Positions 1-44,482 of a stretch of 44,482 bases of DNA are shown in pieces. The notes beneath the pieces are model-generated. The model did no database searches. It saw nothing but the letters and a program-made list of their open reading frames with translations, and had not been told where the DNA came from. The first letter of the stretch is position 1. Every line of letters begins with the position of its first letter. Source of the DNA: Bacteroidota bacterium (GTDB taxonomy: Bacteria; Bacteroidota; Bacteroidia; Bacteroidales; UBA5342). The stretch lies in contig QKHT01000033.1 of the NCBI GenBank assembly GCA_003249935.1, positions 1-44,482 on the forward strand, in the 5' to 3' direction. A program made the position numbers and the translations under genes.

Positions 1-975
1 TGAAAGCAAATCACAACCATTTTTACCGGATTCCACACGTGAGCAACGCTGAAACCAATATGTCAAAGATACAATTTGAAAGCAAATCACAACTGATTTT
101 CCCTGTTCTGAAAGATTCGCCTTGCTGAAACCAATATGTCAAAGATACAATTTGAAAGCAAATCACAACGTAAGCTTATTCTCGTTTCGATCTTTAAGCG
201 CTGAAACCAATATGTCAAAGATACAATTTGAAAGCAAATCACAACCGCAATACGAACAATATTCTATTTGTTTTTGCTGAAACCAATATGTCAAAGATAC
301 AATTTGAAAGCAAATCACAACAACTTGGTGCCGGTTTTGTACAATTGCTGCGCTGAAACCAGTATGTCAAAGATACAATTTGAAAGCAAATCACAACATT
401 TGCCTTCAAGTGCATTTAATAACATATGCTGAAACCAATATGTCAAAGATACAATTTGAAAGCAAATCACAACGACAACCATAACCATTCTGACAACCAT
501 AAAGCTGAAACCAATATGTCAAAGATACAATTTGAAAGCAAATCACAACATGATTATGCAACTCTTTGTGTAAAACAATGCTGAAACCAATATGTCAAAG
601 ATACAATTTGAAAGCAAATCACAACGGCGTTTTCAAACGACGAACCGGCCGAAACGCTGAAACCAATATGTCAAAGATACAATTTGAAAGCAAATCACAA
701 CTAATGGTTCTACCAACAACCAAATCGTTGTGCTGAAACCAATATGTCAAAGATACAATTTGAAAGCAAATCACAACCGGAATCCGCCCACGCTTTAAAA
801 GGGTAGGGCTGAAACCAATATGTCAAAGATACAATTTGAAAGCAAATCACAACACGTATTGAGCAAAGTCGCCAAATCCTGAAGCTGAAACCAATATGTC
901 AAAGATACAATTTGAAAGCAAATCACAACACCTTATTCAGTTGCTCGTATTCCTTCAGCGCTGAAACCAATATGT

Positions 976-1005
976 CAAAGATACAATTTGAAAGCAAATC
1001 ACAAC
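976..1005 (-). promoter_or_regulatory. Promoter inside each CRISPR repeat (representative copy)
   Basis: Read on the minus strand, repeat positions 23-30 are TATCTTTG (here 983 down to 976), a perfect match to the Bacteroidota -7 consensus TAnnTTTG. The repeat's opening GTTG (1005-1002) supplies a TTG 18 bp upstream, close to the usual 19-21 bp to the -33 element. Transcription would start about ten bases before the repeat end and run into the adjacent spacer. The same element is in every repeat. This matches the arrangement known in Neisseria type II-C arrays, where each repeat holds its own promoter. Activity is inferred. Confidence 0.6.
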
Positions 1006-1035
1006 ATCTGTTATGCCTGTTTTTATTTCAAAAAA

Positions 1036-1063
1036 GCTGAAACCAATATGTCAAAGATACAAT
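1036..1063 (-). repeat. Truncated terminal CRISPR repeat
   Basis: Only the first 28 plus-strand bases of the repeat remain; identity stops abruptly after GATACAAT at 1063. On the minus strand this keeps repeat positions 19-46, including the TATCTTTG box, and loses positions 1-18, which hold GTTGTG and the segment expected to pair with tracrRNA. The last spacer (1006-1035) still has a complete repeat on its 3' side in the minus direction, so a crRNA could still be made from it. Confidence 0.9.
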
Positions 1064-1246
1064 CGGAATTGAATGAACCCGCATACGGTTAGCATTTGAA
1101 GCCCTGTTGTGGTAACCCTCCAAACACAATTCAATACAGGAATTGAAACAAGAAGTGATTGGAAAAATGATTGAAATTTTCCTGCACTACCATCAATTCA
1201 AATTAAACGGTTATTTTTATCGCAAAATTGAAGTAACGATACTTAT

Positions 1247-3892
1247 ATGCAAAATTTAATAAAATCGATAAATGCAACCATCCATAAATTGCAATTAGAT
1301 CTCGATCGTTTCGAATTGGCTTTTGGCGAATCAATTTACAATAATAACGAGTGCCAGATACTTACGCAATCGGCCGAAAAATTTGAGTTCCTGTTTTCCG
1401 ACATGTCGCAAGACAACGAAATAACACTCTATTTTATTGGATTTGGTGATGATCTTAAAATTGTATCTTCGAGTGAAACGTGGAATCGATTTGGTTTTGC
1501 CGCGTTACTCGAATTACGCCATGAGTTAAGTCTTTTAGATGCCAAAGTTCCATTGGAACACAAAAAATACACGCAGCAAGGCATGATTAAGCGGGTGCTG
1601 CATGAGCGGATGCAAAAGGCATTGGTTGCAAAATACAAAGTTACCTATGCCAAAAATAAGTATGGCGACCATATTGTTACAAACGAAAATGGTGTAAAAT
1701 ACAAAGTGTTTTTGCGCGATTTCGAAAACGAAACCGGATATAGCAACAGCAAAGATTCGGCACTTAATAAATTGGGAACAACCAAACATATTATGTTTGT
1801 TTTCAATGAGTTGAAAAACAATCCAAAACTACTAAACAAGCTGGATCAAACGTGTCCGTTTATCGAAATATACCTCGATCCGTTAAACGAATATCGCATT
1901 ACATGGTTTTACCCACACCAACTATCGGTCGAATCGGCTTCAATTATCGAAAAATATTTTGGTAAAGCCCAATTTATCGACGACAACAAAATTGAAGAAT
2001 TCGTTGATTTTCTTATCGATGTTCAGCAATTAAACCATTTTGTGGTTCGACCCGAGGTTATAGAAAAACTTGAAAATGAGTGGGAAGAACGCTCGTTAGC
2101 ACTGACACGAAAAAGTTTCGTACCCGATTTTTCAGGCATCCGTGCTACTTTGTATCCATATCAGAAAGAGGGCATTGCATTTGCTGCTTGTCGCAAATCG
2201 GCCATAATTGCCGATGAAATGGGCCTTGGAAAAACCATTCAGGCTATCGGTACAGCCATTCAGAAAAAAGAACTTTTCGGGTTTAAAAAAATGCTGATTG
2301 TTTGTCCGGCTTCACTCAAAACACAATGGAAAAGCGAAATAGAAAAATTTACAAACGAGTCGGTGGCCATTGTCGAAGGTTCGGCCATACAACGCGAACA
2401 GTTATACAAAACGGCAAATAATACTTTTTTAATCGTTAATTACGAATCGGTATTGCGCGACCAAATGGCCATAAGAAAAGCTAATTTCGATTTTGTGATT
2501 TTAGACGAAGCGCAACGGGTGAAAAATTTCGCTACCAAAACAGCGCACGCCATCAAACAGATTAGAAGTAAGCATACGCTCATTATTACAGGCACGCCAA
2601 TCGAAAATAAGTTAATCGATCTTTATTCGCTCGTTTCAATTTTAGACGAACGGTTTTTGGGCCCACTATGGGAGTTTTCGTACCAACACTGCTTGTTCGA
2701 CCCCGAAAAAGAGAACAAAATCAACGGATACTATAACCTTCAGTCGCTAAAACAAAAATTGGAAACACTCCTCATTCGCAGAGAAAAGTATAAGGTTATT
2801 AACGAGTTACCACAGGTTCAGCAACAAGAAATATTTGTTGGAATGACCCCTCTGCAGGCCGATTTTCACAATTCGAACGCAAGGGCATTGTCGCAACTAA
2901 TACGTAAAAAATTCCTTACGCCATACGACTTAAACAAAATGCAAATGCTTTTGGCCAATATGCGTATGGTGTGCGATTCAACGTTCCTATTGGACGATTC
3001 AACCAACGATTCGCCTAAATTAGATGAGCTAAAATATATATTACTCGAGAAACTCGATTTGCAAAATAGTGATAGAAAAGTAATTATTTTTTCGGAGTGG
3101 GTTAAGGTTCATAAACTCATCGGCAATATGTTGCGCGAAAACAATATCGGATTTGCAGAGCTGAATGGTAGTGTGGCTGTAAATAAACGGGGAAGTTTAA
3201 TAAAACGGTTCGAAACTAATAGCACTTGCAAAGTATTTTTGTCAACAGAAGCTGGTGGCGCAGGGTTAAATCTTCAAATGGCCGACATACTTATCAACTT
3301 CGAATTACCATGGAATCCGGCAAAAAAGAACCAACGGATCGGCCGTATCGATAGACTTGGACAGAAAAGCAAAAAGCTGAATATCTACAATTTTATCACC
3401 AATAATTCCATCGAAATCCGCATTGCATCGGGTCTTTTGGTTAAACAAAATTTGTTCGAAGGCGTACTTAATAACGACAATCCGACAGATTTTGTCGATT
3501 TTTCGGAAAAAGGCCGTTCGCAATTTCTTGACCAAATTGCCGAAATGGTGGCCGGGTTCGATGAAAATGAAAACCGGATTATTCCGGAAGAGGTATTTGA
3601 AATTAGCCCAATGGCTGAACCGGAAGAGGAACCAACAGAAGAAATTGTATTGGAGGACATCGGTGAGAATAATGGCCCATTGGTCGATGTGTCTGTTGAA
3701 TCGGAAGCTGATGTAAACGTTGCGCAACCATCAAAAGCCAAGCAGATGGAAGAGGTATTAAATAATGGGATGCAGTTCTTGTCCGGGCTTTTTCAAATGG
3801 CAACCGGCAATGCCGCAGGCTTTAAGGATAGCACAATTGATGTAAATGAACAAACTGGCGAGGTGACTATGAAATTTAAAATCCCGGTATAA
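1247..3892 (+). CDS. SNF2-family DEAD/DEAH-box helicase
   Basis: This 881-aa protein is a Swi2/Snf2 ATPase of superfamily 2, a double-stranded DNA translocase family. Visible motifs: Walker A in DEMGLGKTIQ (about residues 323-332), DEAQ box near 418 in place of DEAH, motif III ITGTPIENK near 447, and the C-terminal lobe with IIFSEW (about 615), STEAGGAGLNL (about 668) and QRIGRIDRLGQ (about 694). The first ~300 residues match no domain I can name and probably set its substrate; the last ~110 include an acidic stretch rich in Glu and Pro. The ATG at 1247 is the first start after the CRISPR array, 183 bp away, and a near-consensus TATTTTTA lies at 1212-1219. It reads away from the array. Such helicases occur both in housekeeping repair and in defence clusters; the sequence alone does not decide. 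Confidence 0.9.
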   Translation: MQNLIKSINATIHKLQLDLDRFELAFGESIYNNNECQILTQSAEKFEFLFSDMSQDNEITLYFIGFGDDLKIVSSSETWNRFGFAALLELRHELSLLDAKVPLEHKKYTQQGMIKRVLHERMQKALVAKYKVTYAKNKYGDHIVTNENGVKYKVFLRDFENETGYSNSKDSALNKLGTTKHIMFVFNELKNNPKLLNKLDQTCPFIEIYLDPLNEYRITWFYPHQLSVESASIIEKYFGKAQFIDDNKIEEFVDFLIDVQQLNHFVVRPEVIEKLENEWEERSLALTRKSFVPDFSGIRATLYPYQKEGIAFAACRKSAIIADEMGLGKTIQAIGTAIQKKELFGFKKMLIVCPASLKTQWKSEIEKFTNESVAIVEGSAIQREQLYKTANNTFLIVNYESVLRDQMAIRKANFDFVILDEAQRVKNFATKTAHAIKQIRSKHTLIITGTPIENKLIDLYSLVSILDERFLGPLWEFSYQHCLFDPEKENKINGYYNLQSLKQKLETLLIRREKYKVINELPQVQQQEIFVGMTPLQADFHNSNARALSQLIRKKFLTPYDLNKMQMLLANMRMVCDSTFLLDDSTNDSPKLDELKYILLEKLDLQNSDRKVIIFSEWVKVHKLIGNMLRENNIGFAELNGSVAVNKRGSLIKRFETNSTCKVFLSTEAGGAGLNLQMADILINFELPWNPAKKNQRIGRIDRLGQKSKKLNIYNFITNNSIEIRIASGLLVKQNLFEGVLNNDNPTDFVDFSEKGRSQFLDQIAEMVAGFDENENRIIPEEVFEISPMAEPEEEPTEEIVLEDIGENNGPLVDVSVESEADVNVAQPSKAKQMEEVLNNGMQFLSGLFQMATGNAAGFKDSTIDVNEQTGEVTMKFKIPV

Positions 3893-4141
3893 TTTTTTCC
3901 ATTATCGGCTGCATGGCTTATTGTACCGATTGCGTATTGGTAACAATCCAATGGTCGTGTTCCAATGTCTGCATTTCAACAAATAAGAGTCGATTTCTGT
4001 TGTGTTCAATCAAATTATTGCGCAAAAATTGTGGCATTCAATTAAAAAAGCGACATACTATATGCCCGTTGTATGCATACCGTTGTCTCTATTTTTTATT
4101 GGTTGAACCGTAATATGTAAAAAATAGGATTATGCGGTATT
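3893..4141. other. Gene-free AT-rich stretch
   Basis: Between the helicase stop and the toxin remnant there is no convincing gene. A 66-codon open frame at 3913-4113 has a Cys/Leu-rich composition unlike the neighbouring proteins and no recognisable start context. No terminator-like hairpin with a T-tract was found after the helicase. Confidence 0.5.
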
Positions 4142-4255
4142 TTATTTAACTTCAAAACAAATCGGCATGAGAACCCATCCGCACGTAGTCGATAGACTTT
4201 TAATGGCCTTTTTGTAATCTTTTTTAAATCTGTTCGTGAAATTGCTTCTAAACAT
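4142..4255 (-). pseudogene. YafQ/RelE-type toxin remnant, internally deleted
   Basis: The ATG at 4255 overlaps the TGA of the antitoxin remnant by one base (TGATG), the coupling usual for type II toxin-antitoxin pairs. The frame begins with MFRSNFTNRFKKDYKKAIK, the typical N-terminus of YafQ-family mRNA interferases, and then breaks off; after a short unrelated run it stops at 4142, giving only 37 codons against about 90 in the family. In a second frame the stretch 4184-4152 reads VRMGSHADLF followed by a stop, which is the family's usual C-terminal motif. The core of the toxin has therefore been deleted and the two ends joined out of frame. It cannot be an active toxin. Family assignment is from remembered motifs. 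Confidence 0.75.
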
Positions 4256-4469
4256 CAGCTATTTAATTTGTCGAAAAAGTCATTTTTACGCTTTGTTTTT
4301 ACAACATTGCCATTCTTAGAGTCTTTTAAAGCTTTTACTGTTTCGTCGTTAGGGACTTCGTCTATGGATATATATATTTATTCTCTGTTTTTGCAATTTC
4401 CTTTATCAGACCTAATAAATGCTTTGTTTTATTAGTCTTATCCTTAATTGTAATAGTATACGATGCCAT
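4255..4469 (-). pseudogene. RelB/YafQ-partner antitoxin, frameshifted
   Basis: A minus-strand frame starts at the ATG at 4469 (MASYTITIKDKTNKTKHL...) and reaches an in-frame stop at 4362-4364 after about 35 codons. In another frame the sequence continues from there as IDEVPNDETVKALKDSKNG and ends KNDFFDKLNS at the TGA at 4255-4257. The N(D/E)ETxKAxxD block followed by FFDKLN resembles antitoxins paired with YafQ/RelE toxins in Bacteroidota. The break coincides with an alternating AT run at 4368-4377, so a slip of one or two bases there is the simplest cause. The gene lies immediately upstream of the toxin remnant and overlaps it by one base, as in an intact operon. Confidence 0.75.
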
Positions 4470-4653
4470 ATCTTTTTATTTGCAATAATACGACAAAAAA
4501 CATGAATGAACAATGTTGATCTATGTTTCGAATCCCGACAAGGTTTTTGTTACCCGGTTTAGAACCCTGTTAGGATTATAATGCCGGAATTTGCGGTTAC
4601 TGCTATTGCATAAAGGTAATTGTCTTGTATTTTTGGGTTTTTAATTAGAACAA

Positions 4654-6057
4654 ATGGCAAAGAAAAAAAAGCAACATCCGCAAAGCGCGCCAATTTCGGC
4701 CGAAAAGTTTATTCGTACCAAGGCACGGCAATTGCCTGTTTATGAGTGCTTCGTAAACAAAAATTGGAAATGGTCGCAAATCGCCAACGTGGTTGTTTCT
4801 CGTAAACAGCTCAATGATAACCTCACCTACGTCATGTATTTGGTCGATTTAGCCTGCCTAGGCGTAAAAAATGTAGGGTATTATTACAACCAGGATCAAA
4901 TAGACTTTGGCGATTATAAAAAAAAAATACTTGATAACGATTTTATCTCTATCGACTACAGCTTAGCGCACAATATCATTTTTGCCGGATACGAATTTGC
5001 CAACGATTACGGGTTTAAAGCGCATAAGGACTTTTTGAATACAGCCATCTATTTTCTCGATGAAGATACCGACGATGTGCCTTTAATAGAAATTGAATGT
5101 GGTCGCAATGGAAAACCGTATGTGATAGAAGGACCTTACAATCGTTCGGAATCTCGAAAAGCGGTATTGCATCTCTCAAAAACAGTAGGTCCCGATGGCT
5201 TTATTTTTGAAGTTTTTAACGAGGACGATTCGTTTTCGATGGATGATGATGAAAATTACGAAGCATGTAGAAATATTGTAGATTCTTATAGCTATAACGG
5301 ACAAAATGATCCACAACAAGACAAAGATTTCGAAATAATTTCTACCCGTGCCCCGAGGGCTCAAGAGCTCGGTTTACCAGACCATTTGAGAGACGCTGCG
5401 CTGCGGTTAACCATTAGTGCTCTGGACACCGATATGCTTATTGACGAAATGAACGATTTGATAGGTGACATCAAAGTCCTCCGCCTAATGCAGGTTTATT
5501 TGCCCGAAGAGATGTTATTTGGCACCACCGGCATCAATCATATCGAAACCATTGAAATTAACGAAGCCATTGACAGTATGCATAATTTGAATATGGGTGA
5601 TGGAAATAAATATGCACAGGCGTATATTCAATACCTTAATCAGCATACAGATGTGCCCTATTTCAGTTTTATGTCGCAACTCATGGACAATAAATTGCGA
5701 AAGAACGACTACGAACGCTTTTGCCAAGTATATCCCGATTGCCATATTATTAAACTCATATCGGCTAAGGAGAATGAGCCGATGGCCCGACAATTAATTG
5801 TTCTTGATTCAGCAGATTTTTCGATCATCGAATTTTTTAATGGCCGAACCAACTTAAATACTTTTGAGTTCGTTTCGCTTATTGAAGCCATGATAGCAGT
5901 ATGCGAATGCACAAATAACGCTTACCGGTTGGTTGCAATTCAGCTATTATTAATGCACGATTTCCTCTCCGACATTGAGTTAATTAGCTCGGAAATTTTA
6001 GATAAGTTGTACCTTCAAATGGGATTTACTGCTTTTAAAATGGTTTTACCTGCTTAA
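4654..6057 (+). CDS. Conserved hypothetical protein, 467 aa
   Basis: I recognise no named family with confidence. The protein starts with a Lys-rich MAKKKKQ segment, then a region resembling uncharacterised proteins of other Bacteroidota (KARQLPVYECFVNKNWK, then YVMYLVDLACLGVKN at about residues 58-72). The middle has acidic stretches (DEDTDD near 150; NEDDSFSMDDDENYE near 190-205) and the C-terminal half is predicted-helix-rich. There is no signal peptide or membrane segment, so it is probably cytoplasmic. It is preceded by the broken toxin-antitoxin pair on the opposite strand and followed by a GC-rich repeat and a strong terminator, so it is probably a single-gene transcript. The ATG at 4654 has no competing upstream start in frame. 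Confidence 0.8.
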   Translation: MAKKKKQHPQSAPISAEKFIRTKARQLPVYECFVNKNWKWSQIANVVVSRKQLNDNLTYVMYLVDLACLGVKNVGYYYNQDQIDFGDYKKKILDNDFISIDYSLAHNIIFAGYEFANDYGFKAHKDFLNTAIYFLDEDTDDVPLIEIECGRNGKPYVIEGPYNRSESRKAVLHLSKTVGPDGFIFEVFNEDDSFSMDDDENYEACRNIVDSYSYNGQNDPQQDKDFEIISTRAPRAQELGLPDHLRDAALRLTISALDTDMLIDEMNDLIGDIKVLRLMQVYLPEEMLFGTTGINHIETIEINEAIDSMHNLNMGDGNKYAQAYIQYLNQHTDVPYFSFMSQLMDNKLRKNDYERFCQVYPDCHIIKLISAKENEPMARQLIVLDSADFSIIEFFNGRTNLNTFEFVSLIEAMIAVCECTNNAYRLVAIQLLLMHDFLSDIELISSEILDKLYLQMGFTAFKMVLPA

Positions 6058-6059
6058 CC

Positions 6060-6161
6060 GCAAGCGTGAGGGATTGCAGCGTATAGCCCACAGGCGAGCT
6101 TTGCGAGGCGAGGACTATGAGCGGAAAGCCCGACGGGAGCCTCCGGCGAGCGGCACGTCCA
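6060..6161. repeat. GC-rich intergenic element with two half-sites
   Basis: In an otherwise AT-rich intergenic region this ~100-bp block is strongly GC-rich. It contains two related 20-mers on the same strand: GGGATTGCAGCGTATAGCCC (6070-6089) and GGACTATGAGCGGAAAGCCC (6112-6131), sharing GGnnTnnnAGCGnAnAGCCC, separated by a GCGAG-rich linker. This resembles widespread REP-like intergenic elements of Bacteroidota genomes. It sits between the 467-aa gene and its terminator. No second copy was noticed in this window. Confidence 0.55.
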
Positions 6162-6186
6162 AAAACAACAACTAATGGTATAAGCA

Positions 6187-6222
6187 AAGGGGCCGTTTCG
6201 AAATAATTGGAAACGGCCCCTT
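6187..6222. terminator. Rho-independent terminator, probably bidirectional
   Basis: A perfect 13-bp stem, AAGGGGCCGTTTC (6187-6199) with GAAACGGCCCCTT (6210-6222), encloses a 10-base loop. It lies between the convergent 467-aa gene (plus) and ahpC (minus) and can serve both; the T-tract is short on each side. Confidence 0.75.
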
Positions 6223-6245
6223 CATATTAACCCTGTAAACACTAA

Positions 6246-6881
6246 TTATTCATGTTTTCCGAGGAAGTCGGCAATGCCATCTTGTGTTGGTTTCAGACCT
6301 TCTTCGCCTGCGTGCCAGTCGGCCGGGCAAACTTCGCCGTTTTCTTCAACAAAAATAAGGGCATCGAGTACGCGAATGGCCTCTTCGACGCTGCGGCCAA
6401 GCGGCAAATCGTTAACCACCTGATGACGAACAACGCCTTCCTTGTCAATAAGGAACAGGCCGCGATATGCCAATGGCGCACCTTTAAATGTAGCTTCGCC
6501 TTCGTCGTTTACATCGTATTCGCCGGCGAGTACGTCGTAGTTTTCGGCAATGGTTTTGGCTTTATCGGCCACCAACGGATAGGTTACACCTTTAATACCG
6601 CCCTCTTTTTGCGGGGTTTGTAACCATTTCCAGTGCGAGAATTCGGTGTCGGTGCTGCAACCTACCACGGCGCAACCACGTGCCTCGAATTCGGCTAATT
6701 TCTTTTGAAAAGCGATGATTTCGGTAGGACATACGAAGGTAAAGTCGGCGGGATAGAAATAGAAAATTACATATTTCTTGCCCAAATATTGGCTGAGCGA
6801 AAATCCTTCAACAATTTCGCCACCGTTTACTACTGCTGCTTCGCTAAAAGCAGGCGCTTTTTTTCCAACTAATACTGCCAT
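6246..6881 (-). CDS. ahpC: Alkyl hydroperoxide reductase C / 2-Cys peroxiredoxin
   Basis: This 211-aa cytoplasmic enzyme reduces H2O2, alkyl hydroperoxides and peroxynitrite with a cysteine thiol. It belongs to the AhpC/Prx1 subfamily of typical 2-Cys peroxiredoxins. The peroxidatic Cys51 is in FTFVCPTE (the PxxxTxxC signature) and the resolving Cys185 is in GEVCPADWHAG near the C-terminus. A GG-containing loop (EGGIKGVTYPLV) stands where robust and sensitive forms differ, and the tail ends soon after the resolving Cys, without the extended YF helix of hyperoxidation-sensitive eukaryotic forms. No ahpF follows; the gene looks monocistronic, bounded by terminators at 6187-6222 and 6972-7005, so its reductant must be encoded elsewhere. 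The upstream 90 bp show no clear TAnnTTTG box. Identification is secure. Confidence 0.97.
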   Translation of the reverse strand: MAVLVGKKAPAFSEAAVVNGGEIVEGFSLSQYLGKKYVIFYFYPADFTFVCPTEIIAFQKKLAEFEARGCAVVGCSTDTEFSHWKWLQTPQKEGGIKGVTYPLVADKAKTIAENYDVLAGEYDVNDEGEATFKGAPLAYRGLFLIDKEGVVRHQVVNDLPLGRSVEEAIRVLDALIFVEENGEVCPADWHAGEEGLKPTQDGIADFLGKHE

Positions 6882-6971
6882 TTCTTTATGTTTTTAATTA
6901 TTTACGTTTTTTGTCCTTTAAAACCATCATTTGTACGGGTTTGTTCATGTACATGGTGCTTTTTTATAAAA

Positions 6972-7005
6972 AAAAGACGTTTTCTGTGGTAAGAAAACGT
7001 CTTTT
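6972..7005 (-). terminator. Rho-independent terminator after the 305-aa gene
   Basis: A 13-bp perfect stem, AAAAGACGTTTTC (6972-6984) with GAAAACGTCTTTT (6993-7005), has an 8-base loop. On the minus strand it is followed by a run of eight T. It separates the 305-aa gene (ending at 7028) from ahpC (starting at 6881). Confidence 0.9.
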
Positions 7006-7027
7006 GTTGGTGTTTTGAACCGAATAA

Positions 7028-7945
7028 TCAGAGTTTACGGAACCATTGTACAAACGGAATGGGTACCGGCGCAAATTTACCATTGGCCGAAATTGCACTA
7101 AACCCCATTTGAAAGGCTGAGTTCCGTGAGGTTTGCCAACGAATGCCCGGGACCAACAGCATTACGCTATTTGTGTTTTCTGTGGTAACTAAATTACCAA
7201 ATCCATCGTATGAATTCTCGGTCGTTTTGATATTTGGCATTATAAACGAGTCGAATACGATGCTAATTTTGTCGCTCACTTTTTTATATCCGGCAAAAGA
7301 GAGTAGCGACTGACCGTGCGATTCGCTTTTGGTAAATACGGTACCATATCCGGCAGCAATGTTAATGTTAAAGTTCTTGTCGCCTAAGGTTAATGCTGCA
7401 AACGGCACCGCTATTCCAAAGCTGGGTTCAACCCACGAACCTGTACCAAGTATAGTGCCCACTGCTGCATGTACATTGTCGCTCAATGGCATCGAATACT
7501 TTACAGTGCCCAAGATTGGCATGGCCACCCAAGATGTCATTAATCCCACGGTAAGATTGTTTTTTACACAAAACTCAAAATCGGGTCCCCAATAGTTAAA
7601 CAGTACATAACTATCGCCTTTGTTACTTGGTAAGGCATTGGCTGTTATAAAATAGCGTGAGGCAAACAGCTCTTTTTGCTTTATTTTTCCATCTTTGGTC
7701 ACTTCGGTATCCGACGAGAGTCTGATGCTTTTAATTTCGTGCTTTGGTATCACCATTTCACCGAGATCGGGCGTAACAATTAGTACTTCGCGAGCATCCG
7801 AATGCATTATTTTTCCAACATATTCCGATCCATCGTTCTTTTCGACAACATAAATAGCTGTTGAATCGATGGTGGATTGACCATAGCCCGCATTCGATAC
7901 GGCTAAAAGGGTCAATGTGCAAATAACTAAAATCAGCTGCTTCAT
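7028..7945 (-). CDS. Exported outer-membrane-like protein, 305 aa
   Basis: The N-terminus MKQLILVICTLTLLAVSNAGYG is a typical Sec signal peptide with cleavage expected near residue 22. Residues ~30-80 form a small beta-rich segment (YVGKIMHSDAREVLIVTPD, then IPKHEIKSIR) similar in pattern to SH3-like or PRC-like strands found at the front of Bacteroidota surface proteins. The remainder alternates polar and hydrophobic residues in short Gly/Asn-bounded segments and ends FVQWFRKL with a terminal hydrophobic/aromatic pattern, as expected for a small outer-membrane beta-barrel. I recognise no named family and its function is unknown. It has its own promoter (7971-7978) and terminator (6972-7005), so it is monocistronic. 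Confidence 0.8.
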   Translation of the reverse strand: MKQLILVICTLTLLAVSNAGYGQSTIDSTAIYVVEKNDGSEYVGKIMHSDAREVLIVTPDLGEMVIPKHEIKSIRLSSDTEVTKDGKIKQKELFASRYFITANALPSNKGDSYVLFNYWGPDFEFCVKNNLTVGLMTSWVAMPILGTVKYSMPLSDNVHAAVGTILGTGSWVEPSFGIAVPFAALTLGDKNFNINIAAGYGTVFTKSESHGQSLLSFAGYKKVSDKISIVFDSFIMPNIKTTENSYDGFGNLVTTENTNSVMLLVPGIRWQTSRNSAFQMGFSAISANGKFAPVPIPFVQWFRKL

Positions 7946-7970
7946 TTTTTTTAATTTATTGATTGATATA

Positions 7971-7978
7971 CAAAGTTA
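7971..7978 (-). promoter_or_regulatory. -7 promoter box for the 305-aa gene
   Basis: The minus strand reads TAACTTTG, a perfect TAnnTTTG element, about 25 bases before the ATG at 7945. No clear TTG at the -33 position was seen. Confidence 0.55.
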
Positions 7979-8075
7979 AAACCTTATTGCGAGAAATTTG
8001 CGGAATTGAACACAAAATCTAAATATTTATTAATGGCTGGCGCTCTTTGGTTCAAAACTTATAAAATAGAAAAAA

Positions 8076-8143
8076 GGACCGGGCAAACCCTAAAAAAATA
8101 AACACAACGAAATACCCAATAACACATTATTAATGCCCGGTCC
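8076..8143 (-). terminator. Long-loop inverted repeat, possible minus-strand terminator
   Basis: GGACCGGGCA (8076-8085) and TGCCCGGTCC (8134-8143) form a perfect 10-bp stem around a 48-base AT-rich loop. On the minus strand the stem is followed directly by six T. It lies in the divergent region between the 305-aa gene and metH, upstream of both promoter boxes, where no gene is known to need a terminator. The rest of the 365-bp gap (7946-8310) shows nothing else recognisable. Confidence 0.45.
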
Positions 8144-8280
8144 GATAGCTAAACGGTAGGTTATGTAGAATTGTTCAAAATAATTACCATATTTTTTAAG
8201 TTTACGGCTAAACCGGCTAAACAAGGGTACATCTTATTTGTTTTTATTCCACATACCGGGGCAGATTTGCCTCATTTTGT

Positions 8281-8288
8281 TAACTTTG
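8281..8288 (+). promoter_or_regulatory. -7 promoter box for metH
   Basis: TAACTTTG matches TAnnTTTG perfectly, 22 bases before the metH ATG. It implies a leader of only about 15 bases, leaving no room for a cobalamin or SAM riboswitch in the mRNA. No well-spaced TTG was seen upstream. Confidence 0.6.
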
Positions 8289-8310
8289 CACACCAAATTA
8301 AATTATAATA

Positions 8311-11300
8311 ATGACAGAGAATAATCAAATCAGCGAAATTCTGAAAAAACGCGTACTGGTACTGGATGGTGCAATGGGTACCATGATTCAGACTTTTCGG
8401 CTGACCGAAGAAGACTATCGCGGCGAACGGTTCAAAAATCATGCGAGCTCGCTAAAGGGGTGTAACGACCTTTTGGTCATTTCGCAACCGCAGCTTATAT
8501 GGTCTATACACCACAACTTCCTCGAAGCTGGTGCCGACATTATTTCTACCAACACCTTTAATGCCAACAGAATTTCGATGGCCGATTATGGGCTCGAACC
8601 TATTGTTGAAGAGATGAACATTGCTGCGGTAAAAGCCGCCCGTAAAGTGGCCGACGAAATGACGGCCCTTACGCCCGATAAGCCGCGCTTTGTAGCCGGT
8701 TCAATTGGCCCAACCAACAAAACGGCTTCTCTCTCGCCCGATGTCAATAATCCGGCGTTTCGCAGTGTTACATTCAACGATTTGGTCGAAACGTATACCG
8801 AACAGATTCACGGCCTTATTAAGGGTGGTGCCGATCTGCTTTTGGTCGAAACGGTGTTCGACACGCTGAATGCCAAAGCGGCTCTGTACGCCATCGACCA
8901 GGTTTTCGAAGCGGTAGGTAAACGTTTGCCAGTCATGCTGTCGGTTACCGTAGCCGATGCTTCGGGTCGAACCCTTTCGGGGCAAACCATGGAGGCCTTT
9001 TTAACCTCGGTAATGCATTTTCCGTTGCTCTCCATTGGTACAAACTGTTCGTTTGGTGCCGATGCACTGCGCCAATATGTCGAATTGTTTTCGCGCAAGG
9101 CACCATTTTATGTGAGTGCTCATCCCAACGCCGGGTTGCCCAACCAATTCGGGCAGTACGACCAAACGGCCGAACACATGAAAACGATTCTCGCGCCCTA
9201 TATTTCCGATAAACTTGTCAATATTTTGGGTGGTTGTTGCGGAACCACGCCGGCGCACATTAAGGCCATTGCCGAATTGGTTGTTGGGGCCGAACCGCGT
9301 ACCATTCCCACTCGCGACCATATTACACGGGTTAGCGGGCTCGAACCGCTGGAGATAAGGCCCGAAACCAACTTCGTAAATATTGGCGAACGATGCAACG
9401 TGGCCGGTTCAAAAAAATTCCTTCGGCTCATTAATGAGAAAAAATACGAAGAAGCACTCGGCATAGCCCGCGAACAGGTTGAAAGCGGCGGCCAGATTGT
9501 GGATGTAAATATGGACGATGCCATGCTGGAGTCGAAAGCCGAAATGGTAGAGTTCCTGCACAATATGATGTCCGAACCCGAAATTTCGAAGGTGCCGGTG
9601 ATGATCGACTCATCGAAATGGGATGTGATTGAAGCCGGCTTGCAATGTGTGCAGGGAAAATGTATTGTCAATAGTATCAGTCTTAAAGAAGGCGAGGCAC
9701 AGTTTGTGGCTCAGGCAAAAAAAATAAAACGGTACGGCGCAGCCGTGGTGGTAATGGCTTTCGACGAAAAGGGTCAGGCCGACAGCCTCGATCGACGCAA
9801 GGAAATTTGTACCCGAGCATACCGCATTCTTACCCAAACGGTGGGTATGCGTCCCGAAGATATTATTTTCGACCCCAACGTGCTGGCAATTGCCACCGGT
9901 ATCGAACTGCATAACAATTACGGTAGGGAGTTCATCGAATCGGCCCGTTGGATTAAGGAAAATTTGCCCCATGCTAAAATCAGCGGTGGTATCAGCAACC
10001 TGTCGTTTAGTTTCCGTGGAAATAATGTGGTGCGCGAAGCCATCCATTCGGTCTTTTTGTATCATGCCATAAAGGAAGGCTTGGATATGGGTATTGTGAA
10101 CCCGGCCATGTTGCAGGTTTACGACGAAATTCCACAGCCGTTGTTCGACCTTGTTGAGGATGTAGTGCTGAACCGACGCGACGATGCCACCGAACGCCTC
10201 GTTGAATATGCCGAAACGGTAAAAAACAGTGGTTCAGCCATACAAAATGTGCAGGTAAACGAATGGCGCAACGGCTCACTCGAAGAACGCCTGACGCATT
10301 GTTTGGTGAAAGGCATTTCGGAGTTTTTACCGGTTGATATGGCCGAAGCACTCGAAAAATACCCCAAAGCACTCGATATTATAGAACAGCCGCTTATGGC
10401 CGGTATGAATGTGGTGGGCGAACTGTTTGGTGCCGGTAAAATGTTTTTGCCTCAGGTGGTAAAAACAGCCCGCGTAATGAAACAGGCTGTGGCTATTTTG
10501 TTGCCGCACATCGAAGCCGAAAAAGTGGCGGGAGAGTCGTCGTCGGCAGGAAAAATTGTAATGGCCACCGTAAAAGGCGATGTGCACGATATTGGTAAAA
10601 ACATTGTAAATGTAATCCTTGGCTGCAACAATTTCGAGGTAATCGATCTTGGCGTTATGGTGCCCTGCGAAAAAATATTGGAAACAGCCCGACGCGAAAA
10701 TGCCGATATGATTGGCCTCAGCGGGCTTATTACCCCATCGCTCGAAGAGATGGCCCACGTGGCCTCCGAAATGGAACGGCAAGGGTTCGATATACCATTG
10801 CTGATTGGGGGTGCTACCACTTCTAAAATACATACGGCGGTTAAAATCGACCAAAACTACCACAGGCCGGTGGTGTATGTAAAAGATGCTTCGCAAAGTG
10901 CCCAAATTGTGTCGCACCTGCTCAATCCGGCAACGAAAGAGACATTTGGACAAAGTATTAAAGATGAATACGAAGCCATGCGTCAAAAATACGCCACCCA
11001 AAAGAAGGCGGTTCTGGTACCATTGGCCGAAGCACGCCAAAACAAGGTAAAACTCGATTTCGGCGACGAGGTTATTGTAAAACCTACGTTTCTGGGTACC
11101 CGTGTTATCGACGATATTACGCTCGAAGAACTGCGGAAATACATCGATTGGGCCTTCTTTTTTAAAGCATGGCGTATTCCGGGCAAATTCAAGGGCATCA
11201 AACGGTTTGCATCCGATGCCGAACGCGATGAGTGGCTGAAATCGTACCCCGCCGAAGATTACGACAAAGCGGTTGAGGCGGTAAAATTGTATGCCGATGC

Positions 11301-12027
11301 CAACGACATGCTCGATTATTTGGGTACGCTCGGTTTGCCCGGTATCAAAGGTATTCTTGGTTTCCATGCGGTAAACAGCGATGGCGATAACATCCGCTTT
11401 TACACCGACGAAACACGCGAAAATGAAATTATAAATTTCCCGTTTATACGTCAGCAACTCGAAAAGGAGAAAGCCGGTTTTGCCTGTTTGGCCGACTATG
11501 TGGCACCATTATCATCGGGTAAAATCGATTATTTGGGTACATTTGCTGTTACCGCAGGTATTGGTATTGAACCCGTTATCGAAAAATTCGAAAAAGAAAA
11601 CGACGATTATAGTGCGATTTTGGTTAAAACACTTACCGACCGATTGGCCGAATCGGCTGCCGAAGTGCTGCACGAAAGGGTTCGCAAGCAATACTGGGCT
11701 TATGCCCCCGAAGAAAACTGCACGCTGTCCGATTTGTTCAGGGTACAGTACCGGGGAATTCGTCCGGCAGTAGGATACCCTTCCATGCCCAACCAAAGCG
11801 ACAATTTCAGGCTCAACAAAATAATAGAACTTTCGCAGGCCGATATTTCGCTTACCGAACATGGGGCTATGTATCCCAATGCCACCGTAAGCTGTATTAT
11901 GTTTGCACATCCCGATGCGGGCTATTTCTCCATTGCCAAAATTGGGGCCGATCAGTTGGCCGATTATTCGCAACGTGCCGATATTCCGGCTAATGAGGCC
12001 GAAAAGTGGCTGATGCATATTTTGTAG
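8311..12027 (+). CDS. metH: Cobalamin-dependent methionine synthase
   Basis: The 1238-aa protein transfers a methyl group from 5-methyltetrahydrofolate through cob(I)alamin to homocysteine, making methionine and tetrahydrofolate. All four modules are present, close to the 1227 aa of E. coli MetH. Homocysteine domain (about 1-330): zinc ligands in GTNCSFG (about 244-250) and GGCCGTTP (about 307-314). Pterin-binding domain (about 350-620) opens with [16 protein letters not shown]. Cap and B12-binding domain (about 650-890): DVHDIGKN with His759 as lower axial cobalt ligand, then SGLITPS. AdoMet-binding reactivation domain (about 915-1238): [12 protein letters not shown] from about 1151. The gene is flanked by its own promoter box and a strong terminator, so it is monocistronic. 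The organism needs B12, made or imported, for this route. Confidence 0.98.
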
Positions 12028-12049
12028 CTTAGGTTCAACCAAATATAAC

Positions 12050-12081
12050 AGGCGCTTCGTAATTACGTGGCGCTTTTTTTT
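12050..12081 (+). terminator. Terminator after metH
   Basis: AGGCGC pairs with GCGCTT (one G-T pair) around an inner palindrome CGTAATTACG, followed by eight T ending at 12081. It starts 22 bases after the metH stop. Confidence 0.85.
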
Positions 12082-12201
12082 GCATATCCTTTGTTATCAT
12101 TTATTTATGTTGTAAAACATAAATATAATCTGAAATGATTAATCCAAAACAAAAAAGCGTGTAGTGCTGTACAATCGGAATTTTAAATCTAAATAAAATA
12201 C

Positions 12202-12209
12202 TATCTTTA
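12202..12209 (+). promoter_or_regulatory. Probable -7 box for recJ
   Basis: TATCTTTA differs from TAnnTTTG only at the last base and lies 74 bases upstream of the recJ ATG. No convincing -33 element was assigned. Confidence 0.35.
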
Positions 12210-12282
12210 CAAACCGTTTTTGTTTTTTGTCTTTCCTGATAGCGCAAACAAAAACAATTGGTTAGAAAAAAAATAGAACAAA

Positions 12283-14013
12283 ATGATAAATAAAAGATGG
12301 ATTGTAAACACTCCATCTGATGAAGAGAAAACGTTAATTAATGAACTATCGTCGAATTTAAAAATTAGTGAAACTTTATGTAGTCTGCTTGTTCAGAGAG
12401 GAATAAATACATATGAGGCGGCACTAAAGTTCTTTAGGCCAGATTTAAACGATTTACACGATCCGTTTCTGATGAACGATATGGATAAGGCTGTAGCGCG
12501 GTTGGATAAGGCATTGGGACGTAAGGAAAAGATAATGGTTTATGGCGATTACGATGTCGACGGCACTTCATCAGTAGCATTAGTTTACTCAGTGTTAAGG
12601 AAGTACACATCCAACATTGGTTATTACATTCCCGACCGTTATGCCGAAGGTTACGGTGTTTCGTACAAGGGAATCGATTATGCACACGAAAATGGTTATA
12701 CCTTGATGATTTCGCTCGATTGCGGAATTAAAGCGGTTGAGAAGGTGAAATATGCCACCGAATTGGGCATCGATTTTATTATCTGCGATCATCATACTCC
12801 GGGCGATACTTTGCCCGATGCGGTGGCCGTACTCGACCCCAAACGCGAAGATTCTACCTATCCGTACAAGCACCTTTCGGGATGTGGGGTAGGGTTCAAA
12901 CTCCTTCAGGCATTTGCAATAAGTAACGATATTCCGTTTGATGAACTGAAACAACACCTCGATTTGGTGGCTGTTAGTATTGCATCGGATATTGTGCCAA
13001 TAACGGGCGAAAACCGCATTCTGGCTTATTATGGTATTCGTAAACTGAACCACTCGCCATGCATTGGTTTACGAACCATTGTGGATTCGGCCGGACTAAA
13101 AGACCGCGAAATAACCATTAGCGATATTGTTTTTAAAATTGGTCCGCGAATAAATGCATCGGGACGTATTGAAACCGGCAACGAAGCTGTTGAACTCTTA
13201 GTGGCCAACGATATTGACGCGGCTCAGGCTAAATGCGATGAAATTAATGAGTACAATCAAAAACGGAAGGATCTCGATAAAACAATAACCGATGAGGCTA
13301 TTGCCATTATCGAAAATAATCCTGCTTTGCAGGAAAAGAAATCGACGGTTTTGTACAACCCCGACTGGCACAAAGGGGTAATTGGTATTGTGGCATCGCG
13401 CCTCATCGAAAGATATTATCGGCCAACCGTTATTCTCACAAAATCCAATGGTTTCGCAACTGGTTCGGCTCGTTCTGTTGCCGGGTTCGACCTTTACAGT
13501 GCTATTGAGTCGTGTAAGGATTTGCTCGAAAATTTTGGCGGTCATATGTATGCAGCGGGTCTTACGCTCAGGGAAGAAAATATCGATAAGTTTATCCAAC
13601 GGTTCGAGGATTTTGTAAGTGAAAATATTACATATATTCAGTCGATACCACAAATAAGCATCGATGCCGAAATTGCTTTCGCCGAAATTACACCACGTTT
13701 TTACAGTGTTCTTGAGCGGTTCAGACCTTATGGTCCCGAAAATATGCGGCCGGTGTTTATGACATCGAAAGTACGCGATGCCGGTGGTTCGCGTTTGGTG
13801 GGAAAAGAAAACGGACACCAAAAGCTCGATTTACTCGATTTTTCCGTGAATTATCCAATATCCGGCATCGCTTTCAGTCTTCCCGATTTTAACGGCCATC
13901 TCAAACAAAACACCGAACTCGATGTGGTCTATTCGATAGAGGAAAACAATTTTAATAATAAAACCACACTTCAAATTCAGGTCAAGGATCTGAGAATCCA
14001 TGGCGAAGCTTGA
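12283..14013 (+). CDS. recJ: Single-stranded-DNA-specific exonuclease RecJ
   Basis: The 576-aa protein is a DHH-family 5'-3' exonuclease acting on single-stranded DNA in recombinational and mismatch repair. Signature motifs are YGDYDVDGTSS (metal-binding Asp89, Asp91, Asp93), CDHH at 168-171, and the C-terminal DHHA1 region with GVIGIVASRL, GSARSV and GGHMYAAGLTL, followed by an OB-like tail. Length matches the ~570-aa bacterial family. The start MINKRWIV fits the common RecJ N-terminus. It is a single gene between the metH terminator and its own terminator at 14030-14066. Confidence 0.97.
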   Translation: MINKRWIVNTPSDEEKTLINELSSNLKISETLCSLLVQRGINTYEAALKFFRPDLNDLHDPFLMNDMDKAVARLDKALGRKEKIMVYGDYDVDGTSSVALVYSVLRKYTSNIGYYIPDRYAEGYGVSYKGIDYAHENGYTLMISLDCGIKAVEKVKYATELGIDFIICDHHTPGDTLPDAVAVLDPKREDSTYPYKHLSGCGVGFKLLQAFAISNDIPFDELKQHLDLVAVSIASDIVPITGENRILAYYGIRKLNHSPCIGLRTIVDSAGLKDREITISDIVFKIGPRINASGRIETGNEAVELLVANDIDAAQAKCDEINEYNQKRKDLDKTITDEAIAIIENNPALQEKKSTVLYNPDWHKGVIGIVASRLIERYYRPTVILTKSNGFATGSARSVAGFDLYSAIESCKDLLENFGGHMYAAGLTLREENIDKFIQRFEDFVSENITYIQSIPQISIDAEIAFAEITPRFYSVLERFRPYGPENMRPVFMTSKVRDAGGSRLVGKENGHQKLDLLDFSVNYPISGIAFSLPDFNGHLKQNTELDVVYSIEENNFNNKTTLQIQVKDLRIHGEA

Positions 14014-14029
14014 ATTTAAATAAAATTTA

Positions 14030-14066
14030 AAAAAAGGTACGGGTGCAACGCATCCGTACCTTTTTT
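14030..14066 (+). terminator. Terminator after recJ
   Basis: GGTACGGGTG (14036-14045) pairs with CATCCGTACC (14051-14060) around a 5-base loop, flanked by an A-run before and six T after, so the stem extends to about 16 bp. Confidence 0.9.
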
Positions 14067-14119
14067 GTATAAAATATAATTCATATATTTAATTTTTTGA
14101 TTTCTTGAAATTGAATATT

Positions 14120-15262
14120 ATGAAAACATCGCAATGTACGTATACCCTCGAAAAAGGATTCCAAAAATTTAATTCAGGCGATATTCAGCATAATGCACAA
14201 GTTGTATTTTTGTTTGGAGACAGAGAATTGCTTAAAAGTGAGGACGTTTTTAATACCGTTCGTTCGAACTATCCCATTGCCGATGTGGTTGGTTGTTCAA
14301 CCTCCGGCGAAATAATCGGATCACAAATAGATGATGGAACCATAAAATGTACAGCCGTTCTGTTCGAAAAAACCAGAACAAAAGTGGTACACGAAGATGT
14401 TAGTTTGGTAAGCGATAGTTACGAAATAGGTAAAAAACTTGCATCCACCCTTTATGCCGAAGATTTAGTACATATTTTTGTACTCAGCGATGGCTTAAAT
14501 ATCAATGGAAGCGAACTGACCAAGGGTTTAAATCAAGGACTTAATTTTTGTGTGCCTGTTTCCGGCGGCCTGGCAGGCGATCAGGCACTCTTTTCCGAAA
14601 CCGTGGTGGTTCATAACTCCCCGGGAAAATCGAATTTAGTTGTTGCAGTAGGTTTTTATGGCAAGGATATTCGTGTCGGATATGGCTCCAAAGGCGGGTG
14701 GGAGTCATTTGGGGTCGATCGGTTGGTTACCAAATCTAAAGGCAATGTGCTTTTTGAACTCGACGGAAAACCTGCATTAGAACTCTACAAAACATATCTT
14801 GGTGAACACGCCAATCAATTACCGGCCTCTGCATTGTTGTTCCCGTTAAGTATTCGTGGTTCGGAACCCGAGAAGGCGTTGGTTCGAACCATATTGTCGG
14901 TTAATGAAGATGATGGTAGTATGACTTTTGCCGGCGATATACCTGAAGGCGAATATGTGCGGTTGATGAGTGCATCGTTCGATAAACTGGTAGACGGAGC
15001 CATTGGTGCCGCCGAAATGTCGGCCATAAGCCTGAAAGACTCAAATCCGGATCTTGCAATTCTTATTAGTTGTGTTGGGCGTAAATTAGTACTCAAACAA
15101 CGTGTGGAAGAGGAACTTGAACAAGTACAAGATTTTTTCGGCAGAAATACTGTGATTTCAGGGTTTTACTCGTATGGCGAAATTTGTCCGACCAAACCAT
15201 TCGAGCAAAATTGCGAACTACATAACCAAACCATGACTATTACGATATTTAAAGAGATTTAG
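14120..15262 (+). CDS. FIST-domain sensory protein
   Basis: A 380-aa cytoplasmic protein made of FIST N and FIST C domains, a module predicted to bind small ligands such as amino acids in signal transduction. Diagnostic stretches are VVGCSTSGEI (residues ~58-67), PVSGGLAGDQALF (~149-161) and, in the C-terminal half, LFPLSIRG and FYSYGEICP near the end. I place the start at the ATG at 14120 (MKTSQCTY); an in-frame TTG at 14105 would add only five residues. The next gene, a hybrid histidine kinase, begins four bases after this stop, so the two are almost surely one operon and this protein probably supplies the sensory input. No strong promoter box was seen in the 14067-14119 gap apart from a TATATTTA. 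Confidence 0.88.
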   Translation: MKTSQCTYTLEKGFQKFNSGDIQHNAQVVFLFGDRELLKSEDVFNTVRSNYPIADVVGCSTSGEIIGSQIDDGTIKCTAVLFEKTRTKVVHEDVSLVSDSYEIGKKLASTLYAEDLVHIFVLSDGLNINGSELTKGLNQGLNFCVPVSGGLAGDQALFSETVVVHNSPGKSNLVVAVGFYGKDIRVGYGSKGGWESFGVDRLVTKSKGNVLFELDGKPALELYKTYLGEHANQLPASALLFPLSIRGSEPEKALVRTILSVNEDDGSMTFAGDIPEGEYVRLMSASFDKLVDGAIGAAEMSAISLKDSNPDLAILISCVGRKLVLKQRVEEELEQVQDFFGRNTVISGFYSYGEICPTKPFEQNCELHNQTMTITIFKEI

Positions 15263-15266
15263 GCCC

Positions 15267-17933
15267 ATGAATAAGCTTATTGAACGTCAGATCAAAAGAT
15301 CGTTCGGTACAACTGAAGGTTTGCCCGAAAATGTACTCGCATTTATTAATCTCGTAAGGCAAACCTACACCGGATACGACGAAGACATCCGTTTGTTGCA
15401 AAATTCGCTGGAGTTAAGTTCATCGGAACTGAGGGAAGCATTTTTAAAAGAAAAGGAGAGTGCAGAATCTAATATGGCATTGGTATCGAAAATAAAAATG
15501 GCCATTGCCTCACTTAAATATGGCGAAAGCGACCATACGGAGCACAACGAAATAGAAGGCAACGAAATGCTCGATATATTGCTTGGTCTAATCGAAAGCC
15601 ACAAACAAATGGAAATTGCATTACGCGACCACAGTGAATATCTTCGCGAAATATTAGATTCTCAGGATGTTGGCGTTTCAATTATCGATCTCGAAACACA
15701 CGAAATATTATTTATTAACAAGAAAGGAACTGAGCTTTATAAAGCCCCAAAGGAGCAAATAATTGGTAAAGTATGTCATGGCTTTATCTGCCCTACAAAA
15801 TGTGGCCAGTGTGCGGTATCTAACAATCAAAAAGCACTCTCTTCTACCGAAAAAGAGTTGATAGATGTTCATGGTAATCGCATACCTATTCTTAAATCGG
15901 TGGTTCATACCACGTTTAACGATCGCCGTTGTCTCGTAGAGTCGTTTGTGGACATTACCGAGCGTAAAAAATTTGAAGACGATTTGCGCAAAGCTAAAGA
16001 AGATGCCGAAATTGCTAACCGTGCAAAGTCCGATTTCCTTGCCAATATGAGTCACGAAATTCGCACACCACTCAACGGCGTAATTGGCTTCACCGATTTA
16101 CTCATGAAAACCAACCTCACCGATTCGCAGTATGGCTACATGGAAACGGTTTACAATTCGGCCAATTCATTGCTTAATCTGTTAAACGATATTCTCGATT
16201 TTTCGAAAATTGAAGCCGGTAAATTAGAACTCAATTATGAGAAAACCGATTTAATTGAGATGTTAGAGCAGATTGCCGATATTTTAAAGCATAAAGCGCA
16301 CGAAAAAAACATCGAGTTGTTGTTAAATATTTCGCCAAAATTACCCCGATTTGTAATTGCAGATATTGTACGCTTGCGCCAGGTTTTGGTGAATTTAATG
16401 GGCAATGCAATTAAATTTACCGAAAAGGGTGAAATTGAAATTAAAGTAGAATTACTGAAAGAGAAGGCTGGCAAATATACATTTCGGTTTTCGGTAAGAG
16501 ACACCGGTATTGGTATTGCAAAGGATAAGCAAAAGAAAATTTTCGATTCGTTTTCGCAGGCAGACAGTGCCACCACCCGAAAATATGGCGGAACCGGGCT
16601 TGGTCTTACTATTTCAAGTAGTTTGGTTAACAAAATGGGTTCGGAATTGATGTTGAATAGCGAAGTTGGGTTAGGTAGCGAATTTTATTTTATTGTAGAT
16701 TTCGAGGGCGAGCATGGCGAACCGGTAGAATATAGCGATATCGATCAGATAAAGAAGATTCTTGTGGTGGATGATAATCCGGTTAACAGGGCCATAATTC
16801 GCGAAATGCTGGAACCGTTGGGGGTGGAGGTATCAATGGCTGCCGATGGTATAGAAGCATTGACTAAAATTACCTCTACACACGACTACGATGTTATTAT
16901 TATGGATTACAATATGCCACTAATGAATGGCATTGAAGTAATCAGATACATTCGTGAAAAACTCAATCTGCCTACCGATAGGCAACCTATCATATTTCTG
17001 CATAGTTCATCCGACGACGAAAATATATTTCGTGAATGTGCTGCACTTGGCGTAAAACAAACCATGATGAAGCCTGTAAAAATGTCGCAATTGATGTATG
17101 CACTCTCGCATTTAAATAAAGCCGACAACGAAGAAGCCGCATTGTTGGGAATAACACCGGTTGATGATTATAACGGATTGAAAATGAAGCCATATAAAGT
17201 GTTGGTGGTCGAAGATAATAAAACCAATATGCTATTGGCCTCAGCCATCATACTTAAAATATTACCCGAAGCTATTTTGTATAAAGCAACGAATGGACTC
17301 GAAGCCGTGGAGGTTTATAAACAGAACCATCCTGATTTCGTATTTATGGATATACAAATGCCACTGATGAATGGATACAATGCGGCCATCGCAATTCGGA
17401 AAATAGAGGAACTTATTGGCCGACATGCCCCTATTGTGGCTTTAACGGCAGGTACTGTATTAGGCGAAAGAGAACGTTGTTTGGGTGCCGGAATGAACGA
17501 TTACATTACAAAACCCGTTGTGGAAGCTACAATTGAAAAGATGATTAAACAATGGTTGCTTCGTATTGGTAATGATTCGTTTAAACAAGAAGAAACGGAC
17601 AAACCGGTGCTTCGGTTTGACAAAAATTTGCTTATGGAACAAATCAGTGGTGATATTGAGCTTTTTAACGAACTGATGCAGAGTGGGCTTGACGCGTTTG
17701 ACGAATATATCGAAAAAATTAATAACGCGCTCAAAGATGGTAATTCGGCCGATATAAAGAGCATTGCCCATGCCTTAAAGGGATCGGCCTATACGATGAC
17801 ATGCAAGTTGTTGGGCGATTATGCCAAAGAATTTGAACTGTTGGACGACTATTTTACAAACGATGCTGCAAATTTGCTTGCCAAAATCGAAGATGAAATT
17901 GATTTTCTCAAAACGTTTCTTGCTATGGAATAA
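15267..17933 (+). CDS. Hybrid histidine kinase: PAS, HK, two receivers, HPt
   Basis: This 888-aa protein contains a whole phosphorelay. In order: an N-terminal helical region (1-~125), a PAS domain (~130-235, with CHGFICPTKCGQCAVSNN carrying four Cys), HisKA with His263 in MSHEIRTPLNG, HATPase with DTGIGIAKDKQ and GGTGLGLTIS (~410-450), receiver 1 with Asp547 in MDYNMPLMNG, receiver 2 with Asp695 in MDIQMPLMNG, and a C-terminal HPt with His835 in AHALKGSA. No transmembrane segment is evident, so it is a cytoplasmic sensor, consistent with input from the FIST protein encoded four bases upstream. No DNA-binding output domain is present; the HPt must pass phosphate to a separate regulator not found nearby. 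The Cys cluster in the PAS domain (CxxxxCxxC type) could bind metal or sense redox; that is inference. Confidence 0.95.
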   Translation: MNKLIERQIKRSFGTTEGLPENVLAFINLVRQTYTGYDEDIRLLQNSLELSSSELREAFLKEKESAESNMALVSKIKMAIASLKYGESDHTEHNEIEGNEMLDILLGLIESHKQMEIALRDHSEYLREILDSQDVGVSIIDLETHEILFINKKGTELYKAPKEQIIGKVCHGFICPTKCGQCAVSNNQKALSSTEKELIDVHGNRIPILKSVVHTTFNDRRCLVESFVDITERKKFEDDLRKAKEDAEIANRAKSDFLANMSHEIRTPLNGVIGFTDLLMKTNLTDSQYGYMETVYNSANSLLNLLNDILDFSKIEAGKLELNYEKTDLIEMLEQIADILKHKAHEKNIELLLNISPKLPRFVIADIVRLRQVLVNLMGNAIKFTEKGEIEIKVELLKEKAGKYTFRFSVRDTGIGIAKDKQKKIFDSFSQADSATTRKYGGTGLGLTISSSLVNKMGSELMLNSEVGLGSEFYFIVDFEGEHGEPVEYSDIDQIKKILVVDDNPVNRAIIREMLEPLGVEVSMAADGIEALTKITSTHDYDVIIMDYNMPLMNGIEVIRYIREKLNLPTDRQPIIFLHSSSDDENIFRECAALGVKQTMMKPVKMSQLMYALSHLNKADNEEAALLGITPVDDYNGLKMKPYKVLVVEDNKTNMLLASAIILKILPEAILYKATNGLEAVEVYKQNHPDFVFMDIQMPLMNGYNAAIAIRKIEELIGRHAPIVALTAGTVLGERERCLGAGMNDYITKPVVEATIEKMIKQWLLRIGNDSFKQEETDKPVLRFDKNLLMEQISGDIELFNELMQSGLDAFDEYIEKINNALKDGNSADIKSIAHALKGSAYTMTCKLLGDYAKEFELLDDYFTNDAANLLAKIEDEIDFLKTFLAME

Positions 17934-18005
17934 CAAAAACAAAAGCCTTCGATAAAATGAACCGTTCTTGTGCTTTGGAACTTCCGATTGCTTAATCCGG
18001 CTATG

Positions 18006-18028
18006 CGGGTTTGCAATGCAAATGCCCG
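18006..18028. terminator. Weak hairpin between convergent genes
   Basis: CGGGTTTG (18006-18013) and CAAA-T-GCCCG (18019-18028) can pair with one bulge between the converging kinase and aminotransferase genes. There is no T-tract, so terminator function is uncertain. Confidence 0.25.
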
Positions 18029-18060
18029 TTGATATCAGAACCATTCCTGTTTTCTGTTGC

Positions 18061-19191
18061 CTATGGCCTGAAAAAAGCTGTGATTGCATCAGCGATATAT
18101 GCCAACTCGATAGTCGTAAGTTCGGTATGCATTGGCAGTGAAAGTACCGAATCAGAAAGTTGCTCGCTAATTGGTAGTCGTTGATTGGCATATTGCACAT
18201 AAGCCGCCTGGCGGTGCAAAGGCACCGGATAGTATATCATAGATGGTATCCCTGTTTTAGTTAAATGCTGCCGGAGTTCATCGCGAAAAACAGGTTCTAC
18301 CTTTAACGTGTATTGGTGGTAAACATGCGTGCTTTTTGTGTGTTGAACCGGTGTTTGAATGGCATCGATACCAGACAGGGCTTTGTTATAAAACGTTGCA
18401 GCAGTACGTCGGCGGGCATTAAAATCGTCGAGTTGTGTAAGTTTTACATCAAGTACAGCAGCTTGTAATGAGTCGAGTCTGCTGTTAATTCCAATGGCGT
18501 TGTGATAATACCGTTGTTCCATACCATGGTTGGCAATGGCTCTTATACGCTTTGCCAACACCGGATCTGAGGTAAATACAGCCCCACCATCGCCAAAACA
18601 ACCCAAATTTTTGGATGGAAAAAACGAGGTGCAACCAATGTGTCCAATGGTTCCTGCCTTTTTTTTGTGGCCTGTACTGTCGATATAATTTGCACCTATG
18701 GCCTGACAGTTGTCTTCTATGACCCACAATCCATGTTTTTCGGCTAAGGCCATGAGTGGTTCCATATCTACACATTGTCCAAATAGATGAACCGGAATAA
18801 TGGCCGCAGTTTTCGTATTGATTAATGGCTCCACAATGTCTGCGGTAAGGTTAAACGTGTCGGCATTGCAATCGGCAAATACCGGTGTAAAACCAAGTAG
18901 TGCGATAACTTCGGCACTGGCCACAAACGTAAAAGAAGGGACTATTATTTCGGCTCCGGCCGGAAGCCGTAAGGCCATGAGTGCAAGCTGAAGTGCATCG
19001 GTGCCATTACCGCAACTTACTACCTCGGTTCGGCCAAAATAAGTGGCCAGATTTTGTTCGAACCGGGTAACCTGTGGACCTTTAATAAAGGTAGTGGCCG
19101 ATAATACCTCTGCCATAGCAGCATCAATCTGTGGTTTGAGCCGCTGATATTGCCGGTGTAAATCGACCATTCGAATGTCTGGAGTGCTCAT
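18061..19191 (-). CDS. DegT/DnrJ/EryC1/StrS-family aminotransferase
   Basis: A 376-aa PLP-dependent enzyme of the sugar aminotransferase family, which aminates nucleotide-linked keto-sugars for surface polysaccharides or glycans. Features: substrate/PLP loop SCGNGTDALQLAL (59-71), Asp160 in VIEDNCQAIGA contacting the PLP ring nitrogen, and the PLP lysine Lys194 in FFPSKNLGCFGDGG. The length is typical. Its ATG overlaps the stop of the sigma-factor gene by four bases (ATGA), so translation is coupled; with the upstream glycosyltransferase it forms a three-gene operon, which supports a role in glycan assembly. The exact sugar substrate cannot be told from sequence. Confidence 0.93.
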   Translation of the reverse strand: MSTPDIRMVDLHRQYQRLKPQIDAAMAEVLSATTFIKGPQVTRFEQNLATYFGRTEVVSCGNGTDALQLALMALRLPAGAEIIVPSFTFVASAEVIALLGFTPVFADCNADTFNLTADIVEPLINTKTAAIIPVHLFGQCVDMEPLMALAEKHGLWVIEDNCQAIGANYIDSTGHKKKAGTIGHIGCTSFFPSKNLGCFGDGGAVFTSDPVLAKRIRAIANHGMEQRYYHNAIGINSRLDSLQAAVLDVKLTQLDDFNARRRTAATFYNKALSGIDAIQTPVQHTKSTHVYHQYTLKVEPVFRDELRQHLTKTGIPSMIYYPVPLHRQAAYVQYANQRLPISEQLSDSVLSLPMHTELTTIELAYIADAITAFFRP

Positions 19192-19784
19192 GGTTTTTTG
19201 TTTTTTTCGAAATAAATTTTCGATAACTGTTCTTTTGCCCGAAATAACTGATTTTTTACCGTTCCCATACTCATGTTGAGCTGTTCGGCAATCTCCTCGT
19301 ACGATAGTTCATCGAAATAACGCATTTCGAGTAGTTTTTTCCAAAACGGTTTTAACCGTTTCATCATTTCATTCAATTCACGGGCACTCTGAATTTGAAT
19401 CAATTCCTCTTCCGGACCAGGTTTTTCGTCGAGTAATACTCCCGAGGCTTCGTGTTGTTTGGGGTCTTCGTCGATCGACATGGTGCGTTGGCGGTTCCGC
19501 CTTAAAAAATCGATGCCATGGTTGGTGGCAATTCGGAACAGCCAGGTCGAAAATGCATATTGCGTGTTATATTGCGCAATACCGGTATATGCTTTTCCAA
19601 AAACCTCGAGTGTAAGATCCTCGGCCAAATGTTTGTCGTTGACCATTTTAAGCATGGTAAAAAAAATTGCATCGTAATATCGATCCATCAGCTCCTGAAA
19701 AGCTTTCTGATTACCGTCAATTACTTGTGCAACCAACATGCGATCGACAATGGCCTGTGCCGAAGGACCCTGAGGCTCTACCAT
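19188..19784 (-). CDS. ECF-type RNA polymerase sigma factor
   Basis: A 198-aa sigma-70-family protein with only regions 2 and 4, the ECF layout. Region 2 spans about residues 25-95 (AFQELMDRYYDAIFF, AEDLTLEVFGKAY, FSTWLFRIATNHGIDFLRR) and region 4 about 138-190 (LEMRYFDELSYEEIAEQL, then MGTVKNQLFRAKEQL, the helix-turn-helix for the -35/-33 element). The linker between them is acidic. Its start lies inside the glycosyltransferase gene (7-bp overlap) and its stop overlaps the aminotransferase start (ATGA). No anti-sigma factor gene is adjacent, unlike most ECF loci, so control may be through transcription of the operon or an unlinked partner. Confidence 0.95.
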   Translation of the reverse strand: MVEPQGPSAQAIVDRMLVAQVIDGNQKAFQELMDRYYDAIFFTMLKMVNDKHLAEDLTLEVFGKAYTGIAQYNTQYAFSTWLFRIATNHGIDFLRRNRQRTMSIDEDPKQHEASGVLLDEKPGPEEELIQIQSARELNEMMKRLKPFWKKLLEMRYFDELSYEEIAEQLNMSMGTVKNQLFRAKEQLSKIYFEKNKKP

Positions 19785-20923
19785 ATGTTGCGTTTACGGC
19801 TGAATTTGTTTAATAAATAGAACCGCAAGCTGGCCAATGGCAGGGTAATGTCGAACCACACGGCTGCCGGAAAATAGCGCGGATGCCCTAATTTACGGCC
19901 TGTTTTTCCAATGGCTATATAAAAGAACAACATGCGCATAAACATGGCCGAACTGGTAATGATGCGGTACGGTGCCAATGCCATTACGGCAACAAAGAAG
20001 AAATATAGAAACCCTCTGAACACCACTTCGGTGGCCAGCGATCGTTTGATTCCCGATTTGTAATAGGGCGCTGTGAGCAAATGACGGCGGCGTTGATGTG
20101 CCCAGTCTTCGTTGCTTTCGGGTGCTTTGCTGTACATCCACGATTGGGGATTGACCTCGATGGCTACATTGGTTTTGGTGGCCACTTTGGTTACAAACAA
20201 ATCGTCGTCGCCCGACAGTACATGAGTATGTCCTTTAAAACCACCCCGTTCGAAAAAGAGCGATTTGTGGTATGCCATATTACGACCTACGCCCATATAG
20301 GCTTTACCCTTTAAGGCGTAGCTGAAATACTGCATGGCTGTAAAAATATTGTTGTAACGTATTTTGTAGTTCAAAGCCCCATTCTCGCGGGTAAAAGGGC
20401 CATAACCCAGCACCAACTCGATGCCCGGTGTAAAGTTTCGCATCATTAACCTGATCCATTGGTTCGAAACCGGTTTGCAATCGGCATCGGTAAACAAAAG
20501 CCAATCGTTCTTAGCCGCCTTGATACCAATGGATTGAGCCAATTTTTTCCCATGCTTATAGTAGGGGTCAGGAAAAATCTTAGTGACATACAAATGGGGA
20601 TATGCGGCACAAAAGCGTTTTAATACATCCTCGGTTTCGTCGTCGCTGCAATCGTTTACAACTACCACCTGAAAGTCGGGATAATCCTGATTGAGAATAT
20701 CGGGTAAGTTTTTTTCGAGATTTTCGGCCTCATTTTTCGCACAAATTACCACAGTAACCGGCGGTGTATCGTGGGTATAGGTTCGCTTTTTTTCTTTATA
20801 GGCGGCAAAGCGAAAGTATTTTCCTAAATATATGCATAGCTGTACAAGTACCGATAAACCAAATGCTGCATAGAGCGCAATGTGCAAATAAGTAACCTGT
20901 GTTTGGAACAAATCGTAAAACAT
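19778..20923 (-). CDS. Family 2 glycosyltransferase, membrane-bound
   Basis: A 381-aa GT-A-fold glycosyltransferase. One transmembrane helix lies near residues 14-36, followed by the GT2 domain: TVVICAKNEAENL (57-69), VVVNDCSDDETEDV, the metal-binding DAD at 146-148 (FTDADCKP), SGDDDLF near 238 and a QRRRH motif near 283 in the position of Q/RxxRW. A C-terminal hydrophobic region (~305-350, GFLYFFFVAVMAL) gives further membrane helices. The product would transfer sugars at the inner face of the cytoplasmic membrane. It is the first gene of a minus-strand operon with the sigma factor and the aminotransferase, overlapping the former by 7 bp. Donor and acceptor are unknown. Confidence 0.92.
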   Translation of the reverse strand: MFYDLFQTQVTYLHIALYAAFGLSVLVQLCIYLGKYFRFAAYKEKKRTYTHDTPPVTVVICAKNEAENLEKNLPDILNQDYPDFQVVVVNDCSDDETEDVLKRFCAAYPHLYVTKIFPDPYYKHGKKLAQSIGIKAAKNDWLLFTDADCKPVSNQWIRLMMRNFTPGIELVLGYGPFTRENGALNYKIRYNNIFTAMQYFSYALKGKAYMGVGRNMAYHKSLFFERGGFKGHTHVLSGDDDLFVTKVATKTNVAIEVNPQSWMYSKAPESNEDWAHQRRRHLLTAPYYKSGIKRSLATEVVFRGFLYFFFVAVMALAPYRIITSSAMFMRMLFFYIAIGKTGRKLGHPRYFPAAVWFDITLPLASLRFYLLNKFSRKRNIW

Positions 20924-21034
20924 ACTCTAAAATTTGGCCAAAAGTCAAAAAAAAAGAGCAATTACGCAAGAGGCAATTCAATTAGTAATGAACAAAGATT
21001 GCACATTGAAAAAAATTGGGTTAACCATGTGGTA

Positions 21035-21967
21035 TTATACCTTCCTGAAAACGACCACGCCAATAAAACAACGCGAATCGGTATACCATTTAAGTGTTTC
21101 TAATCCGGATTGGTCCGACAAAGTTCTAATCGTTTGTTCGTTCGAAAAATAGACCGAAAACATTTCGATGCATTCCCACGCCAGCATGGTATGGATCACA
21201 TTGAGTTTATTATTGAAAAATGTGTAATTGCGTTTAGGAAGAATGAACCCCTTAAAAACCCTTTGCGCCGGATTGTAATCGGGCCAAAACATAAACCGGT
21301 TCAACTCAAATACCACGCCATCGCTGGCCAATGTCTGAGATAAGGCCGTATTCGAGAGTTTTTCGGCCATTGGCGAATAAGCCATGAGAATTTCACCCGG
21401 CTCCTTGGCAATATCAAATCCGGCTACAAGAATATCCTCCGGAGTTAGTAAAGATTGAATGAGGTTGAACAGGATATTTTGACTTTCGGGCGAAAAAGTA
21501 TTGAGCGACAGCGTGGAAAAAAGAACTATTTTGGGGCCGTTTAATAAATGAAATAACCCATTAAGCTGGTCGATGTCTAATTTGTAGCCTGTTAGTTTTA
21601 CGCCCGGCATTGCCAAACGATAAAACTCCTCCGAGAGCTTAATTAATGTGTCGCTACTTTCAATAAAATGCAGATGGACATCTTTTCGGCGAAACATTAG
21701 TCGCGATACCAATTCCACACCCCGACATGTCCTTGATGGAAAAAACTCAATGACATGCACCGCATTCGAATGGTCTACAAAATCGGCCATTTCATCCACA
21801 TGTTCGTCGTAAATTTCTTTTTCACAAGAAGACACATAAAACTCGGCTCGTTTTTGGTATGACCGTACAATCGCTATTTGTTCTTCGGTAGAGAAAACGT
21901 TGCTTAAAGCATTGATTCCTTTTAAAATGGCTTCTGTATTATTTGGTCTATTTTCCTGCAAATTCAT
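21035..21967 (-). CDS. Divergent EgtD-like (Methyltransf_33) protein, function unknown
   Basis: A 310-aa protein whose order of motifs follows the histidine N-alpha-methyltransferase EgtD family: STLSLNTFSPES (151-162, like the family's GSTIGNF block), ILVAGFDIAKEPGEILMAY (179-197, like LLGFDLVKD), FELNRFMFWPDYNPAQR (~217-233, like the FDxxxFxHxAxYNP block) and a final WYTDSRCFIGVVVF. The SAM-binding motif I, normally xELGSGxxxKT, is here VIEFFPSRTCRGVEL (72-86), lacking the glycines. It may therefore not bind SAM in the usual way, or may be a non-catalytic relative. No egtB-like gene is nearby. The 111-bp gap to the glycosyltransferase gene on the same strand shows no terminator, so cotranscription with that operon is possible. 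The family call is my inference from motif order. Confidence 0.6.
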   Translation of the reverse strand: MNLQENRPNNTEAILKGINALSNVFSTEEQIAIVRSYQKRAEFYVSSCEKEIYDEHVDEMADFVDHSNAVHVIEFFPSRTCRGVELVSRLMFRRKDVHLHFIESSDTLIKLSEEFYRLAMPGVKLTGYKLDIDQLNGLFHLLNGPKIVLFSTLSLNTFSPESQNILFNLIQSLLTPEDILVAGFDIAKEPGEILMAYSPMAEKLSNTALSQTLASDGVVFELNRFMFWPDYNPAQRVFKGFILPKRNYTFFNNKLNVIHTMLAWECIEMFSVYFSNEQTIRTLSDQSGLETLKWYTDSRCFIGVVVFRKV

Positions 21968-22174
21968 TCTGTCTCTGTCTAATTAGTTAATCATATAACC
22001 CTTAAACCGGTAAAAAGGTTTTTAATATGAATAAGACTGCTAAAACTAATAATGTATTTTGATAAATACATAGTTGTTCCGTTAGAAACAAAAGAAGTTA
22101 TAAAACATATTTTAGCCCTTAAGCATTTTTAACGGGCAAAAAGTTAGAAAACAGCATTATTTATGCATGATTTC
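21968..22174. other. Divergent intergenic region upstream of gltB
   Basis: No gene seen. It holds two weak hairpins: AAACC/GGTTT at about 22003-22020 and GCCCTTAA (22115-22122) with TTAACGGGC (22129-22137). No TAnnTTTG box for the minus-strand EgtD-like gene was found. Confidence 0.5.
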
Positions 22175-22205
22175 TTTGCTTTTATTACAAATCGCACTAT
22201 TTTTG
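22175..22205 (+). promoter_or_regulatory. Consensus promoter for gltBD
   Basis: TTTG (22175-22178), a 19-bp spacer and TATTTTTG (22198-22205) match the full Bacteroidota consensus in both boxes and spacing. Transcription should start near 22212, giving a leader of about 125 bases. The leader contains a small hairpin CCCGA-CACAT-TCGGG; no known riboswitch was recognised. Confidence 0.8.
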
Positions 22206-22337
22206 CATCAAAATGTAACTGAAAATTTGTTCCCGACACATTCGGGTTGGTAATTAAAGTTACTGGAGGCATCGTTTCAAGCGAGAATCGGTGCAGCAAA
22301 TTAAGGTTCGAAACTTGATTTTTTATACATATTGAGT

Positions 22338-25300
22338 ATGCAAAATGGATTTCCAAAAGCTCAGGGGTTGTACAATCCGGCCAATGAGCATGACAACTGC
22401 GGAATCGGCTTTGTGGCGCATATTAAAGGGCAAAAATCGCATGACATTGTTCAACGCGGATTACAAGTGCTAGTGAATATGACCCATCGAGGTGCAGAGG
22501 CAGCAGACAACAAAACTGGTGATGGTGCAGGGATTTTAATGCAAATTCCGCACGATTTTATTCTCTCCGAAGGAATTAAAGTTCCTGCCCCGGGCCAATA
22601 TGGTACCGGTCTTATGTTTCTTCCGCAGAACGCACAGGAAGCGGAAAAATGTATTGAAATTTTCAACAATGCCATTCAGGAAGAGGGCCTTGAAGTAATT
22701 GGCTATCGTAACGTACCTGTAAATCCGGGTTGTTTGGGCGAGATTTCGCTTAAATCGGAACCGGTAATTAAACAGGTTTTCGTAAAGGGCAATTACGAGC
22801 AGGATCAACTCGAGGTGAAGATGTACGTGGCACGTAAAGTAGCCGAACGTGCTATTCGCGAATCGGGAATGGCCGAACACCGGGCGTTTTACCTCCCGAG
22901 TCTTTCGTCGAAAGTATTCATTTACAAAGGAATGCTTACGCCCGAACAGGTAGGCGAATACTTCCTCGACTTGCAAAACCCCAAACTTACCAGTGCCATT
23001 GCATTGGTTCACAGCCGGTTCAGCACAAACACATTCCCCACATGGGATTTGGCTCAACCCTTCCGCTTTTTGGCACACAACGGCGAAATCAACACCATTC
23101 GTGGTAACCGCCTTTGGATGCAGGCTCGCGAAGCCCTCCTGAAATCGGATATTTTGGGCGATGATTTGAAAAAGGTATTCCCAATAGTGGAACCAAATAA
23201 GAGCGACTCGGCATCACTCGACAATGTGCTCGAGTTTTTGGCCATGACAGGTCGTTCGCTCCCTCATGCCATGTGTATGCTTATCCCCGAATCGTTCAAC
23301 GAAAAGAACCCGATTCCGGATAGCCTCAAGGCATTTTACGAATATCACACCACCTTTATGGAACCATGGGATGGTCCGGCATCGATCGTATTTTCCGATG
23401 GTCGTTTCATCGGTGGCACACTCGACCGTAACGGATTACGTCCTTCGCGCTTTGTTATTACCAAAGGCGATATGATTGTAATGGGTTCGGAAGTGGGTGT
23501 ACAGGTATTTGCACCCGAAGAGATTGCATTCAAAGGACGTTTGCGTCCGGGCAAACTCCTTTTGGTAGATACCAAATTGGGAATTTTAATTCCCGATGAA
23601 GAGATTAAATCGGATTTGAGCAAACGTAATCCATACGAAAACTGGCTCAAGGAAAATCGCCTCGAACTCGAAGCTATTCAGGTTCGCAATCGCGTACCAA
23701 GCGATTTGGGCGAAAAATATCCCGATTATTTAAGAATGTTTGGTTATAGCAAAGAAGATCTCGAAGAAATTCTTGTACCTATGGTAAACGAAGGTCAGGA
23801 ACCAACCGGATCGATGGGTAACGACACGCCGGCTGCGGTTCTAACCCCCAAAAACCAATCGTTCTTCAACTATTTCAAGCAAACATTTGCGCAGGTAACC
23901 AACCCGCCAATCGACTCAATCCGCGAGGGCCTTGTAATGTCGCTTACCAACTATATCGGTTCGGTAAATCAAAACATCCTCGAAGAGTCGCCAAGCATTT
24001 GTAAACTGATAAAATTCGAAAATCCGATTATAACCAATACCGATTTGGGTAAAATCAAGGATTTGAAATACGAAGAGTTTTCGCATGCCACCATTAATAT
24101 GACCTGGCCCAAAAGCGAAGGTCCTGAAGGCATGGAAAAAGCCATTGAACGTATTTGTGCCGAAGCCGAAGCGGCTGTAGACGCAAACAAAAACTACATT
24201 ATTCTTACCGACCGCAGTGTAGACGAAGAAAATGTGGCCATTCCATCGTTGTTAGCCGTATCGGCCATGCATCACTTCCTTATCCGTGCCAAAAAGCGGA
24301 TGCAGGTAGGTATTATTGTAGAAACCGGCGAAGCTCGTGAAATAAACCATTTCTCATTGCTTATCAGCTATGGGGCATCGGTCATTAATCCATATGTGGC
24401 CTTTGGCGCACTTTACAACATGTGTAAAGCCGGCAAAATAAAAATGGATTACAAAAAGGCACGCGAAAACTACATTAAAGCCATCGGCAAAGGGTTGCTG
24501 AAAGTGATGTCGAAAATGGGTATCTCAACCATTCGTTCGTATCACGGTGCCCAAATGTACGAAGCTATTGGTGTAAGCAAAGCACTTATCGACCAACACT
24601 TTACCACCACACAATCGCGTATTGGCGGTGTTGGGTTGAACCAATTGGCTAAGGAAGCCATCATGCAACACGATAAAGCATTCGATCCACGCCGTGCAGA
24701 GCGTATCGAATCGTCGGGCGCATACGCATACCGTCAGTATGGCGAAAGCCACGCATGGAACCCCGAAACCATCGGGTTGCTCCAGTGGAGTACCAGCCAC
24801 AACGACTATGCGAAGTACAAGGAATTTTCGCAAAAAGTAAACGAACACAACGGCTCACCATCATTCCTTCGCGGCTTCTTCAAATGGAAAAAGTCGCCAA
24901 TCGACATCAGCGAGGTTGAACCGGCATCTGAGATTTCGAAACGTTTTGTAACCGGTGCAATGTCATACGGTTCTATTTCGAAAGAGGCTCACGAAGCCCT
25001 TGCAGTAGCCCTCAACAAAATTGGTGGTCGCTCCAATACCGGCGAAGGTGGCGAAGATGTAGAACGTTTTTCGACTAATGCACGCTCGGCAATTAAACAG
25101 GTGGCATCGGGTCGTTTCGGTGTAACCACCAACTATCTTGTAAATGCCGACGAAATACAGATTAAAATAGCTCAGGGTGCAAAACCGGGCGAAGGAGGCC
25201 AGTTACCGGGACACAAAGTGAACAAGATTATTGCCAAATTGCGTCACTCTACACCGGGTATCACCCTTATTTCGCCACCGCCGCACCACGATATTTACTC

Positions 25301-26849
25301 TATCGAGGATCTTGCACAGCTTATTTACGACCTCAAATGCACCAATCCCGATGCCAAAATTTCGGTAAAATTAGTAGCTGAAAGCGGCGTAGGTACCGTA
25401 GCTGCAGGGGTAGCCAAAGCACATGCCGATCTGATTATTATTTCGGGTGGCGATGGTGGAACCGGTGCATCGCCAATCAGCTCAATTAAACATGCCGGTG
25501 TATCGGTAGAGCTTGGTATTGCCGAAACCCAACAAACACTGGTAATGAACAACCTCCGTGGCCGTGTAAAACTGCAATGCGACGGACAGTTGAAAAACGG
25601 TGCCGATGTGGTAAAAATGGCACTTTTAGGAGGCGAAGAGTTTGGTTTTGCAACAGGTGCACTCATTGTTTTGGGTTGTATCATGATGCGTAAATGCCAC
25701 CTCAACACCTGCCCTGCCGGTATTGCCACTCAAAACAAGGATTTGCGCAAGCGTTTTATTGGCAAATCGGATTTCGTTGTAAACTATTTCAACTTTATAG
25801 CCGAAGAGGTGCGCGAAATTATGGCCGAAATGGGTATCCGTAAATTCGAAGAACTGATTGGTCGTACCGATTTGATGGAAGTAGACGAAGATGTAAAGAA
25901 CTGGAAAACAGAAGGTTTAGATCTATTGCCCCTCCTCCATTTCCCTGAAGAAGGCAAAAAGAACGACATCCACAATACACACGATCAGGTACACAAAATT
26001 GAAGATGTACTCGACCGCGAACTCATTAAACTGGCCGGCCCTGCGATCCGTAGCGGCGAAAAGGTATGGATTGCCAAAAATATCGGCAATACCGACCGTA
26101 CCGTTGGTGCAATGATGTCGGGTGTGATTGCAAAAAAATATGGCGACGATGGCCTTGCGCCCGACACCATTAACTGCACCTTTACCGGTTCGGCCGGACA
26201 AAGTTTTGGCGCATTCCTTATTAACGGGGTAAGCTTCAGACTCGAAGGTGATTGCAACGACTACATCGGTAAAGGACTATCAGGCGGTAAAATCGTAGTG
26301 GTTCCACCAGCCGGTTCAACCTTTAAAGCCGAAGACAGCATTATTATTGGTAACACCTCACTATATGGTGCTACTACCGGACAGGTATATGTACATGGTG
26401 TAGCCGGTGAGCGTTTTGCGGTGCGTAACTCAGGAGCCAATGCCGTAGTTGAAGGGGCCGGCGACCACTGTTGCGAATACATGACCGGTGGACGCGTGGT
26501 GGTGCTTGGTAAAACAGGCCGTAACTTTGCAGCAGGTATGAGTGGTGGTATTGCTTACGTGCTCGACATGGAAGGCAATTTCGATTACTACTGCAACAAA
26601 GGTTTGGTAGACCTTTGTCCGGTTGAAGATCGTGCCGATATTCGCGAACTCCAGGAGATGATTAATCAACACCTGATTAATACCAATTCTGAAAAAGCAC
26701 GCGAAATTCTGGTGAACTGGGAAGAATACCTTCCAAAATTTGTGAAGGTTATTCCATTCGAATACAAGAAGGTTCTCGAAGAAAACAAAATTCGCGAACT
26801 CGAACGTAAATTGCGCGAAACAGAAGACACACCATCGCGTCGCGAGTAG
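22338..26849 (+). CDS. gltB: Glutamate synthase large (alpha) subunit
   Basis: The 1503-aa protein makes two glutamates from glutamine and 2-oxoglutarate. I start it at the ATG at 22338 (MQNGFPKAQG); an in-frame TTG six bases earlier is less likely. A ~20-residue propeptide precedes Cys21 in HDNCGIGF, the N-terminal nucleophile of the class II glutaminase domain (to ~430). A central domain follows (~480-760), then the FMN and synthase domain (~820-1190) with GAMSYGSISKEAH, GEGGEDVERF, GGDGGTGASP and the [3Fe-4S] ligands Cys1114, Cys1120 and Cys1125 (CX5CX4C). The C-terminal GXGXG beta-helix carries repeated Gly motifs (~1255-1480). gltD follows after 110 bp without a terminator, so both come from the promoter at 22175-22205. 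This is the main nitrogen-assimilation route with glutamine synthetase. Confidence 0.98.
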   Translation: MQNGFPKAQGLYNPANEHDNCGIGFVAHIKGQKSHDIVQRGLQVLVNMTHRGAEAADNKTGDGAGILMQIPHDFILSEGIKVPAPGQYGTGLMFLPQNAQEAEKCIEIFNNAIQEEGLEVIGYRNVPVNPGCLGEISLKSEPVIKQVFVKGNYEQDQLEVKMYVARKVAERAIRESGMAEHRAFYLPSLSSKVFIYKGMLTPEQVGEYFLDLQNPKLTSAIALVHSRFSTNTFPTWDLAQPFRFLAHNGEINTIRGNRLWMQAREALLKSDILGDDLKKVFPIVEPNKSDSASLDNVLEFLAMTGRSLPHAMCMLIPESFNEKNPIPDSLKAFYEYHTTFMEPWDGPASIVFSDGRFIGGTLDRNGLRPSRFVITKGDMIVMGSEVGVQVFAPEEIAFKGRLRPGKLLLVDTKLGILIPDEEIKSDLSKRNPYENWLKENRLELEAIQVRNRVPSDLGEKYPDYLRMFGYSKEDLEEILVPMVNEGQEPTGSMGNDTPAAVLTPKNQSFFNYFKQTFAQVTNPPIDSIREGLVMSLTNYIGSVNQNILEESPSICKLIKFENPIITNTDLGKIKDLKYEEFSHATINMTWPKSEGPEGMEKAIERICAEAEAAVDANKNYIILTDRSVDEENVAIPSLLAVSAMHHFLIRAKKRMQVGIIVETGEAREINHFSLLISYGASVINPYVAFGALYNMCKAGKIKMDYKKARENYIKAIGKGLLKVMSKMGISTIRSYHGAQMYEAIGVSKALIDQHFTTTQSRIGGVGLNQLAKEAIMQHDKAFDPRRAERIESSGAYAYRQYGESHAWNPETIGLLQWSTSHNDYAKYKEFSQKVNEHNGSPSFLRGFFKWKKSPIDISEVEPASEISKRFVTGAMSYGSISKEAHEALAVALNKIGGRSNTGEGGEDVERFSTNARSAIKQVASGRFGVTTNYLVNADEIQIKIAQGAKPGEGGQLPGHKVNKIIAKLRHSTPGITLISPPPHHDIYSIEDLAQLIYDLKCTNPDAKISVKLVAESGVGTVAAGVAKAHADLIIISGGDGGTGASPISSIKHAGVSVELGIAETQQTLVMNNLRGRVKLQCDGQLKNGADVVKMALLGGEEFGFATGALIVLGCIMMRKCHLNTCPAGIATQNKDLRKRFIGKSDFVVNYFNFIAEEVREIMAEMGIRKFEELIGRTDLMEVDEDVKNWKTEGLDLLPLLHFPEEGKKNDIHNTHDQVHKIEDVLDRELIKLAGPAIRSGEKVWIAKNIGNTDRTVGAMMSGVIAKKYGDDGLAPDTINCTFTGSAGQSFGAFLINGVSFRLEGDCNDYIGKGLSGGKIVVVPPAGSTFKAEDSIIIGNTSLYGATTGQVYVHGVAGERFAVRNSGANAVVEGAGDHCCEYMTGGRVVVLGKTGRNFAAGMSGGIAYVLDMEGNFDYYCNKGLVDLCPVEDRADIRELQEMINQHLINTNSEKAREILVNWEEYLPKFVKVIPFEYKKVLEENKIRELERKLRETEDTPSRRE

Positions 26850-26959
26850 TGTGCCGAATTAAGAGTTGAAATAAAAATTTTAAAAAACAAGCTGCCAACA
26901 GCACCGGTTTTACTTTTGGTTGAATCGGTTGCTGAAGGGAGTGAAACAAAATAAAGAAT

Positions 26960-28378
26960 ATGGGTAATCCGAAAGGTTTTTTGGAAATTCCGCGTAAAGT
27001 TGCCGGATATCGCCCAATAGAGGAGCGAATTGGCGACTACAGTGAAGTAGAACAAACACTGGCCACGCAAGACCGCATATTACAGGCGTCGCGCTGTATG
27101 GACTGCGGTGTACCATTTTGTCACTGGGCATGTCCCGTGGCAAGCAAAATGCCCGAGTGGCAACACGAAGCCTACAAAGGCAACTGGGGCGATGCCTACG
27201 ATATTTTATCATCGACCAATGCATTCCCCGAATTTACAGGACGCGTTTGTCCTGCCCCATGCGAAAAGTCGTGTACATTAGCTATACACGAAGAACCGGT
27301 AACCATTCGCGAAAACGAATGTGCAACGGTCGAAAATGCATTCAGCATGGGCTTGGTTTTACCAAGACTACCAAAAAAACGTACAGGCAAAAAAATAGCC
27401 GTAATCGGTTCGGGCCCTGCCGGTTTGTCAGCAGCCGAACGGTTAAATGCATGGGGACACAGTGTAGTGGTTTTCGAACGCGACGAAGCCGTGGGTGGCT
27501 TGTTGCGTTTCGGGATACCGGATTTTAAACTCAACAAAAAGGTTATCGACCGCAGGGTGGAAATACTTAAAGCCGAAGGCATTGAGTTTAAAGTAAGTAC
27601 CGAAGTAGGTAAAGACATTACGGGAGCCGAAATTATGAAAGATTTCGATGCCGTGGTTTTGGCTATCGGTGCAATGAAACCCCGCGATTTGTCGATTGAA
27701 GGACGTGATTTGAAAGGCGTTGAATTTGCAATGGACTTTCTTACACAACAAAATCGCGTTGTAGCCGGTGCCGAATATACCAATGGCGACCGGAAAACCA
27801 CGACCGGGAAAAATGTGTTGGTCATTGGTGGTGGCGATACCGGTAGCGACTGCGTAGGTACTTCGGTACGTCAAAAAGCCAAATCAGTACGTCAGATCGA
27901 AATTCTTCCGCGTCCAACCGAAAAACGTGCACCCGGCAACCCATGGCCTTACTGGCCCAACACGCTCCGCACCTCATCGAGCCACGAAGAGGGTTGCGAC
28001 CGTGAATGGAACCTGAGCACCAAACGCTTTATTGGCGAAAACGGTGTACTCACCGGTGCCGAAGTGGTAAGCGTAGAGTGGACAAAAGACGAAAAAGGGG
28101 CATGGAAAATGAGCGAAGTACCCGGTTCGAACCGAGTAATCGCTTGCGAAGCTGCATTCCTTTCGATGGGTTTTGTACACTGCGTGCACGAAGGTTTGGT
28201 ACAGGAGTTGGGTCTCGAACTCGACGGACGTGGTAATATTGCCAACAAAAAGAACGTAACATCCAAAACAAAAGTATTTGCCGCAGGTGATGCCGTATTG
28301 GGTGCAAGTCTTGTGGTTCGTGCCATATTCTCTGGTCGCGAATGTGCCGAACAGGTTCACCAGTTTGTAATGGCCTGA
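26960..28378 (+). CDS. gltD: Glutamate synthase small (beta) subunit
   Basis: The 472-aa flavoprotein passes electrons from NAD(P)H through FAD and iron-sulphur clusters to GltB. The N-terminal segment carries Cys46, Cys49, Cys54 and Cys58 in CMDCGVPFCHWAC and a second cluster region CPAPCEKSC near 97-105. The FAD-binding GSGPAGLSAAE lies at about residue 150, the NAD(P)H-binding VIGGGDTGSDC at about 290, and the C-terminal AAGDAVLGASLVVRAI closes the FAD site. Length equals that of other GltD proteins. It is the last gene of the gltBD operon, with a terminator 21 bases after the stop. Confidence 0.98.
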   Translation: MGNPKGFLEIPRKVAGYRPIEERIGDYSEVEQTLATQDRILQASRCMDCGVPFCHWACPVASKMPEWQHEAYKGNWGDAYDILSSTNAFPEFTGRVCPAPCEKSCTLAIHEEPVTIRENECATVENAFSMGLVLPRLPKKRTGKKIAVIGSGPAGLSAAERLNAWGHSVVVFERDEAVGGLLRFGIPDFKLNKKVIDRRVEILKAEGIEFKVSTEVGKDITGAEIMKDFDAVVLAIGAMKPRDLSIEGRDLKGVEFAMDFLTQQNRVVAGAEYTNGDRKTTTGKNVLVIGGGDTGSDCVGTSVRQKAKSVRQIEILPRPTEKRAPGNPWPYWPNTLRTSSSHEEGCDREWNLSTKRFIGENGVLTGAEVVSVEWTKDEKGAWKMSEVPGSNRVIACEAAFLSMGFVHCVHEGLVQELGLELDGRGNIANKKNVTSKTKVFAAGDAVLGASLVVRAIFSGRECAEQVHQFVMA

Positions 28379-28398
28379 TTGGTTAAATAATAAACAGC

Positions 28399-28434
28399 AA
28401 AACCGCTCCGATTTTTTACCGGGGCGGTTTTTTT
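28399..28434 (+). terminator. Terminator after gltD
   Basis: AAAACCGCTCCG (28399-28410) pairs with CGGGGCGGTTTT (28420-28431, one G-T pair) and is followed by three further T, making a seven-T run. On the minus strand it could also end the small exported-protein gene. Confidence 0.9.
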
Positions 28435-28499
28435 ATGCAAAAAAAATAAGCCCCCGCAACGGAGACTTAAAATTCAGGTATGCTTTGAAGAGAGAAAGG

Positions 28500-28898
28500 T
28501 TAAATATCGGATGAGCTGGCTGTTGTTTCGGGAGTAAGTGAAAACTCTGTGATATTTTGGTCGGTATGGCTTTTTTTCAGATTTTCGATCGAAAGAAATA
28601 ATGGTTTATAGCCTGCATAAGAGATAATTATTCCCTTTTTATTTTTTGGAACCGACAAGCTAAAGGTGCCATTCTCATCGCTGAGCGACTGAATTGTAGT
28701 GCCAATACAGTAAATACAGGCTCTCTCGAGTGGTAATTGCCTGCCGTTATCGCTAAATACAACCCTTCCGGCAATCTCAATATGTTTTTCACATTTTGCC
28801 GAAGTATTAAATGCAGTCATAAAAAAGCCGGCCAGTAATCCTTGTAAAATCAATTGACTTGCTTTTTTGGGTAAATTGTTTAATCTGTACGATGCCAT
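28500..28898 (-). CDS. Small exported carboxypeptidase-regulatory-like protein
   Basis: A 132-aa protein. I start it at the ATG at 28898 (MASYRLNN) because the promoter box at 28923-28930 puts the RNA start downstream of the in-frame TTG at 28925. Residues ~15-35 (LILQGLLAGFFMTAF) are a hydrophobic export signal. The rest, IEIAGRVVFSDNGRQLPLERACIY... SDENGTFSLSVP... ISYAGYKPL, is one CarboxypepD-regulatory-like / plug-extension beta-sandwich of the type that precedes TonB-dependent receptors in Bacteroidota, but no receptor follows: the protein ends with a short Thr/Ser-rich tail. Two Cys in CIYC may form a disulphide after export. Role unknown; it could be a free periplasmic or surface domain. 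Confidence 0.75.
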   Translation of the reverse strand: MASYRLNNLPKKASQLILQGLLAGFFMTAFNTSAKCEKHIEIAGRVVFSDNGRQLPLERACIYCIGTTIQSLSDENGTFSLSVPKNKKGIIISYAGYKPLFLSIENLKKSHTDQNITEFSLTPETTASSSDI

Positions 28899-28922
28899 TT
28901 CTATTTTCTTTGCTTTAAAGTG

Positions 28923-28930
28923 CAAAGGTA
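28923..28930 (-). promoter_or_regulatory. -7 box for the small exported protein
   Basis: The minus strand reads TACCTTTG, a perfect TAnnTTTG. RNA would start near 28916, 18 bases before the ATG at 28898, which rules out the upstream TTG start. No well-spaced -33 TTG was seen. Confidence 0.6.
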
Positions 28931-29276
28931 TGATACCATTTTTTCTTGGTCGTTAAGTGTTATTTACATTAGTAATACATTTCTGCTACAATTTTTCTTT
29001 CATGGGTAAGGCGTTAATGTTGATTCACTCCAATTCTGATTTTCAGGTTTCCGAGCCGTTTCGCCTATTGAAATCTATGTTTATTTTTTATATCGACTTA
29101 TTTTAAACTCTCCAATGTTCAAAAGTGCTTTAAATGCCATTCGTTCAGGTATTTTTATTAGATTATTTTACCCGGGCAGTCCCTTGTAAATGATTTATTA
29201 TTCATGCTTTTAGCACGATTAGTTGTTTATTGTAATGTTATACTTTTATACTTTTGTCGGTATAAAACTATAAGCA
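28931..29276 (+). promoter_or_regulatory. Divergent intergenic region with -7 box for the glycosidase
   Basis: This 346-bp gap holds no gene I can support. TACTTTTG at 29249-29256 is a perfect TAnnTTTG for the plus-strand glycosidase gene, 20 bases before its ATG; TTG candidates upstream (29230-29232 and 29223-29225) are spaced at 16 and 23 bp, outside the usual range. Confidence 0.5.
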
Positions 29277-31442
29277 ATGGTGAGTCTGAATCGCATTTTA
29301 AGTTTATGCTTTGTATTGGGTTCAACTGGAGTTTTTGCCCAATTATCGCAGTTTAAAGTAGTTTACCGTTTTAATGGAACTCTGGCACCCGAAGTGGTTA
29401 CCGGTAGCGGATTTGTTTCGGCCGATAATGCCATTACAGGCGGTAATTATCTCAAAAATATTGCCTTTGTTGCCAATGGCTCAGATAGTGTTCTTTCGGC
29501 CGATGTGGTAAACAACAATGCTACAAATTTTTTAAATACCTATATCCGTTGCGACCTTAGGGTTAGAGGTCCCGAATCAGTCCGCATAACTTCAATCTCT
29601 GTTCGGCAAAAGGCCAACGACGAAGCACCATCTAATTTGTTTCGTATAGGTTGCAACAAAAACAAAATTACACCCACCACAACCGATGTTAATCAATGCG
29701 GGTCAAATGCCGCACTTTCTGCATCATTTTCGGTCTCAACTTTCGAACCCGGTTCAGCCATAGCCACAGCCGCTTCGCCGCAAATATTGTCGGCATTCAT
29801 TTGTGCAAGAGGGAGTTCGTCCACAACGGTAAACTGGATGGTTGATGAAATTATCATCGAAGGCATTGCTTTTAATGGTTCAGCACCAAATATTGTTGTG
29901 GTTTCGGCTGAACCAAAGCAACAAATGCGATTTGGAATCGATGCCGAACGTTTATGGTATTGGCGCAGTTCGCTCAAAGACCAACTGGCATCGTTGGCGG
30001 TAAAGGAAATGCAGAGCGATTATGTGCGCGTAGCCATAAATTGTGCTTACGAACGCGAAGAAGGTGTGAAAAATAGTGCGGCTTACGATCAAATAATTGA
30101 AATGATGACAGCCATGAAAAAAGCAAATCCTGCTATAAAAATATTTGCAAGTCCACGCCCTCTTGCCGAGGCTTATACGAAAGCCGAAGAGTTATCCCTC
30201 TGGGGGGGAGATGTACCTTGGTCGCCATATCCATCGTGGATTTTGCCATTTAAAGCCAATGGCACGAATACCGATGGCACAACAAAATGGAATGAACAAC
30301 CGCTTAACGTAAGTAAGTTGTTACGCTACTATGCCGATTACTTAAATCTGATGAAATCCAAAGGTTTTGATATTGATTATCTGGATCTTACCAACGAAAA
30401 AAATGTAATTACCCCTGCTATTACCAAAATCATCAAAGACAGTTTGCCATTAAGGCTGAACCCGGGTGTACAACTGCCACTTTTTGTCGCACCATCAACC
30501 TGGAGCAGGCAACAAGGCACCGATTGGCTTAAAAGTGTAAATACGGCAAAAGGCGAAAATATGGCTTTCGATGTGGCATCAACACACAATACCGATTTGG
30601 CAGGTACCGCTGCTGCTTTTTCGTCTGCTGCTAATGCTTTGGGCAAAGAGGTGTGGAATACCGAATTGCATGGTTGGGTGGGGATTGATTCCCGTGATGA
30701 AATTCTTAATTCGGCATCGTTATGGGAACAAATTCGAGGCGGGTTTCAGGGCATCGATTCATGGTTGTTTTTTGGTCCGCTTAATGGCAAAGATCACACC
30801 ATGATTTGGGCCGGTACCACGCAAATTGTAAAATCGACCAAATACGAAATTTTTAAAAAAGTGGTCAATCATGCCAATCGGGGGTTTTATTTAAACTGCA
30901 ATGAGTTGGGCTCAGAATGTACCACCGCAGCGTTCACGCGTGATTCGGTGATTACTGTTTGGGTGCTTAACAGTGCAGCTTTGCCAATTGCCAATGCTGC
31001 AATACTGCTTTCGCGCTGTAATATTTTGGGTCGAACCATCGAAACAACGCGCTGGCATGCTTCGTTGCCAAGGGCTGGTTTGCTTTCTAAAACAACAGCC
31101 ACAGCCGAGAATTTTTTTAATTGTACCATCGATTCGGCATCGTTATATTGTTTTAAAGTCGATCTAAAACAGAATCCCCTCAGTATTTCGAAAAACGACG
31201 CACCCGGTTCAGCCATAATTTGTTACCCGAACCCGACAACGGGCAAAGTGTTTCTGCAAGGTTATTCAAATAAGTCCGATGTGCAATGCAACGTTTATAA
31301 TATGCTAGGTAAACTGGTTTTAACAGATAAAATTAAAACCAATCATGCCATTGATTTATCACCATTACAAAATGGACCGTATCTGTTGCAATGGGTTACA
31401 AACGATAAAATTTATTCTCGAAAGGTTCGGCTAATAAAATAA
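29277..31442 (+). CDS. Secreted GH30-like glycoside hydrolase with T9SS tail
   Basis: A 721-aa exported enzyme. The signal peptide is MVSLNRILSLCFVLGSTGVFA with cleavage near residue 22. Residues ~23-205 form a beta-rich N-terminal domain that may bind carbohydrate. Residues ~215-560 look like a GH30/clan-A (beta/alpha)8 barrel: LRYYADYL, then YLDLTNEKN with Glu374 as likely acid/base, and EVWNTELHGW with Glu463 as likely nucleophile, followed by GIDSWLFFGPL. The last ~80 residues (CYPNPTTGKVFLQG, LSPLQNGPYLLQW, ending RKVRLIK) are a type A sorting domain, so the type IX secretion system should export and anchor or release it. The family usually has NEP at the acid/base site; here it is NEK. 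Substrate unknown (GH30 members act on xylans, beta-glucans or glucosylceramides). Confidence 0.8.
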   Translation: MVSLNRILSLCFVLGSTGVFAQLSQFKVVYRFNGTLAPEVVTGSGFVSADNAITGGNYLKNIAFVANGSDSVLSADVVNNNATNFLNTYIRCDLRVRGPESVRITSISVRQKANDEAPSNLFRIGCNKNKITPTTTDVNQCGSNAALSASFSVSTFEPGSAIATAASPQILSAFICARGSSSTTVNWMVDEIIIEGIAFNGSAPNIVVVSAEPKQQMRFGIDAERLWYWRSSLKDQLASLAVKEMQSDYVRVAINCAYEREEGVKNSAAYDQIIEMMTAMKKANPAIKIFASPRPLAEAYTKAEELSLWGGDVPWSPYPSWILPFKANGTNTDGTTKWNEQPLNVSKLLRYYADYLNLMKSKGFDIDYLDLTNEKNVITPAITKIIKDSLPLRLNPGVQLPLFVAPSTWSRQQGTDWLKSVNTAKGENMAFDVASTHNTDLAGTAAAFSSAANALGKEVWNTELHGWVGIDSRDEILNSASLWEQIRGGFQGIDSWLFFGPLNGKDHTMIWAGTTQIVKSTKYEIFKKVVNHANRGFYLNCNELGSECTTAAFTRDSVITVWVLNSAALPIANAAILLSRCNILGRTIETTRWHASLPRAGLLSKTTATAENFFNCTIDSASLYCFKVDLKQNPLSISKNDAPGSAIICYPNPTTGKVFLQGYSNKSDVQCNVYNMLGKLVLTDKIKTNHAIDLSPLQNGPYLLQWVTNDKIYSRKVRLIK

Positions 31443-31455
31443 AAGCAACCAAAAG

Positions 31456-31489
31456 AAAAGGGGCAAACGGATGATCGCTTGCCCCTTTT
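31456..31489. terminator. Bidirectional terminator between convergent genes
   Basis: AAAAGGGGCAA (31456-31466) and TTGCCCCTTTT (31479-31489) form a perfect 11-bp stem followed by further T on the plus strand. It serves the glycosidase gene and probably the minus-strand lipoprotein gene ending at 31495. Confidence 0.88.
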
Positions 31490-31494
31490 TTTTA

Positions 31495-33579
31495 TTAGTT
31501 AATGACTAAACCGGGACTAAGATTAAGTATGCCGGTAGTCGAAAGATTCGTGCTTCCGATGGTGTTCGGATTATCGGTAAGTATAAATATGATGTCGTTG
31601 TAATCATGGTCGCCATACTGCTGAATATCCTCGAACGAAAGCACAATACTGTTACATTCGCCCTGATAGAGCATGTGTTGCTGAAGTTTCGATTGGTTAT
31701 ATTCGAAATGGGTGTACATAAAATCGGCCAGTTTAACGTTTGTATTCAGGTCGATATTGCCGGTTATCGCATTAAACCCCTTGTTTCCGCCATTAGGAAT
31801 CAGGAAAAAGCCAATGCCGATGTTGGGCTTCATACTTAAATAATATTTGGTGTATCCTTTTACAAGGTCATTCTGGTTGTTGCGTATGCGACTGTAAACC
31901 AACCGTTCTTTACGCACCGAAAGACCATCGTCCGATAAAATATCCGCTTTAATCATGTCGTAGGTTGGTTTTGCTACCATATTCCTGTCCCAGAGATAAT
32001 ACCCAAGCGAATTAACCATACCGGCACCTTCCGAAACAAAAGTGATGTACAAATCGCTTTGTTGTGTTACTGAAATGGCTCTGGCTACCGGTTCATCAAA
32101 AAACTGTTTGTAAATATAAAGGCCGTTAATATCCTTTAGTGTGCGAGCATCTTTTGTTTCGCAATATTTGGCAAAAGCCCATGTTTTGTTTACAAAATCA
32201 TTGCAAAGTGTTACCACTTTAGGTTCCACAATTTCAATAATTTTTAAGCCACCCAAACCTGTTGCCACAAATATCACATTGCCTTCGGAGGCCATAAAAT
32301 TCACACTCTGGCGGGCATCAAAAGCGGTATGAGAAATGGAATTTTGGTCGAAATAATCGAGGTAGGCCGAGTTAAAATCGAACGAACCCAGCATTGCATA
32401 TGGCACTGCTGTATTGTCGGTTTGTGCGTACAGCGAAGCACCGGCACCACCATTCGAAACCATGAGTAACCGCCCGTTTATAGTGGCACTGTTTGTTACA
32501 AAGTCGCCGTAAAACCCCCCCGTTGGTGTCTGTGGTCCGGGTATGGTTTGAACCACTGTGCCGTTTTTGTTGTACACCAATAAGCCTGTTGGCTGCCAGG
32601 CCGAGAAGATGTAATTATTGTCGGCATCGAGTTCGGTTTTGGCTTCAAACTGTTTCTGCGCCCCAAATCCGCTCCATTGGGTTATTTCGGTCAAATTGTT
32701 TTTATCGAATACCCTTATGCCGGCCGTTGTAGTTGGCACAAACTGTCCGTAAGTTTCGTTTCCGGTGGTTTTATATTCGCCAGCATCGAGCACATAAACA
32801 AAATTGCCGTTTACGGCCAGCGAGCGGGCATCGGCAATGGCAACCGGGCCGGCGGCTTTAGTTATGGTATATTTTGAGCCGGTATAGGTATGTTTGTAAA
32901 ATACAAGATTTCCCGCAGTTCCCGAAATAATATAAACGCCCTCATCGGTGACTGTAAGGTCGGTTGCCACATAAGATCCTATTTGTTTGCGAGTTACTGA
33001 TACAACGGAATCACCTTTTTCTTCGAGAATCTGAATGACTGCCCAATCGGGTTTTTTGTAATCCTGACTTGCACCTGCAATATAAATGCGTCCATTATAG
33101 TAGGCTACCGAGCTAATGTCGAGATCTTCTACATGATATTGTGCCACTATGCGAGGGTTTGAAAGGTCCGAAATATCAAAAATATCCACCATGCCATCCG
33201 AGAGCTCGCCACGGGTATTGTATGATACAAAAGCCTTTTGATTCACTTTGTCGATAGCCACATGCGTAGCTTGCATGGTATGTAATTCATTTTTTCCGGC
33301 AGGTGCCTCTACTTCGGCTCTAAGTATAAAATTGTATTTTTCGCGGTTTGCAGCATCCCAATGTATACTGTCTATCAGGCTTTTGTTTTGCATGATTGGA
33401 TCGGCTTTGAGAAATAGTTGACGGTTAACTTTCGTAATACGCCGGTTAAGTGAGGCCATGTCGCGGCTTACCGAAACTGGTGGATTATTGGCTGAACCTC
33501 GATTGTCGTTGGTTTCGCAACCCGTAAACAATATGGTTGTAAATGCAAAAATTCCGATAGTTATTTTGTTGAACATCAT
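31495..33579 (-). CDS. Lipoprotein with LVIVD-like propeller and DUF4114 domain
   Basis: A 694-aa protein with a lipoprotein signal: MMFNKITIGIFAFTTILFTGC, lipobox LFTGC with Cys21 lipidated. Residues ~90-460 form a beta-propeller of LVIVD-like repeats (MVDIFDISDLSNPRIVAQY, SSVAYYNGRIYIAGA, SLAVNGNFVYVLDAG, GNVIFVATGLGGLKIIEIV). A linker follows, then a C-terminal domain (~570-694) with SIVLSFEDIQQYGDHDYND, the acidic signature of DUF4114. It is probably anchored in the outer membrane, perhaps surface exposed; the function is unknown. A TATATTTG promoter box lies 29 bases upstream. It converges on the secreted glycosidase gene, but a shared function is only a guess. Confidence 0.82.
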   Translation of the reverse strand: MMFNKITIGIFAFTTILFTGCETNDNRGSANNPPVSVSRDMASLNRRITKVNRQLFLKADPIMQNKSLIDSIHWDAANREKYNFILRAEVEAPAGKNELHTMQATHVAIDKVNQKAFVSYNTRGELSDGMVDIFDISDLSNPRIVAQYHVEDLDISSVAYYNGRIYIAGASQDYKKPDWAVIQILEEKGDSVVSVTRKQIGSYVATDLTVTDEGVYIISGTAGNLVFYKHTYTGSKYTITKAAGPVAIADARSLAVNGNFVYVLDAGEYKTTGNETYGQFVPTTTAGIRVFDKNNLTEITQWSGFGAQKQFEAKTELDADNNYIFSAWQPTGLLVYNKNGTVVQTIPGPQTPTGGFYGDFVTNSATINGRLLMVSNGGAGASLYAQTDNTAVPYAMLGSFDFNSAYLDYFDQNSISHTAFDARQSVNFMASEGNVIFVATGLGGLKIIEIVEPKVVTLCNDFVNKTWAFAKYCETKDARTLKDINGLYIYKQFFDEPVARAISVTQQSDLYITFVSEGAGMVNSLGYYLWDRNMVAKPTYDMIKADILSDDGLSVRKERLVYSRIRNNQNDLVKGYTKYYLSMKPNIGIGFFLIPNGGNKGFNAITGNIDLNTNVKLADFMYTHFEYNQSKLQQHMLYQGECNSIVLSFEDIQQYGDHDYNDIIFILTDNPNTIGSTNLSTTGILNLSPGLVIN

Positions 33580-33607
33580 AATTGGTATGTTTTTCGATTG
33601 TGTATTA

Positions 33608-33615
33608 CAAATATA
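33608..33615 (-). promoter_or_regulatory. -7 box for the lipoprotein gene
   Basis: The minus strand reads TATATTTG, a perfect TAnnTTTG, 29 bases upstream of the ATG at 33579. The 320-bp divergent gap 33580-33899 contains this box and the one at 33865-33872 and otherwise nothing I recognise. Confidence 0.6.
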
Positions 33616-33864
33616 CGTTAGAAATTTGCGTGATCGAAAAGATTCTTATCGTTTAACAGAAATGTCACTTTTATTTTACAATGAACTGCTATTCTTTGGT
33701 AAAATAACCCCTTTTTGAGCATTAAAATCTTAATTAGTGGTCGAGCACTTAGGTATTACAGAACCAATGGCGCGCAACTGGTTCAGCCCAAAAAATAGAA
33801 AATACAGGCCACACAGGGATCAGAATAATCTACTGTTTAATTTTCCGAATTTCGGCGATATGTC

Positions 33865-33872
33865 TATCTTTG
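33865..33872 (+). promoter_or_regulatory. -7 box for the phosphoglucomutase gene
   Basis: TATCTTTG, a perfect TAnnTTTG, ends 27 bases before the ATG at 33900. No clear TTG at -33. Confidence 0.6.
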
Positions 33873-33899
33873 CATTTATAAGGTTTAAGGAATTAACAA

Positions 33900-35648
33900 A
33901 TGGAAAACGAAAATTTACTCCAAAATGTAATGGCCGCTGCTCAAAAGTGGATGGACGGAAATTACGATACTAAAACAAAAGCAGAAGTAAAAAAGCTGAT
34001 GGACGCTGATGATAAAACTGCACTGATTGATGCATTTTATCGGACCCTCGAATTTGGTACCGGTGGTTTACGCGGGAAAATGGGCGTAGGGACTAATCGT
34101 ATGAACATTTATACAGTAGGGGCAGCTACCCAGGGGTTAAGTAATTACCTGTTAAAGGAATTTGGCACCGATACAAAAATTAGTGTGGTTATTGGTCACG
34201 ATTGCCGCAACAACAGCCGGCTGTTTGCTGAAACTTCGGCCAATATATTCTCGGCCAATGGCATAAAAGTGTACCTTTTCGATTCATTGCGTCCTACACC
34301 CGAGGTGTCGTTTGCCATTAGAGAGTTGGGGTGTCAGAGTGGGATTATTCTCACCGCATCGCACAACCCCAAAGAGTATAACGGTTACAAGGCATACTGG
34401 AACGACGGTGCACAAATGATAGCCCCACACGATACAAACGTGATTGATGAAGTAAATAAAATTTCTTCGATCAACGATATTAAATTCGATGGTAATCCGG
34501 CCCTGATTGAAATGATTGGCGAAAAAATGGATAACATTTATCTCAATCGTGTAGCCGGGTTGTCTTTATCGCCCGAGGCCGTAAAACGTCAGCACGATTT
34601 AAAAATAGTTTATACGCCTATTCATGGTACCGGTGTAAAGTTAATCCCTGCTGCATTGCGCCGTTTTGGATTTACCAATATTATTAACATACCCGAACAG
34701 GATGTGGTATCGGGCGATTTTCCTACGGTTAAATCTCCAAATCCCGAAGAGCCTGCTGCACTTAAAATGGCTGTAGAAAAAGCTATTGAGGTAGATGCCG
34801 ACATTGTTTTGGCCAGTGATCCCGATGCCGACCGTTTGGGCGTAGCCATGAAAAACGATAAGGGCGAGTTTATTCTTGTTAATGGTAATCAGACTGCGCT
34901 TTTACTTACCTATTATATGATAACCCGTTGGAGAGAAAACGGCAAACTAAATGGCAATCAGTATTTTGTTAAAACCATTGTAACTTCCGAACTTTTACGC
35001 ATTGTGGCCGAACGTAATGGGGTGGAGTCGCACGATTGTTATACTGGCTTTAAGTGGATTGCCGCAATAATCAAGCAGTTAGAAGGAAAAAAAGAGTACA
35101 TCTGTGGGGGCGAGGAGAGCTACGGTTTTCTTGTTCAGGATTTTGTACGCGACAAGGATGCTGTAAGTGCTTGTGCTGCATTTGCTGAAATGGCGGCCTG
35201 GGCTAAAGACAATGGTAAATCGTTGTTCGAATTGTTGCAGGATATTTATGTAGAATACGGATTTTCGAAAGAAAAAATGATTTCTATTGTACGCGAAGGC
35301 AAACAGGGGGCCGACGAAATTGTTGAGATGATGCATCAGTTTCGAAACAATCCGCCAAAGTCGCTTGGTGGTTCAACCGTAATTGCCGTAAAGGATTACG
35401 AATCATTAAAGTCGACCAATCCCAATACCGGCGAAGTATCGAAACTCCCTTTCGAAATAACTTCCGATGTGTTACAGTATATTACCGAAGATGGTTCAAA
35501 GGTATCGGTTCGCCCATCGGGTACCGAACCCAAAATTAAATTTTACATGGAGGTAAAGGGTCTTTTAGCCAATCGATCGGAATACGATAAAGCGAATGCC
35601 GATGCCGATGCCAAAGTGGTTGCAATAGCGAAAGAACTTGGTATATAA
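33900..35648 (+). CDS. Phosphoglucomutase / phosphomannomutase
   Basis: A 582-aa enzyme of the alpha-D-phosphohexomutase superfamily, interconverting hexose 1- and 6-phosphates through an enzyme phosphoserine. The four signatures are visible: catalytic Ser154 in TASHNPKEYNG, metal-binding DPDADR (307-312), sugar-specificity loop GGEESYGF (403-410) and phosphate-binding RPSGTEPK (from about 538). The length and the WNDGAQ sequence after the catalytic loop fit the PgcA-type phosphoglucomutases, some of which also act on ribose phosphates; specificity cannot be settled from sequence. It is monocistronic with its own promoter box and a terminator at 35669-35700. Confidence 0.95.
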   Translation: MENENLLQNVMAAAQKWMDGNYDTKTKAEVKKLMDADDKTALIDAFYRTLEFGTGGLRGKMGVGTNRMNIYTVGAATQGLSNYLLKEFGTDTKISVVIGHDCRNNSRLFAETSANIFSANGIKVYLFDSLRPTPEVSFAIRELGCQSGIILTASHNPKEYNGYKAYWNDGAQMIAPHDTNVIDEVNKISSINDIKFDGNPALIEMIGEKMDNIYLNRVAGLSLSPEAVKRQHDLKIVYTPIHGTGVKLIPAALRRFGFTNIINIPEQDVVSGDFPTVKSPNPEEPAALKMAVEKAIEVDADIVLASDPDADRLGVAMKNDKGEFILVNGNQTALLLTYYMITRWRENGKLNGNQYFVKTIVTSELLRIVAERNGVESHDCYTGFKWIAAIIKQLEGKKEYICGGEESYGFLVQDFVRDKDAVSACAAFAEMAAWAKDNGKSLFELLQDIYVEYGFSKEKMISIVREGKQGADEIVEMMHQFRNNPPKSLGGSTVIAVKDYESLKSTNPNTGEVSKLPFEITSDVLQYITEDGSKVSVRPSGTEPKIKFYMEVKGLLANRSEYDKANADADAKVVAIAKELGI

Positions 35649-35668
35649 GCGTGAAGCCATATTATTTT

Positions 35669-35700
35669 AAGCCGGCAAACAACTGTTTTCCGGCTTTTTT
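35669..35700 (+). terminator. Terminator after phosphoglucomutase
   Basis: AAGCCGG (35669-35675) pairs with CCGGCTT (35690-35696), with an inner AAAC/GTTT pairing, followed by a T-run to 35700. Confidence 0.88.
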
Positions 35701-35708
35701 AATTAATT

Positions 35709-35839
35709 ATAGTTCGTTCAATATTTGTAATGCATTGGTATAATGGGTATTAAGTAATAGTGTATATTTTATAAATTGCCAAAAATGAGTTTGTTAAATT
35801 TTGTCGAACGTCAAACGTCGAAAATCTAACGATCTATTG
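35709..35839. repeat. Intergenic repeated element, copy A (upstream of dnaG)
   Basis: This ~131-bp non-coding stretch aligns end to end with 38605-38734. Shared blocks include TTTGTAATG, TATAAATT, TTAAATTTTG and AACGATCTATT; identity is roughly 70-75% by eye with only one- or two-base gaps. Copy A contains two heptamers in tandem, GAACGTC then AAACGTC. It ends 24 bases before the dnaG promoter box. Confidence 0.65.
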
Positions 35840-35862
35840 TAATGAAACACTGCGGTTTTTTT

Positions 35863-35870
35863 TACTTTTG
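35863..35870 (+). promoter_or_regulatory. -7 box for dnaG
   Basis: TACTTTTG, a perfect TAnnTTTG, lies 36 bases before the dnaG ATG at 35907. The nearest TTG (35837-35839) is 23 bp upstream, slightly too far. Confidence 0.55.
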
Positions 35871-35906
35871 TAAAACATCAAAAACCTTGAAGGTATATAA
35901 ATTGAA

Positions 35907-37850
35907 ATGATAGACAGGGCTACAGTAGATAGAATCCTCGATGCCGTACGTATTGAAGAGGTTGTGGGCGATTATGTTAGCCTTCGCCGACGCGGTGTGA
36001 ATTTGGTTGGCAATTGTCCGTTTCACGATGAAAAAACACCATCATTCCATGTGTCGCCCGCTAAGGGTATTTGTAAATGTTTTGGCTGTGGCAAAGGCGG
36101 TAATTCCGTAAATTTTATCATGGAAGCCGAGCAGCTCTCGTATGTAGAGGCGTTGAAGGTTCTGGCCAAAAAATATGGCATAGAGGTAAAAGAGAAGGAG
36201 CTGACACCGGAAGAACTCACCCAGCAAAACGAACGCGAAAGTTTACTAATTGTAAGCGAATGGGCTGCCGGTTATTTCAATCGGATGCTTACACATAGCG
36301 ATGAGGGCAAGGCAATAGCCATGAGTTACTTTTTAGAAAGAGGTTTCAACGAATCTATCATTGAAAAATTTCAACTCGGGTATTGCCTCGACCAAAAAGA
36401 TGGCATGACAAGGGCTGCCATTGCTGCGGGCTATAAAGAAGAATTTTTGATAAAAACCGGCCTTACTATTGCCGGCGATGGTTATAAAAACGACAGGTTT
36501 CGTGGCCGGGTCATGTTTCCTATACATAGTCTTAGTGGAAAACCCATAGCTTTTGGCGGCCGTGTGCTTAAAACATCCGACAAAACGGCAAAGTATCTCA
36601 ATTCGCCCGAAAGTGAACTCTACCATAAAAGCAAAATAGTTTATGGGATATACCATGCCCGTAAGGATATTGTAAAGCACGACCGCTGTTTTTTGGTTGA
36701 AGGGTATACCGATGTCCTTTCGATGCATCAGGCCGGAATCGAAAATGTTGTGGCATCTTCGGGAACAGCATTAACTACCGACCAAATAAGGCTTATCCGA
36801 CGGTTCACGACTAATATTACTGTGCTATACGATGGCGACTTTGCTGGCATAAAAGCCTCTCTCCGGGGTATCGACCTTATTCTCGAAGAGGGAATGGATG
36901 TGCGCGTTCTGCTGCTACCGGATGGTGAAGACCCCGATTCTTTTGCGAAAAAAAACAGCGCAACGGCCTTGCGAGCGTATATTACCGACAACGAAACCGA
37001 CTTTATCCGGTTCAAAGCACAACTGCTGGCCGACGAATCGAAGAACGATCCTATTGGTCGTGCAAGGCTTATTTCCGATGTGGTAAAAAGCATTTCGCTT
37101 ATCCCCGACGAAATAAAACGAACCGTTTTTCTTAAAGAATCGTCCCGAATATTCGAAATTGGCGAACAGGTGTTGTATAGCGAAATGAGCAAAATTCAGC
37201 AAAAACGTGCTGCCGAAATTCCGATGCAACGTCCGGTTCAATCCCAAAATATATCTGCCAACGCGGGTTCACCCACTATGGTTGAACCACCGCGCGATAT
37301 TGTACGGCCTGTTCCGTTAGAAGAAATAGAGGTGCTTAAATATCTGATTCGTTATGGCGGATTGCCACTTTATGGACCCGAAGATTTGCCCGAAGGGCAG
37401 GAAAATCCAAATGTTGATGTCGTCATTGTGGGTTCGCTCGACGAAGACGATATGAAATTTACCAATGGGCTGGCTCAGCAGATTTATGAAGAGTATAAGT
37501 TGCAAATGGTCAATGAAGGGTTCGAACCCGAAAAATATTTTTTGCGACACGAAAACCCTGCTGTATGTATGTTTGTGGCCGGATTGTTTGCCGACGATAA
37601 AAAGTTGAGTCGAAGTAAGGTAAACGATGAAGTACGCAACGTGCCACGCCACTTGTTTAAAATTGTGCCTAAAGTTATTTTTGAGCTCAAGGATCAATAT
37701 GTAAAAACGATGCAGAAAGCAATTCTCGACGAATTAACCGGTTGCACCGATGAAGATGAACAGATGCGTTTATTGGGCGAATTGCAACAGCTTAATGCCA
37801 TAAAAACCCAATTGAGTGCCAGGCTCGGCGGGCGTACCATTACACGTTAA
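35907..37850 (+). CDS. dnaG: DNA primase
   Basis: The 647-aa protein makes RNA primers at the replication fork. The CHC2 zinc ribbon at the N-terminus has Cys37, His40, Cys58 and Cys61 (CPFHDEKTPSFHVSP... CFGCGKGG). The polymerase core has RGRVMFPIH and GRVLKTSDKTAKYLNSPE, and the TOPRIM fold has the metal-binding Glu in LVEGYTDVLS (~267) and acidic residues in YDGDFAGIKA (~308). The C-terminal ~230 residues are the divergent DnaB-interacting region. Length is typical. The AlkD-like gene follows after 11 bp, so the two are probably cotranscribed. Confidence 0.98.
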   Translation: MIDRATVDRILDAVRIEEVVGDYVSLRRRGVNLVGNCPFHDEKTPSFHVSPAKGICKCFGCGKGGNSVNFIMEAEQLSYVEALKVLAKKYGIEVKEKELTPEELTQQNERESLLIVSEWAAGYFNRMLTHSDEGKAIAMSYFLERGFNESIIEKFQLGYCLDQKDGMTRAAIAAGYKEEFLIKTGLTIAGDGYKNDRFRGRVMFPIHSLSGKPIAFGGRVLKTSDKTAKYLNSPESELYHKSKIVYGIYHARKDIVKHDRCFLVEGYTDVLSMHQAGIENVVASSGTALTTDQIRLIRRFTTNITVLYDGDFAGIKASLRGIDLILEEGMDVRVLLLPDGEDPDSFAKKNSATALRAYITDNETDFIRFKAQLLADESKNDPIGRARLISDVVKSISLIPDEIKRTVFLKESSRIFEIGEQVLYSEMSKIQQKRAAEIPMQRPVQSQNISANAGSPTMVEPPRDIVRPVPLEEIEVLKYLIRYGGLPLYGPEDLPEGQENPNVDVVIVGSLDEDDMKFTNGLAQQIYEEYKLQMVNEGFEPEKYFLRHENPAVCMFVAGLFADDKKLSRSKVNDEVRNVPRHLFKIVPKVIFELKDQYVKTMQKAILDELTGCTDEDEQMRLLGELQQLNAIKTQLSARLGGRTITR

Positions 37851-37861
37851 ATATTAGAGTT

Positions 37862-38572
37862 ATGAATGATGTTGAACTGGCTATATTAGCCGAAGCCAAT
37901 GTGTTGAAAGCGAAGCATTACATGCGGTTTTTTAAAACCGGAAAAGGACAATATGGCGAGGGCGATCTGTTTCTGGGATTGTCGAACCCGCAAATGCATG
38001 CCATTACCAAACGTTTTTACGCGGTAGTAGACAATCAAATGATTCACAACCTGCTCATCTCGCCTTATCACGAATTTAGGATGGTAGCGTTGTTGTGCCT
38101 GGTGCGCCGGTTCGAAAAGCGAAAAACACAATCCGAACGGAAGGAAATCGTCGATTTCTATTTGGCACACCTCGATTATGTAAACAACTGGGATTTGGTC
38201 GATTTAAGTTGTTACAAAATACTCGGTAAATATCTTTTGGCTGAACCGAACCGCGAGGTATTGTACCAATTGGCCGCATCGGGGCATTTGTGGCGTCAAA
38301 GAGTGGCCATTGTAAGTACCATGGCGTTGATAAAAGGTAACGACGAATATGCCGATACGCTCAAACTTTCGGAGCTAATGCTACACCATAAACACGATTT
38401 AATGCATAAAGCAATAGGGTGGTTGCTGCGTGAAATTGGGAAACGAAATCTAAGTGTGCTACGTGCTTTTCTTCTAAAACATGCGGCTGTAATGCCGCGT
38501 ACAATGCTCCGTTACAGTATCGAAAAAATGGACCATGCCGAGCGGTTGCAGTGGCTAAATGCAAGAAATTAA
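37862..38572 (+). CDS. AlkD-like DNA alkylation repair protein
   Basis: A 236-aa all-helical HEAT-repeat-like protein of the AlkD/AlkC DNA glycosylase family, which removes N3- and N7-alkylpurines without flipping the base. Characteristic stretches: QYGEGDLFLGLSNPQMHAI near residues 31-49, YVNNWDLVDLSCYKI (~106-120), HLWRQRVAIVSTMALI (~142-157), KAIGWLLREIGKR (~181-193) and MPRTMLRYSIEKM near 212-224. The Trp-Asp of NNWDLVD and the Arg of WRQR correspond to the residues that cradle the lesion in AlkD. It lies 11 bp after dnaG. Activity on alkylated DNA is known for the family and not shown here. Confidence 0.92.
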   Translation: MNDVELAILAEANVLKAKHYMRFFKTGKGQYGEGDLFLGLSNPQMHAITKRFYAVVDNQMIHNLLISPYHEFRMVALLCLVRRFEKRKTQSERKEIVDFYLAHLDYVNNWDLVDLSCYKILGKYLLAEPNREVLYQLAASGHLWRQRVAIVSTMALIKGNDEYADTLKLSELMLHHKHDLMHKAIGWLLREIGKRNLSVLRAFLLKHAAVMPRTMLRYSIEKMDHAERLQWLNARN

Positions 38573-38604
38573 AAATATCGTTTTTTTTTATTTAACTTGG
38601 CTCA

Positions 38605-38734
38605 ATAGTTTGTTTAACTTTTGTAATGTGTTGATATTTTATATGTTATGTGATGATGTGTGTTTTTATAAATTACCGTAGATGAACTGCTTAAATTTTG
38701 CCGAACATCGAACATCTGAAATCAACGATCTATT
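38605..38734. repeat. Intergenic repeated element, copy B
   Basis: This aligns with copy A at 35709-35839. Its tandem heptamers read GAACATC-GAACATC, where copy A has GAACGTC and AAACGTC, so the G-to-A difference is present in both units. It lies 33 bases after the AlkD-like stop in a 598-bp gene-free gap (38573-39170). Confidence 0.65.
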
Positions 38735-38823
38735 TTGCCTGCAAAAACTATTTAAATTACATGCTCAAATGAGTTGGTTTTAACCGTTGCAATCTTTACA
38801 AATAATATTTCAGGTCATCAAAA

Positions 38824-38875
38824 AGCCGCAACAATCATGCTGCGGCTCCTTGCTTCTTAGGGGTAACTTTGCCCC
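38824..38875. other. Two adjacent hairpins, candidate structured RNA
   Basis: AGCCGCA (38824-38830) pairs with TGCGGCT (38841-38847), and GGGG (38860-38863) pairs with CCCC (38872-38875). On the minus strand the first hairpin is followed by TTTTTG, so it could end a minus-strand transcript. The second hairpin's loop contains TAACTTTG on the plus strand (38864-38871), a perfect -7 box. No gene lies nearby to explain either; 38876-39082 shows nothing else. Confidence 0.35.
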
Positions 38876-39082
38876 TGTCCCATTTAACCTAAAACTGAAA
38901 CCTTAAACTATAAGTTATTTTTAATACATCATAAAGTTATGTTGTAAATATCTGAAAGTCAATTTTTTTAACATTTAATTTTGTTCATTGATTATAGCTT
39001 CTAATGGGTTGATAATGACAGTGAGAAACAAGTAGATATTTGTACGCAAACAACTGATTAAGTGCAAAATATTTCAGGACTT

Positions 39083-39114
39083 TTTGCACAGTTTCAATTC
39101 ATTTATTATATTTG
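39083..39114 (+). promoter_or_regulatory. Consensus promoter for rimP-nusA-infB
   Basis: TTTG (39083-39086), a 20-bp spacer and TATATTTG (39107-39114) match the Bacteroidota consensus in both boxes and spacing. The RNA should start near 39121. Confidence 0.8.
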
Positions 39115-39120
39115 CCACAT

Positions 39121-39161
39121 CGTTTAGAATAGGGGGCGGCAGTCCCCTATTTTATTAAACG
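39121..39161 (+). promoter_or_regulatory. Leader stem-loop of the rimP-nusA-infB mRNA
   Basis: From the predicted RNA start, CGTTTA (39121-39126) pairs with TAAACG (39156-39161), and AATAGGGG (39128-39135) pairs with CCCCTATT (39144-39151) around the loop GCGGCAGT. The structure ends nine bases before the rimP ATG, so it occupies nearly the whole 50-base leader. It could stabilise the mRNA 5' end or control translation of rimP. Confidence 0.6.
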
Positions 39162-39170
39162 GAATTTTGG

Positions 39171-39635
39171 ATGATAGATAAAACAAGAATAATCGAAATC
39201 ATTGAGCCTCAACTGGCTGCTGATGGTGCGTTTTTGGTCGACATAAAGGTGTCGGGCGATAACCATATTGGTGTAGATATAGATTCTGAAAAGGGTGTCT
39301 CAATTGACTATTGCGTGTTAATTTCGAAACTTATCGAGTCTCATTTCGATCGCGAAGTTGAGGATTATAGTCTTGAAGTGGCTTCCGCAGGAATCGGACT
39401 GCCATTTAAAGTGTTGAGGCAATATCTCAAACACATTGGCAACGATGTAGAGGTAAAGGCCAAAAATGGGATGAAGTACATTGGTACTTTAAAATCTGCC
39501 GATTCTGAAGGCTTCACAGTAGAAATTGAGGAACTTGTAAAACCCGAAGGGGCAAAGCGCAAGCAACTTGTGGCAAAAGATATCACTTTTGAATATAGTC
39601 TGGTGAAATCGGTTTCGTTAGTCATAAACTTTTAA
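39171..39635 (+). CDS. rimP: Ribosome maturation factor RimP
   Basis: A 154-aa protein needed for late assembly of the 30S subunit. It shows the RimP pattern: an N-terminal alpha/beta domain with LVDIKVSGDNHIGVDIDSEKG (residues ~22-42), the central SIDYCVLISKLIE and YSLEVASAGIGLPF (the family's SLEVSSPGLDRPL block), and a C-terminal SH3-like domain (GNDVEVKAKNGMKYIGTL). It is the first gene of the conserved rimP-nusA-infB operon, with nusA starting 18 bases after its stop. Confidence 0.95.
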   Translation: MIDKTRIIEIIEPQLAADGAFLVDIKVSGDNHIGVDIDSEKGVSIDYCVLISKLIESHFDREVEDYSLEVASAGIGLPFKVLRQYLKHIGNDVEVKAKNGMKYIGTLKSADSEGFTVEIEELVKPEGAKRKQLVAKDITFEYSLVKSVSLVINF

Positions 39636-39653
39636 GATAAAATAATAACGGCA

Positions 39654-40892
39654 ATGCATAACTTGAATCTGATTGATACGTTTTCCGAGTTCAAGGAATT
39701 AAAAAACATCGATCGCGCAACAATGATGAGTGTGATAGAAGACGCTTTCCGCAGTGCGATGCGTAAACTATTTGGTACTGACGAAAACTTTGATATCATT
39801 ATTAATCCCGACAAAGGCGACTTTGAGATTTGGCGCAACCGCGAAGTAGTTGCCGATGGCACCGTAGAAAACCCGCATTTGCAAATATCGCTTACCGATG
39901 CAAAAAAAATAGATGGCGATTACGAAATCGGAGAAGAGGTAACCGAAGAGGTTAAATTTGCCGATTTCGGACGAAGAGCAATTTTAAATCTTCGGCAGGC
40001 TTTGGCCTCGATGATACTCGAACTCGAAAAGGATAATCTTTACAGCAAATATCGCGAACGCGTAGGACAGATTATTACTGCCGAAGTATATCAGGTATGG
40101 CGTAAGGAAATATTGTTGCTCGACGACGAAGGTAATGAACTTATTTTGCCAAAGAGTGAGCAAATTCCGGCCGATTTTTTTAGAAAGGGCGACGCTCTCA
40201 GGGCCGTTGTACTTAAAGTAGATATGCGCAACAATACGCCGGTAATTATTTTATCCCGCACCTCTCCTGTTTTTCTCGAACGATTGTTTGAACTTGAAGT
40301 TCCTGAGATCTTCGACGGATTGATTACAATCAAAAAAATAGTGCGTGTACCCGGCGAAAGAGCCAAAGTGGCCGTAGAATCGTACGATGAACGCATTGAC
40401 CCGGTAGGGGCTTGCGTAGGTATGAAGGGGGCACGCATACACGGTATTGTAAGAGAATTGCGTAACGAAAATATCGACGTAATTAACTTTACACAAAATA
40501 CTCAGCTTTATATTCAACGGTCGTTGAGTCCGGCAAAAATATCATCCATAACGCTCGATACCGAAAATTTAAGGGCTGATGTATTCCTTAAACCCGACGA
40601 AGTATCGTTGGCTATTGGTAAAGGTGGTTTAAATATAAAACTCGCCAGTCAGCTAACTGGTTACAATCTTGACGTATATCGCGAAATTGCAACGCAGGAC
40701 GTAGACGACGTGAACCTCGACGAATTTGTTGATGAAATTGACGAATGGATCATTGATGAGTTGAAGGCAGTAGGTTGCGACAGTGCGCGTAACGTGCTCG
40801 AATACTCTGTAGAAGAATTGGTTAGCAGAACCGACCTCGAAGAGGAAACAATACGGGAAGTAATGCGTATACTCAGGTCGGAATTCGAATAA
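39654..40892 (+). CDS. nusA: Transcription elongation/termination factor NusA
   Basis: A 412-aa RNA-polymerase-binding protein. The N-terminal domain (1-~125) begins MHNLNLIDTFSEFKE; an S1 domain (~133-200) includes VGQIITAEVYQVWRKEILLL; two KH domains (~205-345) include DPVGACVGMKGARIHGIV and LAIGKGGLNIKLASQLTG. The last ~70 residues form a single helix-hairpin-helix-like acidic segment (ELKAVGCDSARNVLEYSVEEL), so the protein lacks the second C-terminal repeat of the 495-aa E. coli NusA, as is usual in Bacteroidota. infB follows after 69 bp. Confidence 0.97.
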   Translation: MHNLNLIDTFSEFKELKNIDRATMMSVIEDAFRSAMRKLFGTDENFDIIINPDKGDFEIWRNREVVADGTVENPHLQISLTDAKKIDGDYEIGEEVTEEVKFADFGRRAILNLRQALASMILELEKDNLYSKYRERVGQIITAEVYQVWRKEILLLDDEGNELILPKSEQIPADFFRKGDALRAVVLKVDMRNNTPVIILSRTSPVFLERLFELEVPEIFDGLITIKKIVRVPGERAKVAVESYDERIDPVGACVGMKGARIHGIVRELRNENIDVINFTQNTQLYIQRSLSPAKISSITLDTENLRADVFLKPDEVSLAIGKGGLNIKLASQLTGYNLDVYREIATQDVDDVNLDEFVDEIDEWIIDELKAVGCDSARNVLEYSVEELVSRTDLEEETIREVMRILRSEFE

Positions 40893-40961
40893 TTGAATTG
40901 CACTTTATAAGAAATTTTTTTCCGGTAGTAACCGGTACATTGAAATTGCAGGCACAAGCTT

Positions 40962-43900
40962 ATGTCAGGACAACGTTTAAGTAAATTAGCCAGAGAATTC
41001 AACGTGGGTATCTCATCCATGATAGAGTTTCTGCATAAAAAGGGTCATACCGAAGTCGAAAACAATCCGAATACAAAGGTCAGCGATGTGGTACACGACC
41101 TGTTGGTAAAGGAATTTTCCAGCGATTCGTCGGCCAAAAAAGAATCGGAAAAAGTAAGTGAGCAACGGCACAACAAAGAGCGCCGCCGCGAAACTGTGTC
41201 GATCGATGCATCAAAGAATGCTGATTCGGAAAATGACTTTGATGAAATTCCAACGGTTGTTCCCGAAAGCGAAAAGCCGCATTTTAAAGTTGTGGGCAAA
41301 ATCGACCTCGAACAAGGTCGAAAAACACCAGCACCAAAACAAGTTACAGAAAAAGTTGTCGAAAAGCCGGTAGAAGTGGTTCAACCCATAAAAACAGAGA
41401 TGAGGGAAAAACCGGAAGAAACCGAAGCAAAAGCAGAACCAGCGATAGCACCTAAAAAAGTAGTAGAGCCGGTCATAGTGCCTGAACCAATAAAAGTGGT
41501 TGAACCGGTTGCTGAAATAACCATTGAGCCCGTTGCAACAATGGTGGAAAATGCCAAAGTGGTTGCTGAATTTAAGCCTGAACCTCAGGTAGAGGCTGTA
41601 AAACCGGAACCCGTTGCAAAAGTTGTTACTCCAACGGTTTCGGACACTGTGTCAAACGTTATTTCTGCCAATGAGGAGCATAATAATGAAATCGCTACGG
41701 ACGAAGCAGTGGTTGAATCAGATGATTCGGAAGGCGTTTTTAAACACTCCACAGCTAAGTTTGAAAGTAATATAAAGGTGGTCGATAAAATAGATTTATC
41801 GTTGATAAATGACAGAACACGACCAAAAAAGAAATCGAAAGAAGAAAAAAGACGCGAACGTGAAGATCGCGATCGTGTAAAACGACCCGATAACGTGGTA
41901 AAAAAACCGGCAACTCCGGCCTCGGCTGTTGGAGCTTCAGGCGATGTCAAACCCGTTGATCCGAATAAGGAAGCACGCCGCCCGCTGTTGTTAAAGGCAG
42001 CCGACAGAACAGTTCCGGCCGATGGTTCACCCGAAAGTATCGAGGCTCGCAAAAAACGCAAGCGCATTAGAAAAGATAAGGAAAAGGTAGATTTAACCAA
42101 ACCTGCCGATTTTAAGCCGGGGGTTGTTAAGCCTGGTCAGAAAACTGAAATTGCACCAGCCGATAGAAAAAGCCTTAATTTGCGTGACAAAAAAACACGC
42201 AGACCGATAAAAGCTGAAGTTAACACCGAAGATGTTGAGCGTCAGGTTAAAGAAACACTTGCACGATTAACCCTTTCGAAAGGTGGTAAAGGCGATAAAC
42301 ACCGCCGTACCAAGCGTAAAGCCATTGCCGATCGTTCGGCCGCCGATATGGAACGTTCGCTTGAGGATATGAAGCTGTTGAAGCTTGCAGAATTTGTAAC
42401 TGCAAACGATCTTGCCACCATGATGGATGTACAGGTAACGCAGATTATTGCTACTTGTATGAGCCTCGGTATTTTTGTGTCGATAAACCAACGTTTGGAT
42501 GCCGAAACAATAGTTATCGTAGCCGATGAATTTGGATACGATGTAGAGTTTGTAACAGCAGACGATATTGATGCGATTACCGAAGAGGATGATGCAGAAG
42601 AAGATCTTATTTCGCGGCCTCCTATTATTACGGTGATGGGCCACGTTGACCATGGTAAAACCTCGTTGCTCGACTTTATTCGCAGTGCCAACGTAATTGC
42701 CGGTGAAGCCGGGGGTATTACTCAGCACATTGGTGCATATAATGTAACACTCGAAGATGGACGTAAGATTACATTTTTGGATACGCCCGGTCACGAGGCA
42801 TTTACAGCGATGCGAGCCCGTGGTGCAAAAATTACCGATGTGGCGATTATTATTGTAGCGGCCGATGACAGTGTAATGCCGCAAACCATCGAAGCAATTA
42901 ACCACGCAGCTGCAGCTGGTGTACCAATAGTATTTGCAATAAATAAAATAGATAAAGTTGGAGCAAATCCCGAAAAAATTCGCGAAGCACTTGCCAACAT
43001 GAACTATTTGGTTGAAGACTGGGGTGGGAAATACCAATGCCAGGAAATTTCGGCCAAAAAAGGTTTAGGAATCAGCGATTTGTTAGAGAAAGTTTTGTTA
43101 GAGGCAGAAATGCTCGATCTTAAGGCTAATCCGAATCGTAGAGCATCCGGCTCTATCATCGAGTCGTCGCTTGATAAAGGTCGTGGGTATGTGGCAACAA
43201 TTTTGGTTCAGACGGGTACCCTTAAAGTGGGTGATGTAATGCTGGCCGGACAGTTTCACGGAAACGTAAAAGCGATGTTTAACGAACGTGGACAACGCGT
43301 TGAAAAGGCTGGTCCATCGGAGCCGGTAATGGTACTTGGCTTAAATGGAGCACCAACCGCCGGTGATAACTTTAATGTTCTTAGCAGCGAAAAAGAAGCC
43401 CGTGAGGTGGCTACCAAACGTGCGCAATTGCAGCGCGAACAGGGACTTCGTACTCAAAAACATATTACGCTCGACGAAATTGGTCGCCGAATTGCTATAG
43501 GCAACTTCCAGGAACTCAACGTTATTGTTAAGGGCGACGTGGATGGTTCTATTGAAGCCTTGGCCGATTCGCTGATAAAACTTTCGACCAACGAAATTCA
43601 GGTCAATGTTATTCACAAGGCGGTTGGCCAGATATCAGAATCGGATATTACACTTGCAGCAGCCTCGAATGCGATTGTGGTTGGTTTCCAGGTTCGTCCG
43701 TCAATAGCTGCACGTCGTATTGCCGAGAAGGAAGAGATCGAAATTCGTCTGTATTCGGTAATTTACAAAGCCATTGAAGAGGTAAAACAAGCCATGGAAG
43801 GCATGCTCTCGCCCGAAATTAAGGAAGAGATTACCGCCACACTCGAAGTTATCGAAGTATTTAAAATTACGAAGGTGGGTACAGTGGCCGGTTGTATGGT

Positions 43901-44120
43901 GCGTGAAGGTAAAATTAAAAAGAACAGCCGGGTTCGGTTGGTTCGCGATGGCATTGTAGTGTACACCGGACTTATCGAATCGCTCAAGCGTTTTAAAGAA
44001 GATGTGCGTGAAGTGGCTTCGGGTTACGATTGTGGTTTGGGTATTACCAACTACAACGATATTCGCGAAGGCGATTTTATCGAGGGCTTCGAAGAAGTGG
44101 AAGTAAAAAAGAAACTTTAA
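40962..44120 (+). CDS. infB: Translation initiation factor IF-2
   Basis: The 1052-aa GTPase brings initiator tRNA to the 30S subunit and promotes subunit joining. The N-terminal IF2-N subdomain (1-~55, [23 protein letters not shown]) is followed by ~400 residues of low-complexity Glu/Pro/Val/Lys-rich linker and basic stretches, then a second IF2-N-like region (~467-520). The G domain starts with GHVDHGKTS (~561-569), followed by DTPGHEAF (~607) and NKID (~661), then domains II, III and IV with [13 protein letters not shown] and [12 protein letters not shown]. The catalytic part is ordinary; the long linker is common in Bacteroidota. It ends the rimP operon, with a hairpin 19 bases after the stop. 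Confidence 0.98.
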
Positions 44121-44139
44121 AAGGTTTAACATATTGGTT

Positions 44140-44173
44140 AAAAGCGTTCAATCCGGTAAGATTGAACGCTTTT
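44140..44173 (+). terminator. Terminator between infB and dtd
   Basis: A perfect 14-bp stem, AAAAGCGTTCAATC (44140-44153) with GATTGAACGCTTTT (44160-44173), has a 6-base loop. The T-run is only four long, so termination may be partial. Confidence 0.75.
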
Positions 44174-44192
44174 CCGTTTAAACAGGTTTATA

Positions 44193-44482
44193 ATGAGGGT
44201 ATTGATACAACGCGTGTCGGAGGCTTCGGTAAGCATCGATGCGGAAATTGTGAGCGCAATTGGTCGCGGCTTTTTACTTCTTGTGGGTGTGGAAAACGAC
44301 GATACGGACGAAGATATTAACTGGCTGGTTCAAAAAATAGTAAACATGCGCATATTTGCCGATAATGCCGGTTTAATGAATCTTTCGATACAGAGTGTTT
44401 GTGGCGACATTTTGGTGGTGAGCCAGTTTACGCTGCACGCCTCCGCGAAAAAGGGTAACCGCCCGTCGTTTATTAAAGCCGC
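44193..44482 (+). CDS. dtd: D-aminoacyl-tRNA deacylase, 5' part
   Basis: The gene runs off the window; 96 of about 150 codons are present. The enzyme hydrolyses D-amino acids (and glycine) mis-attached to tRNA. The visible part starts [15 protein letters not shown] and contains [12 protein letters not shown] and the SQFTL motif ([19 protein letters not shown]) that lines the active site; the GP motif would be past the edge. The usual LYADxxKG sequence here reads LHASAKKG. It starts 20 bases after the hairpin that follows infB. Confidence 0.95.

Follow-up and report, generated by a model that had tools for sequence, protein, structure and literature searches.

The array at the contig start

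The window analysed here, a stretch of 44,482 nucleotides representing one whole contig of a 4.27 Mb, 326-contig Bacteroidota assembly, begins with a CRISPR array (positions 1-1064). The array has an exact 76-nt period, made up of a 46-nt repeat and a 30-nt spacer, and continues past the start of the window and contig. Read on the minus strand, the repeat is GTTGTGATTTGCTTTCAAATTGTATCTTTGACATATTGGTTTCAGC. The crRNA strand is assigned to the minus strand because the repeat then starts with GTTG like other type II repeats, and because this reading fits the orientation of the tracrRNA anti-repeats of its relatives. The features of the region are as follows.

1..17, minus strand: a further repeat, 5' end only (repeat positions 1-17), cut by the contig start so that the box is not reached
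48..1005, minus strand: 13 complete 46-nt repeats with 30-nt spacers (48-93, then every 76 nt to 960-1005)
352-397, minus strand: repeat with a single substitution, outside the box
64..71, minus strand: -7 box TATCTTTG of the first complete repeat (repeat position 23-30)
140, 216, 292, 368, 444, 520, 596, 672, 748, 824, 900 and 976 (+76 each), minus strand: -7 boxes of the other complete repeats
90..92, then every 76 nt, minus strand: TTG, the proposed -33 element (repeat positions 2-4), 18 nt before the box and off the 19-20 optimum
59..59, then every 76 nt, minus strand: predicted transcription start, the A after T at repeat position 35, from a conserved T-A
1036..1081, minus strand: truncated end repeat, in which 1036-1063 (positions 19-46) matches the consensus, the box lies at 1052-1059, and positions 1-18 are replaced with loss of the TTG
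1064..1246, no strand: distal flank of 183 nt between the array and the SNF2-helicase gene
1247-3892, plus strand: SNF2-helicase gene

The repeat is 41/46 identical to that of locus L119, which adjoins a 1245-aa Cas9, and is also close to the repeat of L128. The array is thereby placed in type II-C by homology to cas9-adjacent arrays, the subtype of relatives being read from locus layout and Cas9. Neither Cas9, nor a type II Cas1 above the cut-off, nor an anti-repeat was found in the rest of the fragmented 326-contig assembly; the probable location of the cas genes is therefore past the contig start, towards the leader, unless they are absent altogether. A Cas1-like protein with a weak match to the type II model is encoded on another contig (G000:C89:1509-1922), from which the genome may hold a second CRISPR system.

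A preliminary description of the array had proposed that every repeat carries a perfect Bacteroidota -7 promoter box on the crRNA strand, with a TTG 18 nt upstream. Both observations are borne out: an exact TAnnTTTG occupies repeat position 23-30 on the minus strand in 14/14 repeats that reach this position (the 13 complete ones plus the truncated one at the end), and the TTG lies at repeat 2-4. Fourteen minus-strand copies of TATCTTTG are found in 64-1059 and one elsewhere in the 44.5 kb, against 1.48 expected from shuffles for the whole window on both strands. The 14 copies are nonetheless one duplicated repeat and were dropped as independent pieces of evidence. An exact TAnnTTTG arises by chance in the 3' part of one such repeat at a rate of about 4% (1.54/38 in shuffles), and it is other genomes that supply the evidence beyond chance.

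The promoter word in this genome

The sigma-ABfr promoters of Bacteroides are characterised by TAnnTTTG at -7 and TTTG at about -33 (PMC7366714). The window repeat shares the exact -7 word of these Bacteroidota primary-sigma promoters, but presents it in 14 tandem copies between spacers and with a TTG spacing of 18 rather than the 19-20 of its own genome. Over 765 kb of this genome, TAnnTTTG occurs upstream of genes at 2.55/kb on the coding strand and 1.28 on the other strand, compared with 0.51/kb in coding sequence. No other word of its shape shows so strong a strand bias in these upstream regions (172 vs 86).

The part of the preliminary description that assigned the -33 role to the TTG fared less well. 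Ahead of genomic TAnnTTTG, spacings of 19 and 20 nt show a 4-fold enrichment of TTG, against 0.8x background at 18 nt, and the tracrRNA promoters described below show the same preference for 19-20 nt only. The preferred distance is seen in 36/68 relatives with the core, and the spacing of 18 found in the window repeat is shared by 17 distinct repeats in all. TTG 2-4 belongs to the near-universal GTTG start of the repeats, and end repeats lose it yet retain the box. A functional -33 at TTG 2-4 of the window repeat is thus unsupported. Outside the box itself, the repeat scores no better than an average upstream site against the promoter profile; a promoter weight matrix derived from the genome proved too weak to discriminate, with opposite-strand sites scoring equally high.

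Frequency and conservation of the box in Bacteroidota repeats

To avoid selection by repeat, 164 Bacteroidota loci were gathered by their Cas9 (85 from the phylum and nearest relatives, and 79 named). Arrays are present in most of them, with repeats falling into two classes of 36 nt and 43-50 nt. Marinilabilia salmonicolor, whose box is at 23, and Perlabentimonas gracilis are examples of long-repeat strains. In a first set of 38 distinct long repeats, the exact TAnnTTTG was found in 17, where dinucleotide-shuffled 3' parts gave 1.5, and no other XXnnXXXX word was as common. With one repeat taken per Cas9 cluster (60% identity), the exact box was counted in 21.1/45 against 1.8 when shuffled, the maximum in 300 shuffles being 6. 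Among 80 distinct repeats of at least 43 nt, it occurs in 36/80 on the crRNA strand vs 1/80 on the opposite strand, the next commonest variant being TAnnTTTA (15). The TAnnTT core is carried by 68/81 distinct long repeats; the remaining 13/81 are without it at positions 18-36, as are most 36-nt Bacteroidota repeats at the usual positions. The expectation that the word would hold across homologous repeats is hence upheld as to enrichment, strand specificity and conservation, but not as to invariance.

Since shuffling leaves shared ancestry in, kinship was addressed by comparing distant pairs, whose Cas9 proteins are <30% identical. In such pairs, positions 1-18 of the repeat agree at 0.88 and the six fixed box positions at 0.81 (partly from anchoring), whereas the nn positions of the box agree at 0.51 and the sequence right after the box at 0.28, which is random. 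The box is an island of conservation among distant relatives, which suggests a signal maintained by selection. The G before the box and the middle TC inside it are, however, conserved beyond the needs of a promoter; part of the conservation would accordingly be ascribed to another cause or to shared descent.

Relocated boxes and eroded end repeats

Twenty of the 81 distinct long repeats are without TAnnTT at positions 21-29, and 7 of these 20 carry it at 31/32 instead (L076, L075, L115, L084, L109, L142 and L196 display a box-like word there). TAnnTT at 30-36 was seen in 2/61 of the other long repeats, a control that yields a Fisher p=0.0006 (shuffles 1.0), with related sequences contributing to these counts. 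All seven relocated boxes sit 19-20 nt after a TTG at repeat 9-11.

The upstream end repeat is one-sidedly truncated across arrays, with the 5' half replaced and the 3' half intact, in 39 degenerate cases in addition to window 1036-1081; a few of those scored as degenerate are single-base shifts (e.g., L190). For those of the 39 with a recognisable box, mismatches amount to 66% in TTG 2-4 and 49% in the rest of 1-18, but to 4% within the box; the following 8 nt show 6%, and the remainder 1%. No spacer precedes the end repeat, so it needs no tracrRNA handle, yet the first spacer still depends on it. This one-sided erosion agrees with a promoter located in the 3' half; the stretch that follows the box, however, is retained equally well.

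These two observations bear on an alternative in which the box is a landmark of spacer acquisition, namely an internal anchor from which Cas1-Cas2 would measure the repeat from its leader-proximal 3' end, the likeness to a -7 element being incidental. An integrase must indeed recognise repeats, and in 23/36 exact cases the distance from the box to the leader-proximal repeat end is exactly 16 nt, regardless of whether 23 or 24 nt separate it from the opposite end. Nevertheless, an acquisition landmark would hardly account for a box retained in end repeats far from the integration site, for the 8-nt shift that in some lineages takes it to 31/32, where its spacing from a second TTG is optimal for a promoter, or for a word that is exactly the promoter word of the phylum. 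We regard this explanation as improbable, albeit the best of those weighed against a promoter.

tracrRNA genes as an internal control

The tracrRNA genes of the same CRISPR loci provide an internal control for the promoter word. In 38/70 long-repeat loci, a TAnnTTTG precedes the anti-repeat at a distance of 0-6 nt (mode 3-4), and 23 of these 38 boxes are preceded by TTG at 19 or 20 nt. Candidate promoters of the form TTG-19/20-TAnnTTTG, with the box ending 3-4 nt short of the anti-repeat, are seen across Cas9 loci L054-L217, for example at L119:7858-7919. Their position just before the anti-repeat indicates that the tracrRNA probably starts at its anti-repeat.

Pairing of the anti-repeats begins at repeat position 2 and extends to about 20-27, mostly ending at the start of the box. 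In many long-repeat loci, one T of the CTTTC of the repeat is commonly missing from the anti-repeat, leaving a conserved one-base bulge in the crRNA:tracrRNA duplex.

The extent of this pairing is pertinent to the proposal that the box is conserved as RNA, because crRNA folding, the duplex with tracrRNA, binding by Cas9 or cleavage by RNase III requires it, or is simply inherited. Pairing reaches the first two box bases in many loci, and the surplus conservation of the middle TC and the preceding G noted above would also suit a role in RNA. On the other hand, pairing ends at or before the second box base in 41/66, and a paired segment would be expected to covary rather than to keep one sequence. 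The 3'-side flanks are randomised between distant relatives. Furthermore, the mature crRNA of type II systems retains only the 5' part of the repeat. tracrRNA pairing was consequently rejected as the main cause of the box, a conservation island at whose start pairing mostly stops, and conservation as RNA or by descent is in our estimation slightly less credible still than an acquisition landmark.

Comparison with known repeat-embedded promoters

Repeat-embedded sigma70 promoters are established for the type II-C arrays of Neisseria and Campylobacter (Pearson 2015, PMC4607530); such promoters of II-C arrays were also reported by Zhang 2013, as cited in PMC5006608. The text of PMC4607530 makes no mention of Bacteroidota. 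In both genera, as proposed for the window array, there is one promoter per repeat, transcription proceeds from the distal end towards the leader and cas genes, and the upstream repeat is degenerate. The architecture differs in that the 36-nt repeats of Neisseria and Campylobacter end flush with gnTAnaaT, whereas TAnnTTTG ends 16 nt before the end of the 46-nt window repeat. A flush -10 box with a start in the spacer, as in Neisseria, is therefore not what the window array presents, its start being predicted inside the repeat. TAnnTTTG was found in 0/14 II-C repeats outside Bacteroidota (five from plasmid loci, nine from PMC4607530), most of which end in a sigma70-like -10 (TATAAT, TACAAT and variants). 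By this comparison of sequences, the suggestion that the Neisseria logic recurs with a phylum-specific promoter is supported, the flush sigma70 box being replaced by the box of the phylum. The 36-nt Bacteroidota repeats (e.g., L054, L055, L067) often end in TACATT, TAGATT or GATATT, as opposed to TACAAT or TATAAT in other phyla, and may reflect the same shift in promoter code at the fifth base.

Within the phylum, a repeat-encoded promoter has been proposed, and transcripts inside the array have been seen, for the II-C systems of F. columnare and F. psychrophilum (PMC8092290, PMC10309648). As the promoter element, the authors named only a TTG of the repeat resembling a -33, and the -7 TAnnTTTG of long repeats goes undescribed in these papers. 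Riemerella anatipestifer CRISPR1 resembles the window array in having a long II-C repeat; its authors reported no promoter in the repeats, and putative leaders were screened with the BDGP neural-network tool (PMC5006608). Contrary to this published negative, the Riemerella anatipestifer repeat (L190) contains TATCTTTG at 25-32. For the II-C array of B. fragilis, no leader could be assigned by program (PMC5704556). In a literature search that covered few subscription papers, no paper was found stating that long II-C repeats contain a TAnnTTTG box, nor were RNA 5' ends found inside a Bacteroidota long-repeat array.

The least likely alternative, that one external promoter transcribes the array while the boxes fire weakly or not at all, is typical of other CRISPR types and would suit the low read counts over the F. 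columnare II-C array (PMC8092290), but transcripts in F. columnare originate inside the array and extend as far as the leader (PMC8092290), the 183-nt window flank (1064-1246) has no TAnnTTTG on the crRNA strand, and the 60 distal flanks reveal no consistent external promoter, a crRNA-strand box within 200 nt being present in 11/60 loci, below the rate of the opposite strand.

A probable promoter for each spacer

The reading we favour, and consider probable, is that the box drives transcription as a phylum-specific variant of the repeat-embedded promoter. Each II-C repeat would embed a Bacteroidota housekeeping promoter, whose -7 box TATCTTTG is expected to recruit the primary sigma factor of the phylum. 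Among exact-box repeats, one per cluster, and counting from the first box base, T is conserved at +11 in 20/24 and A at +12 in 17/24, which places the predicted start at repeat position 35. The preliminary description had put the RNA start in the last ~10 bases of the repeat; the start is still predicted within the repeat, though somewhat earlier, approximately 12 nt before the spacer. Unlike in Neisseria, the primary transcript would thus carry ~12 nt of repeat sequence at its 5' end before entering the spacer. Transcription would then cross the spacer that follows and enter the repeat after it, the 5' half of which (positions 2-24) would pair with the tracrRNA. The repeat would in this manner perform two jobs, with its 5' half acting as the Cas9/tracrRNA handle for the preceding spacer and its 3' half as the promoter for the following one, each spacer being copied from its own small promoter.

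A wider proposal, which we advance tentatively and hold somewhat less probable than its converse, is that sigma-factor specificity shapes the repeat itself. The Bacteroidota II-C repeat would be ~10 nt longer in order to house a full promoter; the box would turn over between 23-28 and 31/32, each site having one of the two 5'-half TTGs at a distance of ~19-20 nt; and, with promoters of this class also starting the tracrRNA at its anti-repeat, a single phylum-specific signal would yield the two halves of the guide RNA.

Implications

Should the box drive transcription as proposed, the range of repeat-embedded promoters would widen beyond sigma70 bacteria and take in a phylum whose promoter code differs, and the published negative for Riemerella would be corrected. 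It would explain why a middle block outside the tracrRNA duplex is kept in the long Bacteroidota repeats, and it predicts one exact RNA start per repeat-spacer unit. The orientation of the crRNA would become readable from sequence alone, and Bacteroidota arrays cloned into E. coli may be silent there.
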